A stretch of 64,000 nt of DNA, from contig CANJBZ010000002.1 in assembly GCA_947473475.1 (NCBI GenBank), positions 62,001-126,000 on the forward strand, given 5' to 3'. The stretch comes from Alphaproteobacteria bacterium (lineage in GTDB: Bacteria; Pseudomonadota; Alphaproteobacteria; Micropepsales; Micropepsaceae). The notes beneath the pieces are model-generated. The model saw only the letters and a program-made list of their open reading frames with translations, did no database searches and was not told where the DNA came from. Positions 1 to 64,000 of the stretch are shown here, piece after piece (position 1 is the first letter of the stretch; the number at the start of each line of letters is the position of its first letter). The position numbers and the translations under genes are program-made.

Positions 1-1
1 G

Positions 2-880
2 GGGGTCCGCTTTCTCTACGATGCGGGGCCGACCGTGACCGGCGGAGACGATCCGCGTCTCGGCGCCGTTCACGTCGTGCTGCTTACCCACATGCACGGC
101 GATCACATCGGCGATCTGAAGTTAAAGGCGCGCGGTGAAGGTACCTGCGGGAACTCGACGCGGGTGCCCGCCCCGAATTCAACAACCGCCGAAGTCGTGT
201 CGGCAAAGAGCGCCGTCCTGGTGACGACGCGCGCGATGGCCGGCTTCGTCCACAACAAAGTCGACATCATCCATGGCGGCGGCAGCAAGCCGATGGATTT
301 CTGCCCCACGCTGGACGTTACCGTCCCGGTTCAGGCCGCGTGCAGCTCGCGCATCGACATGGGCGGCGTTTTTACGGCCCGGACCCAAGACGCGCGGCAG
401 GGCGTGGAATTCACCATCGTCTATTCGGCGCATGACAACGCCGTCGCGCCCGCACTTCTAACCAAGCCCCAGCAAGACGAATTGAGAGCCGACGGGGCCA
501 CGCTCCAATACGGACCGCCGGTCGGCTTTGTCGTAAAGTTTACGAACGGGCTCGTCGTCTATCTGTCGAGCGATACAACCGTCTTCGGCGACATGAAAAC
601 GGTTGTCCACGATTATCACAAGGCGAACCTGGCCGTGATTAATCTCGGGCCAATCCCAGGCATTTTTCAATCCGGAGCGTACGCCGTTAACGACCTGCTC
701 AAGCCGGCGTCGGTCATCCTCACGCATGTGAACGAGGCTGCGACGCAGGGCGGTAAGCTGATTTCAACCACGCAGACGGCAGCGTTGATGAAGCAGATCA
801 AAACGCCCACCTATCTCGCGATCAGCGAACGCACCATGGAGTTCGACGGCAAAGGCAAATGCGTCGGGGGATGCCAATAA
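2..880 (+). CDS. MBL-fold metallo-hydrolase, 5' end outside window
   Basis: The reading frame is open to the left edge, so this is the C-terminal 292 residues of a longer protein; the residues before the first possible GTG (position 35) already read like the strand that precedes the MBL metal motif. The HxHxDH motif (THMHGDHIGD) lies near visible residue 35. Later metal-ligand candidates are the His in YSAHD, the Asp in LSSDTT and the His in LTHVNE. The fold is a zinc-dependent hydrolase; the substrate cannot be told. Whether it carries a signal peptide is not visible. It converges on the next gene with about 30 bp between them. Confidence 0.85.
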   Translation, partial: GVRFLYDAGPTVTGGDDPRLGAVHVVLLTHMHGDHIGDLKLKARGEGTCGNSTRVPAPNSTTAEVVSAKSAVLVTTRAMAGFVHNKVDIIHGGGSKPMDFCPTLDVTVPVQAACSSRIDMGGVFTARTQDARQGVEFTIVYSAHDNAVAPALLTKPQQDELRADGATLQYGPPVGFVVKFTNGLVVYLSSDTTVFGDMKTVVHDYHKANLAVINLGPIPGIFQSGAYAVNDLLKPASVILTHVNEAATQGGKLISTTQTAALMKQIKTPTYLAISERTMEFDGKGKCVGGCQ

Positions 881-911
881 GCCACGCTACCGCGCGAATG
901 TGCTCGCGGGG

Positions 912-1793
912 TCAGTGCGGGTATTGCGGCACCGCAACGCGGCCCAGACTGTCAGGATAAGGCGTGCGGGCTTTTGTCACGTCCGATTCCAGTATGGTCT
1001 GGGTCTCTCCGTTGACGATCGGATTTCGCTGATTGTCGATATCCGGGACGTTCTCCAAACGCGGCTGAGCGTCGTTGCGCTTGTTGAAGCGCCGCACGAC
1101 CGTCCAGGGCTGCGTCATAGAGACAGGGTCCTCGATCGTGATGACGTCTTCCATAGTCGTGTCGCTGGTCTTGCGGATACGCTCCGTCAGCTTCGCCTGA
1201 CCGCTCAGCGCAAGGCCGGTGCGGTCGACCGGCACATAGCCTTTTAAGCTGACGGTTTGCACAACCAGCGTGTCGCCTTCCCAGTGCCCCAGGGAATATC
1301 CGTCGAATGTCGGCCAAAGTTCATCGGCCGGAGGCATCGCGCGGCCATCGGTGTAGATAAACCGGACGTCCGGATGCTCATGGACGACCCACACCATTTC
1401 GGGCGAGACGACAAACTGAAAGCCATAGGGAAGAGTCATCATCCGCGGCATGCCGGCAGGGTACGCTGCGGACAGCGGATCGGTGAATTTGCCTTGCCGC
1501 ACGACGTCAGTGAGAAATTTGGTATAGGCCGCCTCCCATTCCGGCTTGAAGGGCGGATAGTCCCGGGCGTTCGGATTGGTGTTCGGATTTAACGCCCCGC
1601 GCGATTGATCGAACAGCGTGCCCGTACCGACCCAAACTCCCGACCAATCCGGCAGCTTCGCATAGGCCTGCACCCGTGCGGTTGACATCGTCTCGGCGGC
1701 AAACGCGTGCGGAACCGGCGAAATACAGACGGCGGCGCCAAAAAGAGCCGCGAAGCAAACGGTCACGCGTAGGAATTTTAGATTGCTCTTCAT
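912..1793 (-). CDS. Secreted protein of unknown function
   Basis: This 293-residue protein begins with a Sec-type signal peptide (MKSNLKFLRV..., cleavage near AFAAE). The mature part carries PDWSGVW near its start and a GHWEGDTLVV motif in the middle, both recurrent in a family of uncharacterised periplasmic proteins from soil bacteria. An in-frame ATG six codons upstream (1811) is possible, but the inner ATG places the basic n-region of the signal peptide at the terminus. No catalytic signature is recognised. It is probably monocistronic and divergent from the small membrane protein at 2008. Confidence 0.7.
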   Translation of the reverse strand: MKSNLKFLRVTVCFAALFGAAVCISPVPHAFAAETMSTARVQAYAKLPDWSGVWVGTGTLFDQSRGALNPNTNPNARDYPPFKPEWEAAYTKFLTDVVRQGKFTDPLSAAYPAGMPRMMTLPYGFQFVVSPEMVWVVHEHPDVRFIYTDGRAMPPADELWPTFDGYSLGHWEGDTLVVQTVSLKGYVPVDRTGLALSGQAKLTERIRKTSDTTMEDVITIEDPVSMTQPWTVVRRFNKRNDAQPRLENVPDIDNQRNPIVNGETQTILESDVTKARTPYPDSLGRVAVPQYPH

Positions 1794-2007
1794 GAACGCA
1801 AATCCGGACATGCCGGCCCCCCCAACGGTTCGGTTAGCATCACACTACCCCAGCACCGGATGCGGAGAAAGCGAGCCCGAAGCTCCACGACAGTTCCGTT
1901 GCGGGGCATAGTACAGAGGCACGCCAGACCGTTTGAAAACGACCGCGTACCGGCGCGGCACGCCTCGCCCCGCATCGTTGCGATTCCCAAGACCGATAGG
2001 AGCCCAG

Positions 2008-2310
2008 ATGAATGCCGCGCTAAAGGCAGTGGTCGCTTATTTCAGCTCAGTATTTGTCATTGCCTTCGTGCTCGGCTCCTTCCGAGTTCTGGTGATGGCG
2101 CCGAGATTTGGCGAGGTCGTGTCTGTCTCGCTCGAAGCGCCCATCATACTCACCGTTAGCTGGGTCGCCTCACGCTGGACCGCACGCAGGTTCGGTGTGG
2201 CCAGAGACGTTCTGCCCCGATTGCTGATGGGGGCTGCCGCGTTTGCACTGTTGATGTTTGCAGAACTGGGACTGCCGGCGATCGGCCCTCATTGGGAAGC
2301 GCGATGTTGA
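2008..2310 (+). CDS. Small inner-membrane protein
   Basis: The 100-residue product has about three hydrophobic segments (near residues 5-27, 36-55 and 68-90) separated by short Arg-containing loops (SRWTARRFG). The start is set by an AGGAG Shine-Dalgarno at 1998-2002, six bases before ATG 2008; the open frame extends further upstream without a ribosome site. The sequence resembles uncharacterised short membrane proteins common in alphaproteobacteria. No function is proposed. It is followed by about 120 bp without a gene before tRNA-Val. Confidence 0.7.
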   Translation: MNAALKAVVAYFSSVFVIAFVLGSFRVLVMAPRFGEVVSVSLEAPIILTVSWVASRWTARRFGVARDVLPRLLMGAAAFALLMFAELGLPAIGPHWEARC

Positions 2311-2432
2311 AACCCCTGCGCCCGGCTTAGCGGCGGGGGAAGCATGCGATGAAGCGGGCTGTCTGGTCTCACAAGGTGCGCGGGCCTGAAACCGCCATCG
2401 CGCCGATCGATACGGCGAGTGCGTTCTACCAA

Positions 2433-2508
2433 TGGTGGGCGGTGACGGACTCGAACCGCCGACAGCTTCGGTGTAAACGAAGTGCTCTACCAACTGAGCT
2501 AACCGCCC
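2433..2508 (-). tRNA. tRNA-Val (anticodon TAC)
   Basis: The 76-base cloverleaf reads from 2508 to 2433, with acceptor GGGCGGT pairing with ACCGCCC, discriminator A and an encoded CCA. The D-arm contains AGCTCAGTTGGTAGAGC and the T-arm GGTTCGAGTCC. The anticodon stem CTTCG/CGAAG encloses TTTACAC, giving anticodon TAC. It lies just downstream of hup on the same strand, a position seen in other alphaproteobacteria. Confidence 0.97.
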
Positions 2509-2622
2509 GCTCGCGCCGGGTTATAGCACCGGAACGCTGTTCGTTTTCAACGAGCTTGATCCGGTGGCCTGCAGTTTTCATGTGGGGCCGGTGCGCTATT
2601 TCTGCACCGCCCCCTCACCCTA

Positions 2623-2647
2623 CCCTCTCCCCCAAAGTGGGAGAGGG
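2623..2647. repeat. GC-rich inverted repeat downstream of hup
   Basis: A perfect 9-bp stem (CCCTCTCCC / GGGAGAGGG) with a 7-base loop sits between hup and tRNA-Val. No T-run follows on either strand, so it looks more like a REP-type element than an intrinsic terminator. Its edge sequences resemble the larger paired repeats at 15.1 and 51.3 kb. Confidence 0.6.
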
Positions 2648-2659
2648 TTTCCAGGCGCG

Positions 2660-2935
2660 TCAGCCGTTGAGGGCGTCCTTGAGCGGCTTGCCCGGACGGA
2701 AACGGGGCGCCTTGGAAGCCTTGATGGTGATTTCTTCGCCGGTCTGCGGGTTACGGCCTTTGCCGCCTGCGCGCGACGACACCACAAACACGCCAAAGCC
2801 GGTGACGCGAACTTCGTCGCCTTCTTTCAACGCCTCCGTCACCACTTCAAAGACGCCGTCGACGGCCTTTTGGGCGTCCATTTTGGAAAGTCCGGTGCGC
2901 TCAGCCAGCTTCTGGACAAGATCGTTTTTGTTCAC
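2660..2935 (-). CDS. hup: HU family DNA-binding protein
   Basis: The product is 91 residues, the standard HU length. It starts MNKNDLVQKLAERTGLSK, and the DNA-binding arm contains GFGVFVVSSRAGGKGRNPQTGEE, with the conserved RNPQTG at the tip. HU dimers bend and compact DNA. Translation starts at GTG (2933-2935) with AGGAG six bases upstream. It lies 146 bp downstream of lon, separated by a strong terminator, so it is most likely transcribed from its own promoter. Confidence 0.96.
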   Translation of the reverse strand: MNKNDLVQKLAERTGLSKMDAQKAVDGVFEVVTEALKEGDEVRVTGFGVFVVSSRAGGKGRNPQTGEEITIKASKAPRFRPGKPLKDALNG

Positions 2936-3017
2936 GGCGTTCTCCTATGGCGGGATCGTCCCCGCGCGAATCTAAGCTTAAGGCCGGGTTTCAGGCCTCG
3001 TCAAAGCTTCCTACCTG

Positions 3018-3054
3018 AAAAAATACCCCCACAGGTTAATTTCCTGCGGGGGTA
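3018..3054 (-). terminator. Intrinsic terminator of lon
   Basis: Read on the minus strand, a 12-bp stem (UACCCCCGCAGG with CCUGUGGGGGUA, one G-U pair, 7-base loop) is followed directly by UUUUUU. It begins 28 bases after the lon stop codon and should separate lon from hup transcription. Confidence 0.88.
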
Positions 3055-3081
3055 CGAGACTGATTTCTGTAACTTTATTAG

Positions 3082-5535
3082 TTAATGCGTAACCACCGCG
3101 TCGTCGGCGCTGTCGTCGGCGATACGGGCCGGGGGCGGGACCGCGTCATCCGGATCTTCCCAGACGACCGGCGTGGGGGCGCGAACCAGAGCAATCTTGA
3201 CCACTTCCTCCATGGTGGAGACGGGCACGATCTCAAGTCCTTTCTTCACATTGTCCGGTATGTCCGCGAGATCCTTCTCGTTTTCCGACGGAATGATGAC
3301 GGTCTTCAGGCCGGTACGGAGGGCTGCGAGCAGCTTCTCCTTCAGGCCGCCGATCGGCAGTACCCGTCCGCGCAAGGTAATCTCGCCGGTCATCGCCACA
3401 TCGCGGCGAACCGGAATGCCCGTTAGCACCGAGATGATCGATGTCGCCATCGCGACGCCCGCAGACGGTCCATCCTTCGGGGTTGCCCCTTCCGGCACAT
3501 GGACATGAATGTCACGCCGGTCGAACAAAGGCGGCTTGATGCCGAAGGCCGTCGCCCGCGAGCGGGCATAAGAGCGCGCCGCATCGATCGATTCCTTCAT
3601 CACGTCGCCAAGCTTACCGGTGGCCTGGAAACGTCCCTTGCCGGGCACCATGACCGATTCAATGGTCAGCGTCTCGCCGCCCACTTCGGTCCATGCGAGG
3701 CCCGTAACGACACCGACCTGGTCCTCACCCTCCATCTCGCCATAGCGGTGCTTACGCACGCCCGCATAGTCGCCGAGATTGGCTCTGGTGAGTTCGATCT
3801 TGGTTTCCTTGCCCGAGACGATGGCCTTCACCGCCTTACGCGCGAGGTTGGCCAATTCGCGTTCGAGACTGCGAACGCCGGCTTCACGCGTGTAGTAGCG
3901 AATCAGGTCTCGAAGCGCGTCGTCATCGATCGACCATTCGCCTTCCCTAAGGCCATGCGAGGTAACCTGCTTGGACAACAGGTGACGCTTTGCAATCTCG
4001 ACTTTTTCATCCTCGGTGTAGCCGGGGATGCGGATGATCTCCATGCGGTCCATCAGCGGCTGCGGCATGCGCAGCGTGTTGGCCGTCGTGATGAACATCA
4101 CGTCCGACAGATCGAAATCCACTTCCAGATAATGATCGTTGAAGGCGTGGTTCTGCTCGGGATCGAGCACTTCCAACAGCGCCGCCGAAGGATCGCCGCG
4201 CCAATCCGCGCCGAGCTTGTCGATTTCGTCCAGGAGGAAGAGCGGGTTTGCCGTCTTCGCCTTCTTCATGGACTGAATGATCTTACCAGGCATGGAGCCG
4301 ATATAGGTGCGCCGGTGACCGCGGATTTCCGCTTCGTCACGAACGCCGCCAAGGCTCATGCGGACAAATTCGCGTCCGGTCGCCCGCGCAATCGACTTGC
4401 CGAGCGAGGTCTTGCCGACGCCCGGGGGGCCGACGAGGCAGAGGATCGGGCCTTTCATTTTGCCCGAACGGCTCTGCACCGCCAAATATTCAAGGATGCG
4501 TTCCTTGACCTTCTCCAAGCCGTAATGATCCTCGTGCAGCACGTTTTCAGCGAGCGCGAGGTCCTTCTTGACTTTGGTCCGCTTGCCCCAAGGCAGCGAG
4601 AGCATCCAATCGAGATAGTTGCGCACGACGGTGGCTTCCGCCGACATCGGGCTCATCGACCGCAGCTTTTTAACTTCGGCCTGCGCCTTTTCGCGCGCTT
4701 CCTTGGAAAGCTTCGCCTTCTTGATGCGCTCCTCGAGTTCGGCCATCTCGTCGCGGCCTTCGTCGCCTTCGCCAAGCTCCTTCTGGATCGCCTTCAACTG
4801 CTCGTTCAAATAATATTCGCGCTGCGTCTTCTCCATCTGGCGCTTGACGCGGCTTCTGATCTTGCGCTCAACCTGCAGCACGCCGATTTCGCCTTCGATC
4901 AGCGCAAGCACGCGCTCCAGGCGCTCAACGGTGTTGAGCGTCTCCAGCAATTGCTGGCGATCGGGAATTTTGACCGTCAGATGCGAGGCGACCGTGTCGG
5001 CGAGTTTAGCCGGGTCGTCGATTTGCGATACCGAAGCCAAAGTCTCGGCGGGGACCTTTTTGTTGAGCTTGATATAGCCCTCGAAATTGGTTTTCACCGA
5101 GCGCACCAGCGCTTCTATTTCCTGCGCATTGCCGGCTTCTTCGGGGATCGGCTCGACGATAGCCTGGAAAAAGTCCGTACGCGGAGAAAACGTCTTCACG
5201 CGCGCGCGCCCCTTGCCCTCGACGAGAACGCGAACGGTCTGGTCGGGCAGCTTCAGGAGCTGAAGGACGGTCGCCATGGTACCGACGCGATAGAGCCCGT
5301 CCGGCGACGGATCGTCTTCGCCGGCGTTCTTCTGCGTCAGGAGGAGAATCTGCTTCTCCTCGTTCATGACCTCTTCGAGTGCGCGGACGGACTTCTCGCG
5401 GCCCACGAAGAGCGGAACGATCATGTGCGGGAAAACGACGATGTCGCGCAGCGGAAGCACTGCGGACAAATGCCCCTCCGACGCAGGAGGGACGGAGGGA
5501 GGGGGCGGATTTTCTGGATTCAAAGACTCAGACAT
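3082..5535 (-). CDS. lon: ATP-dependent protease Lon
   Basis: This 817-residue protein has the full Lon architecture. The N-terminal substrate-binding domain carries LPLRDIVVFPHMIVPLFVGR near residue 28 and is followed by a coiled-coil region. The AAA+ module has Walker A GPPGVGKTS and Walker B FLLDEIDK. The C-terminal protease domain has the catalytic Ser in PKDGPSAGV and the Lys in GGLKEKLL. It degrades misfolded and regulatory proteins in the cytoplasm. An AAGGAG site precedes ATG 5535. The gene belongs to the conserved tig-clpP-clpX-lon-hup block, but a plus-strand lactonase gene separates it from clpX here, so it needs its own promoter. Confidence 0.98.
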   Translation of the reverse strand: MSESLNPENPPPPSVPPASEGHLSAVLPLRDIVVFPHMIVPLFVGREKSVRALEEVMNEEKQILLLTQKNAGEDDPSPDGLYRVGTMATVLQLLKLPDQTVRVLVEGKGRARVKTFSPRTDFFQAIVEPIPEEAGNAQEIEALVRSVKTNFEGYIKLNKKVPAETLASVSQIDDPAKLADTVASHLTVKIPDRQQLLETLNTVERLERVLALIEGEIGVLQVERKIRSRVKRQMEKTQREYYLNEQLKAIQKELGEGDEGRDEMAELEERIKKAKLSKEAREKAQAEVKKLRSMSPMSAEATVVRNYLDWMLSLPWGKRTKVKKDLALAENVLHEDHYGLEKVKERILEYLAVQSRSGKMKGPILCLVGPPGVGKTSLGKSIARATGREFVRMSLGGVRDEAEIRGHRRTYIGSMPGKIIQSMKKAKTANPLFLLDEIDKLGADWRGDPSAALLEVLDPEQNHAFNDHYLEVDFDLSDVMFITTANTLRMPQPLMDRMEIIRIPGYTEDEKVEIAKRHLLSKQVTSHGLREGEWSIDDDALRDLIRYYTREAGVRSLERELANLARKAVKAIVSGKETKIELTRANLGDYAGVRKHRYGEMEGEDQVGVVTGLAWTEVGGETLTIESVMVPGKGRFQATGKLGDVMKESIDAARSYARSRATAFGIKPPLFDRRDIHVHVPEGATPKDGPSAGVAMATSIISVLTGIPVRRDVAMTGEITLRGRVLPIGGLKEKLLAALRTGLKTVIIPSENEKDLADIPDNVKKGLEIVPVSTMEEVVKIALVRAPTPVVWEDPDDAVPPPARIADDSADDAVVTH

Positions 5536-5656
5536 TGAGTACTCCTTGCCCGGTTAAACTAGCACGCAAGCCTTAAACGTTTGCCTGTGGCATCGTTACC
5601 GGGCGAATTTCCATGCCCCGGAAATGGGCTCATGGACGATGTTTCGGCACCCATAC

Positions 5657-5685
5657 GGGCCACCTTTCGCGGAATAAGGTGGCCC
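5657..5685. repeat. Perfect 10-bp inverted repeat between lon and the lactonase gene
   Basis: GGGCCACCTT and AAGGTGGCCC enclose a 9-base loop (TCGCGGAAT), about 120 bp upstream of lon and 210 bp upstream of the lactonase start. No T-run follows on either strand. It could be an operator, a 5'-leader hairpin or a REP-like unit. The rest of the 358-bp divergent intergenic region (5536-5893) shows no other clear feature. Confidence 0.5.
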
Positions 5686-5893
5686 CCGACCAGGGAGGTT
5701 TCAAGGTTATCCCCATGAACCCCGCGGGTAAATCAGCGTTTTCCTCAGCTTACCTGGTTAAGCTGGCGTTACCTCTTACAAATATCGTGCGCCAGGGGGC
5801 TTGGCGGCCGGTCAGACGTGTTGTCATGATGCGTGCCACGGGACCATTGTTGCGCAGGGGCCGCATTTCCAAAAACAATTTGAGGGGCGTGAG

Positions 5894-7150
5894 ATGATCA
5901 ACCGCCGTACCTTTACAGGGCTTGTGGCCGGCACGTTGGCTGCCACTGGAAAATCCTTTGCCCAAACCGCGAGGGGGAAAACCGTGTTCTACGCCAATCT
6001 GGGGCCCGAACTATCCCTGTATGACGTCGATGCCGACGCGGCAACACTGACCCGCCGTTCCTCAGTCATGCTTCCCGCCGGGGTGCAATATGCGTGGCCC
6101 CATCCCTCGAAGCGATTTTTTTACGTCGCATCCAGCAACGGACAACCCGGTGGCGGCGCGGCCAACCAGGGCAACAAACATTTCGCAAACGCTTTTCGCA
6201 TCGACCCCGCCACCGGCGCCCTGACTCCGCACGGGCAACCGCTGACGCTCGATTCGCGCCCCATCCATATCAGCGTCGATGGCGCCGGCGGTTTTGCGAT
6301 GATCGCCTACAACGAACCCAGCCACGTCACCGTTCACCGAATCAATGCCGATGGCACGTTCGGCGCTTTGGTACAGCAGCGCAGCAAGCCCGATGTTGGA
6401 ATCTATTCGCATCAGATTCGGACGACTCCATCGAACAAGACGGTGATTCTTGTCTGCCGCGGCAACAATCCGGACGGCGGGAAAGGCGAAGATCCAGGCT
6501 CGCTGAAAGTGTTCGGACTCAACGATGGGCAACTCGCCAATCTCGCCTCATATGCCCCTGGCAATGGCTATGGCTTCGGCCCGCGGCACCTGGATTTTCA
6601 CCCCACCCTGCCCTTCGTCTATGTGTCGCTGGAACGGCAGAACAAGCTGTACACCTATGCTCTGCAGGCGGACGGCACGCTGTCACGCGATCCCCTGTTC
6701 ATGAAAGATTCGCTGGGCGAGCCGAACAACCGCCGCCCCGGTCAGGGCGCCGGCACGATTCACGTCCATCCGAACGGGCGGTTTGTTTATCAGGCCAACC
6801 GCAATTCGAACCTTGTCGATTTTCAGGGCAAGAAAATTTTCGCGGGCGGCGAAAACAATATGGCGGTTTGGTCCATCGACCAGAAAACCGGCGAGCCGAC
6901 GCTTATCCAAAACGCAGACGGCCACGCCAATCAGCTGCGTACGTTCGGCAGCGATCCTTCGGGGCGCATGCTGGTCGCGGCGAGCGTCAATCCGATCCTG
7001 ATGCGTGAGGGAAACACCGTCAGTAATTTGAGCGCCGGGCTGACGGTCTATCGCATCGGCGCGGACGGCAAACTGACATTCGCGCGGAAGTACGATGTCG
7101 ATACATCCAAAGGCACGCAGTTCTGGAGCGGCATGGTGTCGTTGGGTTAG
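5894..7150 (+). CDS. Secreted lactonase-type seven-bladed beta-propeller protein
   Basis: The 418-residue protein starts with a likely Tat signal (NRRTFTGL, cleavage near SFAQ). Its body has repeated propeller-blade motifs such as HPSKRFFYVA, HISVDGAGGF, FHPTLPFVYV and HVHPNGRFVY, typical of the 6-phosphogluconolactonase-like (YbhE/Pgl) lactonase family. The family hydrolyses or binds lactones; export suggests a periplasmic substrate rather than 6-phosphogluconolactone. ATG 5894 is chosen because a GAGG lies upstream and the signal peptide begins there, although the frame is open further upstream. It sits on the opposite strand inside an otherwise conserved protease block. Confidence 0.82.
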   Translation: MINRRTFTGLVAGTLAATGKSFAQTARGKTVFYANLGPELSLYDVDADAATLTRRSSVMLPAGVQYAWPHPSKRFFYVASSNGQPGGGAANQGNKHFANAFRIDPATGALTPHGQPLTLDSRPIHISVDGAGGFAMIAYNEPSHVTVHRINADGTFGALVQQRSKPDVGIYSHQIRTTPSNKTVILVCRGNNPDGGKGEDPGSLKVFGLNDGQLANLASYAPGNGYGFGPRHLDFHPTLPFVYVSLERQNKLYTYALQADGTLSRDPLFMKDSLGEPNNRRPGQGAGTIHVHPNGRFVYQANRNSNLVDFQGKKIFAGGENNMAVWSIDQKTGEPTLIQNADGHANQLRTFGSDPSGRMLVAASVNPILMREGNTVSNLSAGLTVYRIGADGKLTFARKYDVDTSKGTQFWSGMVSLG

Positions 7151-7165
7151 GGGCCGCGGAGAGAC

Positions 7166-7198
7166 CGCCCCCTCTCCTCCTGCGGGGGCGAGGGAGGC
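7166..7198. repeat. GC-rich imperfect inverted repeat
   Basis: CGCCCCC (7166-7172) and GGGGGCG (7184-7190) flank CTCCTCC-type sequence just after the lactonase stop codon. The composition resembles the longer paired repeats at 15.1 and 51.3 kb. It precedes the bidirectional terminator. Confidence 0.4.
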
Positions 7199-7205
7199 CG
7201 AATGC

Positions 7206-7233
7206 AAAAGGGCGGCACGATGGCCGCCCTTTT
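7206..7233. terminator. Bidirectional terminator between lactonase gene and clpX
   Basis: A perfect 11-bp stem (AAAAGGGCGGC / GCCGCCCTTTT, loop 7217-7222) carries A-runs on the left and T-runs on the right, so it can terminate both the plus-strand lactonase transcript and the minus-strand clpX transcript. Confidence 0.85.
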
Positions 7234-7253
7234 CAATTACATAGCTGGACTGG

Positions 7254-8522
7254 TTACGACGCGGTTTGTTCGCGCGGCTGGGCTTTGTCGCTGTAGGTGT
7301 AAAGCGGGCGGGCCCGGCCTTCCACAACGTCCGGCGTGATGACAACTTCCTGCACACCGTTCAGGCCCGGCAGCTCGAACATCGTTTCGAGCAGAATGCC
7401 TTCCAGAATGGAGCGCAGTCCGCGCGCGCCGGTCTTGCGCGCAATCGCTCTGCGGGAAATCGAATTCAGCGCATCGTCGTGGAAGCGCAGCTTGACGCCT
7501 TCCATCTCGAACATGCGCTGATACTGCTTGGCGAGTGCATTTTTCGGCCGCGTCAGAATTTCGATCAGCGCCCGCTCGTCCAGATCTTCCAGCGTCGCAA
7601 GGATCGGCAGACGGCCGATGAATTCCGGGATCAACCCGAACTTCAGCAGATCTTCCGGCTCCACTTCACGCAGAACCGCACCGGTCGACCGCTCATCGGC
7701 CGAGCGCACATTGGCGCCGAAGCCCATGCTCGTGCCTTGCGTGCGCGACGAAATGATCTTGTCCAAACCGGCGAACGCGCCCCCGCAGATGAACAGAATG
7801 TTCGTCGTATCGACCTGCAGGAATTCCTGCTGCGGGTGCTTGCGGCCGCCCTGCGGAGGCACGCTGGCAACCGTGCCTTCCATGATCTTCAGAAGCGCCT
7901 GCTGCACGCCTTCGCCCGAAACGTCCCTTGTGATCGAGGGATTGTCGGACTTGCGGCTGATCTTATCGACTTCGTCGATATAGACGATGCCACGCTGCGC
8001 GCGCTCGACATTGTAGTCGGCGTTTTGCAGCAGCTTGAGAATGATGTTCTCGACGTCCTCACCGACATAGCCGGCTTCGGTCAGCGTCGTGGCATCGGCC
8101 ATGGTGAACGGCACATCCAGGATGCGGGCGAGCGTCTGTGCCAGCAAGGTCTTGCCGCAGCCCGTCGGGCCGACCAGCAGGATGTTGGATTTCGCCAGCT
8201 CCACCTCACCGGATTTACCGGCGTGGTTGATGCGCTTGTAGTGATTATGCACCGCGACGGCCAACACCTTCTTGGCGTGGCTCTGGCCCACGACGTAATC
8301 GTCCAGGACTTTGAAAATCTCGGACGGTGACGGGACCCCTTCGCGGGACTTCATAAATGAAGTCTTGTTTTCCTCGCGGATGATTTCCATGCACAATTCG
8401 ACGCATTCATCGCAAATGAACACCGTCGGGCCCGCAATCAGCTTGCGGACCTCGTGCTGGCTCTTTCCGCAGAAGGAGCAATAGAGGGTGTTCTTGGACT
8501 CAGACCCACCCGACTTGCTCAT
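7254..8522 (-). CDS. clpX: ATP-dependent Clp protease ATP-binding subunit ClpX
   Basis: At 422 residues this matches the usual ClpX length. The N-terminal zinc-binding domain has CSFCGK...CDECVELC. The AAA+ core shows Walker [11 protein letters not shown], the pore motif GYVG ([10 protein letters not shown]), Walker B VYIDEVDK and the sensor region [16 protein letters not shown]. ClpX unfolds substrates and threads them into ClpP. ATG 8522 is preferred to one five codons upstream because GGAAGGAG sits correctly before it. The 214 bp upstream to clpP hold no gene and could carry a separate clpX promoter. Confidence 0.98.
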
Positions 8523-8736
8523 TCGAACTCCTTCCAAAACGATCCCGGCTTGCCCGGTTTGATACGGTATAGCCCAGGGCTCGCAAATAACGCGCCAGAC
8601 CCGGGGCGCTGAACCGGGTCCCTCGACTCTCTATACGATCACGATAGGAGGACCAGGATCAAGAATTGTTTAAGCCGATCTTCCGCGCGTGAAAATACGG
8701 CCTTTTCTTTGCCACGTTCCTGGTTTCGAGGAAAAA

Positions 8737-9372
8737 CTACTTCCTATCGTGACCTTCGCTACCCGGACGTTTGGAATACACCTCGTCCAGCAACCCAAAG
8801 GCACGCGCCTCTTCGGCTGTCATATAAGTGTCCCGATCCAGAGCTTTTTCAACCGCTTCGACCGATTGGCCCGTGTGCTTGGCGTAGATTTCATTGAGGC
8901 GACGCTTAAGCTTCACGATTTCCTGTGCGTGGCGGGCAATTTCGCTAGCTTGACCGCGGTAGGACGCGGAAGGCTGATGCACCATCACTCGGGAATTGGG
9001 CAAGCTAAAGCGTTGCCCCTTTTCACCGGCACACAGCAGGAGAGATGCCGCCGAAGCCGCTTGGCCCACGCACAGCGTCTGAACCGCAGGACGGATGTAT
9101 TGCATCGTGTCATAGATCGCCAGGCCCGAGGTCACCAGACCGCCCGGCGAGTTGATGTACATCGCGATCTCTTTTTTGGGATTTTCCGCCTCAAGAAAGA
9201 GCAGCTGCGCCATAATCAGGGTCGCGACATTGTCCTCGATGGGACCGGTGACGAAGATGATCCGCTCCTTGAGGAGCCGGGAATAGATATCGTAAGCCCG
9301 CTCGCCCCGCGCGGTCTGTTCGACCACCATAGGCACAAGCATACTCATATGGGCGTCTTGAAGGTCTCTCAT
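8737..9372 (-). CDS. clpP: ATP-dependent Clp protease proteolytic subunit ClpP
   Basis: The 211-residue serine protease forms the tetradecameric chamber that works with ClpX. The nucleophile Ser is about residue 107 (GQAASAAS) and the catalytic His about residue 132 (VMVHQPSAS); the Asp is likely in [12 protein letters not shown]. The chosen start ([19 protein letters not shown]) matches the usual alphaproteobacterial N-terminus and has AAGGAAA upstream; an open extension to 9411 lacks this. It lies downstream of tig on the same strand. Confidence 0.98.
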
Positions 9373-9495
9373 GCGTTTCCTTGAGTTACCCGATTCGAAC
9401 CGGGGCTGCACCTTGCTTAAGTAAGGTTACCTTGGCCGGTTTTCACCCCTTGCACCAGCGGGGCGCATTCTTCCCTCGGAAACTTTGCTTTCCGC

Positions 9496-10989
9496 TTAAC
9501 TTTCGACCGAGCCGTCCTGACCTTCGTCGGAATCTGCCGCTTTTTTGGCGCGGGACTTCTTGGCGGGCTTGGCCGGCGCCGCTTCGTCGCTTTGCTCAGC
9601 CGCTGCCGGTTCGGCGGCAGGGGCAGCGGGCCCCGCTTTCAGCTTTTCTTCCGCCTCGTCCGGATCGACGAACAGGATATCGCGATCGACCTTGCGGTCC
9701 TCGACCTGAACCAGCTCGCCCAGGAAGTCGACAACCTTATCTTCGAACAGCGGCACGCGCAGCTCCGCCATCGCCTGCGGATTGCTGGTGTAATACTGGA
9801 CAACCTGCTGCTCCTGGCCGGGGAATTGCCGTGCGCGAGCCGCGAGCGCCCTGTTGACCTCGTCCTGGCTGACGGTGATGGCGTTCTGCTCGCCGACCTT
9901 GGCGAGAACCAAGCCCAACCGAACGCGCCGTTCGGCAATCGTCCGGTATTCGGCTCTCAGGTCGTCTTCGCTCTTGCCCTCGTCTTCCGGTGAGGCGCCC
10001 TCGCGCTCAAGTTCGGCTTTCACTTGTGCCCAAATGGCCTCGAATTCTGCATCGACCATGCCTTGCGGCAGATCGAAACTGTGGGCGGCATCCAAGGCGT
10101 CCAGAATGCGGCGCTTGAGATGCGTGCGGCTGGCGCGGGCATACTCGCCCTGCATCTGCTCCGTGAGGCGCGCCTTCAGATCGTCGAGTGATTCGAGGCC
10201 GACTTTCTTGGCGAGTTCGTCATCGATCGCGACATCGCCCGGCGCTTTGACGGCTTTCACCTTCACGGCGAATTCGGCGTCTTTGCCCGCCAGATTTTTG
10301 GCGCCGTAGCTCTCCGGGAATTTCACACTGACCGTGCGCTCGTCGCCGGCCTTGGTGCCGATGAGCTGATCTTCGAAGCCCGGAATGAACGCACCCGAGC
10401 CGAGCGTCAGGTCGAAATCTTCCGCCTTGCCGCCTTCGAATGCTTCGCCGTCGATCTTGCCTTCGAAATCGATGGTGACGGCATCGCCATTTTCGGCGAC
10501 AGCGCCTTCGCCCTTGTCCGTGTACGTCTTTTGCGAATCGGCCAGACGCTTCAGCGATTGTTCGATCACGTCATCGGTGACGTCCGAAACCAAACGCTCG
10601 GCTTTCAGGTCGCTCAGATTGGCCAGCTCGAAGTTCGGCATCAAATCCACCTTCATGGTGAATTCGAGGTCGGCTTTGCCCGCAAGCACCGTATCCAGCG
10701 CATTGACGAAATCGACCCGGGGCTGCGCCGCCGGTTTGATTTCCTTTTCCTTGAGCACCTGCTCGCTGGACTGGTTGATCGTCTCGTTGACGATGTCGCC
10801 CATCAGCGACTTGCCGTAGGTCTTCTTCAGGAACGAGACGGGCGCCTTGCCGGGCCGAAACCCTTTCAGATGAATCTTGGGCCGCATCTCGACGATTTTG
10901 CCGGTGAGCTTGGCGTCGAGGTCGCCCGCGCCGATCGTGACGGTGAATTCGCGGCGGAGCGGCTGGGAGAGAGTTTCGGTAATTTGCAT
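9496..10989 (-). CDS. tig: Trigger factor
   Basis: The 497-residue ribosome-associated chaperone and peptidyl-prolyl isomerase begins MQITETLSQPLRREF. It has the ribosome-binding signature GFRPGKAP near residue 45, an FKBP-type domain in the middle (DAVTIDFEGKIDGEAFEGG) and a helical C-terminal chaperone domain. The last ~50 residues form an Ala/Pro/Lys/Glu-rich tail (AAPAKPAKKSRAKKA) that looks disordered; such tails are variable in the family. An open extension of nine codons upstream is considered non-coding because MQ(I/V) is the family start. It heads the quality-control block, just after tRNA-Leu. Confidence 0.97.
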   Translation of the reverse strand: MQITETLSQPLRREFTVTIGAGDLDAKLTGKIVEMRPKIHLKGFRPGKAPVSFLKKTYGKSLMGDIVNETINQSSEQVLKEKEIKPAAQPRVDFVNALDTVLAGKADLEFTMKVDLMPNFELANLSDLKAERLVSDVTDDVIEQSLKRLADSQKTYTDKGEGAVAENGDAVTIDFEGKIDGEAFEGGKAEDFDLTLGSGAFIPGFEDQLIGTKAGDERTVSVKFPESYGAKNLAGKDAEFAVKVKAVKAPGDVAIDDELAKKVGLESLDDLKARLTEQMQGEYARASRTHLKRRILDALDAAHSFDLPQGMVDAEFEAIWAQVKAELEREGASPEDEGKSEDDLRAEYRTIAERRVRLGLVLAKVGEQNAITVSQDEVNRALAARARQFPGQEQQVVQYYTSNPQAMAELRVPLFEDKVVDFLGELVQVEDRKVDRDILFVDPDEAEEKLKAGPAAPAAEPAAAEQSDEAAPAKPAKKSRAKKAADSDEGQDGSVES

Positions 10990-11044
10990 GATCTGAATCC
11001 GAGTTGGTCTGGCCAAGAAACCGGCCGTTAAGGCTTAGCAAAAC

Positions 11045-11129
11045 TGGTGCGGGCGGAGGGATTTGAACCCACACGACTTGCGTCACAGGAACCTAAATCC
11101 TGCGTGTCTGCCAGTTCCACCACGCCCGC
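11045..11129 (-). tRNA. tRNA-Leu (anticodon TAG)
   Basis: The 85-base class II tRNA reads from 11129 to 11045, with acceptor GCGGGCG/CGCCCGC, discriminator A and an encoded CCA. The anticodon stem CAGGA/TCCTG encloses TTTAGGT, giving TAG. A long variable arm (TGACGCAAGTCGT) and the T-arm GGTTCAAATCC complete it. It lies upstream of tig on the same strand. Confidence 0.96.
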
Positions 11130-11212
11130 ATTACGAGCTCTACGCAACGTTGTTTTAACCCGTCCGGCCGCGCAAAGAGGCGGCCCCTATATCACAGCGT
11201 TTCATACGGGGG

Positions 11213-12504
11213 CTAGGGTGAGCTTTCGGGTATTATGGCGGAAGCGCGTGCGGCGCGCCTCCCGGCCTGGCCGAGAAACAGCAAAATCCCCGCCGCCATG
11301 GCCAGACCCACGGCCAAAGCCTGCATTCCCGCTCCATAACCGCCGGTCGATTGCCGCAGCAGGCCGACGACGGTTGGGCCCAGAAAGCCGCCTAATCCCG
11401 TGCCGAAGGTGTTCACCAGGGCAATGCCGCCGGCCGCCGCCGTGCCGCTGAGGAACATCGAGGGCACGCTGTAGAAGGTCGGCAGAGCCGAATAAATGCC
11501 AACCGTGGCGAACGTCAGTGCCACGAGGACGGCCAAATTGGACCCGGAAAGACTTGCGATTACCAGGGAAACGGCGGCCAGCAGAGCCGCGGCCGCCACA
11601 TGCTTCACGCGCTCACCATGCCTGTCGCTCGATCGGCCCCAAAACACCATGGCCCCCATTCCAGCCACCGAAGGCACCGCCACAATGAACCCGGTGGCCA
11701 GATTCGAATACCCCATGGACTGGACGATCTGCGGCAGCCATAGCCCAACCCCGTAATTCCCAAAGGAAAGACCAAGTCCGACGGGGCATAGCAGCAAGAC
11801 TCGCGGGTCGAGCAGCGCGGGTCCAAGGCTGTGGTGAGAGGTTGCGTCCTCCGCGGCGAGCCGGGCGGCAATCGCCTGTTTCTCCGTCTGGTCCAGCCAG
11901 GGCGCGTCCTTAGGCCCATCGGGAAGGAACTTCAAAACGGCGAACGCAAGAATGCAGGCCGGAATGCCCTCCAGCAGAAACATCCATTGCCAGCCAGCAA
12001 GACCGCCCGAACCGTTCATCCCCAGAAGCATGCCCGAAATCGGCGCGCCAATTATGTTGGCAAGCGGCACAGCGGTCATGAAGCTCGCCGTGAAGCGCGC
12101 ACGATAGAAGCGCGGGAACCAGAGCGTCAGGTAGAAAATCATGCCGGGGAAAAATCCGGCCTCCGCGACACCCAGCAGGAAGCGCAGCGTGTAAAAGCTC
12201 GCCTGTCCGGCAATAGCGGCGTTCGCGACGGAGATGACGCCCCACACCGCGAGAATCACGCAAATCCAGCGGCGCGCGCCGATCCGCCCAAGAATCAGAT
12301 TCGCAGGCACCTGGCAGAGAAAATATCCGACGAAGAAGAGCCCCGCACCGAAGCCGTAAATCGCCGGTGAAAACCCAAGTCGCGATTCATAGTGAGCGCC
12401 GCGAAACCCACATTCACGCGGTCGAGAAAATTCACGACATACAGCACCACCATGAACGGAATGAGGCGCCACGCGCATTTGGCGAAGAGGCGATCCTCGT
12501 TCAT
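11213..12504 (-). pseudogene. MFS transporter of ACS type, frameshifted
   Basis: The start (MNEDRLFAKCAWRLIPF) and the first transmembrane segment, ending MNRDLGF, are in one frame. The protein continues as SPAIYGFGAGLFFVGYF in the next frame. The break is at a run of four T on the coding strand (12370-12373); one more T would restore a ~430-residue carrier matching the neighbouring intact paralogue, which reads MNKDLGFSPAIYG at the same point. The rest shows the usual 12-segment MFS pattern of the anion:cation symporter family, which imports organic acids. A true frameshift and a homopolymer read error look identical here. Its ATG overlaps the stop of the upstream paralogue as ATGA. Confidence 0.75.
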
Positions 12505-13769
12505 GGGCCGCGCACCGGCTGGCGCGGCGCCATGGAGCGGCCGACGATCAGCGCCAGGACACCCGCCATGAACAACGCGGACGCGAGCGCCATCATCGCC
12601 CGGCTATAGTCCCCATCCTTCGTGAGAAACCCCGTGAGGACCGGGCCGACCAGTCCGCCCGTGGTTCCTATGGCGGTCATGAGACCTATTCCCGCCGCAA
12701 CAGCCGGCCCCGACAGGAACGACGACACCGCGCTGACCTGCGGCGCCAGCGAAGCGAATATGCCGGTGGCGACGAAGGAAAGCGCAATCAGTTTTACAGT
12801 CGTCGATGGGGAGATACTGGCGACCATAAAACCCGCCGCCGCGACAAAAGCCGGGATGGCAATGTGCCAGATGCGTTCGTCGCGGAAATCGCTGGAACGG
12901 CCCCAGAGAATCATCACGACGACCGCCACGAGGTACGGGACCACAATCATAAAGCCGGTGGCCAGCACCGAAAATCCCATGGATGCGATGATCTGCGGCA
13001 ACCACAGGCCCGCGCCATAGCCGCCGGCCAGCACGCCGAAATTCACGAAACCCAGAGCGATCACGCGTCCGTCCAAAAGGACCGAGGTGAGGCTCGATTT
13101 TTCTGTTTTCGGATCGGCCGCCAAACGCGCGGTGACAAGCGCCTTTTCATCCGGGGATAGAAAATTTGCTTCCGACGGACGGTCGGGAAGATAACTCAGG
13201 ACGAAGAAGGCCAGTACGCAGGCAGGCAATCCTTCAAGGATGAACAGCCATTGCCACCCATGCAGGCCGCCCAGGCCGTCCATTTGCAGAATCAGTCCCG
13301 ACAGCGGTCCGCCGATGACGAACGCAAGCGGGCTTCCGGCAAGAAAGGTGGCCGAGAAGCGCGCGCGATAGGCGAGCGGAAACCAATAGGTTAGATAGAG
13401 CAGGACACCCGGAACCAAACCGCATTCCGCCAATCCCAGCAAAAAGCGCAGGAAGAAAAAGCTGGACTGGCCCGCAATAAGCGCATTGCCTGCCGATACC
13501 GCGCCCCATGTCGCCAAAATGGCGAACAGCCACCGGCGCGCTCCGATCCGGTGCAGCATCAGATTGGCCGGAAACTGAAACGGCCCATAGCCCAGGAAGA
13601 AAATCCCGGCGCCGATGCCGTATATCGCTGGGCTGAAACCCAGATCCTTATTCATGGTGAGCGCGGCAAAGCCGACATTCACCCGATCAAGGAAGCTCAC
13701 GACATACAGCAGCGTCACAAACGGAATGATCCGCCAAGCACATTTGGCGAAAACACGATCCTCGCTCAT
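12501..13769 (-). CDS. MFS transporter, anion:cation symporter type
   Basis: The 422-residue polytopic membrane protein has about 12 hydrophobic segments and the FLDRVNVGFAAL motif of the ACS family (phthalate, tartrate and hexuronate carriers). The cytoplasmic loop 2-3 region carries RIGARRW. It probably imports an organic acid anion with protons; the substrate is unknown. Its stop overlaps the start of the frameshifted paralogue by four bases, so the two form a translationally coupled tandem duplication. The gene is divergent from the cytochrome c/Vgb fusion, suggesting but not proving a shared catabolic role. Confidence 0.85.
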   Translation of the reverse strand: MSEDRVFAKCAWRIIPFVTLLYVVSFLDRVNVGFAALTMNKDLGFSPAIYGIGAGIFFLGYGPFQFPANLMLHRIGARRWLFAILATWGAVSAGNALIAGQSSFFFLRFLLGLAECGLVPGVLLYLTYWFPLAYRARFSATFLAGSPLAFVIGGPLSGLILQMDGLGGLHGWQWLFILEGLPACVLAFFVLSYLPDRPSEANFLSPDEKALVTARLAADPKTEKSSLTSVLLDGRVIALGFVNFGVLAGGYGAGLWLPQIIASMGFSVLATGFMIVVPYLVAVVVMILWGRSSDFRDERIWHIAIPAFVAAAGFMVASISPSTTVKLIALSFVATGIFASLAPQVSAVSSFLSGPAVAAGIGLMTAIGTTGGLVGPVLTGFLTKDGDYSRAMMALASALFMAGVLALIVGRSMAPRQPVRGP

Positions 13770-13923
13770 ATCCCCCTGAGGCTTGGTACCGTTAATTTTG
13801 GCGGGGGGACCCTATCACGAAGAGGTGGCCCCAGCGCCAGCCTCTTCGCGCCATCGTGCATTGAGGGCATGAGAGGGGCTCGCTAGATTGCCGCCAACGC
13901 TATTCGCCTTCAGGAGGGATGCC

Positions 13924-15138
13924 ATGAAGAGCTTTTCGCTTGCCTTGATCTCGGCTGGTGCCGCGGTCCTTGTCCTTCCGGCCTTTGCTCAAAGTCAGCT
14001 TCCCAACGGCAACGGCAAGCAGATCGTAGAGACGCAATGCACGGTCTGTCACGAGGTGCTGCGCATCACCAATTCGGGCCATAGCCGCGAGGAATGGGAC
14101 ACCGTCGTCCACAACATGATCATGATGGGCGCGGTGCTTAAGCCCGAACAGATTTCGGTGGTGACAAATTACCTCGCATCGAATTTTCCACCGAAGGCCA
14201 AGTCGAACGTCGCGACGATTTCCGGCACGGTGCAGGCAAACTTCAAAGAGTTCAAACTGCCGACGCGCGCGTTCCCGCACGATCCGTATGCGGCCGCCGA
14301 TGGCTCGATCTGGTATTCGGGCCAGCTCGGCAATGTGCTGGGACGCGTCGATACAAAAACCGGTCAGGTGAAAGATTATCCCCTGCCCGCAAGCTCCGGC
14401 CCGCACGGCCTGATGGGCGATAAAGACGGCAACATCTGGTTCACCGGCAATTTCGCGGGCTATGTCGGCAAGCTCGATCCCAAGACGGGCAAGGTCACGC
14501 AGTACCCGACGCCGGGCGCGCGCGATCCACATTCGCTGGTGTTCGATCCCGACGGCATTTTGTGGTTCACGGCGCAGGGCGCGAACCAGGTCGGACGCGT
14601 CGATCCCAAGACCGGCGAGGTGAAAATGGTGCAGGTGCCGACGCGCTTTGCCGCGCCGTACGGCATCGTGATGAGTTCCAAGGGCGTCCCATTCTTCTGC
14701 GAGTTCGGCGCCAATAAGGTGGCCAGCATCGATCCCAAGACGATGAAGATCACCGAATACACTTTGCCCAATCGCGACACGCGCCCGCGCCGGATTGCGA
14801 TCACCAAGGACGATGTTCTCTGGTACGGCGATTACACACGCGGCTATCTCGGCATGTACGATCCGAAGACCGGCAAGTCCAAGGAATGGAAATCACCGGC
14901 GGGCTTGGATTCCGCGCCCTACGGCATCACCGCAGGCGCCGACGACGCGGTCTGGTATAGCGAGTCCGGTGCTTCGCCCAACACGCTGGTTCGCTTCGAT
15001 CCGAAGACGGAGAAATTCCAGACCTGGAAAATCCCCTCCGGCGGCGGCACCGTGCGCAACATGATGGCAACCAAGGACGGCAATCTCGCGATAGCAGAGT
15101 CAGGAGAAAACATCGTCGCGTTGGTAGAGCTGAAATAG
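13924..15138 (+). CDS. Secreted cytochrome c fused to a Vgb-type beta-propeller
   Basis: The 404-residue protein starts with a Sec signal (MKSFSLALIS..., cleavage near AFAQ). A short cytochrome c domain has the heme motif CTVCH near residue 40 and a Met-rich distal segment (MIMMGAVL). From about residue 95 a virginiamycin B lyase-like propeller follows, with repeated IWYSGQ, IWFTGN, LWFTAQ and VWYSES blades and GRVDPKTG connectors. AGGAGG at 13911-13916 fixes the start. Known Vgb opens streptogramin lactone rings, but propellers fused to cytochrome c are more likely redox or sensing proteins; no antibiotic role can be claimed. Confidence 0.82.
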   Translation: MKSFSLALISAGAAVLVLPAFAQSQLPNGNGKQIVETQCTVCHEVLRITNSGHSREEWDTVVHNMIMMGAVLKPEQISVVTNYLASNFPPKAKSNVATISGTVQANFKEFKLPTRAFPHDPYAAADGSIWYSGQLGNVLGRVDTKTGQVKDYPLPASSGPHGLMGDKDGNIWFTGNFAGYVGKLDPKTGKVTQYPTPGARDPHSLVFDPDGILWFTAQGANQVGRVDPKTGEVKMVQVPTRFAAPYGIVMSSKGVPFFCEFGANKVASIDPKTMKITEYTLPNRDTRPRRIAITKDDVLWYGDYTRGYLGMYDPKTGKSKEWKSPAGLDSAPYGITAGADDAVWYSESGASPNTLVRFDPKTEKFQTWKIPSGGGTVRNMMATKDGNLAIAESGENIVALVELK

Positions 15139-15140
15139 AA

Positions 15141-15330
15141 GCTCCTCCCCTGCGAAGCGGGGGAGGGGAACCATGCGAAGCATGGTGGAGGGGGCTGCCG
15201 CGCGCTCAATCCCTCGTCGTGAAGCGCAGATTTTTTTATGCTTGGACTATTGAGGAGCTGAGCGGTGGCCGCCCCCACCACCACTTCGCGGTCCCCCTCC
15301 CCCCGCTACGCTGCGCTCCGCAGGGGAGGA

Positions 15331-15332
<2 letters not shown>
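15141..15332. repeat. Inverted pair of GC-rich repeat elements (type A)
   Basis: Two copies of an approximately 60-bp element face each other between convergent genes. The left copy (15141-15198) reads CTCCTCCCCTGCG, GGGGGAGGGG, ACCATGCGAAGCATGGTGG, AGGGGGC in order. The right copy (about 15265-15332) reads similarly on the other strand, with CCTCCCCTGCGGAGCG and a GGTGGTGGGGGC end. Both contain internal stems. The central ~65 bp includes a T7 run (15232-15238). The right copy ends at the YgiQ stop codon. Confidence 0.7.
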
Positions 15333-17391
<2,059 letters not shown>

Positions 17392-17522
17392 CGGACCAAC
17401 CTAGAGGAAAGCGGAACCCAGCGCACGCCGCGATTTCGTGAGCGCTGGCGAATGACAAGTAAAAAACCTCCATTCTTGATACCATGTACAACGTATGCGC
17501 GAGCAAAAGGGGATTCTCGATC

Positions 17523-17954
17523 ATGGAAAACGGCCCTCCCCGGCTGATTGAGGCAGCAGGCGGAATTGTCGAGCGCGAAACCTCCGAAGGGAAATTGATC
17601 GCCGTCGTCCATCGCGAAAGATATGGACGCGAGTGTGCACTCCCTAAAGGTAAGCGCAAACCCGGCGAAACCCTCCTGGAAACGGCTCTTCGTGAGGTGA
17701 ACGAAGAAACCGGGCTTTCGCCCACGGTGCACGAATTCGCGGGAACCAATTCTTACAGTGTGGGTAGCACGCGCAAAATTGCTGTGTACTGGCGCATGAG
17801 CGTTGGCACCGCCGAGACAAATTTGTCGCCCAAAGACAGTGAGGCGGTTACCGCCGAGTGGCTATCACCAGAGCAGGCGATAGAGTGCCTGACTCATAAA
17901 GACCAGAGCGAGCTTATTCTTAAAATCTACGGCCGCCGGAGGACCGCACGATGA
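17523..17954 (+). CDS. Nudix hydrolase, first gene of a two-gene cassette
   Basis: The 143-residue protein has a perfect Nudix box, G-x5-E-x7-REV-x-EE-x-GL, reading GKRKPGE...REVNEETGL, which binds Mg2+ and hydrolyses nucleoside diphosphate-X substrates. The family substrate cannot be deduced. ATG 17523 puts the domain at the usual distance from the terminus; an in-frame ATG at 17484 adds 13 residues but has no Shine-Dalgarno, whereas AAGGGG precedes 17523. The stop overlaps the next ATG as ATGA, so the two products are probably made together. Confidence 0.85.
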   Translation: MENGPPRLIEAAGGIVERETSEGKLIAVVHRERYGRECALPKGKRKPGETLLETALREVNEETGLSPTVHEFAGTNSYSVGSTRKIAVYWRMSVGTAETNLSPKDSEAVTAEWLSPEQAIECLTHKDQSELILKIYGRRRTAR

Positions 17955-18796
17955 GCTTGTGCGTAAGATTGAAAAGGCTGCCTCGTCTTTCCAGTTGGAA
18001 GAGGATTGAGGCAGAAATATCGGCGTACGAAAAAGAACTGGCGGCACGGCAGAAGCGGGAAGAACCGTCTGAAAAATTCACGGCGATAACGGACGCATTA
18101 TCCGCCGCGAACGACGCGGTTGTTAAAGGTGAAATCGAACGCGCGTGGCGGTGTTATCACCTCTCGCGTAGACTTTATTTTTTCGTCGCCACACCTGCGG
18201 AATTGTACGCTTCTGCGGTCACTCTGAGGCACGAGGCCGAAAAGTTGAGGAAGTGGCGGAAGGACGCTATTGAAGAACTGCTAAATGAAGGCTGTGACGA
18301 TTTTAGGGCCCGCATTTACGAAGCAGCCTCTCTTAAGGACGAGCATTTCGCCAACGAGGCTTACAAAGACGGCCTTCTCCGCTGGAGAGCTATCCACTTT
18401 GCCGTGATTATTCCCTTGTTACTCGCAGCGTTTTCTGGCGTCGCATTCTTAGAACATGCCCCAAATGTGGACATGCCCGTGAACCCGTGGGGGGCGTTGC
18501 CGCTCGTATGGCTGGCCGGTCTGCTCGGGGCGGCCGTCAGTGCGGTCACCAATCTGCCGAGCCAGGGCCAAGGAACCCGCATTCCCGAACTTGCGGCAAC
18601 GCTCCGCGTGACGATGCTGCGACTCCTTACCGGCGCAGCCATGGCGACAATCATTTACACCGCCGCGAAGGCCGGCGTTTTGTCCAACCTGTTCAACATG
18701 GGAAGCCACGGTGTCACACTGTTTCTTTGCATTGCAGCAGGATTCAGCGAGCGCCTCGTACCCAAAGTTATGGAAACATTTGCGTCGCAAAAGTGA
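17951..18796 (+). CDS. Helical multi-pass membrane protein coupled to the Nudix gene
   Basis: The 281-residue protein has a charged, helical cytoplasmic N-terminal half of about 140 residues, rich in Lys, Glu and Arg. Three to four membrane segments follow: AIHFAVIIPLLLAAF near 145, LPLVWLAGLLGAAVSAV near 175, LLTGAAMATIIYTAA near 215 and a last one ending in AGFSERL. The AGFSERL end and the GA-x-S-x-V loop recur in uncharacterised membrane proteins next to signalling enzymes; I do not recognise a named domain. It starts inside the Nudix stop codon. One sampled line (18001-18060) has about 55% GC, which looks low for this window. Confidence 0.75.
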   Translation: MSLCVRLKRLPRLSSWKRIEAEISAYEKELAARQKREEPSEKFTAITDALSAANDAVVKGEIERAWRCYHLSRRLYFFVATPAELYASAVTLRHEAEKLRKWRKDAIEELLNEGCDDFRARIYEAASLKDEHFANEAYKDGLLRWRAIHFAVIIPLLLAAFSGVAFLEHAPNVDMPVNPWGALPLVWLAGLLGAAVSAVTNLPSQGQGTRIPELAATLRVTMLRLLTGAAMATIIYTAAKAGVLSNLFNMGSHGVTLFLCIAAGFSERLVPKVMETFASQK

Positions 18797-18829
18797 GCGG
18801 CACAACCACTTACCGCAAATAGCATATAT

Positions 18830-20347
18830 TTAATCCGAGCTACGGCGTTCATTGGTTCGCCGGTCATGTCCGGCCAGCGCGCGAAGCACAACCGGCAGCA
18901 ATTCGGGAAGGTCTTCCGCGATCAATCCGAGCCCAAAACGGTTCGCCGCGTCTCCATGTATCCAGGCAGCGGCATTGGCTGCATAAAACGCATCCATGCC
19001 TTGCGCCAGCAGGCCGGTAATCATGCCGGTCAGCACATCGCCCGCCCCCGCCGTTGCCAGCGTGGGTGGCGCATTAGGGTTAATGGCCGCCCTACCGTCC
19101 GGGGCCGCGACGACGGTATCGGCGCCTTTCAGAAGAACTACGCAGCCCGCCGCCGATGCCGCTTCACGCGCGGCCAGCAGGCGTGAGCCGGAACGCTTCA
19201 GCAAGCCCGGAAAGATGCGCTCGAACTCCCCATCGTGAGGGGTAAGAACAGCCTTGGCATGCAGTTGGCGAAACAGCGCAGCGGGATCCTCTGCGAAAGA
19301 CGTCAGCGCATCGGCGTCCAGCACAACGGCAGCGCCGCTTGCGAGCGCTGCGGCGGTGAGGTCCTGCGTCTCTGCCCCTACCCCGCAGCCCGGCCCAAGC
19401 GCGACCGCGTTGAAGCGCTTGTCGCTGAGAAGCGCGCTTAGACCTTTCGCGCCCTCGAACGGCTTTATCATGATGGCGGTGAGATGCGCGGCATTGACGC
19501 CAACCGCATCAAGCGGGCTGGCAACACTGACTAGCCCTGCCCCGACCCTCAGCGCGCCCCGCGCCGCCAGCCGTGCCGCGCCAGTGGCGTGCATCGGACC
19601 GCTGACAATAACTGCATGGCCGCGGTCGTATTTATGGGCCGTGGGTGAAAGCGCGGGGAATTTTCCCCGCCACAGATCGCGGCCATTCTCGAAGGTTTTG
19701 ACGCCGATGGTCTGCAAGACGGACTCGGGAATACCGATATCGGCGACGCGAACCTCTCCGCACAAAGCCCGTCCGGGAAAGAACAGATGCCCCGTCTTCC
19801 TACGGAAGAACGTCACCGTATGGCTGGCGCGCATGCACAGACCATCTGGCCCATCTAAAGGACGGCCCAGATCGCCGTGCAAACCGCTCGGCACATCGAC
19901 AGCCAGAACCGGCAAGCCGCTGGCATTGGCCGCGCGCACGGCGTCTGCGGCCACTCCCTCCAAGGGACGCGAAAGGCCCGCGCCGAAAAGCGCGTCGATG
20001 ATGAGCGTGGCGCCTTTGAACGCATCCGCTCCGAACGGCAGGAACGGCCCGCGCCAGCGTTTGGCCATTTCGGCCGCGTCACCCTTCAGGCCGTCAGCCG
20101 GGGCAACGGAGACGGCGCGCACCTGATACCCGCGCTCGCGCAACTTGACGGCCGCGCAATACCCATCGCCGCCATTGTTGCCGGGGCCGCACAGAACGAC
20201 GACATGGGCAAACGGGTACAGCGCATCGACCGCATCGGCGATCGCCGCGCCGGCATTCTCCATCAGCTTGATGGAAGGCACACCAGCAGCCACGGCAAGC
20301 CGGTCGGCCTCGCCCATTTCCGCAACCGTGAGGACTTCGCCGCTCAT
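18830..20347 (-). CDS. nnr: Bifunctional NAD(P)H-hydrate epimerase / dehydratase
   Basis: The 505-residue fusion repairs damaged NAD(P)H hydrates. The N-terminal YjeF_N epimerase domain (about 1-215) has VVLCGPGNNGGDGY. The C-terminal carbohydrate-kinase-like ADP-dependent dehydratase domain (about 225-490) has VVLDADAL, LTPHDGEFERIFP and TAGAGDVLTGMI. E. coli YjeF has the same two-domain order and similar length. The ATG overlaps the stop of the upstream aminotransferase gene by four bases (ATGA). Confidence 0.96.
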   Translation of the reverse strand: MSGEVLTVAEMGEADRLAVAAGVPSIKLMENAGAAIADAVDALYPFAHVVVLCGPGNNGGDGYCAAVKLRERGYQVRAVSVAPADGLKGDAAEMAKRWRGPFLPFGADAFKGATLIIDALFGAGLSRPLEGVAADAVRAANASGLPVLAVDVPSGLHGDLGRPLDGPDGLCMRASHTVTFFRRKTGHLFFPGRALCGEVRVADIGIPESVLQTIGVKTFENGRDLWRGKFPALSPTAHKYDRGHAVIVSGPMHATGAARLAARGALRVGAGLVSVASPLDAVGVNAAHLTAIMIKPFEGAKGLSALLSDKRFNAVALGPGCGVGAETQDLTAAALASGAAVVLDADALTSFAEDPAALFRQLHAKAVLTPHDGEFERIFPGLLKRSGSRLLAAREAASAAGCVVLLKGADTVVAAPDGRAAINPNAPPTLATAGAGDVLTGMITGLLAQGMDAFYAANAAAWIHGDAANRFGLGLIAEDLPELLPVVLRALAGHDRRTNERRSSD

Positions 20348-21516
20348 CCTGCGGCTGCGGAAAAATGCTTCTTCAAGCGCATCCCCGCTTCCTCAAGAAC
20401 CGCCACCTTTTTGCAGAAGGCAAAGCGGACCAAATCGGTCGGCCCGCCCGGACCATAGAACACCGAAAGGGGAATCGGCGTAATCCCCGCCTCGCGCGTC
20501 ATGCGTTTGCAGAATTCCTGATCGGGCTCATTGGTCAGGCCCCGAATGGACGTCGTGATGAAATAGGTCCCTTCACTCGGCATGACGTCAAAGCCTGCCG
20601 CCGCCAACGCCCCACCGATCAAATCGCGCTTCTTCTGCAATTGGCGTGCGTTTTCCAGGGCGAAGTCCATTTCGTGCATCAGGCCGTGGGCAACGCCGAT
20701 CTGCAGCGCAGGCGATGTCGTGAACGTATTGAACTGATGCGCCTTGGCGATTGTCTGGATCAACCGCTTCGGCCCGGCGATCCAGCCGATCTTCCAGCCC
20801 GTCAGGGAAAACATCTTTCCCGCCGAGCCGACGCGCACACACCGCTCGCGCATGCCAGGAAGCGAAACCAGCGGGACGTGCGCGCGCCCATCGAAAACCA
20901 GATGCTCGTACACCTCATCGCACACCGCATGGGCGTCGTAGCGTTCCAGAAACCGGGCCAGCAGTTCCAACTCCGCCCGGTCGAACACCCGCCCAATCGG
21001 GTTGAGCGGTGAATTGACCATGATCAGCTTGGTGCGCTCGGAGAAGACGGACGCCAACGCTTCTTCCGTCAGCCGGAAATCGGGAGCGGTCAGGCGCAGA
21101 CTTTTCGTCTTGGCCCCCATCGCATCCAGGATGGGCGGATAGGAATCATAGCAAGGCTCGATCAACACCGCTTCGTCACCCGGCGCGATCAGGCCCATGA
21201 TGCAATCGGTCAGCGCCTCTGTCGCACCGGAGGTCACCAAAACTTCGCTGTCGGGATCGAAATCGAGATCGTAAAACCGCTTGGCATGCGCCGCGATGGC
21301 CTGACGCAGCACCGGAACGCCCTGCATGGGCGGGTACTGGTTGGGCCCATCGCGCAGCGCGCGCGCCGCCGCCTCGCGGATACCCAGGGGGCCGTCTTCG
21401 TCCGGAAAGCCCTGACCTAGATTGATCGCCTGGTGCTGAACGGCCAGGGCCGACATCACCGTGAAGATGGTCGTGCCCAGTCCTTCGAAAACCGGATTAA
21501 GCTGCCGCCCCGTCAT
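20344..21516 (-). CDS. PLP-dependent class I/II aminotransferase
   Basis: The 390-residue cytosolic enzyme has the fold type I signature. The substrate-binding INLGQGFPDEDGP lies near the N-terminus, NSPLNPIGRVF and CDEVYEHLVFDG in the middle, and the PLP Lys is in GSAGKMFSLTGWKIGW. The pattern resembles the YbdL/kynurenine-aminotransferase branch; the amino donor is not certain. ATG 21516 is preceded by AAGGAC, while an open extension of 22 codons upstream is not. It is translationally coupled to nnr. The divergent neighbour is glnB, with the nitrogen-control promoter between them. Confidence 0.9.
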   Translation of the reverse strand: MTGRQLNPVFEGLGTTIFTVMSALAVQHQAINLGQGFPDEDGPLGIREAAARALRDGPNQYPPMQGVPVLRQAIAAHAKRFYDLDFDPDSEVLVTSGATEALTDCIMGLIAPGDEAVLIEPCYDSYPPILDAMGAKTKSLRLTAPDFRLTEEALASVFSERTKLIMVNSPLNPIGRVFDRAELELLARFLERYDAHAVCDEVYEHLVFDGRAHVPLVSLPGMRERCVRVGSAGKMFSLTGWKIGWIAGPKRLIQTIAKAHQFNTFTTSPALQIGVAHGLMHEMDFALENARQLQKKRDLIGGALAAAGFDVMPSEGTYFITTSIRGLTNEPDQEFCKRMTREAGITPIPLSVFYGPGGPTDLVRFAFCKKVAVLEEAGMRLKKHFSAAAG

Positions 21517-21611
21517 AGCTGTCCTTCGTGTGCCCTTCCGCAAAGTGGCAAAGAGGTGGCGGCCGGGCAATGGGGTGGGCAAAGCAAGCGGGGACTATAA
21601 ATTGGGCATAT

Positions 21612-21628
21612 TGCATATAAATTGTGCA
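21612..21628. promoter_or_regulatory. Possible NtrC-binding site
   Basis: TGCATATAAATTGTGCA is an interrupted dyad with TGCA and GTGCA half-sites in the spacing of NtrC sites (TGCAC-N7-GTGCA). It lies roughly 85-100 bp upstream of the predicted -24/-12 element, a normal enhancer distance. The assignment rests on similarity by eye. Confidence 0.5.
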
Positions 21629-21670
21629 TACCCTCGGAACCCTGCGCCAATTAACCCCACAAAGTGCTGA

Positions 21671-22108
<438 letters not shown>

Positions 22109-22155
22109 CGACAAAAAGATTTCACACGTTCAACCGCACTAACAGGAACAGACCC

Positions 22156-23565
22156 ATGGCTGATGCAAAATCCGTCCTGAAATTAATCAAGGACAAGGAA
22201 GTCAAATACGTCGATCTGCGTTTCACCGATCCCCGCGGCAAGTGGCAGCACGTCACCTTCGATCTTTCCATGGTCGACGAAGACCTGTTTTCGCAGGGCA
22301 CAATGTTCGATGGCTCCTCGATCGCCGGTTGGAAGGCGATCAATGAATCCGACATGGTGCTGATGCCCGATCCCAGCACGGCCGTCATCGACCCGTTCTT
22401 TGCGCAGACGACGCTGGCCATCAACTGCAACATTCACGAGCCGCTGACGGGCCAGCCCTACAACCGCTGCCCGCGTTCGATCTCGCTTGCGGCCGAGAAA
22501 TATCTGCAGGCTAGCGGCGTCGGCGACACGGCGTATTTCGGCCCGGAAGCCGAATTCTTCATCTTCGACGACGTGCGCTTCGATGTCGGGATGAACAAGG
22601 GCTATTACTTCCTCGATGCCCTGGAAGGCGCCTATAACACCGGCACCGAATATGAGGCCGGCAACCTCGGCCACCGTCCGGGCGTGAAGGGCGGCTACTT
22701 CCCCGTCCCGCCGGTCGACTCCGCGCAGGATATCCGCTCGGAAATGCTCGCCATCATGGGCGACATGGGAATTCAGCCGGAGAAGCATCACCATGAAGTC
22801 GCCACCGCGCAGCATGAGCTTGGCTTCAAGTTCAACACGCTGACGAAGTGCGGCGACAACATGCAGATCTATAAGTACGTCATCCATCAGGTCGCGCAGT
22901 CTTACGGGAAGTCAGCCACGTTCATGCCGAAGCCGATCTACGGCGATAACGGCTCGGGCATGCATGTGCATCAGTCGATCTGGAAGGAAGGCAAGCCGCT
23001 CTTCGCCGGTTCGGGTTATGCCGATCTGTCGCAGATGTGCCTGTATTACATCGGCGGCATCATCAAGCACGCCAAGGCGCTCAATGCCTTCACCAACCCG
23101 CTGACCAACTCCTACAAGCGTCTGATCCCCGGCTTCGAAGCGCCGGTGCTGCTCGCTTACTCCGCGCGCAACCGCTCGGCCTCCTGCCGCATTCCGTTCG
23201 GCCAGGGCCCGAAAGCCAAGCGCGTCGAAGTGCGTTTCCCCGATCCGGGTGCGAACCCGTATCTGGCTTACGCGGCGATGCTCATGGCGGGTCTGGACGG
23301 CATCGAGAACAAGATCCATCCGGGCGAGCCGATGGACAAAGACCTCTACGCCCTGCCGCCGGAAGAGCTGAAGGATATCCCGCAGGTCTGCGGGTCTTTG
23401 CGCGAGGCCCTGTCGAATCTCGACTCAAACCGCGCCTTCCTCAAAAAGGGCGGCGTCTTCACGGACGACTTCATCGACTCCTATATCGAACTGAAAATGG
23501 AAGACGTGTACGCGTTCGAACACACGCCGCATCCGATTGAATTCAAGATGTACTATTCCGTCTAA
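22156..23565 (+). CDS. glnA: Glutamine synthetase type I
   Basis: The 469-residue enzyme makes glutamine from glutamate, ammonia and ATP as a dodecamer. Visible motifs are [18 protein letters not shown] near residue 50, [13 protein letters not shown] near 130, [10 protein letters not shown] near 265 and [19 protein letters not shown] near 345. The adenylylation Tyr lies in [11 protein letters not shown] near residue 400, so covalent control by GlnE is expected. AGGAAC precedes ATG. It is the second gene of the glnBA unit and is followed by a strong terminator. Confidence 0.98.
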
Positions 23566-23594
23566 CGGCAGCGAGGAATCGCCGTCCGAAAAAC

Positions 23595-23624
23595 AAAAGG
23601 GCGCGGTGCAAACCGCGCCCTTTT
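23595..23624. terminator. Bidirectional terminator after glnA
   Basis: A perfect 13-bp stem (AAAAGGGCGCGGT / ACCGCGCCCTTTT) with a GCAA loop lies 30 bp after glnA. The A-run on the left and T-run on the right let it also terminate the convergent kinase transcript. Confidence 0.9.
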
Positions 23625-23642
23625 ACATTTCAGCGCAGGCGG

Positions 23643-25073
23643 TCAGGCCCGTTTGCGTTCGTCGAACGCGGCAACCGCGCCAATCGGCAACATGACATAC
23701 ACACGCGTGCCCTTGCCGGTTTCCGTTTCCATCCAAACGCGCCCGCCATGCAGTTCCGCGAGCCCGCGCACCAGCGCAAGTCCGAGCCCGGTGCCGCCAT
23801 TCTCGGAATCGTAGCGGTTGTCGACCCGGGAAAACGGGCGGAAAATCCGATCGATCTTGTCCTTGGGAATCCCGGGGCCGTTATCGGCCACCACCAACTC
23901 GAAGTGCCCGGCAGCGTTGCGGCGCGCAAACACCTCGACCGCGCCCCCTTCCTGCGTGAATTTGACGGAGTTCGACACCATGTTGATGACGATCTGCTTG
24001 AACGCGCGCTCATCGGCATAAAGGATCGCCGCATCGTCTTCGACGGTGACCGCTAGAGTTTGGCGTTTTTCGCGCGCCTTGGGGTGCATCAACTTTAAGG
24101 CGCTTTCGAGGGCATGCGCGGTCTCAACAATCTGCGGCTCGATTTCCATGCGCCCGGCTTCTATTTTGGCGACATCGAGTAGATCGTTGATGAGCGAAAG
24201 CAAATGCGCGCCGGAGCTGTGAATGTCGCCGGCATATTCCTTGTACCGGGGCGAACCGACGGGCCCCAGACATTCGCGCGCGATGATCTCGGAAAAGCCG
24301 AGGATCGCGTTCAGGGGCGTGCGCAGTTCATGGCTCATATTGGCGAGGAACGAGGTTTTGGACGCATTCGCCGCTTCCGCCTCGGCCCGTTTCATCAGAG
24401 CTTCGTCGCGCGCATCTTCCAGTTGGTGCGTCAAATCCTCGTGCGAAAACCGTATCGCTGCCTCTTGGTCCCACCAATGGCTGATGCGCACGCTATCGAA
24501 GTACATCTGGACCGCATAAAGCGGCACCAATAGCGCCAGCACCAAATCCAAAGGCGCCAGGGTCGAGACGCATCGGACAAACAGCACCACCGCTATGGGC
24601 CCATAGCTGGCAATAAAGAACCCGGCATAGTTGGAGCGAATCACCAGAAAGCGCGTGACCACCGCAAGGCACATCAACGCGATGAAAACATGATTGGACG
24701 GATCGCCCCCGCGCCAGAGCAGCCAAGGCGCGCAGCCCCAGGCTGCCGACATAAGCGCGCTGGCAGCTTGAAGACGGGTCAACCAATGGGCGTGGTCTGA
24801 GCCTTTCCGGCGGCGCTCAAATGCATGCAGCACCAGAACGGCAACGCCGCTTGCGGCGGTCACGGCAACGATCACCGCAAAGGCGTTGAGCGGCGATACC
24901 CCACCAAGAAACGAGAGCGGCTCGCTGCACATAAGAGCGAAAAAACAGACCCATAAGGGGGAGCCTGAAAGCGTCTGCCGTATGGCCTTGGCCGCACGAC
25001 CGACACGCACCTCCATGACACGAGGATCGCCGGAACTCCCGTGGGCGATCTGTTCGTCCCGGACCATTGGCAA
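23643..25073 (-). CDS. Membrane-bound sensor histidine kinase, orphan
   Basis: The 476-residue protein has about five to six hydrophobic segments in the first ~205 residues and no large periplasmic loop. A short coiled coil leads to the DHp H-box FLANMSHELRTPLNAILGF (phospho-acceptor His near 255). The HATPase domain has N-box NMVSNSVKF, G1 VADNGPGIP, F-box IFRPFSRVD and G2 GGTGLGLAL. The kinase core is complete. No response regulator gene is adjacent, so its partner is encoded elsewhere. Several in-frame starts exist; MEVRVGRAAKAIRQ, 19 residues in, is an alternative. It is divergent from parE. Confidence 0.9.
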   Translation of the reverse strand: MPMVRDEQIAHGSSGDPRVMEVRVGRAAKAIRQTLSGSPLWVCFFALMCSEPLSFLGGVSPLNAFAVIVAVTAASGVAVLVLHAFERRRKGSDHAHWLTRLQAASALMSAAWGCAPWLLWRGGDPSNHVFIALMCLAVVTRFLVIRSNYAGFFIASYGPIAVVLFVRCVSTLAPLDLVLALLVPLYAVQMYFDSVRISHWWDQEAAIRFSHEDLTHQLEDARDEALMKRAEAEAANASKTSFLANMSHELRTPLNAILGFSEIIARECLGPVGSPRYKEYAGDIHSSGAHLLSLINDLLDVAKIEAGRMEIEPQIVETAHALESALKLMHPKAREKRQTLAVTVEDDAAILYADERAFKQIVINMVSNSVKFTQEGGAVEVFARRNAAGHFELVVADNGPGIPKDKIDRIFRPFSRVDNRYDSENGGTGLGLALVRGLAELHGGRVWMETETGKGTRVYVMLPIGAVAAFDERKRA

Positions 25074-25237
25074 CCGTTCCCTCGCGTTTCGCCTGGAGCT
25101 TGCAGGTCAGGGGCTTTTCTACCAGGAGAACATTAATATTTTGCCCATCTTTAACGCAGGGCTGCTCCGGCAACGGGGCTGCGCCAATGCAGATTCGCCC
25201 GGTTTTCTTCTCTCGCCGGATCGGGCATGAGTTAGCG

Positions 25238-27235
25238 ATGGCACAGAATCGCGATTTGTTCGACGCATCGGAGCCACCCACCGAAGCTTCAGGCCGGGGG
25301 GCTGCCGGCAGCTACACCGCTAAGGACATTGAGGTCCTGGAGGGTCTGGAGCCCGTCCGCCGCCGGCCGGGCATGTATATCGGCGGCACCGATGAGCGCG
25401 CACTGCACCATCTCGCCGCCGAGATCATCGACAACGCCATGGATGAGGCGGTCGCCGGCCATGCAAACCGGATCGAGTTGGAGCTTAAGCCGGACAATGT
25501 GCTGGTGGTTCGCGACAACGGCCGCGGTATGCCGGTCGATCCGCATCCGAAGTTCAAGAACAAATCCGCTCTCGAAGTCATCATGACGACGCTGCACGCC
25601 GGAGGAAAATTCGGCGGCAAAGTATACGACACCTCGGGCGGCCTGCACGGCGTCGGCTCGTCCGTGGTGAATGCGCTTTCCGAATGGATCGAGGTCGAGG
25701 TCGCACGCGACAAACGCGCCTATATGCAGCGATTCGAACGCGGCCATCCCGTCACCAAGTTGAAGGATTTGGGCGCAGCTCCCAATCGGCGCGGCACTAT
25801 CGTCAGCTTCAAGCCTGACGTGAAAATTTTCGGCGTTGGGCAGTTCTCGCCGCGAACGCTGTACCGCATGGCGCGGTCCAAAGCGTATCTTTTCCGGGGC
25901 GTGGAAATCCGCTGGCGGTGCGATCCGACGCTCCTGAAGCCCGAATGGGACATCCCGCCCGAGGATATGTTCAAATTCCCCGGCGGCCTGCTGGATTTTC
26001 TAAGATCTTCGCTCGACTCGGCGAAAACGGTATCGCGGGTGTTCTTCGGGCAAATTCAAAACCGGGGCGACAAAGGCACGGTCGAGTGGGCCGTGGCGTG
26101 GGCGCCGGAAATCGATCCGTTCATCCATACCTACTGCAACACGATTCCGACGCTGCAGGGCGGCACGCATGAGCAAGGTATGCGCCTGGGCCTGACGCGT
26201 TCGCTGCGCACCTATGGCGAGCGGACCAATAATCGCAAGACCACACTGATAACGCCTGATGATGTGATGGCCGGCGCTTGCGCGGTGCTATCGGTTTTCA
26301 TTCGCGAGCCGGAATTCCAAGGCCAGACGAAGGAGAAATTGTCGAGCCCGGATGCGCAGCGGCTCGTGGAAAACAGCTTACGCGACCATTTCGACCACTT
26401 CCTGTCGGAACATCCACAGGAAGCCGACGCCCTGCTTGGATATGTTATCGATGCCGCGGAACAGCGGCTTAAACGCCGGCAGGAACGCGAAGTCAGCCGC
26501 AAAGCCGCGACACGCAAACTGCGCCTGCCGGGTAAGCTCACCGACTGCACGCGCGAAGGCCAGAACGGTACGGAGATTTTCCTCGTCGAAGGCGATTCCG
26601 CGGGCGGCTCGGCGAAACAAGCACGCGACCGTGCGACCCAGGCTGTACTGCCGCTGCGTGGGAAAATCCTGAACGTCGCTAGCGCGGCAGCCGGCAAACT
26701 GCAGCAAAATCAGGAATTATCCGATCTGGTTCTGGCGCTCGGTTGCGGCAGCGGCACGAAATATCGCGACGAAGATTTGCGCTACGAGCGCGTCATTATC
26801 ATGACGGACGCCGACGTCGACGGCGCGCATATCGCGTCTTTGCTGCTGACTTTCTTCTTCCGCGAGATGAAAGGCCTGATCGAGAACGGGCATTTGCATC
26901 TCGCCATGCCGCCGCTTTACCGGCTCACCCATGGCGCCAAAACGATCTATGCGCGCGACGATCGCGACAAGGAAGAACTGATCCGGAAGGAATTCAAGGG
27001 CAACGCCAAGGTCGAAGTCTCACGCTTCAAAGGTTTGGGCGAGATGATGCCGGCTCAGCTCAAAGACACGACCATGAAGATCGGTAAACGCACGCTCCTG
27101 AAAGTCGGCCTCAACGGCGTAGACGGCACAAGCCCCGACGATCTGGTTGAACGGCTCATGGGGAAGAAGCCGGAACTTCGTTTCCAGTTTATTCAGGAAA
27201 ACGCGGTCTTCGCCGCCAAAGACGTGGACGTCTGA
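25238..27235 (+). CDS. parE: DNA topoisomerase IV subunit B
   Basis: The 665-residue ATPase subunit works with ParC to decatenate replicated chromosomes. The GHKL ATPase domain shows EIIDNAMDEAVAGHA, RDNGRGMPVD and SGGLHGVGSSVVNALS. The C-terminal TOPRIM domain shows EGDSAGGSAKQARDR, MTDADVDGAHI and RFKGLGEMMPAQL. The absence of a large TOPRIM insertion and the N-terminal pattern favour ParE over GyrB. ATG 25238 (MAQNRDLFD) is chosen to match family length; an open extension of 57 codons upstream is implausible. The stop codon directly abuts the stop of the convergent peptidase gene. Confidence 0.95.
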   Translation: MAQNRDLFDASEPPTEASGRGAAGSYTAKDIEVLEGLEPVRRRPGMYIGGTDERALHHLAAEIIDNAMDEAVAGHANRIELELKPDNVLVVRDNGRGMPVDPHPKFKNKSALEVIMTTLHAGGKFGGKVYDTSGGLHGVGSSVVNALSEWIEVEVARDKRAYMQRFERGHPVTKLKDLGAAPNRRGTIVSFKPDVKIFGVGQFSPRTLYRMARSKAYLFRGVEIRWRCDPTLLKPEWDIPPEDMFKFPGGLLDFLRSSLDSAKTVSRVFFGQIQNRGDKGTVEWAVAWAPEIDPFIHTYCNTIPTLQGGTHEQGMRLGLTRSLRTYGERTNNRKTTLITPDDVMAGACAVLSVFIREPEFQGQTKEKLSSPDAQRLVENSLRDHFDHFLSEHPQEADALLGYVIDAAEQRLKRRQEREVSRKAATRKLRLPGKLTDCTREGQNGTEIFLVEGDSAGGSAKQARDRATQAVLPLRGKILNVASAAAGKLQQNQELSDLVLALGCGSGTKYRDEDLRYERVIIMTDADVDGAHIASLLLTFFFREMKGLIENGHLHLAMPPLYRLTHGAKTIYARDDRDKEELIRKEFKGNAKVEVSRFKGLGEMMPAQLKDTTMKIGKRTLLKVGLNGVDGTSPDDLVERLMGKKPELRFQFIQENAVFAAKDVDV

Positions 27236-28654
27236 TTACTTCGCCGTCGCCACGTCCATTGCCGCGCGCCAGGTGAATTCGGTCAGGCTGTAGAGCGATG
27301 ATTCAAGCAGGCGCTCGACGTCGCTGTGATCGCCATAGTTGATGGTGTCGTCCTCCGTACTGGGCGGATCGATGCCGTAGGCCTGGATGCCCTTGGCCCT
27401 CAGTTGCGCCATATCGGTTGCGAATGTCGACATGGCCGGCAGAACGGTCGCGCCCCGATAGACCGCGGCGCCCGCCTTTTCGAGGGCGCGGTACATGTCG
27501 GAATCCAGCCGCGACGCCGGGGCCACGGGACGCAAATTCGCGGTGATCGGCTCAACCTTCACGGCGGGATCGTCGACGAGTTTTCCGAGGCCGGCGAACA
27601 GTTTCGCAATGTCTTCATCCGGCAGGGCGCGCACATCGAATGTCGCCTCCGCAACCGACGGAATGACGTTGGGCCCTACGCCCGCTTTCAGAATTGTCGG
27701 CACGATGGAGGTCCGCAGCATCGAATAATGCGACGGCTCGTTCTGTGCCAAATAGGCTTGGGCCGTTTCGGGCGGATTAGGGCCAAGCAGCGCACGGTAC
27801 CGCGCGGCGGGTTCCGGCGGACTGATGCTGGCGAGCTTCGCGAAATAGGTGCGCGTCGTTTCGTTCAGCCGCATCGGCATGACGTAGGTCCCGATTTTGG
27901 CGACGGCCGCCGACAAATGCGTCAGCGGATTGTCGAGCCGCGGCACGGACCCGTGCCCCGACGTGCCGGTCGCAACCAGCCGGAAACGGCGCGGGACTTT
28001 CTCGCTCGTTTGGATGGCCACGCGCGTAACGCGTCCGTTTTCGAGCGTCGTGGTGCCGCCTTCGGTCAATGCGAATTCCGCATCGATGTCAGCGAAATGC
28101 TCACGCACCATGTAGTTCATACCGACACCCGCGGGGTCTGCCTCTTCGCCGGACTCGGCAAGGAAGATGATGTCGCGATCGAGCGCGACGCCCATCCGCT
28201 TGGCGAGCAGCATCACCATGAGATTCGCCGCCAGCTTGTCTTTGTCGTCGCGCGAACCGCGTCCCCAGATATAGCCGTCCTTCACCACGGCCCCGAAGGG
28301 ATCGACCGGCCATTTCTCGCGCTGCACGCCCACGACATCGGTGTGCGCCATCAAAAGCAGAGGGCGCTTCTTGCCGTTGCCCTTCAGCCGCGCGACCAGA
28401 TTGGCCCTGTCCGGTTGCAAGGCGAATGTCTTCACTGGAATGCCCTCAGCTTCCAGAACGCTCTTGAGGTAATCGGTGACCTTTGTCTCGTTCCCTGGCG
28501 GGCTGCTGGAATCGATTTGGATGAGGGCGCGATGATGGCGCAGAGTCTCCGCCTGCTGCTTGCCCCAATCAACGCTCTGCGCCTTTGCCCCCGCGGACAG
28601 GAACAGCGCGCCAATGACCACTCCGGTGCGGACAGCCCTCACTATTCGTGCCAT
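27236..28654 (-). CDS. Secreted M20 family metallopeptidase
   Basis: The 472-residue exopeptidase has a Sec signal peptide (RTGVVIGALFLSAGAKAQ). M20 metal and catalytic residues are visible: His and Asp in LLMAHTDVVG near 110, the bridging Asp in GRGSRDDKDKL near 140 and the Glu pair in AESGEEADP near 175. An inserted lid domain follows near 225-340. It probably trims peptides or amidated amino acids in the periplasm. GAAGAAGG precedes ATG 28654; an upstream in-frame start at 28693 would disrupt the signal peptide. There are no bases between this stop and that of parE. Confidence 0.9.
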   Translation of the reverse strand: MARIVRAVRTGVVIGALFLSAGAKAQSVDWGKQQAETLRHHRALIQIDSSSPPGNETKVTDYLKSVLEAEGIPVKTFALQPDRANLVARLKGNGKKRPLLLMAHTDVVGVQREKWPVDPFGAVVKDGYIWGRGSRDDKDKLAANLMVMLLAKRMGVALDRDIIFLAESGEEADPAGVGMNYMVREHFADIDAEFALTEGGTTTLENGRVTRVAIQTSEKVPRRFRLVATGTSGHGSVPRLDNPLTHLSAAVAKIGTYVMPMRLNETTRTYFAKLASISPPEPAARYRALLGPNPPETAQAYLAQNEPSHYSMLRTSIVPTILKAGVGPNVIPSVAEATFDVRALPDEDIAKLFAGLGKLVDDPAVKVEPITANLRPVAPASRLDSDMYRALEKAGAAVYRGATVLPAMSTFATDMAQLRAKGIQAYGIDPPSTEDDTINYGDHSDVERLLESSLYSLTEFTWRAAMDVATAK

Positions 28655-28795
28655 TAGAAACCTTCTTCCTGTCACGACCTGGATGGTAGACACGTGGCGT
28701 TTACCATCGGTTGGTTGACAACGTAGCCTTTTTCCCTATGTTGCGCTGCAAATACAGGCAGCGATTCGGCGCAATCCGTTTCCGAACGAGCCTTT

Positions 28796-30364
28796 TTGGA
28801 GCCTAACATAAGTATCGAAAATCCGACCGGCACCGATGCCGGTATCGTGGCTGAAATAGCCGCGGAACCTGTTGCCCCCGCTTCCTCTCCTGAAGTCCGT
28901 TTCGATGAGCTCGGGCTGAGCGCCGGGCTCCTGAGAGCCGTGGCCGATTCCGGCTACACCACGCCGACGCCTATCCAGGCGCGCGGCATCCCCGAGGTGC
29001 TGCGAGGAAAGGATTTGATCGGCATCGCCCAGACGGGCACCGGCAAGACCGCCTCTTTCACCTTGCCGATGATTGAAATTCTTTCACGCGGCCGCGCCAA
29101 GGCGCGGATGCCCCGGACCCTGATTTTGGAGCCGACGCGCGAACTCGCGGCACAGGTCGCTGAGTCCTTCGAGCGCTACGGCAAATATAACAAGCTCTCC
29201 ATGGCCCTTTTGATCGGGGGCGTGTCCTTCGACGAGCAAGACAAAAAGCTCGACCGCGGCGTGGACGTGCTGATCGCCACGCCGGGACGCCTGCTCGATC
29301 ATTTCGGGCGCGGCAAGCTGATGCTGACGGGCGTGCAGGTTCTCGTGATCGACGAAGCGGACCGTATGCTCGATATGGGTTTCATCCCGGACGTCGAGCG
29401 CATCGTGAAGTTGACGCCGTTCACACGGCAAACCCTGTTCTATTCCGCCACCATGCCGCCGGAAATTCAGCGGCTCACCGAGCAATTTCTGCAAGCGCCG
29501 GTTCGCATTGAAGTGTCGCGCCCGGCGACGGCGGCAACGACCATTGTCCAGCAAATCGTCACCGTTCCTGGCGGCGACTGGTCCAAGCGTGAAACGCTTC
29601 GGCGTCTGATCCGCGAAAACGACGTGAAGAACGCAATCGTCTTCTGCAATCGCAAACGCGACGTGGACGTAGTGGCGAAATCGCTTCAGAAACACGGATT
29701 CGCGGCGGCGCCGCTACACGGCGATCTGGATCAGTCCGTACGCACGCGCACGTTGGACGCTTTCCGGGCGGGCGAAATTCCCATTCTGGTTGCGAGCGAC
29801 GTTGCGGCCCGCGGCCTCGATATTCCTGCTGTCGCCCATATCTTCAATTTCGACGTGCCGTTCCAGCCCGACGATTACGTGCACCGCATCGGCCGTACGG
29901 GCCGGGCCGGCCGCATCGGCCATGCCTTCATGCTGGTAGGCGCACGCGATGAAAAATGCGTCGCGGCCATCGAGAAATTGATGGGCCAAAGCATCGTCCG
30001 CCGCGCCATGGAGGGTCTTCCCGAAGAGATTGCCCAGCCAAAAACCGCGCGGGATTCGCGTGGACGCGGCCGGGAACGCAGCCGGGCCAACCCGCGCGAG
30101 CGGCACAGGCCGGATCCGGAACGTCCGATGGTGGCGATCGAACCTGTTATCGCACGGCCGGTGGCGCAAGCTCCCGTCGAACAGCGTCCGGCGCCTGTCG
30201 CCGCGCGTATGCCGGCGCAGGCCAAAAGACCGGAACGACCGAAACAGGCGGAATCCAAGCCCGCCGGCTACGATGCCAGCCAATTGCCGGCCTTCCTGCT
30301 GCGTCCGATCAAGCTGCCGCCCAAGCCCACCAAGCGGCTCGCGATTGCCGAAACCGAAAGCTAA
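28796..30364 (+). CDS. rhlE: DEAD-box RNA helicase, RhlE type
   Basis: The 522-residue ATP-dependent RNA helicase has the Q motif TPTPIQARGIPEVL, motif I AQTGTGKTAS, motif II DEAD (VIDEADRMLDMGF), motif III SAT and motif VI HRIGRTGRAGR. About 130 C-terminal residues are basic and Pro-rich (GRGRERSRANPRERHRP), like RNA-binding tails of RhlE. The family remodels rRNA or decaying mRNA. No ATG or GTG opens this frame before the conserved core: the 5'-most option is TTG 28796, and a GGAG inside the first codons precedes ATA 28808. The true start is therefore uncertain by a few residues. Confidence 0.92.
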   Translation: MEPNISIENPTGTDAGIVAEIAAEPVAPASSPEVRFDELGLSAGLLRAVADSGYTTPTPIQARGIPEVLRGKDLIGIAQTGTGKTASFTLPMIEILSRGRAKARMPRTLILEPTRELAAQVAESFERYGKYNKLSMALLIGGVSFDEQDKKLDRGVDVLIATPGRLLDHFGRGKLMLTGVQVLVIDEADRMLDMGFIPDVERIVKLTPFTRQTLFYSATMPPEIQRLTEQFLQAPVRIEVSRPATAATTIVQQIVTVPGGDWSKRETLRRLIRENDVKNAIVFCNRKRDVDVVAKSLQKHGFAAAPLHGDLDQSVRTRTLDAFRAGEIPILVASDVAARGLDIPAVAHIFNFDVPFQPDDYVHRIGRTGRAGRIGHAFMLVGARDEKCVAAIEKLMGQSIVRRAMEGLPEEIAQPKTARDSRGRGRERSRANPRERHRPDPERPMVAIEPVIARPVAQAPVEQRPAPVAARMPAQAKRPERPKQAESKPAGYDASQLPAFLLRPIKLPPKPTKRLAIAETES

Positions 30365-30387
30365 GTTTCTTTTCCCCTGCGTGCCAT

Positions 30388-30423
30388 AAATCCGCGAACA
30401 CCTTCGCGGATTTACTCTTTTTT
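30388..30423 (+). terminator. Intrinsic terminator of the helicase gene
   Basis: A perfect 11-bp stem (AAATCCGCGAA / TTCGCGGATTT, loop CACC) is followed by ACTCTTTTTT on the plus strand, 23 bases after the helicase stop codon. Confidence 0.9.
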
Positions 30424-30493
30424 ACCTCTGCATTGTGCAAGATGCCTCTGGATAAACGCAATCGGGTACCCCCCGGGCGATTGGGGCGGAAAC

Positions 30494-31558
30494 GTGCACA
30501 TAGAAGCCGACAAACAACGAGCCCAAGCCTTCGCGCGGGATGCCTGCGCCTGGCTGGCGCAACGAAACGTTCCGCCGACTCCGGAAAATTTCGAGCTCGC
30601 CTATAATTTTGTGGGCGGCGAACATCCTGAATTGAAGCGGACCGTCGAGTCGCTGATCGCGAACGGATGCAAATTCGATTCGAGCGTGATGACGATCCTG
30701 CATCAGCGATACTTCCGCGCGCCGAAAGGCGATGACATGATTGCGGAACTCGGTGAAAAGATTACCGCCGAACTCGATTCCGTTCTTCAGATCTTGGAGT
30801 CCGCGGGCGCCGATCATTCAGCCTACGGGGAGGCGTTGTCGCAAGCATCCGGCCAATTGGGGCAGGCACGCCTCGGCGACACGGGGCTTAAAGCACTCAT
30901 CGACGGCGTCATTACGGCGACCCGCGTCATGGAACAGCGATCGAAAACGCTCGAAGGGCAACTCCAGACATCGTCTCATGAAGTGAACGAATTGCGCGAC
31001 CGGCTTGAATCCGTGCGCAAGGAAAGTCTCACCGATCAGCTCACCGGCATTCCGAACCGCAAAGCCTTCGACAACGAATTCCAGGAAAGCGTGGAGCGCG
31101 CGATCGAAACGGGTGAGCCGTTATCGCTTATCATGTGCGACATCGACCTCTTCAAAGCGTTCAACGATACCTGGGGGCATCAAACCGGAGACCAGGTATT
31201 GCGGCTGGTCGCAAACTGCCTATCCGAGAACGTGAAGGGCCGAGATACCGCGGCCCGCTATGGCGGTGAGGAATTTGTCGTCATCCTGCCGCAGACGGAG
31301 CTTGCCGGCGCGGTGAACCTTGCCAACCAAATCCGCGCCAAGGTGGAATCCAAGAAGCTCGTCAAAAAGTCCACCGGCGACATTCTCGGCATCATCACCA
31401 TCTCCTGCGGGGTCACGCAGTACGACCCCAATGAGAGCGCCGAGGAATTTGTGCATCGCGCCGATGAATGCATGTATACGGCGAAACGCGCCGGTCGCAA
31501 TCGCGTCATCAGTGAAGCGCAGATGGCCGCGCTGACCAAGACGACCGTGGCGGCGTAG
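30494..31558 (+). CDS. GGDEF diguanylate cyclase
   Basis: The 354-residue soluble protein has a helical N-terminal half of ~170 residues ending in a coiled coil (residues ~130-175), then a GGDEF domain from SLTDQLTGIPNRKAF. The catalytic motif is RYGGEEF near residue 258, so c-di-GMP synthesis is expected. The inhibitory I-site position five residues before it reads KGRD rather than RxxD, so product inhibition may be weakened. The N-terminus resembles the cytoplasmic sensor region of soluble GGDEF proteins seen in alphaproteobacteria, but no named domain is recognised. Translation appears to start at GTG 30494. It converges on sufA with no intergenic base. Confidence 0.92.
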   Translation: MHIEADKQRAQAFARDACAWLAQRNVPPTPENFELAYNFVGGEHPELKRTVESLIANGCKFDSSVMTILHQRYFRAPKGDDMIAELGEKITAELDSVLQILESAGADHSAYGEALSQASGQLGQARLGDTGLKALIDGVITATRVMEQRSKTLEGQLQTSSHEVNELRDRLESVRKESLTDQLTGIPNRKAFDNEFQESVERAIETGEPLSLIMCDIDLFKAFNDTWGHQTGDQVLRLVANCLSENVKGRDTAARYGGEEFVVILPQTELAGAVNLANQIRAKVESKKLVKKSTGDILGIITISCGVTQYDPNESAEEFVHRADECMYTAKRAGRNRVISEAQMAALTKTTVAA

Positions 31559-31957
31559 TCAATCGTCCTGCTTGGCAGGCTGGATGACGACGGATTCCCC
31601 GCAGCCACAGGCGTCGGTCTGATTGGGATTTGAAAAGACGAAGCGGGCTCCCAACTTCTCGCGCTTGAAGTCCATCTCGGTTCCGATCAGGAACATGACG
31701 GCTTTCGGGTCGACAAGGATGCGAACGCCCTTCTCCTCAATGACCTCGTCATAGGGCCCCTGCTCTTCGGCATAATCCATGGTGTAGCTCATGCCGGCGC
31801 AGCCGCCGTTTTTCACACCCACTCTCACGCCGAGATAGCGGCCTTCGGATTTTTCCAGGATGTCGCAAATGCGTGCTGCGGCCCCATCCGTCAACCGGAT
31901 GACTTTGGCCCGTTCGCGGCGTGCGCGAGGTGTGGTGGTCGTCGTTGTTGCGGTCAT
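31559..31957 (-). CDS. sufA: A-type Fe-S carrier SufA
   Basis: The 132-residue A-type scaffold accepts and delivers Fe-S clusters. The three ligand cysteines are visible as GGCAGMSY near residue 53 and DACGCGES near residue 117. The first ~18 residues are Thr/Arg-rich (MTATTTTTTPRARRER) and lie outside the family fold. It is the last gene of the suf operon, 9 bp after sufT. Transcription from the operon runs toward the diguanylate cyclase gene and no terminator hairpin lies between them. Confidence 0.93.
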   Translation of the reverse strand: MTATTTTTTPRARRERAKVIRLTDGAAARICDILEKSEGRYLGVRVGVKNGGCAGMSYTMDYAEEQGPYDEVIEEKGVRILVDPKAVMFLIGTEMDFKREKLGARFVFSNPNQTDACGCGESVVIQPAKQDD

Positions 31958-31966
31958 GATACCACT

Positions 31967-32356
31967 CTAAAACATGTTCAGTTCGAGTTTGGCTTCTTCC
32001 GACATGCGATCTGGCGTCCATGGCGGATCGAAGGTCATATTCACGGTCACCTCGCCAACGCCCGGCACCGTCAACAGCGCATCGCGCACCATGTTGGGCA
32101 TCTCGCCGGCAACCGGACACGCCGGCGCGGTAAGCGTCATGTCGACGGTGACGTCTTTGTTGTCGGCGACGTCCACTTTGTAGATTAAGCCGAGTTCGTA
32201 AACGTCGACCGGTATCTCCGGATCGTACACCGTCTTAATCGCGGCAATGAGTTGATTGCCGAATGCCTCAAGCTCCTCCGGCGGCAACGCCGAACTTTGC
32301 GGCAGAGCCGGACTACCGGCGGGCGTCTCGGATTTGATCTCCATCTCGTCGCTCAT
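31967..32356 (-). CDS. sufT: SUF-associated MIP18/DUF59 protein SufT
   Basis: The 129-residue protein has a single DUF59 (MIP18) domain with TVYDPEIPVDVYELGLIY near residue 50, the TAPACPVAGEMP segment carrying the conserved Cys, and the WTPDRMSEEAKLELNMF end. SufT-type proteins help Fe-S cluster maturation. The chosen ATG overlaps the sufU stop as ATGA; an open extension of 22 codons runs back into sufU. Its operon position between sufU and sufA supports the name. Confidence 0.93.
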   Translation of the reverse strand: MSDEMEIKSETPAGSPALPQSSALPPEELEAFGNQLIAAIKTVYDPEIPVDVYELGLIYKVDVADNKDVTVDMTLTAPACPVAGEMPNMVRDALLTVPGVGEVTVNMTFDPPWTPDRMSEEAKLELNMF

Positions 32357-32808
32357 TGGGTTTTTGCAACGCTCCCACTGTCCAGCGCGGATTTCATTGC
32401 GTGCCACGCAAGAGTTGCGCATTTGACGCGCATCGGAAAGGCGGAAACGCCCGCCATCACTTCGAGCTGTTCGCGGTCATCCGGCGGCAGGTCCGGCGCG
32501 TCTTCGCCTTTTACCAGCTGCAGGAATCCGCCCATCAAGTGTTCCGATTCCGCGATGCTGCGGCCCTTCAGCAGGTCCGTCATCAGCGAGGCGCTGGCGA
32601 CCGAAATAGCGCAGCCCCGGCCCTCGAAACTGACATCGGTGATGCGATTGTCCGCATCCACCTGGAGATAGACTTTCACCCGGTCGCCGCAGAGTGGATT
32701 GTGACCTTCGGCGATGTGATTGGCGTCCGCCAGCGCACCGAAATGTCGCGGGTGCCGCGAATGATCCAGGATGATTTCCTGATACAGCTCTCGGAGATTC
32801 TGATCCAT
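32353..32808 (-). CDS. sufU: SufU-type Fe-S scaffold / sulfur-transfer protein
   Basis: The 151-residue IscU-fold protein has three conserved cysteines: NPLCGD near 41, GCAISVAS near 66 and VKCATLAW near 130. The long stretch between the second and third cysteines (about 60 residues) matches SufU rather than IscU. In Firmicutes SufU is a zinc protein that takes sulfur from SufS. It overlaps the sufS stop by one base (TGATG) and the sufT start by four, so all are translationally coupled. SufE is not seen in the operon, which suggests SufU is the sulfur acceptor. Confidence 0.92.
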   Translation of the reverse strand: MDQNLRELYQEIILDHSRHPRHFGALADANHIAEGHNPLCGDRVKVYLQVDADNRITDVSFEGRGCAISVASASLMTDLLKGRSIAESEHLMGGFLQLVKGEDAPDLPPDDREQLEVMAGVSAFPMRVKCATLAWHAMKSALDSGSVAKTQ

Positions 32809-34046
32809 CAGCCGAACACCTTGCGCGCTTCGCCAACTGCCGCGACGAGCGCGTCCACTTCATCCATTGTATTGTACAGCGCGAACGATGCACGCGCCGT
32901 GCCCGCGACGTTGAACCGCTCCATCAGAGGCTGCGCGCAATGATGCCCGCCGCGGACGGCGACGCCTTCGCGGTCCAGAATGGTGGCGAGATCGTGTGCG
33001 TGAATACCGATGGCTTCGAAGGAAATGATAGGGCCTTTATCGGCCGCTTCGCCATAAATGCGTACGCCATTCATTTCCTTGAGCTTCCGAGTAGCGGCGC
33101 GGCAAAGCTCCATCTCGTGTCTGGCAATGCGGTCGCGTCCGATTGTCTCGACGTAGTCCAGTGCGGCCGCCAGGCCCACGGTCTCCGTGATCGCAGGCGT
33201 GCCGGCTTCGAAGCGCATCGGCGCATCGGCATAGGTGACGCGGTCGCGCGTGACCTCGCGGATCATTTCACCGCCGCCTTGATAGGGACGCATCGTCTTC
33301 AGATGCGCGCGCTTGCCGTACAGCGCGCCGATGCCCGTGGGGCCGTAAAGTTTGTGGCCCGTAATGGCATAGAAATCGACATCGAGCGCCTGAACATCGA
33401 CGTTGCCGTGCACGGCGCCCTGGCAACCATCGGCAAGTACCGGAACGCCGCGTTCATGCGCCAACCGCACGATCTCGCGCAAGTCGGTCGCGGTGCCGAG
33501 CACGTTCGACATATGCGAAATGGCGACCAGCTTGGTGCGCGGCGTGATGGCGCGCGCAATGTCGGCAGGATCGAGTTCGCCAAGGTCGGAGACATCGACC
33601 CATTTCAGCACCGCGCCTTGACGCTCCCGCAAGAAATGCCAGGGCACGATATTGGCGTGATGCTCCATGATGCTGAGCACGATTTCATCGCCCGGTTCTA
33701 TGCGCGGACTTAGGAACGAGGACGCGACCAGGTTGATCGCCTCAGTCCCGCCCTTCGTGTAGACGATCTCTTCTTCATGAGCGGCATTCAGGAAACGCTG
33801 TATGCGACGGCGCGCTTCTTCATACCGCTCCGTCGCTACGCCGGAGAGATAATGCACGCCGCGATGCACATTGGCGTATTCGGTCGTGAGAAAATTCGTC
33901 ATCGCGTCGATGACTGCTTTCGGCTTTTGCGCCGATGCGGCATTATCGAGATAAACCAGCGGCCGGCCATGCACCTGCCGTGACAGAATCGGGAAGTCGC
34001 GGCGGAGCGCAACAACATCATAGGCGGCGGTGTTCGCTTCGTTCAT
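32808..34046 (-). CDS. sufS: Cysteine desulfurase SufS
   Basis: The 412-residue PLP enzyme takes sulfur from cysteine as a persulfide. The PLP Lys is in TGHKLYGPTGIGALYGK near residue 230 and the catalytic Cys in VRGGHHCAQPLM near residue 368, the class II (SufS) arrangement. The N-terminus has FPILSRQVHGRPLVYLDNAAS. It overlaps sufD by four bases and sufU by one. This is the second cysteine desulfurase of the operon, the first being the class I-like gene at 37560. Confidence 0.97.
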   Translation of the reverse strand: MNEANTAAYDVVALRRDFPILSRQVHGRPLVYLDNAASAQKPKAVIDAMTNFLTTEYANVHRGVHYLSGVATERYEEARRRIQRFLNAAHEEEIVYTKGGTEAINLVASSFLSPRIEPGDEIVLSIMEHHANIVPWHFLRERQGAVLKWVDVSDLGELDPADIARAITPRTKLVAISHMSNVLGTATDLREIVRLAHERGVPVLADGCQGAVHGNVDVQALDVDFYAITGHKLYGPTGIGALYGKRAHLKTMRPYQGGGEMIREVTRDRVTYADAPMRFEAGTPAITETVGLAAALDYVETIGRDRIARHEMELCRAATRKLKEMNGVRIYGEAADKGPIISFEAIGIHAHDLATILDREGVAVRGGHHCAQPLMERFNVAGTARASFALYNTMDEVDALVAAVGEARKVFG

Positions 34047-35347
34047 GACTCGCTCTGTTCCAACGACGCAAGAGACTCATCGATGCGGGCGGCAAGCGCG
34101 TCCTGCACGGCCTCGTCAGCAAACCCTTCCATCGTTTCTGCCAGAAAAGCGCGGATCAAAAGGCCCTTCGCCTCCCGTTCCGGAATACCGCGCGCCCGCA
34201 GATAGAACAGCGCGTCGGCATCGAGCGCCCCGATCGCCGTCCCGTGGCCGCACACCACATCGTCCGCAAAGATTTCCAGTTCCGGCTTGGCATCGGCTTC
34301 CGCGCGCGGCGACAACAGCAACGCCTTAAAGAGTTGATGTGAGTCCGATTTCACCGCGCCTTTACGGACAGCAACGCGTCCTTGCGTTACGGCGCGCCCA
34401 TCGCCACCCACAACGCTCTTGAAGAGCTGGCGGCTGGTCGTGTGCGGCGCGGCATGGTCCATCACCGTCGTGATGTCGGCTATGCCGCCATTGAGAACGG
34501 CGATGTTGTGCAGGGTCGCGCGCGCGCCTTCGCTCGCGAGCTTGAGGTTCATATCGACACGGGACAGGCGCGCGCCCATCGCGGCGAAAAGCGCCCGATA
34601 TTCAGCGTCCCGTGCGAGCGATGCGCCGATTGTTGTGACATGCAGCGCATTCGCGTCATCGCTCTGAAGGCGTATATGTTCGAGCTTCGCATTGGCGTTC
34701 AAAACCAATTCGACGCCGAGATTCGCGAGACGTTGACGGCCTGGCTCGCCGCTGTGGCTTTCCAGCAAGCGCAGCGAAGCCCCCTGCTCCACAACAATCA
34801 GCACCCGGGAATTACTGACGGCGCCGTGCCCCAATGCAGGATTGGAAAATTGCAAATGCAATGTTTGCGCACCCTGGACACGCACAGCGACGCCGCCGCG
34901 CATGAGGGCCAGCGAAGCCGCTCCCAAAGGCTGGTCGGCGCTCGCTGCCAACATGCCCAGATTGTCTCGAATCCAGGCGGGCGATTTCTCGTCCAGCAAT
35001 CCCAGATCGGCGACTTCAAGTCCGCCGGAAACTTCAATGTGACGAACCAAGCCGTGCGCCAACACGACTTCATCCACCGGCTTGGAGCCAAATACATTTG
35101 CGATGTCGACTGCGCCGCCAAAATGGGAGACCGGCTCCAGATCGCCTTCGAGCGCATTGGCCAAGTCGGTGTATTTCCACGCTTCCACGCGACGCGTCGG
35201 CAAACCTGTCTTTCCAAACGCCGCAATGGCCACGCGGCGGCGTGCGTCGAGCCATGCCAGACCGGCGCCGGGAAGCGACGCCGCATGGCGCGCAAAATCC
35301 AACTCGAACATGCCGGGTGGATGGGTCTTAAGCGCGAGGGCGCTCAT
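34043..35347 (-). CDS. sufD: Fe-S assembly protein SufD
   Basis: The 434-residue protein has the SufD/SufB-type beta-helix core, with LHNIAVLNGGIADITTVMDH and the conserved QLFKSVVGGDGRAVTQGRV and CGHGTAIGALDADALFYLRARGI near the end. SufD partners SufB and SufC in the SufBC2D scaffold. The start overlaps the sufC stop by four bases and the stop overlaps sufS. Sequence in the N-terminal 100 residues is variable, as in other SufD proteins. Confidence 0.95.
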   Translation of the reverse strand: MSALALKTHPPGMFELDFARHAASLPGAGLAWLDARRRVAIAAFGKTGLPTRRVEAWKYTDLANALEGDLEPVSHFGGAVDIANVFGSKPVDEVVLAHGLVRHIEVSGGLEVADLGLLDEKSPAWIRDNLGMLAASADQPLGAASLALMRGGVAVRVQGAQTLHLQFSNPALGHGAVSNSRVLIVVEQGASLRLLESHSGEPGRQRLANLGVELVLNANAKLEHIRLQSDDANALHVTTIGASLARDAEYRALFAAMGARLSRVDMNLKLASEGARATLHNIAVLNGGIADITTVMDHAAPHTTSRQLFKSVVGGDGRAVTQGRVAVRKGAVKSDSHQLFKALLLSPRAEADAKPELEIFADDVVCGHGTAIGALDADALFYLRARGIPEREAKGLLIRAFLAETMEGFADEAVQDALAARIDESLASLEQSES

Positions 35348-36096
35348 GCCACCTCCACCACGCGCTCGTAGCCGCTTTCTTCCAGTTCAAGCGCCAGATC
35401 GGCGCCGCCCGATTTCACAATGCGGCCCTTTGCGAGGACGTGTACGCGGTCCGGCACGATATAGGACAACAGCCGCTGATAATGTGTGATAACCAGCATA
35501 GCGCGGGAGGGCGCCCGCAGCGCATTCACCCCTTCCGCGACCAGTTTCAGCGCATCGATGTCGAGGCCGGAATCGGTTTCATCCAGAATGGCCAGCTTCG
35601 GCTCGAACAGCGCCATCTGCAGAATCTCGAGGCGCTTCTTTTCGCCGCCGGAAAAGCCGGCATTCAAAGGACGGCGCAGCATGTCCTCGTTGATGTTCAG
35701 CGCAGTGGCTTTCTGCCGCACAAGTTTCAGCGTGCGCAGAGCGTCGAGTTCGGTCTCGCCGCGCGCGCGGCGCTGCGCGTTCAGCGCGGTCTTGAGGAAG
35801 GTGAGCGTCGCGACGCCAGGAATTTCCACCGGATATTGCAGGGCAAGAAACACGCCTTTGGCGGCGCGCTGTTCGGGGAGCAGCGCGCCCAGATCTTCAC
35901 CGTTGTAATACATGTGGCCGCCGGTGACCTCATAACCGTCACGGCCCGCCAGCGTATAGGACAGCGTGGATTTGCCAGACCCGTTCGGCCCCATAATGGC
36001 GTGCACTTCGCCGGCGGGAATCGACAGCGTAATCCCCTTCAGGATTTCCTTGCCGTCCACCGTTACGTGCAGATCGTCAATCTCAAGCATATTCAT
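35344..36096 (-). CDS. sufC: Fe-S assembly ATPase SufC
   Basis: The 250-residue ABC-type ATPase drives conformational change in SufBC2D. Visible are Walker [10 protein letters not shown] near 37, the Q-loop region, the signature [14 protein letters not shown] near 148 and Walker [15 protein letters not shown] near 172. The ATG lies four bases into the sufB stop region (ATGA). It is cytosolic, with no membrane segments, as expected for SufC. Confidence 0.97.
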
Positions 36097-37550
36097 CCCA
36101 CGCTGCCTTCCAGGCTAATGCCAACCAGCTTCTGCGCCTCGACGGCAAATTCCATCGGCAATTGCTGCAGCACGTCGCGGCAGAAGCCGTTGACGATCAA
36201 CGCCACCGCTTCTTCCTGCGGAATGCCGCGCTGCCGGCAATAGAAAAGCTGGTCGTCTGAAATTTTCGACGTTGTCGCCTCATGTTCGATCTTGGCCGAC
36301 GGATTGCGGCTTTCGATATAGGGCACGGTGTGCGCCCCGCAATCGCCGCCGATCAAAAGCGAGTCGCATTGCGTATGGTTGCGCGCGTTCGCCGCCTTCG
36401 GATGCACCGTCACCAGCCCGCGATAGGTGTTTTGCGCCTTACCGGCGGAAATGCCTTTCGACACGATGCGCGAGCGCGTGTTCTTGCCCAGATGGATCAT
36501 CTTTGTGCCGGTATCGGCCTGCTGATAATTGTTGGTGATGGCGATGGAATAAAATTCACCGACCGAGTCATCGCCGCGCAGGATACAGCTCGGATATTTC
36601 CAGGTGATGGCCGAACCGGTCTCCACTTGCGTCCAGGAAATTTTGGAGCCCCTGCCCCGGCAATCGCCGCGCTTGGTGACGAAATTGTAGATACCACCCA
36701 CGCCGTTTTCATCGCCGGGATACCAGTTCTGCACGGTGGAATATTTGATTTCGGCATTGTCCAGCGCAACCAGCTCGACAACGGCGGCGTGCAATTGATT
36801 CTGGTCACGCTTGGGCGCGGTGCAGCCTTCGAGATAGCTGACATAAGAGCCTTCATCGGCGACGATGAGCGTGCGCTCGAACTGACCTGTATCGGACGCA
36901 TTGATGCGGAAATACGTGGACAATTCCATCGGGCAGCGCACGCCCTTGGGCACATACACAAACGTGCCGTCCGAAAACACCGCCGAATTAAGCGTGGCAA
37001 AGTAATTGTCTGTAACCGGAACGACGGTACCGAGATATTTCTTCACCAGATCGGGGAAATCACGGACCGCCTCCGACATCGGACAGAAAATCACGCCCGC
37101 TTCCGTCAACTTCGCCTTGAAGGTCGTCGCGACGGAAACGGAGTCGAACACGGCATCCACGGCGACGCCGGCCAGCATCTTCTGTTCCGATAACGGAATT
37201 CCGAGCTTCTGATAGGTCTCCAGCAGCTTGGGATCGACGTCTTCCAGGCTCTGTGGCCCGGCCTTCTGCGATTTCGGCGCCGCATAATAATAGATGTTCT
37301 GGTAGTCGATCTTCGGATAGTGCACGCGCGCCCAATTGGGCTCGGTCATCTGCAGCCACCGGCGATAGGCTTCCAACCGCCATTCCAGCATCCATTCCGG
37401 CTCGCCCTTTTTGGCCGAAATGAATCGGATGACATCTTCGTTCAGGCCTCTTTCAGCCCGCTCCATCTCGATGTCGGTGACGAATCCGTATTTGTATTTC
37501 TCGCCGGCAATATCGGCGACGCGTTCGGTGGTTTCGCGAACTGCTACCAT
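36093..37550 (-). CDS. sufB: Fe-S assembly scaffold SufB
   Basis: The 485-residue scaffold protein is of usual length. It contains [77 protein letters not shown] and the C-terminal [20 protein letters not shown]. The Cys in SYLEGC and the Glu/His core residues are consistent with cluster assembly. A clean AGGAG precedes ATG 37550. It follows the first cysteine desulfurase by 9 bp. Confidence 0.98.
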
Positions 37551-37559
37551 GGGTGTCTC

Positions 37560-38729
37560 CTATGCCGCCCGCAATGCGCTGCGCCGCGCGATCAACACGC
37601 GCAGAGCGGCAATGGCGGCATCGATGTCTTCTTCGCGGCTGTTCCAGCCGAAGCTGGCGCGCAAGCCTGAGCGCGCGAGCGAGTCGTCCGCCCCCATGGC
37701 GAGCAGCACGTGCGACGCACTGACCTTGCCCGAGGAGCAGGCCGATCCCGACGATAGTTGAACCCCGTCCAGATCGAGCGCGATCAATGCCGTTTCCGCC
37801 GGCAATCCCGCAATAGCGAAATTGCAGGTGTTCGGCAGACGCACAGCATTCTCGCCGAAAATCACGACGGCATCCGAAAGCTTCTTCAATGCTGCCTCAA
37901 AGCGATCGCGCAAACCGCGCACGCGCGCGATCTCGCCGGTGGCCGCCACTATCTCATCCGCCGCGGCGCCGAAACCCGCGATGGCGGCGACGTTCTCCGT
38001 TCCCGCGCGGCGGCGCATTTCCTGGCCGCCGCCTAAAATCATGGGCGCCAGCGGCGCATCGTCTCTCACGATCAGCGCGCCCGCGCCTTGCGGACCGCCA
38101 AGCTTGTGCGCGGAGAGCGACATATAATCGGCATCGCTTTCAGAAAACGACAGCGGAACGCGCCCAACGGCCTGCACCGCATCGACATGCAACAGCGAGC
38201 CCTCGCCCGCTTTGGCGCGGACGAGCCTCGCGACAGCGGCGATGTCCTGCACCACGCCGGTTTCGTTGTTGGCGGCCATAACGGACACCAGCGCGCGCCC
38301 CTTGCCCTGGATGATCGCCAGACGCAGGGCGGTTAAATCGACAGTGCCGTCCTTGGTAACCGGAATGATGCTGAGCTTGAGGCCCGGCGCGGTCTCGGCC
38401 AGAGCGGCCGCATTGGCCCGCACGCTTTCATGCTCGATCGCCGAAACGAACAATCGCGTGATGCGGTCCTCGGCTTCCGCCGAACCTGCAACCGCGCCCT
38501 TCAACGCCAGGGCATTGGCTTCGCTGGCGCCGCTGGTGAAGACGACGGCGCCAGACGGAGCACCGGCAAGCCGGGCTACCTGTTCCCGTGCCGTCTCAAC
38601 GCGAGCACGCGCGGCGCGTCCCGCGGCATGAACCGAGGACGCATTCCCGCAGGTGCTAAGCGCCGCGTCCATGGCGCGGCGGGCGCCTTCGCGAAGCGGT
38701 GAACTCGCGTTGTGATCCAGATAGGTCAT
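37560..38729 (-). CDS. Cysteine desulfurase, NifS/IscS-like
   Basis: The 389-residue PLP enzyme is a class I-like desulfurase: PLP Lys in LSAHKLGGPQGAGAL near 200 and catalytic Cys on the flexible loop SSGSACSSGKVSASHVL near 325. The N-terminus MTYLDHNASSPLREGAR is typical of the family. It lies between the Rrf2 regulator and sufB, a known alphaproteobacterial arrangement. It may feed sulfur to SufBCD or to tRNA thiolation; its role beside SufS is not decided by sequence. Confidence 0.93.
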   Translation of the reverse strand: MTYLDHNASSPLREGARRAMDAALSTCGNASSVHAAGRAARARVETAREQVARLAGAPSGAVVFTSGASEANALALKGAVAGSAEAEDRITRLFVSAIEHESVRANAAALAETAPGLKLSIIPVTKDGTVDLTALRLAIIQGKGRALVSVMAANNETGVVQDIAAVARLVRAKAGEGSLLHVDAVQAVGRVPLSFSESDADYMSLSAHKLGGPQGAGALIVRDDAPLAPMILGGGQEMRRRAGTENVAAIAGFGAAADEIVAATGEIARVRGLRDRFEAALKKLSDAVVIFGENAVRLPNTCNFAIAGLPAETALIALDLDGVQLSSGSACSSGKVSASHVLLAMGADDSLARSGLRASFGWNSREEDIDAAIAALRVLIARRSALRAA

Positions 38730-38737
38730 CGACTGCC

Positions 38738-39220
38738 CTATGCCGCCACACGCGAGGAAGCCGTTTCGGGCGCAGCCGCCACGCTGGCCCGCCCGAGTAT
38801 GCGGCGCTCCAGAACGTCAGCCAGTGTGACCGATTCGAGGAAGACCTCGATCTGGCGGCCCAATTCCTCCCAGAGATCGTGGGTAAGGCAGCGTCCCGAG
38901 CGGCTGAGGCAGCCCTTGGCGCTGTCGGACTTGCAGCGGGTCGCCTTAATCGGCTCATCCACGGCCACAATGATATCGGCGATCCGCGTTTCTTCTGCCG
39001 GACGCGCCAAACGGTACCCGCCGCCTGGGCCGCGCGCGGCAACTACCAAACCGCTGCGCCGCAGCTTGGCGAACAACTGCTCCAGATAGGACGGGGAAAT
39101 CTCTTGCCGCGTCGCAATATCCGACAGTTTCACCGGCTCCGCAGCGCCTCGTTCGTCGCCATGGCGCGCCAGATCGGCCATGGCCATGACCGCGTAACGT
39201 CCGCGCGTGCTCAGCTTCAC
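38738..39220 (-). CDS. iscR: Rrf2 family Fe-S regulator IscR
   Basis: The 160-residue regulator has the winged helix of Rrf2 proteins (KLSTRGRYAVMAMADLARH, then ISPSYLEQLFAKLRRSGLV, then GPGGGYRLARP). Three cysteines and a His form the probable 2Fe-2S site in CKSDSAKGC and GRCLTH. GTG 39220 is the start because AAGGAG lies six to seven bases upstream and the protein then begins at the family N-terminus (VKLSTRGRYAV); an open extension of 61 codons upstream is not family-like. It heads the suf operon and likely represses its own promoter when clusters are plentiful. Confidence 0.95.
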   Translation of the reverse strand: MKLSTRGRYAVMAMADLARHGDERGAAEPVKLSDIATRQEISPSYLEQLFAKLRRSGLVVAARGPGGGYRLARPAEETRIADIIVAVDEPIKATRCKSDSAKGCLSRSGRCLTHDLWEELGRQIEVFLESVTLADVLERRILGRASVAAAPETASSRVAA

Positions 39221-39340
39221 GAGGCACTCCTTCCGGTTCGGCAAGTCATTCGGAGAACACACCAAACTCTTGCCACTTGAACCCGCCTGTGTAGTAAGAA
39301 GGGCTGGTGCATGTGCGCACCTGCCCGGCGGTTCCAGGCG

Positions 39341-39369
39341 GATATAGAATTCCCGACTAACGTGGTCAA
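39341..39369 (-). promoter_or_regulatory. Sigma-70 type promoter of the suf operon
   Basis: On the minus strand TTGACC (-35, 39364-39369) and TATATC (-10, 39341-39346) are spaced by exactly 17 bp. The start would be near 39334, leaving a leader of ~115 bases before iscR. Confidence 0.75.
39349..39369 (-). promoter_or_regulatory. IscR type-1-like operator overlapping the suf promoter
   Basis: Read on the minus strand, TTGACCACGTTAGTC followed by GGGAAT resembles the type 1 IscR box YYGACTRWWWYAGTCRRSTAT, matching at about 17 of 21 positions by hand alignment, including AGTCGG. It covers the -35 and spacer, as expected for a repressor site. Confidence 0.6.
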
Positions 39370-39488
39370 GAATTGACTGGCCGTTTTTCTGAATTTTCTG
39401 CAAGGCATTGAAATGGCTATTACCCTGCCACTGTGCCGCCCAAGCTTATACCCGAGAAATCCTGCAACTAACGGGGCCGACGCCACTC

Positions 39489-40145
39489 ATGCCTGATATT
39501 ATTCTTCCCGGCCCAGCTGGGCGAATCGAGGCGCGTTACCAGCGGCAAAAGGCGCCGAATGCGCCAATGGCGCTCATCCTGCACTCCCATCCGCAATATG
39601 GGGGCACGATGAACAACCCGCTCGTCTACGATCTCTACCATCGCTTTCATAAGCTTGGTTGCACGGTCGTGCGCTTCAATTTCCGCGGGGTTGGCCGCAG
39701 CCAGGGATCGTTTGATAACGGCGCGGGCGAGTTGTCGGACGCCGCCGCAGTGCTGGATTGGATGAGCACGCTCTATCCCAACCCGTCCTATTGCTGGGTG
39801 GCCGGCATTTCCTTCGGCGCCTGGATCGGCATGCAGCTTTTGATGCGCCGGCCGGAAATCACCGGCTTTGTGTCGATTGCGCCCCAAGCCAACCTCTACG
39901 ACTTCGCCTTTCTGGCGCCCTGTCCCGCTTCGGGATTGTTCGTACATGGAACGAAGGATCAGGTGGTGCCGGAAGCTGATGTGCAGAAGCTGGTTGACCG
40001 GCTTACCGCGCAGAAGGGCATCAAAATCACCTATACGAAGATCGAGGGCGCCAACCACTTCTTGGATAATCATCAGCCCGAAGTGCTGGATATCGTGGAA
40101 GAGTATGTCCAGCGGCGCATGGCATCGACCGACGGCGGACGCTGA
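39489..40145 (+). CDS. Alpha/beta hydrolase
   Basis: The 218-residue cytosolic hydrolase has the nucleophile elbow GISFGAW (Ser near residue 104), the oxyanion region HSHPQYGGTMNN near 33, the acid Asp in HGTKDQVVPEAD near 155 and the His in IEGANHFLDNH near 190. It belongs to the short COG2945-type hydrolases, whose substrate is unknown. ATG 39489 (MPDIILPGPAGRIEARY) matches the family; 27 codons upstream are open but unlike it. It is divergent from iscR, a neighbourhood common in alphaproteobacteria. Confidence 0.88.
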   Translation: MPDIILPGPAGRIEARYQRQKAPNAPMALILHSHPQYGGTMNNPLVYDLYHRFHKLGCTVVRFNFRGVGRSQGSFDNGAGELSDAAAVLDWMSTLYPNPSYCWVAGISFGAWIGMQLLMRRPEITGFVSIAPQANLYDFAFLAPCPASGLFVHGTKDQVVPEADVQKLVDRLTAQKGIKITYTKIEGANHFLDNHQPEVLDIVEEYVQRRMASTDGGR

Positions 40146-40265
40146 AGGCGGACTCCGGCAAAGCGCCTGGATTATGACCTAAGCTACGGTTTTGTTTTAC
40201 GAACTTGGCTTGTCAGCCCGCGTACCGGCCCCTAATCTGACGGGGAGCGCGAAAAGGGCGCAACC

Positions 40266-42125
40266 ATGCGCAAAGGCATTGCAGCGCTGACGTTTGGCGC
40301 CGCGCTTCTCGCGGCCGGTACCGCTTTGGCTGCCGTTCCCTCCGATCGGGATTGGGACCAGTGCAACGGCACGGTCGAAACCGGTGTTTCCGTTGACGGG
40401 CAAATTGCGGGCTGCACGCGCCGCATCGAATCCGCCACGGAAAGCGGCCTCAGCCTGTTTGTGGCTTATTACAATCGCGGTTTCGCCTATTATAACAAAG
40501 GCGATTACGACCGTGCCATCGCCGATTACGGCCAGGCGCTGAAGCTGAGGCCGGACGACGTCAACGCCTATGTCGAACGCGGCCTTGCCTATTTCCACAA
40601 AAACCAGTTCCAGGCCGCGGCCGGCGATTTCAGCTACGCGATCCGTCTGAAGCCGGATAACGCCGAGGCTTGGTATCAGCGCGCGACGGCCAACGCGGCG
40701 CTGAAGAAATACGGCGATGCGATTGCGGATTTCAGCCGCGCCATCGCGCTGAAACGAAACTTTCCGGAAGCCTATTTCAACCGCGGCGGCGTCTTCTACG
40801 CCCAGCATGCGTTTGGCCGCGCGGTGCCGGATTTCGACCAGTTCGTCCGTATGCGTCCAGGATCGGCCGAAGGATTCAAAGCCCGGGGGCTTGCCTTGGA
40901 ATCCATGGGCGATCTCGACAAAGCGATGGCCGATTTCACCAAGGCCATCGCCATCAACCGCAACGACCCGGAATCCTTTTACGGCCGCGCCATCGCGCAT
41001 AGCGGCCGGGATCAGTTCGATCTGGCGATTGCGGATTTCAACGAAGCCATCCGGCTGAAGCCGAACTACGCGGAAGCGTTTCGCTACCGCGGCCTCGCGC
41101 AGCATTACAGCGGCAAAACAGACGACGCTCTCGCCGACTTCAGCCAGGCGGTGAAGCTGCGGCCCGAATATGGCGGCGCTTTTGACAATCGCGGCTACGA
41201 GTATCTGAAGCGCGGCCAATATGATCTGGCGTTGTCGGATTTGAACCGCGCCATCCAGCTTCAACCGGACCTGACCGAAGCCTTCCACTATCGCGGCTAT
41301 GTTTTGCACAATGTCGACGAATTCGACGCCGCGATCGCCGATTACGATCATGTGCTGCAGCAGCAGCCGGGCAATGCCAACGCGCTGTTCGGACGCGGCG
41401 CGGACTACTACCACAACGGCAAATTCGATCAGGCCATCGCCGATTATACGGAAGTGATCCGGCTAGATCCGCAACCCGGTGCGCTGCTGAACCGCGGCAA
41501 CGCCTATTTCGGAAAACGCGACTTCGAACACGCCATAGCCGATTTCGGCCGCGCCATCGCGATGAAGCCCGATTATCCCGAGGCCTTCTACAATCGCGCG
41601 ACCGTATCGGCCGCCAAAGGCGATTTGCACGATGCGATCGATGATTTCGGCCACGCCATCGCGCTGAAACCCGATTATATCGACGCCTTCTACAACCGCG
41701 CGAGCACGCTGGATCAAGACGGCCAATATGAAAAGGCCATCGCCGATTTCGATCAGGTTCTAAAGCTCCGGCCCAACGACGCAGCGGCTTTCGCGAACCG
41801 CTGCTGGACGCGCGCGGTCTTGGGCGACGCGCTGAACGCAGCAATGGACGATTGCAATCAGGCGCTGCGGTTGAATGCGGAAAAGGATTTCGTCTTCGAT
41901 GCACGCGGCTTCGTGAAGCTGCGCATGGGCGCCTATCGCGAAGCCATCGCCGATTATGGCGTGGCCTTGCAGCGCAATTCCAACCTTCCGAGCGCGCTCT
42001 TCGGCCGGGGCGTCGCCGAACTTCGTTTGGGCGACGCCGGACGCGGCCAAGCCGATATTGCCGCCGCCGAAGCCCTTCAACCCGGCACAGCGAAGCACTT
42101 CGCCAAATACGGGATTGTGCCTTAA
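40266..42125 (+). CDS. Secreted or periplasmic TPR repeat protein
   Basis: The 619-residue protein starts with a Sec signal (MRKGIAALTFGAALLAAGTALA). The rest consists of about 16 tandem 34-residue tetratricopeptide repeats, nearly all with the pattern YNRGxxYxxxGxYDxAIADYxxAIxLKPDxxxA. TPR arrays are protein-protein interaction scaffolds; no enzymatic domain is present. Two extra cysteines occur near the start (DQCNG, AGCTR). The stop overlaps the convergent anmK stop by a few bases. No partner is adjacent. Confidence 0.9.
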   Translation: MRKGIAALTFGAALLAAGTALAAVPSDRDWDQCNGTVETGVSVDGQIAGCTRRIESATESGLSLFVAYYNRGFAYYNKGDYDRAIADYGQALKLRPDDVNAYVERGLAYFHKNQFQAAAGDFSYAIRLKPDNAEAWYQRATANAALKKYGDAIADFSRAIALKRNFPEAYFNRGGVFYAQHAFGRAVPDFDQFVRMRPGSAEGFKARGLALESMGDLDKAMADFTKAIAINRNDPESFYGRAIAHSGRDQFDLAIADFNEAIRLKPNYAEAFRYRGLAQHYSGKTDDALADFSQAVKLRPEYGGAFDNRGYEYLKRGQYDLALSDLNRAIQLQPDLTEAFHYRGYVLHNVDEFDAAIADYDHVLQQQPGNANALFGRGADYYHNGKFDQAIADYTEVIRLDPQPGALLNRGNAYFGKRDFEHAIADFGRAIAMKPDYPEAFYNRATVSAAKGDLHDAIDDFGHAIALKPDYIDAFYNRASTLDQDGQYEKAIADFDQVLKLRPNDAAAFANRCWTRAVLGDALNAAMDDCNQALRLNAEKDFVFDARGFVKLRMGAYREAIADYGVALQRNSNLPSALFGRGVAELRLGDAGRGQADIAAAEALQPGTAKHFAKYGIVP

Positions 42126-43222
42126 GGGCTATGTAACCGGCCGCCTGTCATGGGATAGGGCACGCCGGTTGTTGACGGCAGGCTGAGCGGCAGCCGTCGC
42201 ACGCCACGGACGGCGAGATAGGCAAAGGCTTCGGCTTCCAGGAAATCGCCGCGCCAGCCTGCATCCTCGGCGGTCAACACTTTGCCGCTAAGGCGCGCGC
42301 GCAATTGCTCCATCAGCACGGGATTGTGCCGGCCGCCGCCGCAGATGACCCAGGCGCGGGGGCGTTCGGGCAGATGCTCAATGGCCCGCGCAATCGCCGC
42401 CGCCGTAAACGCCGTCAGAGTCGCAGCGCCATTCGGGCCGGACAGGCCCTCCACCGCGTTCATAGGAAAATCAAAACGGTCGAGCGACTTCGGCGGCGGT
42501 TGCAGGAACGCCGGGTGATCGAGCATGGCAGCAAGCACGGTCTCGTTCACCTCACCGGCGCGCGCCAGCTTCCCGTCGCGGTCAACCGCTTCGCCGGTGT
42601 GCTTCAGCGCCCAATCGTCCAGCGCGGCGTTACCGGGCCCCGTGTCGAATGCGATCAGCTCGCCGTTCGCACCGATATAGGTGACGTTGGCAACGCCTCC
42701 GATGTTGACTACCACCAGTGGCCGCTCCATGCCTTTGGCGCGTACAAGGTGATACAGCGGGACAAAGGGCGCCCCCTGCCCGCCCGCCGCGACGTCGGCT
42801 AGGCGAAATTCGTTCACGACGGGAATGCCCGTGGCCTGGGCAAGCACAGCGCCATCGCCAATTTGCCACGTGCGTCTTTCGGCCGGCCGGTGCAGAACCG
42901 TCTGACCGTGAAATCCGATGTAAGCGACATCAGAAGATCTCAGCCCGGCTTCCCTTAGCAGCGCGTGAACCGCATCGGCATGGGCATCGGTCAGCAGCTT
43001 TTCGGCCTTCACGATCTCCCGGGGTACAGGCCCAACCGCCGGCGCCTGCGCTGCGACTTGAAGCGCTTCGTGAAGCGTGGCGCGGGTCCCCGCGTCATAG
43101 GAACGAGCCAGCGCGGGCCCGGGATTGGCGATGTCCTCGCCATCGGTATCCAGAATGGCCGCGTCGATGCCGTCGAGCGAGGTCCCACTCATCATTCCGA
43201 TCACTTTTAGAACTTCCGCCAT
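42122..43222 (-). CDS. anmK: Anhydro-N-acetylmuramic acid kinase
   Basis: The 366-residue enzyme phosphorylates and opens 1,6-anhydro-MurNAc in peptidoglycan recycling. The ASKHA-fold signature MMSGTSLDGIDAAILDTDG is at the N-terminus. FHGQTVLHRP near 105, NIGGVANVTYIG near 175, FDTGPGNAALDDW near 190 and ICGGGRHNPVLM near 310 follow. The length is normal. It lies divergent to tyrS with 77 bp between. Convergent overlap with the TPR gene is 4 bp. Confidence 0.96.
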   Translation of the reverse strand: MAEVLKVIGMMSGTSLDGIDAAILDTDGEDIANPGPALARSYDAGTRATLHEALQVAAQAPAVGPVPREIVKAEKLLTDAHADAVHALLREAGLRSSDVAYIGFHGQTVLHRPAERRTWQIGDGAVLAQATGIPVVNEFRLADVAAGGQGAPFVPLYHLVRAKGMERPLVVVNIGGVANVTYIGANGELIAFDTGPGNAALDDWALKHTGEAVDRDGKLARAGEVNETVLAAMLDHPAFLQPPPKSLDRFDFPMNAVEGLSGPNGAATLTAFTAAAIARAIEHLPERPRAWVICGGGRHNPVLMEQLRARLSGKVLTAEDAGWRGDFLEAEAFAYLAVRGVRRLPLSLPSTTGVPYPMTGGRLHSP

Positions 43223-43299
43223 CGTGCTACCCAGATCGCCCTTTCACCATAAACGATGCCGCTCGCCTGTCGAACGCGAGCCTATGCCCTTAGATAACC

Positions 43300-44553
43300 A
43301 TGACTCAATTCCGCTCCGAATTCCTGACCTTAATGGCGCAACGCGGCGCACTGCATCAGGTGACCGATGAAGCCGCGTTCGACGCGATGCTGCAGAAGCA
43401 GCGCGTGACCGGTTACATCGGCTTCGACTGCACGGGTCCGAGCCTGCACGTAGGCAGTCTCGTCCAGATCATGACGCTTCGGCGGATGCAGCAGACCGGT
43501 CACCGGCCAATCGTCCTGATGGGCGGCGGCACTACGAAAGTCGGCGATCCCTCCGGCAAGGATGAGATGCGGCAGTTGCTGACCGCCGAAACGATACAAG
43601 CCAACAAGCAGAGCATCCTCAGCGTTTTCGAGCGTTTTCTGAAATTCGGCGACGGTCCAACCGATGCCATTATGGTCGACAATGCCGAATGGCTGGACCA
43701 GCTGAAATATATCGACTTCCTGCGCGACGTTGGCCGCCACTTCTCCATCAATCGCATGCTCACGATGGACAGTGTGAAGCTGCGGCTGGAACGCGATCAA
43801 CCGCTGTCGTTTCTCGAATTCAACTACATGATCCTGCAAGCCTACGATTTCGTGGAGCTGTTCCGCCGTTATGGCTGTGGCTTGCAGGCGGGCGGATCGG
43901 ATCAGTGGGGCAACATCGTCTCGGGCATCGATCTGGGACGGCGGCTTGCGGACGCCGAATTGTTCGGCGTGACGTCTCCGCTTATAACCACATCGTCCGG
44001 CGCGAAGATGGGCAAGACCGCCGCGGGTGCGGTATGGCTGAACCCCGACCAACGCTCGCCCTACGACTACTGGCAATTCTGGCGCAACACGGAAGATGGC
44101 GACGTCGGCCGCTTCCTGCGTCTCTTCACCGAACTCCCCAATGACGAAATCGCGCGGCTGGAAAAACTGCAAGGCGCGGAGATGAACGACGCCAAGAAGG
44201 TGTTGGCCACCGAAGCCACCACGCTTTGCCACGGGCGCGACGCGGCGCTTGCCGCCGGTGACACCGCGCGGCGCACCTTCGAGGAAGGCACGCTTGCAAC
44301 CGGCCTTCCTACCTTTGAAGTCGAACGCGCAAAACTGGAAGCAGGCATTCCGCTGACGACGCTGGCCCACCTTGCGGGCCTAACGAGTTCGGCCAGCGAA
44401 GCACGCCGCTTCATCCAGAACGGCGGTATCAAACTCAACGATGTGACGATTGGCGACGTGCGGGCCATTGTGACCGCGGCGGAGCTGACGGCCGACGGCG
44501 TGATGAAGCTTTCCGTCGGCAAGAAAAGTCACATGCTCATCAAGCCTGTCTGA
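43300..44553 (+). CDS. tyrS: Tyrosyl-tRNA synthetase
   Basis: The 417-residue class I synthetase charges tRNA-Tyr. The HIGH-like motif is HVGSL in [12 protein letters not shown] near residue 48, tyrosine recognition residues lie in [12 protein letters not shown] near 195, and the KMSKS-like motif is KMGKT near 230. A C-terminal S4 RNA-binding domain begins near 350 ([18 protein letters not shown]). It is of usual length. The stop codon abuts the convergent YhdP-like gene with no spacer. Confidence 0.97.
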
Positions 44554-47500
44554 TCAGTTCGGGTTTGCGGCCGGCGCGGGCGTGGTTTCGGCCGACGCTT
44601 GCGGCGGTGCTGGTTCCGGCGGCGGCATTTTGGGCGGATCGAATTCGAAGATCCGGCGGAAAATTCCTGGCGTCAAAACCGACAACGGATTTATCGACAC
44701 CTGCGGCTCATTGAGATTGCCCTTCATGGCATAAGTGAGCCCGAAGATGCCCTCTCCCTTTTTCGAAATAAGGATGTCGCCGAGCAGCGGGACCGCGCCG
44801 AGAATGTTGTTCAGCGTGTAGACCGGCACCAGCGTCCCGGTGACATCGATCCTCTCCGCCTTGCGGTCCAGCATCCCTGCGAATGTGGCCCCTATCGCGG
44901 GGCCGGCGGCGCGTCCTTCGTGCAGCGTGATCATCTTGCCGCGCGCGTTGAAGGGAACGTTGACGGAGGTAAGTTGAATACCCTGCCCTTGCAGCAAGCG
45001 CAGCGGTCCGTCGAGACTTCCCGCCGAGAAAAACCGCGCCACGAAAGGCTGGTCGGTGATGACGATATCGGAAAAAATCACCGTCCCCTGATAATCCGGA
45101 AGCGGCGCCTTGGGCGGCGCCGGGCCAGCCGTGTCGATGGGGAAATCGACCTTTGCGACGAACTTGCCGCCGCGCATGCTGGGGAAATCCATGAAGCTAT
45201 CGACAAAGGCGCCCGCGTCATCGGTTTCCACCGTGAGATTGCGGACGCCGTTCATGGTTTCCATATGCCCGGTCACCTTGCCTTTGCCCGTGCCCATGGC
45301 GTCGAGATTGAAAGCGGTCAGCTTTTCATTCGCGGCGTAGGCCACACCCAGCGTCACATTCCGGAAAACCACACTGTCGTCGAAGACCAGCCGGTCGACT
45401 TTGACGTCGAGCTGCAGCGGGTTTTGCAACTCGGCATCCGCGTCGGGCGGAGGCGGCGCATTTGGCCCGGCATTCTTGTCCTTACCGCCGAAAAAATGCG
45501 TGGCATCGAGGCTCTTGCCTTGAATGCGCAACTTCATGCCGTTACTAGGCAACGGTTCGACGTTCAGGGCGACATCGTTGATGCCGGTGCGCACTTCAGA
45601 CATCGATGCACTCACAAAATTCCCGGCCGGATCGAGCGCCACGACGCCTTTGGCGTTCAGAGTCGGCCCGCGGACGACAAGATCGTTGAAGATGACCGCG
45701 CCATTCCCCTCAAAGCGGATATGTGCCGACCCAAGGGAAGCAGCTCCAGCCCGCTTCAATAGATTGAGCGCGGGCAGCTCGATCACAGCGGCCGTGAGAT
45801 CCGCGTTGAGTATTGCGTCGGAAAAGCGAAAGCGCCGGCCCACAAGAGCGAGGGTCGCCGGCATCGGGCCGGTCACAAATTTGGGCTCCGACCAGCCTAA
45901 CAACGCTCGCGAATTGTCGTCGAGCCGTCCGGCAAGATCGATGCGAGTCGTAATATCCGGAGCGGCGAAATCCTCTGTCCATTTGAAGGTGACCGGGACA
46001 CCCGAGAGTGTGCCTGTGCCTTGCGAGGTCAGGGATTTGTTGTCGATCGAAACGCTGACCATGCCGCGATCGAGCTTGCGATTGTCGATGGGAAGCGCAA
46101 GATCGGTGACCTTTCCCTGCACAGCAATCTTGACCTGATCGATGGTCAGGTCCCGCAGCAGCGGTATGTCAAAATCAACGTCGACCTCGCCACGTCCGGC
46201 AACGTCGGACGGCTTGACGCCGAACCGTTTGGGGTACCCCAACGGCTCTTCGTCGATCAGATTGAGGATGTCCGTCATGCGCCCTTGCGCGTGGGCGGTG
46301 ATATGGCTGACGACGCCGTCGGTATGCAGATCGGGAATCGTGACGGTGCCAGCGCTGACGGGAATGGGGCCCACCATTCCCGACGCTACCGCGACCTTGA
46401 ACGCATCGCCGGTGAGCCGCGCATCGCCGCGAACAGCGGTCAATGGCGTCATGCCGGGCATATAACGCGCCGTCACGTTTTCAAAGGGAAAGGTCAGTAC
46501 AAGGACGGAATCCGGCAACGGGCCGCGGTCCAAAGCACCTGCGGGAAAATCGGCATCGATACGCAACGGCCCGAACTGGCCCTGCGAAACATTCTCCGCA
46601 AACCATTCGCGCGCGCCGCTTGCCATATCGCCGGGCCAGTATTTCAGAGTGTCGGCCCGGCTGAGCGCCTTCAACGCGCCATTGATCCTTAAAGCGGGCG
46701 AGCCGGAATCGGAAAACCGCACCGCGCCGGAAAACTCGGCGAACAATGGCGACGCCTCGACAGACGCGCGGGTCCATGTCAGCGCATGTTCCTTCACGTC
46801 ATAGGCGCCATCTAACGCCAGCTGTGAAACGAACAGCGGCTGCGGCAGCCAACCGGCATCCACACGAACGTCGGTGGCTTCGAGGTCACCCGACACCGCG
46901 CCAAGCGATGTATCGGACCATGCGAACGCCAGATTGGCCTTACCCTTCGCCGCCAGCTCTTTACTATCGAACTGGAAGGACTCAAGCGCCAGCGTGCTCT
47001 TCACAGCGTCATAGCTGCCGGCGACATCGAACATGTTCAGGGCAAGCGCCGGTTTGAAAACATTATTTTCAATGCTGCCTTGGCCCGTGACGTGAAACGC
47101 CGACGTCTGGAGGTGACCGGCGGTATCGAGCGCGAAACTCGCCGTTAGGTCGGAGACGAGGCGGTAGGGCTTGAGCGCCGCGAACGTCTCGCTGCTCCGA
47201 ACCAGCGCCGGTAGCGACAGTCCCTTGATGACAACGCTGCCATGATCGGGGCTGCCGTCGGCCCGCAACACGGCATTGGCGGTGATCCGGCCGGGCGCGC
47301 CTGAAATCTCAACCGCCGAATCCAGCGAGGCGTCCATATCGCCGCCTTTGTCGTGCAGCGTGAAGTTCGCATCGGGCGCGATGATGAAGAGGCCCGTCGG
47401 CTCGTCGCGAAAGGCAAATCGCGCATTCTGAATGGCGAAGCTGTCGAGCGAGCGCCCACCGGCGGCGCTGTTCTTGAGGATGTCCCGTAGCGTCTTCAGC

Positions 47501-47937
47501 AGATCGGCATTGTCCTGCTGGGGGCCGAAGCCGAGCCGGATGGCGCCGTCCTTGGAACGCACCCCTGTGATCTGCACGCCGATCAGGGCCATCCGCCGGA
47601 CGTTGAGGTGGCCGGCCACGATGGCCGCGGCATCGAAATCCAGATCGGCTTTGGGCGCCTGGGCAACAATGTGGCCGCTCGAATCGAAAACCTTGGTGCC
47701 GAGGACGATCAGATTGACCTTGCCCTCCTCGCGCGACCATTCCAACACCGCCTGATCGAAGCGAACGACGACACCCGAGACGGAGTGATTGATGGCGTCT
47801 TCGATGATCCCGGCAAATGGGCCCAGCGAAATAGGCCCCATCAGAAGCCGCAGCGCGGCGCCGCACAGGAAGAATAGCACCGCGGCGAAGATCGCTCCCA
47901 GCATCAGACCGGCGCGCTGGACTTGCCGGAACAGCAT
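44554..47937 (-). CDS. Large AsmA/YhdP-like envelope protein (DUF3971)
   Basis: The 1127-residue protein has one N-terminal membrane anchor (about residues 10-32) and a long beta-rich periplasmic part built of repeating strands, with the AsmA-like C-terminal region around 800-1090 (LTAFNLDAMGTGKGKVTGHM, then MLDRKAERIDVTGTLVP and NNILGAVPLLGDILISKKGEGIFGLTYAM). These features match the YhdP/DUF3971 family of bridge-like proteins that move phospholipids between membranes. The last ~30 residues are Pro-rich. In other alphaproteobacteria the gene sits near tyrS or bcp, as here. Confidence 0.88.
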   Translation of the reverse strand: MLFRQVQRAGLMLGAIFAAVLFFLCGAALRLLMGPISLGPFAGIIEDAINHSVSGVVVRFDQAVLEWSREEGKVNLIVLGTKVFDSSGHIVAQAPKADLDFDAAAIVAGHLNVRRMALIGVQITGVRSKDGAIRLGFGPQQDNADLLKTLRDILKNSAAGGRSLDSFAIQNARFAFRDEPTGLFIIAPDANFTLHDKGGDMDASLDSAVEISGAPGRITANAVLRADGSPDHGSVVIKGLSLPALVRSSETFAALKPYRLVSDLTASFALDTAGHLQTSAFHVTGQGSIENNVFKPALALNMFDVAGSYDAVKSTLALESFQFDSKELAAKGKANLAFAWSDTSLGAVSGDLEATDVRVDAGWLPQPLFVSQLALDGAYDVKEHALTWTRASVEASPLFAEFSGAVRFSDSGSPALRINGALKALSRADTLKYWPGDMASGAREWFAENVSQGQFGPLRIDADFPAGALDRGPLPDSVLVLTFPFENVTARYMPGMTPLTAVRGDARLTGDAFKVAVASGMVGPIPVSAGTVTIPDLHTDGVVSHITAHAQGRMTDILNLIDEEPLGYPKRFGVKPSDVAGRGEVDVDFDIPLLRDLTIDQVKIAVQGKVTDLALPIDNRKLDRGMVSVSIDNKSLTSQGTGTLSGVPVTFKWTEDFAAPDITTRIDLAGRLDDNSRALLGWSEPKFVTGPMPATLALVGRRFRFSDAILNADLTAAVIELPALNLLKRAGAASLGSAHIRFEGNGAVIFNDLVVRGPTLNAKGVVALDPAGNFVSASMSEVRTGINDVALNVEPLPSNGMKLRIQGKSLDATHFFGGKDKNAGPNAPPPPDADAELQNPLQLDVKVDRLVFDDSVVFRNVTLGVAYAANEKLTAFNLDAMGTGKGKVTGHMETMNGVRNLTVETDDAGAFVDSFMDFPSMRGGKFVAKVDFPIDTAGPAPPKAPLPDYQGTVIFSDIVITDQPFVARFFSAGSLDGPLRLLQGQGIQLTSVNVPFNARGKMITLHEGRAAGPAIGATFAGMLDRKAERIDVTGTLVPVYTLNNILGAVPLLGDILISKKGEGIFGLTYAMKGNLNEPQVSINPLSVLTPGIFRRIFEFDPPKMPPPEPAPPQASAETTPAPAANPN

Positions 47938-48085
47938 CGCTAAGCGTACTCCGCCATTAAAATGGGGTGCATGGGGGCCGCGTACCGTGGATCATCACAT
48001 GGCTGAATCACCGATTCCACCGCGATAATCCCTTATTGCGCAGACGCTTCAGTTTAACAACCAGCGAGAGGAAACGATCCGCTCC

Positions 48086-48559
48086 ATGGCCAGCGAAGAG
48101 CTTAAGATAGGCGATAAAGCCCCGGCTTTCACTCTGCCCGCCGGCAGCGGTGGCAAGGTGTCCTTATTGCAGCTTAAAGGCAAATCTGTGGTGCTCTATT
48201 TCTACCCGAAGGACGACACGTCAGGGTGTACCGCCGAGGCGATCGCCTTCACGCAAAGCGCCAAGGCGTTCAAGGACGCGGGCGCGGTCGTGGTGGGCGT
48301 GTCCAAGGACAGCCCTGCCTCGCACGACAAATTCAAGTCAAAATACGATCTGGATGTGACGCTCGGGTCCGATGAGGACACCAAAATCGCCCAGGCCTTC
48401 GGCGTCTGGGTTGAGAAGAGCATGTATGGGCGCCGCTATATGGGAATGGAGCGCGCCACCTTCTTGATCGACGGGATGGGAATCATCCGGGCGATCTGGC
48501 GGAAGGTGAAGGTCCCAGGCCACGCCGCAGCGGTCCTGGCAGCCGTCAAGGCGCTTTGA
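48086..48559 (+). CDS. bcp: Bcp/PrxQ family peroxiredoxin with a single cysteine
   Basis: The 157-residue thiol peroxidase reduces hydroperoxides. The peroxidatic Cys is Cys48 in YPKDDTSGCTAEA with the conserved Arg in MERATFLID. No other cysteine exists in the protein, so the resolving Cys usually five residues later (SGCTKEAC-type) is absent and recycling must use another thiol. AGAGGAAAC precedes ATG 48086. It is divergent from the YhdP-like gene. Confidence 0.93.
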   Translation: MASEELKIGDKAPAFTLPAGSGGKVSLLQLKGKSVVLYFYPKDDTSGCTAEAIAFTQSAKAFKDAGAVVVGVSKDSPASHDKFKSKYDLDVTLGSDEDTKIAQAFGVWVEKSMYGRRYMGMERATFLIDGMGIIRAIWRKVKVPGHAAAVLAAVKAL

Positions 48560-48698
48560 CGCAGGCCGGGGAAACCCCGTCATAACCGGACAAGCTCATC
48601 GGAGATGGCAGAATCCCGGCCTAAGAGCTTGATCTCTCGCCGTTAACCGAGTGAAATGAGCCAGGGTAATGGCCCATAAGGGCTCGAGGGACGGGTAG

Positions 48699-50117
48699 AT
48701 GATTGAATCACTCCGGCAGCGCGCCTGGAGGCGCCTCACCGTTATTTTTCCGGAGCGCCAAATCTACCTCCGCAGCGATGGGCGGGTTCAATTCTACACG
48801 TTCAGTTCGCAATTCCAGACGGTCGTGGCTGCAGGTGGCCTTCTCTTTCTTGGCTGGGTCGCATTTACGTCCGTGAATGTTATTTTCAAGGATCGCATCT
48901 TTGCCGCGAAAGAACGGCATTTCGAACAGATGCAGGCGTTTTATGAAACCCGCATCGCAGACTTGCAGCTTTCTTATGACGAATTGAACAGCTCACTGGT
49001 GCTGGCGCAGGACCGCTTCCAAGACATCGCTGAAGCGGTCGAGGCCAAACAACAGGCGCTCGCGGCGGTCATCGAACACAAGAAGCAGCTTCTGGATTCG
49101 CTCGGCAAGGGCCCCGTCGCAGAGCGGCACGCCCAGAATGACAAGACCGGAACGGTCACGGCTTTTGATGGTGTCTCCGGCGTGGGAGGCGCGTTCGATG
49201 CAATGACGCCACATACAGCCAGCTCGCCGATACCGCCCGTATCCACTTCCAATGCGGCCCCTGCCACCACGCCGGCTTCGGCAGACGTCAGCTTTGCCTC
49301 TCCAGCGGTTCGGCCAACGTTTCTTACGAGCGCCATGCAGCGGATTGGCACGCTGTTCCGCCACCGTGCATCGGCGCATACAGCAAACCTCAATCATCCC
49401 ATTCTGAAAGAAGCCGATGCGCAGAGCGCGCGCATTCTGAAGCTCGGCCTTGGTGAGTCCGCGCTGCTGGCGCAAGCCTCCCAGGATGTGAACAAGCAGA
49501 CGATGCGCCTCACCGGTTTGCTGCGCGGAACGGGCATCGACACCAAGGGCCTGATCAACAGGTTGCCCCCGGCGCAGGCGCAAGGCGGACCGTTCATTCC
49601 GCTCGCACTGCCGGCGGATGCCAGCGACGACAATTTCAATGCCGGCGTTGCCGATGCCGTAACGGCTGTGGCGAAGCTTGGCGACGTGGTTCGTGCGCTC
49701 AACGCTATTCCGCTTCTGGCGCCAACCGACACCGCGAGCGTCAGCAGCGAATTCGGCGCCCGCGTCGACCCGTTCAACGAGCGGCTTGCCTTCCATTCCG
49801 GCGTCGACTTTTCCGGTCCCAAGGGCGCCGACGTGCGCGCCACGGGATCAGGCGTTGTGGTGTTCGCAGGCGCGCGCGGCGAGTATGGCAATACCGTGGA
49901 AATCGATCACGGCCACGGCATTCTCACGCGCTACGGACATCTCGCAAAAATCCTTGCAACGCCGGGAACGCCGGTCGAACCGGGTGCTGTGATCGGCAGG
50001 CTCGGATCGACAGGACGCAGCACTGGCCCGCATGTTCACTACGAAGTGTGGTATGACAAGGCCGTGAAGAATCCGGAACAATTCATCAAAGCAGGTCGCG
50101 ATGTTCTCAAAAACTAA
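48699..50117 (+). CDS. Membrane-anchored M23 peptidoglycan endopeptidase
   Basis: The 472-residue protein has a short cytoplasmic N-terminus, one membrane segment (about 38-62), a coiled coil (about 75-130), a low-complexity Thr/Ala linker and a C-terminal M23/LytM domain. The zinc ligands are H in FHSGVDFSGPKGADV, D in the same motif and HGHGILTRYGHL; the last His lies in HVHYEVWYDKA. It should cut peptide cross-links in the periplasm. The bactofilin gene begins inside its last codons, so the two proteins are likely made together. Confidence 0.92.
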   Translation: MIESLRQRAWRRLTVIFPERQIYLRSDGRVQFYTFSSQFQTVVAAGGLLFLGWVAFTSVNVIFKDRIFAAKERHFEQMQAFYETRIADLQLSYDELNSSLVLAQDRFQDIAEAVEAKQQALAAVIEHKKQLLDSLGKGPVAERHAQNDKTGTVTAFDGVSGVGGAFDAMTPHTASSPIPPVSTSNAAPATTPASADVSFASPAVRPTFLTSAMQRIGTLFRHRASAHTANLNHPILKEADAQSARILKLGLGESALLAQASQDVNKQTMRLTGLLRGTGIDTKGLINRLPPAQAQGGPFIPLALPADASDDNFNAGVADAVTAVAKLGDVVRALNAIPLLAPTDTASVSSEFGARVDPFNERLAFHSGVDFSGPKGADVRATGSGVVVFAGARGEYGNTVEIDHGHGILTRYGHLAKILATPGTPVEPGAVIGRLGSTGRSTGPHVHYEVWYDKAVKNPEQFIKAGRDVLKN

Positions 50118-50607
50118 GGACCCCCATGCCGCCCATGCAGCGCAAGGGCAAACCGCCCAGCCCAAACGGCAGCGCAGCGCCGGTGTCCCTTCAATCATCG
50201 GCGGCGAATTGGTTGTGCGCGGAACGCTCGTGTCATCCGGCGATGTACAAATCGACGGCAAAGTTGACGGCGATGTCCGCGCTGTAGCACTGGTGATCGG
50301 CGAAAAGGCGATTATCGTCGGCGATCTCTATGCCGAAGAGGCCGTTATTCGCGGCCGTGTCGAAGGCAGCATCCGCGCCCACAAAGTACAGCTTTGCGCG
50401 ACCTGTCATGTAGAGGGCAACATTCTGCACGAAGCTCTGTCCGTTGAGTCCGGCGCATTTTTCGAAGGCAACTGCCGGCACTCCGACAACCCACTTGCCG
50501 ACGCGCCCGAAGCAGTCATGCCCGAGCGCAAGACGTCCGCGGCGCAGTCCATCGCCGGTGATCGCCGCCCAGCGATCGCCCAAGCCGCGGACGCAACGGC
50601 GAGATAG
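50101..50607 (+). CDS. Bactofilin
   Basis: The 168-residue cytoskeletal protein has the central right-handed beta-helix domain (about 30-115) with repeating GELVVRGTLVSSGDVQIDGKVDGDV and GDLYAEEAVIRGRVEGSIRAHKVQL rungs. Flexible basic termini flank it. Bactofilins polymerise without nucleotide and organise cell-wall enzymes. It overlaps the M23 gene by 17 bp. M23-bactofilin pairs control cell shape in stalked or curved bacteria, so this pair may act likewise. Confidence 0.93.
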   Translation: MFSKTKDPHAAHAAQGQTAQPKRQRSAGVPSIIGGELVVRGTLVSSGDVQIDGKVDGDVRAVALVIGEKAIIVGDLYAEEAVIRGRVEGSIRAHKVQLCATCHVEGNILHEALSVESGAFFEGNCRHSDNPLADAPEAVMPERKTSAAQSIAGDRRPAIAQAADATAR

Positions 50608-50639
50608 ATTTGCACTCTTGACGGGGCTTGGTGCTCACC

Positions 50640-51305
50640 ATGCCGAATACGCTCGCATCCCCTAGAGTTTCTGCCCTGCTGTCCCGATTGTTCACGGAAG
50701 CGGACGAAAAAGATCCGGCCGTCCTTCTGTCGATTCAAAAAGAAGCCGACGCGAATTTTGCCGGCCAGCGTTACCACCCGTCGCTGACGCACCTGTTCGA
50801 TCAGGCTTTCATGCCGGTGCCGCCCGAAGTCGGGCAACTCCTCTATGTGCTGATCCGCAGCCGCCGCCCGGCCACCATCGTCGAGGTCGGTACGTCTTAC
50901 GGCATTTCGGCGATCCATATTGCGTCGGCGCTCAACGACAATGCCGAGGGCCGTTTGATCAGCGCGGAACTGTCGGCCCGAAAAGTCGCAGCCGCACGCG
51001 CCAATTTGCAGTCGCTGGGCTTGGATCGCTGGGTTGAAATCCGACAGGGCGATGCCTTCGAAACGCTGAAATCGGTCGAAGGCCCAATCGATATTCTGTT
51101 CCTGGACGGTTGGAAGGATTTCTACCTTCCGCTTCTGAAAATTCTGGAACCGCAGCTTGGGCCGGGCTCGCTCGTCATCGGCGACGACACCAAGCTATTT
51201 CCCGAACGCCTCGCGTCCTATCTCGCCTATGTCCGCAATCCCGCCAACTACCAATCCGTCGATTTAAACATCGGCGACGGCGTGGAAGTGTCGGTTAAAA
51301 TTTGA
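50640..51305 (+). CDS. Class I SAM-dependent methyltransferase
   Basis: The 221-residue protein has motif I EVGTSYGISAIHIASAL near residue 83 (SAM binding), motif II LISAELSARKVAAARANL and the acidic motif LFLDGWKDFYLPLL near 155. The fold resembles O-methyltransferase family 3/Methyltransf_24, substrate unknown. ATG 50640 is the preferred start; TTG 50628 and GTG 50631 also open the frame. It follows the bactofilin by 32 bp and could be in the same unit. Confidence 0.85.
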   Translation: MPNTLASPRVSALLSRLFTEADEKDPAVLLSIQKEADANFAGQRYHPSLTHLFDQAFMPVPPEVGQLLYVLIRSRRPATIVEVGTSYGISAIHIASALNDNAEGRLISAELSARKVAAARANLQSLGLDRWVEIRQGDAFETLKSVEGPIDILFLDGWKDFYLPLLKILEPQLGPGSLVIGDDTKLFPERLASYLAYVRNPANYQSVDLNIGDGVEVSVKI

Positions 51306-51321
51306 TCCTCCCCCGCTCCGC

Positions 51322-51535
51322 AGGGCTATTGCATATTCGGATCGAGCGAGAAATTTCGAGTCGAAATTGCCTCCCCCTTGTGGGGAGGCCGAAATTGATC
51401 GCGCATTCGCGAGCAATTTCGGGTGGGGGGAGCCTATCCACGACAATCCCCCCACCCGAAATGCCTCGCGGCTGAAGCCGCTTCGGCATTTCGACCTCCC
51501 CACAAGGGGGAGGTAATAGATTGTGCGATAGCCCT
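51322..51535. repeat. Inverted pair of GC-rich repeat elements (type B)
   Basis: Two ~90-110 bp copies face each other around a 15-bp centre (51432-51446). Each reads AGGGCTAT, CCTCCCCCTTGTGGGGAGG (51370-51388 and, inverted, 51495-51513), a CGAAAT-flanked variable hairpin and ATTTCGGGTGGGGGGA. The variable hairpins differ: GATCGCGCATTCGCGAGC in the left copy, GCCGAAGCGGCTTC-type in the right. They fill the convergent gap between the methyltransferase and prfB. Confidence 0.75.
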
Positions 51536-51560
51536 GTCTGCGCAGCAGGGGAGGAACTAT

Positions 51561-52692
51561 TTAATCCAAATCTTCCACAGGGCCCGCGCCTTCGCCGCCC
51601 ACTTTTTGCGCCAGGGACGCCGCCATGAACGCGTCGAGGTCACCGTCCAGCACGTCTCCCGGCGAATGCGATTGAATACCGGTGCGCAGATCTTTCACGA
51701 GCTGATAGGGCTGCAGCACGTAAGAACGTATCTGATGGCCCCAGCCGATGTCCGATTTGGCATCGTTCTGCGCCTGCGCCGCTTCCTCACGTTTACGGAT
51801 TTCTGCTTCGTACAAACGCGCGCGCAGCATCGACCATGCCTGGGCGCGGTTCTTGTGCTGCGAACGGTCGCTTTGGCACTGCACGGCGATGCTCGTCGGA
51901 AGATGCGTAATACGCACCGCCGATTCGGTTTTGTTGACGTGCTGTCCACCCGCGCCGCTCGCACGATAGACGTCGATGCGAACATCCTTTTCCGGAATGT
52001 CGATTTCGATTTTGTCGTCGATCACCGGAAAGGCGCCGACCGACGCAAAGCTGGTGTGCCGCCGCGCATTGGAATCGAACGGTGAAATCCGCACCAGACG
52101 GTGTACGCCGGTTTCCGTCTTCAGCCAGCCATAAGCGTTCTCGCCCTTGACCTGGATGGTCGCGGATTTGATGCCGGCCTCTTCGCCTTCGCTCTCCTCG
52201 AGCCACTCGACCTTATAGCCGTGCTTCTCGGCCCAGCGCGTGTACATGCGCAGCAGCATCGAAGCCCAATCCTGGGATTCTGTGCCGCCCGCGCCGGCGT
52301 GAACTTCGAGAAAGGCGTCGTTCGCGTCAGCCTCGCCCGACAGCATCGATTCGAGCTTCATCACATCGGCCCGCGCGCGCAAACTGGCAAGGCTTGCCTC
52401 GGCATCGGCGACCATGGCCTTGTCGCCTTCTGCTTCGGCCATCTCGATCAGGCCGACCGAATCGTTCAGCTCGTTTTCCAGCACGCGATAGGTGGAGATC
52501 GACCGGTCGAGCCGGTTGCGTTCCCGCATCAACGCTTGAGCGGCTTGGGGATCGTTCCAGAAGGCGGGGGATTCGGACTTGGCGTTCAGCTCATCGAGCC
52601 GGAAGACAGCATTGTCCCAGTCAAAGATGCCTCCTCAGCAGGGCCAACGCCTGCTTGATGTCGGCAATGGTGCGTTCGGTTTCAGCGCGCAA
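51561..52692 (-). CDS. prfB: Peptide chain release factor 2 with programmed +1 frameshift
   Basis: RF2 (about 376 residues after frameshifting) recognises UGA and UAA. The first 23 codons run from a TTG at 52692 ([23 protein letters not shown], family-like) and stop at the in-frame TGA (52621-52623) in CTT TGA C. The preceding AGGAGG three bases before CTT is the frameshift stimulator. The +1 frame then reads [12 protein letters not shown] to the end, with the GGQ motif in [14 protein letters not shown] and the tripeptide SPF in VRISPFDSN. This is autoregulation: low RF2 favours frameshifting. No ATG opens the short first frame. Confidence 0.94.
52620..52635 (-). promoter_or_regulatory. prfB recoding signal
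   Basis: The coding-strand sequence AGGAGG CAT CTT TGA C matches the E. coli arrangement (SD-like hexamer, three bases, CUU UGA C). The ribosome skips one U at 52623 and continues with GAC. Confidence 0.93.
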
Positions 52693-52844
52693 AGCATCGG
52701 CCTTTCGAGTAAGGCGGGTGATATAGGACCACGCCGAACCAAGCGCAACGTCACAACGGCCGTCCGATGTTTCGCCGCATTTACCAAATTGAAGAAAAAC
52801 AGTAGTAGCAATGTTGGTCGGGGCGGGCCGTGAAGGTTTGAGCG

Positions 52845-52991
52845 ATGAGACTGATTTGGACGGTTTTGTTCGGTGCTTTGATTACGCTGCTCTTCGGCGC
52901 CGTTCTGGTGCGCGAGCGTGGCCGGCTTCCTACGCCGCGGTTTCGCCGGCTGATGACCGTTGAAGAAGCCGTTCGCTGGCGGGCGGAATAG
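52845..52991 (+). CDS. Small single-pass membrane protein, 48 residues
   Basis: An unannotated-length frame reads MRLIWTVLFGALITLLFGAV, then VRERGRLPTPRFRRLMTVEEAVRWRAE. The first ~22 residues form one membrane helix and the rest is basic. GGTTTGAGCG precedes the ATG; the Shine-Dalgarno is weak. It is divergent from prfB and upstream of the SUMF1-like gene by 110 bp. It may be a genuine small protein; no homologue is recognised. Confidence 0.45.
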   Translation: MRLIWTVLFGALITLLFGAVLVRERGRLPTPRFRRLMTVEEAVRWRAE

Positions 52992-53101
52992 TTCCTTCTT
53001 CCGTGCTTCCTTAGGCCAGCAGGGCGGAACTTCCGCCTGGGGGCGCCCGGTCTATTTTCCCCGTCTTGCAACACCACCGGGCCGTCTCTAGCCTCGGTTG
53101 C

Positions 53102-54031
53102 ATGAAACCGATGGATCGCATGCCTCGCCGCGGCGCAACATTTGCTTTGTTGGCTCTGATGGCGATCGCGGGCGCCTCGGCATCCCTGCGCGCCCAGGAG
53201 CAGAAGGACCGCGAGTTTACGGAATGCGAGAAGTGCCCCGTGATGGTGGGCATTCCCGCGGGCGCGTTTCTGATGGGCAGCCCCGACAACGAGCCGGGGC
53301 GGTTCGATACCGAAAATCCCCAGCACCGCGTCGCCATCAAGGCGTTTGCCCTAAGCAAGTTCCCGGTCACCAGCGAGCAATTCCTCATCTTCCTGAGGGA
53401 GACGGGCTATCAACCCGCGCCGTGCAATTCGATTCAGCGCGTCGGCTGGAAATCGCCTGGGCGCGGCTATGCCTATCCGCCCTATGGGGTGGAGCCGCCG
53501 CGCTGGCCGGCCGTGTGCCTCGATTGGGAAGACGCGCGCGCCTATATCGACTGGCTGAATATCCAGGTCAAAATGGCGCGCCCCAACCTTGCGAATGCGC
53601 CCGGTCCCTATCGCCTGCCGAGCGAAGCGGAATGGGAATATGCCGCGCGCGGCGGCACGGCCACGGCCCGCTGGTGGGGAGAGGCCATCGGCAGCGGCCA
53701 TGCCAATTGCAACGGCTGCGGCAGCAAGTTCGATTACCGCACGCTCGGCGACGTCGATGCGTTTACGGTCAATCCGTTCGGCCTCACCGGCGTTCTCGGC
53801 AATGCGTGGCAATGGACGGAAGATTGCTGGCACGACAACTACATCGGCGCGCCCAGCAACGGCAGCGCGTGGACGGAGAGGAATTGCAGACGGCACGTGG
53901 TGCGCGGCGGCTCATGGAATAACGTGCCGGTATTCATCCGCTCGGCCACGCGTAGCGGCAGTTCGCCCAATGGCGGCGAGTTCGACTATTCGAGCCTTGC
54001 GGGATTCCGCGTGGCGCGAAATTTGCCGTAG
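53102..54031 (+). CDS. SUMF1/FGE-domain protein, secreted
   Basis: The 309-residue protein has an N-terminal signal peptide (FALLALMAIAGASASLRAQ) and then a formylglycine-generating-enzyme-type domain: GAFLMGSPDNEPG, KFPVTSEQFLIFLRETG, YRLPSEAEWEYAARGG, NPFGLTGVLGNAWQWTED and the RHVVRGGSWNN end. The CxxxxC active-site pair of true FGE is not evident, so sulfatase activation cannot be claimed; many family members have other or unknown roles. Several Met codons (53102, 53111, 53120) could start; no strong Shine-Dalgarno decides. Confidence 0.85.
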   Translation: MKPMDRMPRRGATFALLALMAIAGASASLRAQEQKDREFTECEKCPVMVGIPAGAFLMGSPDNEPGRFDTENPQHRVAIKAFALSKFPVTSEQFLIFLRETGYQPAPCNSIQRVGWKSPGRGYAYPPYGVEPPRWPAVCLDWEDARAYIDWLNIQVKMARPNLANAPGPYRLPSEAEWEYAARGGTATARWWGEAIGSGHANCNGCGSKFDYRTLGDVDAFTVNPFGLTGVLGNAWQWTEDCWHDNYIGAPSNGSAWTERNCRRHVVRGGSWNNVPVFIRSATRSGSSPNGGEFDYSSLAGFRVARNLP

Positions 54032-54049
54032 ATGGAATGGATTCTCGCG

Positions 54050-54263
54050 GAGCCGCGGGGGTCGCGGAGAAGAAGAAGGGAACCACAAAGGACACGAAGG
54101 AGACACGAAGGACACGAAGTTTATTTTGCTTCTCATCCGACTCCGTACCGGGACAATTTGGATGACGGGCGCGCAAAACGCGCCCGTTGAGCTTTGTGCT
54201 CTTTGAGTCTCCTTTGTATCCTTTGTGGTCTCCCTTTTTCCTCTGCGGCTCCGCGCCTCCGCG
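54050..54263. repeat. Imperfect long inverted repeat with CACGAAGGA-type units
   Basis: The left arm (54050-54122) has GAACCACAAAGGACACGAAGG followed by two more GACACGAAGG copies; the right arm (54190-54263) reads the complement of the same pattern (CTTTGTATCCTTTGTGGTCTC). GCGGAGCCGCGG and CGGCTCCGCGCC edges flank both arms. A short hairpin (ACGGGCGCG/CGCGCCCGT, 54165-54187) lies at the centre. It occupies the convergent gap between the SUMF1-like and TonB-like genes. Confidence 0.65.
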
Positions 54264-54284
54264 TGAACTCTTCTAATTTCGTCC

Positions 54285-55049
54285 TCAGCGGAACGTGTCG
54301 CGCGGGTTTAGAACAAGGGTTACGTCGGTCACCTCGTCATGGCCTAGCGGCAGATGAAACGGTGAGGACAGCAGCACTGCGTTGCGCGCTCTCAGTGCGA
54401 TCTCGTGATACAGCGCGTCGGTTTCGTAGCGGGCCGCATCCAGAATGTCGGCTCGGGTTACGATGCCGTCGTGATCGAGAACCACCCGAATCGACACCGT
54501 CACGTTGCGGCCATTCAGGGTCTCGGTATCCAGACTCCACCGCCGCTCGACTTGCGCACGGATGAGGTCTTTCACGGAGACGCTTCCATTGCCTGCGCCC
54601 CTTCTTCCTGTTCCGGCTGTACCCGTTCCGCCAAGCGCGCTCGATTCGGGCTGCCGCAGCTTTGCCAATGCCGCCAGCTTGGTTTCCAGTTCATCCTGCA
54701 CCACCGGCTCCTGAGCCGTATCCGACGACGGGTTGGGAAGGGCCGGTACCGCCGGGGCCGCCTGAATGAGCGCCGCCAAAGGCCGAGGCGGAGCTACCGC
54801 CGTTCGCGCGGCTGGGGCCGCTTCCGTTTTCGCGGGCGCGGGTGCGGGCATCACGGTTTCCGGCGCGATTTGCACCACCTCGACCGGCACCACCGGCGCG
54901 TCCGCTGGCAAAGCAGTCAATTGCCGTATCAGGAAAAATGCCAGCAATCCGTGCAGCACCAAGGAGACAGCCCAGCCCGGCCCGCGGCGCCGGCCGTAGG
55001 CGCCGTCTACAGTGGCAAAAGCGTCATTCAGGCTGGGATTGGCTATCAT
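54285..55049 (-). CDS. TonB/TolA-like energy transducer
   Basis: The 254-residue protein has a short cytoplasmic N-terminus, one membrane anchor (about 25-45, WAVSLVLHGLLAFFLI), a Pro/Ala-rich periplasmic linker (about 50-120) and a C-terminal TonB/TolA-type domain (VERRWSLDTETLNGRNVTVSIRVVLDHDG, then RADILDAARYETD). It would couple inner-membrane energy to an outer-membrane partner. No ExbB/ExbD gene is adjacent. It converges on the SUMF1-like gene and is divergent from the B3-like hydrolase. Confidence 0.78.
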   Translation of the reverse strand: MIANPSLNDAFATVDGAYGRRRGPGWAVSLVLHGLLAFFLIRQLTALPADAPVVPVEVVQIAPETVMPAPAPAKTEAAPAARTAVAPPRPLAALIQAAPAVPALPNPSSDTAQEPVVQDELETKLAALAKLRQPESSALGGTGTAGTGRRGAGNGSVSVKDLIRAQVERRWSLDTETLNGRNVTVSIRVVLDHDGIVTRADILDAARYETDALYHEIALRARNAVLLSSPFHLPLGHDEVTDVTLVLNPRDTFR

Positions 55050-55194
55050 CGGCGCGCCTTCAATCGCCGAACCATAACGCGGCGGGCGTGTTGCTGCATA
55101 TCTCCCGTCCCAAGCGCCGCCCTTCCCCGGCCTCCCCCGCCTGTACTATAGATGCCGCAGCTTTTAGCCGGACTTAAAGCCCCTGGGAGGATTT

Positions 55195-56157
55195 ATGAAA
55201 GTCACCGCACGCTTGGCGCCGTTTGCGCTTGCTTCGCTCGCCGCCAGTTTCCTTGTCACTTCGGCTTCGGCCCAAGCGCAATACAGAGGCTTCCCCAAGA
55301 GCCCGACCAGCCCCATCAGCCAGCACTACCGTGAAGAAGGCAAAGACAACGTCGAACTGCAGAAGGTCGCGCCGTTCAAGATGTTCGACAACGTCTGGTA
55401 TGTCGGACCGGGCTATGTCGCCTGCTACCTGATCAAGACCTCCGTGGGCGCGATCCTGATCGATGCCTCCGAAGAAACCGCGATGACCGACCACGTCATC
55501 GACAGCATCAAGAAAACCGGCACGGATATGAAGGACATCAAGGCGATCTTCGTCAGCCATGGTCACATCGACCATTGGGGCGGCATCGACCGCATGCATG
55601 AACTGACCGGCGCGCCGGTGTACGCCGCGGAAGAAGATTGGAAACTGATCGAACGCACGGGCTCGGAGCCCGGCCGTAACGGCGCCCCGCCGCCGCGCGC
55701 GCCCAAGCGCGACCACGTCATTCATGACGGCGACAAATACACGCTTGGCGATACGACACTCGATCTGATGGTGACGCCGGGCCACACGCCGGGCGTCATG
55801 ACCGCGATCTTCACCGTTTACGACAATGGCAAGCCATATAAGGCGTTGTATTCCGGCGGCCTGGGTGGACGCGACGGTGTGCGCGGCTTTGAACAGGCCG
55901 TGATCAGCACCAAGCGGGTGTCGCAGATCCAGGGCATCCAGGTCTACTTTGCCAACCACGGTTGGAATCCGGGTACGGATTATCCGGGCGGCAGCATTTT
56001 CGAACGCGGCGAAAAGTTGAAAAACCGCAAGGCGGGCGATCCCAATCCGTTCATCGATCCCGCCGCGTGGGAGCAAAACATCAAGGTGACGACGGACCGG
56101 GTCGCGAAGGGCTTGGAAGAAGAAAAGAAGAAAGCCGCTGCCGGCGGCGCGAAGTAA
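55195..56157 (+). CDS. Secreted B3-like MBL-fold hydrolase
   Basis: The 320-residue protein has a signal peptide (cleavage near SASAQ). The metal motif HxHxDH is SHGHIDHWGG near residue 122, the third His is in TPGHTPG near 199 and the last His in FANHGWNPG near 260, the subclass B3 pattern. Many such proteins are not beta-lactamases, and resistance cannot be claimed from sequence. A GGGAGG site precedes ATG 55195. A C-terminal Lys/Ala-rich tail follows. A perfect bidirectional terminator lies 17 bp downstream. Confidence 0.88.
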   Translation: MKVTARLAPFALASLAASFLVTSASAQAQYRGFPKSPTSPISQHYREEGKDNVELQKVAPFKMFDNVWYVGPGYVACYLIKTSVGAILIDASEETAMTDHVIDSIKKTGTDMKDIKAIFVSHGHIDHWGGIDRMHELTGAPVYAAEEDWKLIERTGSEPGRNGAPPPRAPKRDHVIHDGDKYTLGDTTLDLMVTPGHTPGVMTAIFTVYDNGKPYKALYSGGLGGRDGVRGFEQAVISTKRVSQIQGIQVYFANHGWNPGTDYPGGSIFERGEKLKNRKAGDPNPFIDPAAWEQNIKVTTDRVAKGLEEEKKKAAAGGAK

Positions 56158-56173
56158 TCTTCATCCGCACACG

Positions 56174-56212
56174 GAAAAGCCCTCATGCGCAGCCAGCGCA
56201 TGAGGGCTTTTC
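56174..56212. terminator. Bidirectional terminator, 17-bp perfect stem
   Basis: GAAAAGCCCTCATGCGC pairs perfectly with GCGCATGAGGGCTTTTC around the loop AGCCA, between the convergent B3-like and PEP-CTERM genes. Both strands have a T-run at the far edge. Confidence 0.92.
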
Positions 56213-56229
56213 TATTTCAGGAACGATGT

Positions 56230-56877
56230 TTAAGAGCGGCGGCGGCGAACTGCGCCAAAAGCCAAGAGCCCCACGCCCAGCAAAGCGAGCGTAGCAGGCT
56301 CAGGCACGGTACCAATCGTATCGACCCGGCCACGGATTCGCATTTGAACGCCTGTCGAGGCCGGCGCTGTAGAAGCCGTATTCGCAACGACGATCTCCAG
56401 CGTGTTCAAGCCAGCAAGGAAGTTCGACGAAATCGTGAACTTTTTGAACGATGCCCACGGCGAACTGGACGCGGGCGGAGAGTTGAACACATTGACGCCG
56501 TTCAAAAGAATAGAGCCCGACTTGTCCAACGCAATCGAACCCTTCAGCAACGCCGTCAAAGGATCATGGCCCGTGAGATCGAACGTCGTCGTATAGGTGA
56601 ACGGCCCCGATCCGGCATTGCCGGTAAAATTCGGACTTATCCATTCTGAAAAAGCGGTGTTTCCAACCCAACCCAACCCGCCTGGCGTACCGATCGCAAA
56701 GGCGTTGCCGCCCGGAGAAACTGTGTAATGCGGATCGGCAGCACCATCCAAAATGGGCGTGCCGAACGCATCGACGCCGGTGCTGAAGATATCAATGGGA
56801 ACTGCTGCGGCAGGTTGCGCTGCCGCCATCGCAACCGCCACTGCGGTTGCGGCAATAATCCAATTCAAACGTGCCAT
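56230..56877 (-). CDS. PEP-CTERM sorting-signal protein
   Basis: The 215-residue exported protein starts MARLNWIIAATAVAVAMAAAQ and ends with the PEP-CTERM signal VPEPATLALLGVGLLAFGA plus RRRRS, which an exosortase cleaves. The middle is a beta-sandwich-like region with no known catalytic motif. GAGGGGCAC precedes ATG 56877; an in-frame ATG eleven codons upstream is not preferred. No exosortase gene is seen in this window. It likely ends up in the envelope or extracellular matrix. Confidence 0.9.
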   Translation of the reverse strand: MARLNWIIAATAVAVAMAAAQPAAAVPIDIFSTGVDAFGTPILDGAADPHYTVSPGGNAFAIGTPGGLGWVGNTAFSEWISPNFTGNAGSGPFTYTTTFDLTGHDPLTALLKGSIALDKSGSILLNGVNVFNSPPASSSPWASFKKFTISSNFLAGLNTLEIVVANTASTAPASTGVQMRIRGRVDTIGTVPEPATLALLGVGLLAFGAVRRRRS

Positions 56878-57021
56878 GTGCCCCTCGATCGCGGAATCGC
56901 GATTAACCAATTAACCATAAGCAATCGATATGCCACTGTCTAAGTCATTGATATTTATCGGCTCAGACGGTCGAGGTGGCAGGAACTGTAAAGAATGCCG
57001 ACAAGTTCCAGGTTGAAATGA

Positions 57022-57051
57022 AGACGCTCCCTCGAAACCGAGGGAGCGTCT
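57022..57051 (-). terminator. Terminator-like hairpin after the PEBP pseudogene
   Basis: A perfect 13-bp stem (AGACGCTCCCTCG / CGAGGGAGCGTCT, loop AAAC) lies 16 bp after the pseudogene stop. On the minus strand it is followed by TTCATTTC, a weak U-tract. The rest of the gap to the PEP-CTERM gene (56878-57021) shows no clear feature. Confidence 0.7.
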
Positions 57052-57066
57052 CTCAGCGCAAAAAAC

Positions 57067-57631
57067 TCAGGGCTTTACGAACAGGCCGACAAGACCGGCG
57101 GCGCCCTTCACATGGCCGGTCAGCTTCGCTTCCAGCTCCGGCAGCGTCAGGCCGGGCGGCAATTCCTTCGGGTCGAGATCGGTCGCGATCACCTTGAAGG
57201 TGTAGTGGTGCGGCGACCCCGGGGGGGGGGCATGGGCCGGAGTAGAAGCCCACGCCCTGCGTGCTCTTGCCACCGACATATTTGTCGGTCGGCTTGCTCA
57301 CTTCACCTTCCGCAAACGACGTCACGTTCGCCGGAATGCCATACGACACCCAGTGGAACACGCCCAGGCCGCCACGGCCTTCCGGATCGACCATCGTCAG
57401 CGCAAAGCTCTTGGTGTCGGCAGGCGCGCCGCTCCACGACAGTTGCGGCGACACGTTCTGGCCGACGCAGTTCGGGTTGGGCATCGCAGGATTATTTACG
57501 TTCGCGACCTTGGCCGGCATCATCGTGCCGTCCTTGAACGTCGTCGAGGAGAGCGCGAAAGGCGTTTAGGCCATCGCGCTGATGCTGTAACCGGCCAACA
57601 GAACGCCGGCTGCAAGTAGTGCTTTTTTCAT
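57067..57631 (-). pseudogene. PEBP-family (YbhB/YbcL type) protein, broken twice
   Basis: The ancestral product would be a ~187-residue exported PEBP protein. It begins MKKALLAAGVLLAGYSISAMA (signal peptide), but codon 22 is TAA (57566-57568) where CAA (Gln) is likely, just after the predicted cleavage site. The frame then continues with TPFALSSTTFKDG, VDPEGRGGLGVFHWVSYG and GPCPPPG, the family's anion-binding motifs. A second break follows at a run of ten C on the coding strand (57221-57230): the C-terminus SPHHYTFKVIATDLDPKELP is in the next frame and one C fewer would restore it. AGGAGAATACCT precedes the ATG. Confidence 0.85.
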
Positions 57632-57703
57632 AGGTATTCTCCTTATGCGGTTTCGACTTATCACCGGAAAGGCAGCTACCTCACCGGCAATTCTTTTTGT
57701 CCG

Positions 57704-58663
57704 TTACGGTTCGCGGCTCGCCACATACGCGGCAATGGCGACCATGTCGTCATTGTCCAGCTTTGCGACGACTTGCTTCATTAGGGGCACATTGCCGCGC
57801 GTACCGTTCTGAATGTCGTAGAGCTGACGTATCAAATAGCTCGGCGAGCGCCCTGCGATGCGCGGCACATCGCCCAGGCCTTTCAGGTCGGGCCCATGGC
57901 AGATGTTGCAGGACAGTGTCTTGCCGCCACCGCCCGATGTTACCAGCGTCTCGCCCTTCTTCAGACTGCCCACCGGCACATAAGCCGTATACGTCGTTTT
58001 CGAATCGCGCAGCTCGGCGACTTCCGTGTTGTCCGGCACTTCGATGATGCGGGTTCCGATCGGTTCGGTGCCGCCTTCGGGGTGTTTGGCCATCATGCCG
58101 CCGACGACCGAGGTTTTTGGCACACTCGCCGCCTCAACGATTTTGACGAAGGAAACCGGTTTGATGGACGAGAAATATTTCGCAGCGTCTTCAACCTCGG
58201 CGTCCGAAACGGCTTTGGCGATTCCGATCATGAGATTCTGTGGAACGCGCTTGGCCTCCGATCCCTGCCGGTCGCCATTCCTAAAGTTCTGGACCTGCTG
58301 CTTGATGTAGGCAGGCGTCAGTCCGGTCAGGGCGGCGTTTTCCGGCCGACCCGCTCCCGAGGGCTGATGACAATAGCCGCAGGCGCGCACGGCAGGCTCC
58401 CGCCCCTTGGCAACGACATCGGGCATCTGCGGATGCTCGTCCGGGTACCAATCGGGGACCGTGCCACGGGCGGCAATCTGCTGCCGGGTCATGGCCACAT
58501 TGCTGTTGGGGACGTGCTGCGGGCTGCCATCGTCCTTAAACTGAATGACGGGCGTTGGCGGGTTTAGCGGATAGGCCCAAGCCGGCATTTCAACCGCATA
58601 AGCCGCTGCAGCGATTCCCGCTGAGGCCAGAAGCACCGATCCAAGGACAAGCAATCTTGTCAT
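57704..58663 (-). CDS. Exported diheme cytochrome c
   Basis: The 319-residue protein has a signal peptide (LLASAGIAAAAYAVE) and two heme-binding motifs, CGYCH near residue 95 and CNICH near residue 253, each heading a class I cytochrome domain; TPAYIKQQVQNFRNGDRQG and SPSYLIRQLYDIQNGTRG are parallel segments of the duplication (cytochrome c4-like). It is likely a periplasmic electron carrier. The upstream 296 bp hold the cspA promoter on the other strand. It is not adjacent to an oxidase. Confidence 0.88.
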   Translation of the reverse strand: MTRLLVLGSVLLASAGIAAAAYAVEMPAWAYPLNPPTPVIQFKDDGSPQHVPNSNVAMTRQQIAARGTVPDWYPDEHPQMPDVVAKGREPAVRACGYCHQPSGAGRPENAALTGLTPAYIKQQVQNFRNGDRQGSEAKRVPQNLMIGIAKAVSDAEVEDAAKYFSSIKPVSFVKIVEAASVPKTSVVGGMMAKHPEGGTEPIGTRIIEVPDNTEVAELRDSKTTYTAYVPVGSLKKGETLVTSGGGGKTLSCNICHGPDLKGLGDVPRIAGRSPSYLIRQLYDIQNGTRGNVPLMKQVVAKLDNDDMVAIAAYVASREP

Positions 58664-58761
58664 GCAGGTCTCCGCTTGCGCGTGTGATTTACGGCAGAAG
58701 ATGAGCTTTTTTCGTGCTTTCTTGCAAGCTGCCGGTGGAGGCCGTTGGAGTGAGCCAGCGG

Positions 58762-58790
58762 TTGTAATTACCGCCTAATGGGCCTATATA
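58762..58790 (+). promoter_or_regulatory. Probable promoter of the cold-shock gene
   Basis: TTGTAA (58762-58767) and TATATA (58785-58790) are spaced by 17 bp on the plus strand. Transcription from it gives a leader of about 165 bases before the cold-shock start codon, similar to the long regulatory leaders of cspA-type mRNAs. Confidence 0.6.
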
Positions 58791-58959
58791 GAAGCCTGCG
58801 ACGGCGTCCCGTCAGAAGAAGCGCACTGTAAGCACCCGACCGTACCCTGTGCGCGCTGGATGAGACAGCCGAACTTCCCTAGCTGATGACCGCGTCCAAT
58901 CGCACTCGCTTGAGCAAAAAGCTTGGGCGGGAAAAACACAACTGTTAAAGGACTCTATC

Positions 58960-59163
58960 ATGGCTATCGGAACTGTTAAATTTTTCAATGCGACCAAGGG
59001 CTTTGGCTTTATTTCCCCGGAAGGCGGCGCGAAGGACGTGTTCGTTCACGCCACTGCCGTGGAAGCGGCCGGAATGCGCAGCCTCGCCGAAGGACAGCGC
59101 GTTTCCTTCGACATTCAGCCTGACGCTCGCGGTTCCAAGGCGGTCAATCTGAAGCACGCCTAA
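58960..59163 (+). CDS. cspA: Cold-shock domain protein
   Basis: The 67-residue single CSD protein binds RNA and single-stranded DNA. RNP1 is KGFGFIS near residue 13 and RNP2 VFVHATAV near 27. The start MAIGTVKFFNATKGFGFI is typical. AAGGA precedes ATG. The gene has a long leader and a terminator hairpin just after the stop, and heads a small cluster of charged proteins. Confidence 0.96.
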   Translation: MAIGTVKFFNATKGFGFISPEGGAKDVFVHATAVEAAGMRSLAEGQRVSFDIQPDARGSKAVNLKHA

Positions 59164-59178
59164 GCAAGCGACTACAGA

Positions 59179-59209
59179 GACGATGGCTGGACTTTATCCA
59201 GCCATCGTC
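59179..59209 (+). terminator. Hairpin after the cold-shock gene
   Basis: A perfect 13-bp stem (GACGATGGCTGGA / TCCAGCCATCGTC, loop CTTTA) starts 15 bases after the cold-shock stop. The following sequence CCGTTTGCC has only a short T-run, so it may terminate partially. Confidence 0.65.
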
Positions 59210-59236
59210 CCGTTTGCCGCAGAACCGAAGGATGGA

Positions 59237-59470
59237 ATGAAAACAAAAAGCGCCAGTGGCGCCAGCGTTCGGGAGCAAAAAGCTGCCGCTCTCGACAGTC
59301 TTGTGAAAACGGAATTGGCCAAGAAGCGTGCGTCCGACTCCGCTAAAATGTTAAAACTGAAGGCGCTGCGGCTTGCCCGCGAAGCCGAACTGCCCGAGCC
59401 GGAACTTCTTGCGCCAAGCAAGGATCCCAAGCCGAAGCGCAAGAGAATTTCCCCCTTATCGGGACCATAA
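59237..59470 (+). CDS. Small Lys/Ala-rich protein
   Basis: The 77-residue basic protein (MKTKSASGASVREQKAAAL, then LAKKRASDSAKMLKLKALRLAREAE) is mostly a predicted helix with a Pro/Lys-rich tail (APSKDPKPKRKR). The earlier in-frame ATG 59183 lies inside the cold-shock hairpin, while AAGGATGGA precedes 59237. I know similar short proteins beside cold-shock genes in alphaproteobacteria; the function is unknown. The next small gene starts 2 bp later. Confidence 0.65.
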   Translation: MKTKSASGASVREQKAAALDSLVKTELAKKRASDSAKMLKLKALRLAREAELPEPELLAPSKDPKPKRKRISPLSGP

Positions 59471-59472
59471 AA

Positions 59473-59622
59473 ATGGCCTTCAAACCGAACTACCGCCAGG
59501 AACGGCTCGCCCGCGAACGGACCAAAGACGTTAAGCGGAATGAGAAGCAGAAGCGCCGCGAGGAAGATGCCGCCAAGCGCAAAGCAGAGCGCGAACCGGA
59601 CACTCAGTCCGGCGCGAGCTGA
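59473..59622 (+). CDS. Very small Arg/Lys/Glu-rich protein, 49 residues
   Basis: The product begins MAFKPNYRQERLARERTKDV and continues with alternating Lys, Arg and Glu to a DTQSGAS end; it should be a single charged helix. Short proteins with an MAFKPNYRQER start recur in alphaproteobacteria and I recognise this pattern without knowing a function. It starts 2 bp after the previous stop, so translation is probably coupled. It was too short for default gene calling. Confidence 0.65.
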   Translation: MAFKPNYRQERLARERTKDVKRNEKQKRREEDAAKRKAEREPDTQSGAS

Positions 59623-59631
59623 GCACGTTCC

Positions 59632-60012
59632 CTATTTCCTTCTCGCCTTTCGCGCGGCGTAGCGCGCATCGCGCTCGGCCTTTTGGCGCGCCTTTAAAGC
59701 TTCATCGCGTACGGCCTCTTCCAACTTGGCGATTTCACGCGCTTCCAACTCGGCTTGCATCGCAGCGGCGCGTGCCGCTTCTTCGGCTTGTCGCGCGATC
59801 GCCAGACGGGCAGCGGCCTCCTGCTTCTCAATCTTGCGTTGCGCTTGGCGCAACTCGCGGGCCTCGCTCGCGATCCGGCGTACCTCTTGCTGCTCGGCCA
59901 ATTTTGGCGCGTTCGCCGCAACCTTGGCCAAGGCTTTTTCCCGCTCGACCTGGCGTGCTTTCGCGGCCATCTCCCGCCGATCGCCTAGGCTTAATTCTTT
60001 AAACCCCTTCAT
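59632..60012 (-). CDS. DUF6481-type helical protein
   Basis: The 126-residue protein starts MKGFKELSLGDRREMAAKA and is almost all helix, with heptad-like Ala, Lys, Glu and Arg runs and no cysteine. The start motif and length fit DUF6481, found mainly in alphaproteobacteria near cold-shock genes. A ribosome or RNA role is conceivable because of charge but is not established. It converges on the 49-residue gene with a 9-bp gap. Confidence 0.7.
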   Translation of the reverse strand: MKGFKELSLGDRREMAAKARQVEREKALAKVAANAPKLAEQQEVRRIASEARELRQAQRKIEKQEAAARLAIARQAEEAARAAAMQAELEAREIAKLEEAVRDEALKARQKAERDARYAARKARRK

Positions 60013-60119
60013 TCGAATTCTCGCATCCTTGATGTCGAGGGACTAAAACGGCCCTCTGTGTCCTACGTTGCTTCGTTATAACTACTTTATGGGCCATAAT
60101 CGCCCTTGAGGAAAAGCCA

Positions 60120-61136
60120 CTGATCGAACCGCGACCGAACGGCGATTTACGAACCGCCATCAAAGGCTTGGAAGCACCATCGCTTCCGGCAAGTCTATTC
60201 CAAATTCTCACCTCTGTCGGCCTGTACATCGGCGCCTGCGCGGCAATGTACTGGTCCCTGCAACTCTCGTACTGGCTGACCTTGGCGCTGGCCATTCCAA
60301 CCGGCGCGCTGTTGGTGCGGGTATTTATCATACAGCATGACTGCGGGCACGGCTCGTTTTTTGCCTCCAAGCGCGCCAACAATCTGATGGGTGTTTTCTG
60401 CAGCGTGCTTACCCTGACACCCTATGCCAATTGGCGCCGCCAGCATGCGGGGCATCATGCCAATTGGAACAATCTCGACAAGCGCTATTCCGGTCTGGAC
60501 ATCTATTCCACCTGTATGACCGTGAAGGAATATCAGGCACTGGGCGGTTGGCAGCGTCTTGCCTACCGGCTATGCCGCCATCCGCTGATCGCGCATGTGC
60601 TGCTCCCACCCTTGGTGTTCCTGTTTCTCTACCGGGTACCGTTCGATACGCCGAAGAGCTGGAACAGCGAGAACCGCGCCGTCTACCTGACCAACCTCGC
60701 CCTCGCAGCCGTCATTGTTGCGCTTGGCTTTCTGGTAGGCTTCCGCGACCTGCTTCTTGTCCAAGTACCGGTTATCGTCGTGACGTCGATCATCGGGGTC
60801 TGGCTGTTCGCGGTGCAGCACCGTTTCGATGACGCGCTATGGGCGCGCCAGGGCGAATGGCGCTTCATAAACGCAGCCCTCGAAGGTTCATCCTATCTAA
60901 AACTGCCGAGAATCCTTCAATGGTTCACCGGGAATATCGGCTTCCACAATGTGCACCATTTCGCGCCGCGCATACCAAACTACCGGCTGGCCGATTGTTA
61001 CCTGGCCAATCCGGAGTTTCAGCAACGTCCGCCGCAAACCTTCGGCCTGGCGTTCCGAGCTATTCGCCTGGCGCTGTGGGACGAAGAAAACAATCGGTTG
61101 GTAAGCTTCCGCGACCTCCGGGCTCAGATCACTTGA
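60120..61136 (+). CDS. Fatty acid desaturase, probable non-ATG start
   Basis: The membrane di-iron desaturase inserts double bonds in acyl chains. Three histidine boxes are seen: HDCGHGS, HAGHHANW and HNVHHFAP, with four membrane segments between. The first ATG lies far inside the protein and TTG 60168 would remove residues conserved in homologues (GDLRTAIKGLEAPSL). The only plausible site upstream is CTG 60120, preceded by GAGGA seven bases earlier, giving 338 residues. The stop overlaps the convergent gene by 8 bp. Confidence 0.85.
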   Translation: MIEPRPNGDLRTAIKGLEAPSLPASLFQILTSVGLYIGACAAMYWSLQLSYWLTLALAIPTGALLVRVFIIQHDCGHGSFFASKRANNLMGVFCSVLTLTPYANWRRQHAGHHANWNNLDKRYSGLDIYSTCMTVKEYQALGGWQRLAYRLCRHPLIAHVLLPPLVFLFLYRVPFDTPKSWNSENRAVYLTNLALAAVIVALGFLVGFRDLLLVQVPVIVVTSIIGVWLFAVQHRFDDALWARQGEWRFINAALEGSSYLKLPRILQWFTGNIGFHNVHHFAPRIPNYRLADCYLANPEFQQRPPQTFGLAFRAIRLALWDEENNRLVSFRDLRAQIT

Positions 61137-61827
61137 AGAACTCGATCTTGGCTTCGCGGAAGAAGACCGGGTTCGGCGGCGCGAGCGAAATCGGTCCGTT
61201 GATGCCCAGAATCGCGATCTGAAATTTGTCGCCCGGCTTGACGCTTTCGCTCAACACCACGCGATTGGGCATGTTGAAGCCTTGGATCGTCGCCGGACTG
61301 GGGCGTCCCGCCGCGCGCGGCAACTGACCGTTGACCCAGACTTCCGCATAATCGTCGATGGTGAACGACAGCACGACCCGCGCGCCGGCGGTATCGAGAT
61401 CGCCGGCCTTTGCCGGGATCGTCAGATTTGAGCGGTACCACGTCATGAACAGGTGTCCGCCGCCGCGGCGGTCCAGCAAGCCCTTGGGCTCGATCTTCGT
61501 CCAACCCGAATCGTCGAAATTCGTATCCCCGGCTTTGGGCGTCAGATCGTAGGCGGTCTTCCACGCAGGCCCGGCATTGGGCATGGCCGGCACTTCGACA
61601 ATCTTGGCGTCCATGTTCCGCCACTGGCCGCCGAAAGCGGCCATGCCTTCGTTTGACGCCAGATCCACGACGCGCGTCGGCGGCAAAGACGGCGCAATCA
61701 CCGGGAGCGGATTGGGGGCCGGCGCCGGAACCGGCGTTTGTGCGATGGATAGCGAGGCAACCAAAACAGCAGGAACAGCGGCGAGGCTTGCGAAAGCCAA
61801 GCCGCGAATGACGTGCCGATAGTGCAT
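61129..61827 (-). CDS. Secreted galactose-binding-domain-like protein
   Basis: The 232-residue protein has a signal peptide and a Pro-rich linker (TPVPAPAPNPLPVIAPSLPP), then a beta-sandwich that resembles sugar-binding domains (DLTPKAGDTNFDDSGWTKI, then HLFMTWYRSNLTIP and SFTIDDYAEVWVNGQL). Such domains often accompany SMP-30/gluconolactonase or glycosidase domains, but no catalytic domain is present here. The ligand is unknown. It overlaps the desaturase by 8 bp at the 3' end. Confidence 0.7.
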   Translation of the reverse strand: MHYRHVIRGLAFASLAAVPAVLVASLSIAQTPVPAPAPNPLPVIAPSLPPTRVVDLASNEGMAAFGGQWRNMDAKIVEVPAMPNAGPAWKTAYDLTPKAGDTNFDDSGWTKIEPKGLLDRRGGGHLFMTWYRSNLTIPAKAGDLDTAGARVVLSFTIDDYAEVWVNGQLPRAAGRPSPATIQGFNMPNRVVLSESVKPGDKFQIAILGINGPISLAPPNPVFFREAKIEFFK

Positions 61828-61906
61828 GAGCCCCTCCTGAGCAGGTTTCGATCCTATAGCGGCGTGGGTTGAAAAACGAGCGCGGTGCCGTCACTTTCCA
61901 AAATCC

Positions 61907-63187
61907 ATGACCGGCATTGCTGTTACACCCCTCGTCCGCTCTCCCGCACAGCGCACCGATTTCAAACGGCTGATGCTGTTCTTTGCCCTTGTCTATGTTG
62001 TGGAAGGCATCGGCCAGAGTGACGGACTGATCTCTCAGCCGCTGAATTATTACCTCAAGCAGGTGTATCAGTGGACGCCCCTTCAGATCACCGCGTTCCT
62101 GACCGTTCTGAACCTCCCCTGGTTCTTGAAACCGCTCTACGGAATCGTTTCGGATTTTGTGCCGCTCTTTGGCTCGCGCCGAAAATCCTATCTGCTGCTG
62201 GCCAATGTCCTTGCGGCAGTGGCCTATTTTGGCTTGGCCGGCGCGGCGGCTCCCAACTCGCTTCTGGTGCTGCTCCTGCTTGCCGTTTACGGCATGGCGA
62301 TTGCGAGCACGATCGCTGGCGCACTGGTCGTCGAAAACGGACGGCGATTCCAGGCAAGTTCGGCCTTCGTCAATCAGCAATGGCTGTGGTTTGAAATCGC
62401 GGCAATTGGCGTTTCGTTCGCCGGCGGTCTGCTGGTGCAGACTTTGTCGCCGCTTGGCGCGGTCCATGCGGCAGCATTCATTGCCGCACTCCCTCCCTTG
62501 GCCGTCATCGCCGCGATGTTCTTTCTGGTTGAGGAAGACAAGTCGCGCATATCAGCGGCCGGTCTGAGACAAAGCTTGCGCGGCCTGGTGACCGCGCTCA
62601 GGCTGCGCCGCCTGTGGGTGCTCGCCCTGTTTCTGTTCTTCTATTACTTCAGCCCCGGTATCGACACGCCGCTGTATTTCTACATGACCGACCACCTCAA
62701 ATTCAGCCAGGTCTTCATCGGCGGGCTGAATTCCATCGGCGCTTTGGGCTGGATCGCCGCTGCAGGCGTATACGGATTATTCTTCCGGGATTTGCAGCCA
62801 AAGACGCTGCTGACCGCGACCATCTTTGCGGGCGTCGTGGCGACACTCGCTTTTCTCTTCATGCGCGATCCTGTGACCGCCGTCCTCGCGCACTTCGTCT
62901 ACGGCGCCGCGTCCATGATGACCGCGGTGGCGACGCTCGGGCTGGCGGCGGACTTGTGCCCGGAGCATTCGGAAGGGTTCGTCTACGCGGCACTGCTGGC
63001 GGTGACGAACATCGCGTCGGCGGCCGCCGACAATGTTGGCTCGTATCTCTATGAACATGCGTTCCGCGGCGAACTGGCCCCGCTTGTGCTGGTTGCAGCG
63101 GGTTTTACGGCCGTGAACTTTGCCCTGGTGCCATTCCTGAAGTTGGGGAAGGAACATCCAGAAGCGGCATCGTTGTTGCGGAAGTAA
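61907..63187 (+). CDS. BT1/MFS-type membrane carrier
   Basis: The 426-residue polytopic carrier has about 12 membrane segments. The motif WFLKPLYGIVSDFVPLFGSRRKSYL near residue 75 is characteristic of the BT1 (folate-biopterin transporter) branch of the MFS; SEGFVYAALLAVTNIASAAA occurs in the second half. The substrate may be a pteridine or other small organic compound. The ATG has no strong Shine-Dalgarno. It is divergent from the galactose-binding-like gene by 79 bp. Confidence 0.8.
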   Translation: MTGIAVTPLVRSPAQRTDFKRLMLFFALVYVVEGIGQSDGLISQPLNYYLKQVYQWTPLQITAFLTVLNLPWFLKPLYGIVSDFVPLFGSRRKSYLLLANVLAAVAYFGLAGAAAPNSLLVLLLLAVYGMAIASTIAGALVVENGRRFQASSAFVNQQWLWFEIAAIGVSFAGGLLVQTLSPLGAVHAAAFIAALPPLAVIAAMFFLVEEDKSRISAAGLRQSLRGLVTALRLRRLWVLALFLFFYYFSPGIDTPLYFYMTDHLKFSQVFIGGLNSIGALGWIAAAGVYGLFFRDLQPKTLLTATIFAGVVATLAFLFMRDPVTAVLAHFVYGAASMMTAVATLGLAADLCPEHSEGFVYAALLAVTNIASAAADNVGSYLYEHAFRGELAPLVLVAAGFTAVNFALVPFLKLGKEHPEAASLLRK

Positions 63188-63241
63188 CGCGCCCCTACCC
63201 TGGAGACCATTTTCGCATTTTTCGTACATTGTGATTCCCGG

Positions 63242-63268
63242 CGTCGTGACGCGTTCAGCGTCACGACG
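63242..63268. repeat. Perfect 11-bp inverted repeat after the BT1-like gene
   Basis: CGTCGTGACGC and GCGTCACGACG enclose GTTCA, with CCCG/CGGG extending the pairing. It sits in a 252-bp convergent gap (63188-63439) and has no T-run. Apart from this and the VOC terminator nothing else is seen in the gap. Confidence 0.55.
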
Positions 63269-63365
63269 GGAAGGGAATCTATTCCTCACCGCTTGTGTGC
63301 AACTTTCACCAAATGGGTCCCCTTCCCTCGCATCGCGCCGCGATGCTCGCCGGGGACGACAATGT

Positions 63366-63396
63366 AAAAAGGGGCAGGGAGAAAGCCCTGCCCCTT
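63366..63396 (-). terminator. Intrinsic terminator of the VOC gene
   Basis: An 11-bp stem (AAGGGGCAGGG / CCCTGCCCCTT, loop 63380-63385) on the minus strand is followed by TTTTTACA, 44 bases after the VOC stop codon. Confidence 0.85.
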
Positions 63397-63439
63397 CCAT
63401 ATTCCTCCCGCGCAAAGGCCGCACAGGGACCGGTCATAC

Positions 63440-64000
63440 CTACGCGCCGTCAGTCAGTGCGTTGTTGGCGACGCCGCTGAGCTGGACGTCGTAGCCATAG
63501 GCATCGGTCATATGCAGGCTGTAGAGCCCGCCGTCGCGAACATTCTCAACGCCCATGGCTTTGAGATCGGCCTTGGCTTTTTCACGGTCAAAATCGGCGA
63601 CCGTATAACCAATGTGCTCCATGATCGCCTGGCTCTTGCGGCGCGGCGCTCCGCCTTCCGTGGGCGCGTTCCGATCGCGCGTGCGGATGATCAGATGCGT
63701 CAGCGGCACGTCATTGGCGGTTACACCAAAAGGCTTCTCGCCGCGTTTGCCGAAGGGCAACGCCACATCGATCTTCGACGGACCGATCTGATCCAGATTG
63801 AACACCTTGGAATACCAATCCGCGGCTTTTTTGAAGTCCGGGCAGTTGTAGGAAATGTGATTCACCAGACTGACCTTCAGCGCCGGATCGGGCGCGGCGG
63901 CCGCTGCGGCAGGCGCCGCGGCGTAAGCGGTGGTCGCAGCAACAGTCAGGCTTTCCAAAAGGGCGCGGCGGCTCATCTTGCCCTTGGCGAAATCATCGAG
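63440..64000 (-). CDS. VOC family protein with Tat-like signal, 5' end outside window
   Basis: The visible C-terminal 186 residues include the probable Tat signal MSRRALLESLTVAATTAYAAA and a single glyoxalase/bleomycin-resistance-fold domain (VNHISYNCPDFKKAADWYSKVFNLDQIG, then MEHIGYTVADFD and YSLHMTDAYGYDVQLSG). The frame remains open eight codons past the inner ATG (63976) to the window edge (LDDFAKGK), so the start is beyond it; twin-Arg MSRRALL fits an internal signal after a short n-region. VOC metal ligands His and Glu/Gln are partly visible (NHIS, EHIG). The substrate is unknown. Confidence 0.8.
   Translation of the reverse strand, partial: LDDFAKGKMSRRALLESLTVAATTAYAAAPAAAAAAPDPALKVSLVNHISYNCPDFKKAADWYSKVFNLDQIGPSKIDVALPFGKRGEKPFGVTANDVPLTHLIIRTRDRNAPTEGGAPRRKSQAIMEHIGYTVADFDREKAKADLKAMGVENVRDGGLYSLHMTDAYGYDVQLSGVANNALTDGA

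Follow-up and report, generated by a model that had tools for sequence, protein, structure and literature searches.

Overlapping genes for a Nudix hydrolase and a predicted four-helix membrane protein in a variable chromosomal interval, and the scattered unnamed family to which the membrane protein belongs

Introduction

Do a soluble Nudix hydrolase and a multi-pass membrane protein whose genes overlap constitute a signalling or defence module, or are they two accessory genes that share an operon? The question is raised by a locus of an alphaproteobacterium of the family Micropepsaceae, contained in a stretch of DNA of 64,000 nucleotides that was analysed as a whole and is referred to here as the window. 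An earlier note on this DNA had proposed such a module, in which the Nudix enzyme might control the membrane protein or be sensed by it. The answer depends on how the two genes are joined, what the proteins resemble, how the locus came to its chromosomal site and whether the pairing recurs elsewhere.

The gene pair and its translation signals

The Nudix gene occupies positions 17523..17954 of the forward strand (stop codon at 17952-17954) and encodes 143 residues; an alternative in-frame ATG at 17484 on the same strand would give 156. The Nudix box lies at 17649-17717 (residues G43 to L65). The gene for the 281-residue membrane protein, 17951..18796 on the same strand, begins with the ATG at 17951, has a stop codon ending at 18796, and overlaps the Nudix stop as ATGA in the open reading frames. 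The perfect box and the overlap, both described in the earlier note, are confirmed. Reading of the forward strand points to a ribosome-binding-like site for each gene: AAGGGG at 17507..17512, 10 nt before the ATG at 17523, and GGAGGA at 17938..17943, inside the Nudix gene and 7 nt before the ATG at 17951. The overlap and this internal site make joint production of the two proteins probable. The tight coupling is real, but it is not unusual: among 20 codirectional neighbour pairs in a simple set of 52 window genes, 7 share 4 bases or 1 base, including the next pair to the right of the membrane gene (aminotransferase/nnr). Since such overlaps are common in the window, this one points to co-translation and not to a special module. 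A promoter and terminator scan gave nothing usable, its single promoter-like site lying on the minus strand within the membrane gene.

The Nudix protein

The enzyme assignment is straightforward. The protein matches Pfam PF00293 with E 4.9e-17 (62.6 bits against a curated cut-off of 21.1), and residues 43-65 fit the pattern GX5EX7REUXEEXGU exactly. Its best relatives in the PDB are 5gg5 (8-oxo-(d)GTP phosphatase type, E 1.1e-9), 9cxx, Ndx1 (1vc8) and ADP-ribose pyrophosphatase, and it resembles nucleotide-pool enzymes. With the MutT1/Ndx1-type hydrolases it shares the perfect box, the LPKGK..GE lead-in and a PF00293 score above cut-off. It differs from them in length, being 143 residues long where the two best relatives have about 340 (the match to 5gg5 spans residues 69-174 of 342), and it falls far under the cut-off of the NCBIfam MutT1 equivalog (61 against 475 bits). 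A phage origin of the gene was considered and set aside: of the PHROG Nudix families, the best match reaches 3.4e-12. Relatives in viral contigs are partial (43% identity over 56 residues), and those on plasmids, in four records, reach at most 38% identity. In a class sample of 385 genomes, matches at E 1e-8 occur in three, the genome of the window included. The best, at 45% identity, adjoins a decarboxylase-like gene (by eye), and the other adjoins a membrane protein unrelated to that of the window.

The membrane protein and its unnamed family

The N-terminal half of the membrane protein (residues 1-143) is helical and charged, with 26 K/R and 25 D/E, and hydropathy predicts four membrane segments after it, all encoded on the forward strand. 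TM1 comprises residues 148-166 (18392..18448; Kyte-Doolittle peak 2.26), TM2 residues 181-199 (18491..18547), TM3 residues 220-238 (18608..18664), and TM4, placed by hydropathy and alignments, peaks at residues 247-265 and continues into AGFSERLVP at 263-271 (18689..18763). The charges of the loops suggest that both termini face the cytosol. The helical charged half and the three to four membrane segments of the earlier description therefore stand, with four by hydropathy; the statement that the protein ends in AGFSERL does not, as this motif is followed by VPKVMETFASQK and is not C-terminal.

Known families offer no name. Pfam, NCBIfam, PADLOC, PHROGs and the PDB, the last also searched with a sequence profile, returned no family at a meaningful score. 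An AlphaFold2 model is all-helical and weak (mean pLDDT 65.9, pTM 0.40), and we draw no claim about the fold from it; its structural matches in the PDB number 94 at E <=10, none of them at E 0.001 or better. Searches with the single sequence found no relatives in plasmids or phages and none that were confirmed among genome and viral contigs. It took a genome search across the class, and alignments thereafter, to bring relatives to light. At E 0.01 the class search matched 12 of 385 genomes, of which, besides the window, two loci were kept, L002 and L006. Eight of the nine other matches were rejected as frames without AGFSERLVP, several of them resembling transporters, amidases and other enzymes, and the ninth (L008) was left out of the family set. 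The window protein matches L002 at E 3.4e-6 in a single-sequence search of one genome and L006 at 4e-8 in a single BLASTP comparison; tblastn values go down to 2e-9, as E values relative to the candidate stretches only. These similarities span the TM core and do not depend on a model trained with the window protein.

The profile search proposed in the earlier note yielded AGFSERLVP relatives, but no named family in the five libraries. Profiles matched 10 of 327 genomes of the class at E 0.001, the window's own genome counted, and 22 of 398 in the phylum at E 0.01, not all of which are true members. Relatives were found in 11 of 90 pattern stretches from genome contigs and one of 15 from viral contigs, and on plasmids in sets of two and four records. 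Over all loci, hmmsearch at E 1e-6 retrieved 39 distinct frames, and the tree was built from 38 rows after removal of L128 and of the first half of L123 and addition of the window protein. The latter forms the longest branch (2.52), is at most 25% identical to any other row, and its position is unsupported. It nevertheless carries every position that is invariant in the alignment: G190, G193 and S197 in TM2, R224 and G228 in TM3, and GFSE-x-L. The N-terminal parts vary across the family; a helical N-terminal half with one invariant tryptophan (W66 in the window protein) is common to seven loci (L021, L022, L030, L048, L050, L089 and L090). Judged by its transmembrane core, the window protein is a very divergent member of an AGFSERLVP four-TM family. 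This family is what is new here: it is absent from the five libraries and sparse on chromosomes, islands and plasmids. It goes unnamed in the available parts of PMC7159879 and PMC9503650 and may be named elsewhere in the literature.

Chromosomal site and composition

The pair lies in a block of 3,691 bp (15139..18829) that is absent from the congener G002. To its left is a gene for a Vgb-lyase-like propeller protein (13888..15138, forward strand; PF24684, E 1.5e-51), and to its right is nnr, encoding an NAD(P)HX epimerase/dehydratase (18830..20347, minus strand; PF01256 and PF03853). In G002 nnr directly adjoins the Vgb-lyase-like gene, their 3' ends overlapping, and tig-like and clpP-like genes follow. 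As G002 is 74% complete and the single case of an empty site, its state may reflect a loss there rather than a gain in the lineage of the window. The block also contains, divergent from the pair, a gene for a ygiQ-type radical SAM protein (15331..17391, minus strand; PF08497, E 1.4e-137). An imperfect inverted repeat lies between the Vgb-lyase-like gene and ygiQ (15143..15330, with 17-nt arms at 15143-15159 and 15314-15330), and the block junctions showed no evident target-site duplication.

The far anchor of the interval is a tRNA-Leu gene (11045..11129, minus strand) adjoining tig and clpP. Between it and the Vgb-lyase-like gene, at 11213-13769, the window has two similar tandem transporter-like genes (by eye). 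The gene beside nnr differs among the congeners, being acetyltransferase-like in G006 and transporter-like in G001 (both by eye), so gene content between tRNA-Leu and nnr varies within the genus. The earlier note had placed the pair alone between housekeeping genes. That is correct for the conserved right flank, nnr, but not for the left, where ygiQ is absent from the other six genomes of the genus and the interval varies. ygiQ is found in one of seven genus genomes, several of the other six being incomplete, and in 16 of 96 family genomes, with 75-86% identity where present. It has a GC3 of 0.745 and codon use normal for the window, and may have moved separately from the pair.

The lower GC that the earlier note had seen in one sampled line was borne out by a GC3 and codon scan. 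Measured from the ATG at 17523, the GC3 of the Nudix gene is 0.601, below all 52 window genes (median 0.724), and that of the membrane gene is 0.612; both are among the poorest in codon fit within this crude gene set, which includes the two genes themselves. Because both are odd in composition, they were probably acquired together. Two other places in the window are unusual in the same measures. Two short frames at 2008-3085, around tRNA-Val (2433-2508), rank last of the window in codon fit and could be a second acquired patch, and a 215-residue minus-strand frame at 56230-56877, low in GC3 and codon fit, ranks fifth lowest of the 52.

Distribution agrees with composition. Among the 96 family genomes, which an order-level search returned again unchanged, the membrane gene occurs in one (the window's own) and the Nudix gene, at E 1e-6, in two, the second at 28% identity, against 82 for nnr. 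Many of these genomes are incomplete; among the 60 that pass a 90%/5% quality line, the membrane gene is present in one and nnr in 58. Lateral acquisition of the pair, which the earlier note had raised, is supported by the low GC3 and codon fit, the restricted presence of both genes and the empty site in G002. The same sparse occurrence, together with the different interval genes in each congener examined, would suit a transient passenger without selected function on its way to loss. We consider this very improbable: both frames are intact, the start sites and the Nudix box are preserved, and the membrane protein has kept the invariant residues of its family core.

Recurrence of the pairing

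A module should recur, and here the proposal finds no support. In 37 loci of membrane-protein relatives, each spanning 6.6 to 16.4 kb, tblastn with three Nudix queries at E 0.01 detected no Nudix gene. These loci count one viral contig twice (L051 and L132), and some members, L136 and L102 for example, are weak; L044 and L047 apparently share their source organisms with L002 and L006. A loose Nudix-box pattern found only the window itself (L016) among L002-L051, nothing in the predicted genes of L093-L106 and L133-L137, and no box near 14 ygiQ loci of the family; for L089-L092 the check consisted of tblastn and annotation. Neither tblastn nor the box pattern would necessarily find a Nudix gene of very divergent sequence. 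At locus L086 (1206-2628), a Nudix gene and, 31 bp downstream, a membrane gene also stand together; as this membrane protein is non-homologous (E 1.1) and matches no Pfam family, it is not a second instance of the pair. The two closest Nudix relatives of the class sample adjoin unrelated genes. For the membrane-protein relatives that could be found, this is the outcome that the earlier note had named as refuting its proposal, homologues mostly lacking a Nudix neighbour, and the survey gives no support to a two-gene module of signalling or defence that recurs. The other refuting outcome named there, ordinary housekeeping genes paired at the same place in every relative, clearly does not apply. 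A functional link in this one species is possible.

The form such a link could take is a switch, in which the Nudix enzyme degrades, or makes by cleavage, a nucleotide ligand sensed by the helical domain and so holds the effector off or on. Enzymes that clear nucleotide signals are known beside membrane effectors in other systems. The overlap with its internal ribosome-binding-like site and the odd composition of both genes are consistent with the switch, as is a weak match of the Nudix protein to the PADLOC candidate PDC-S07 (E 1.5e-5), which in our reading reflects mere Nudix resemblance. With no second instance, a Nudix enzyme like those of the nucleotide pool and no signal-making enzyme nearby, we regard the switch as distinctly unlikely.

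Neighbourhoods of the relatives

The surroundings of the relatives suggest another role. Of six annotated plasmid loci, four (Skermanella L013, R. etli L014, Bosea L089 and S. meliloti pSymA L092) carry protease or wall-hydrolase genes within about 6 kb, a category comprising caspase-family, C1 peptidase, M23, lysozyme, N-acetylmuramoyl-alanine amidase and NlpC/P60 genes; the R. leguminosarum and Isosphaeraceae loci have none within that distance. The Bosea locus has a TIR-domain gene too. Such features number 10 of 63 near the plasmid relatives, while five arbitrary stretches of 50 kb, taken as controls from five of these plasmids, have 0 of 203; the Isosphaeraceae plasmid has no control. Since the loci had been viewed before the category was picked, and the gene tables have gaps, this enrichment is a lead only; six loci are few and their clusters may be related. 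In PMC7159879, caspase, lysozyme-like and papain-like domains figure as parts of predicted conflict systems.

On chromosomes, one relative (L094) has an adjacent Amidase_2 gene. Two relatives in Pseudomonas, L041 (7326-8405) and L045 (7200-8303), adjoin the same kind of dihydrouridine synthase gene, the former also a phage-type integrase, and the viral-contig record L051 holds a copy very similar to them; a mobile island at the dihydrouridine synthase site is likely. L047 has a relaxase in its locus. Most chromosomal relatives stand among ordinary genes. One family has close copies in three of its genomes; L099 and L106, the two inspected over a longer stretch, lie beside uvrA (UvrA by Pfam) and a trmFO-like gene.

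On this evidence the membrane protein could be the component that acts at the membrane in a system of the conflict or cell-lysis type, its helical domain receiving a signal and its four-helix core disturbing or signalling at the inner membrane, with the Nudix gene as a local add-on. The proteases, wall hydrolases and TIR gene of the plasmid loci, the amidase of L094 and the mobile settings of L041, L045, L047 and L051 argue for it. Apart from the post hoc choice of category, it is weakened by the mostly ordinary chromosomal settings of the relatives, three of them beside uvrA/trmFO-like genes, and by the window locus, which has no adjacent caspase or peptidoglycan-hydrolase gene and whose membrane protein has no PADLOC match. 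We hold it to be unlikely. A bolder extension, to which we attach little probability, would make the AGFSERLVP proteins undescribed membrane effectors or sensors of mobile conflict systems with exchangeable partners. On plasmids the partners would be proteases and peptidoglycan hydrolases; in the window, the partner would be a Nudix enzyme that adjusts how much of a nucleotide ligand is present for the helical domain to sense.

The favoured reading

The reading that we favour, with about even confidence, is that of two accessory genes in one acquired operon within a variable interval, their proteins most likely acting separately. Both genes would be cargo gained by the lineage as a unit. The Nudix protein would be a soluble pyrophosphatase of the 8-oxo-(d)GTP, dinucleoside-polyphosphate or ADP-ribose type, predicted to cleave NDP-X in the cytosol in a metal-dependent manner. 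The other product would be an inner-membrane protein combining a cytosolic helical domain with the four-helix core of the family. The two would be co-translated, and we infer independence of function from the relatives of the membrane protein, which do without a Nudix partner. Two points count against independence: joint production favours some functional relation, and the true close kin of so divergent a protein may be missing from the collections and could pair with Nudix genes.

Comparison with known systems

In CBASS with a transmembrane effector, a membrane protein likewise stands beside a nucleotide-acting enzyme. The window locus differs in having no nearby nucleotide cyclase and an enzyme of a degradative class. 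The statement of the earlier note that this is not a standard CBASS locus holds: no CD-NTase gene is present among the neighbours, which are Vgb-lyase-like, ygiQ and nnr (by Pfam) and aminotransferase, PII and glutamine synthetase genes (by eye). PADLOC 2.0.0 gives no model hit for the membrane protein and, for the Nudix protein, only the weak PDC-S07. The EACC1-caspase system, as presented in PMC7159879 (eLife 2020), is similar in placing a membrane protein in a two-gene operon, and some AGFSERLVP relatives lie near caspase genes. EACC1 has a single conserved TM segment and is partnered by a caspase-type protein, whereas the window protein has four predicted segments and a Nudix partner; the caspase-superfamily or cyclase partner required for EACC1-caspase is absent from the locus.

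With the unnamed AGFSERLVP family itself, the window protein shares GxxGAxxS in TM2, RxxxG in TM3 and GFSE-x-L at TM4, and it differs from the rest in being the only member found adjoining a Nudix gene. The pair itself is probably ordinary accessory cargo, and the proposed module lacks recurrence among the relatives found. The useful outcome is the family, which deserves a survey of its own: a widely scattered core of four helices in which glycine and arginine positions and GFSE-x-L are strictly kept, joined to variable N-terminal domains and, on plasmids, set in surroundings rich in proteases and wall hydrolases.
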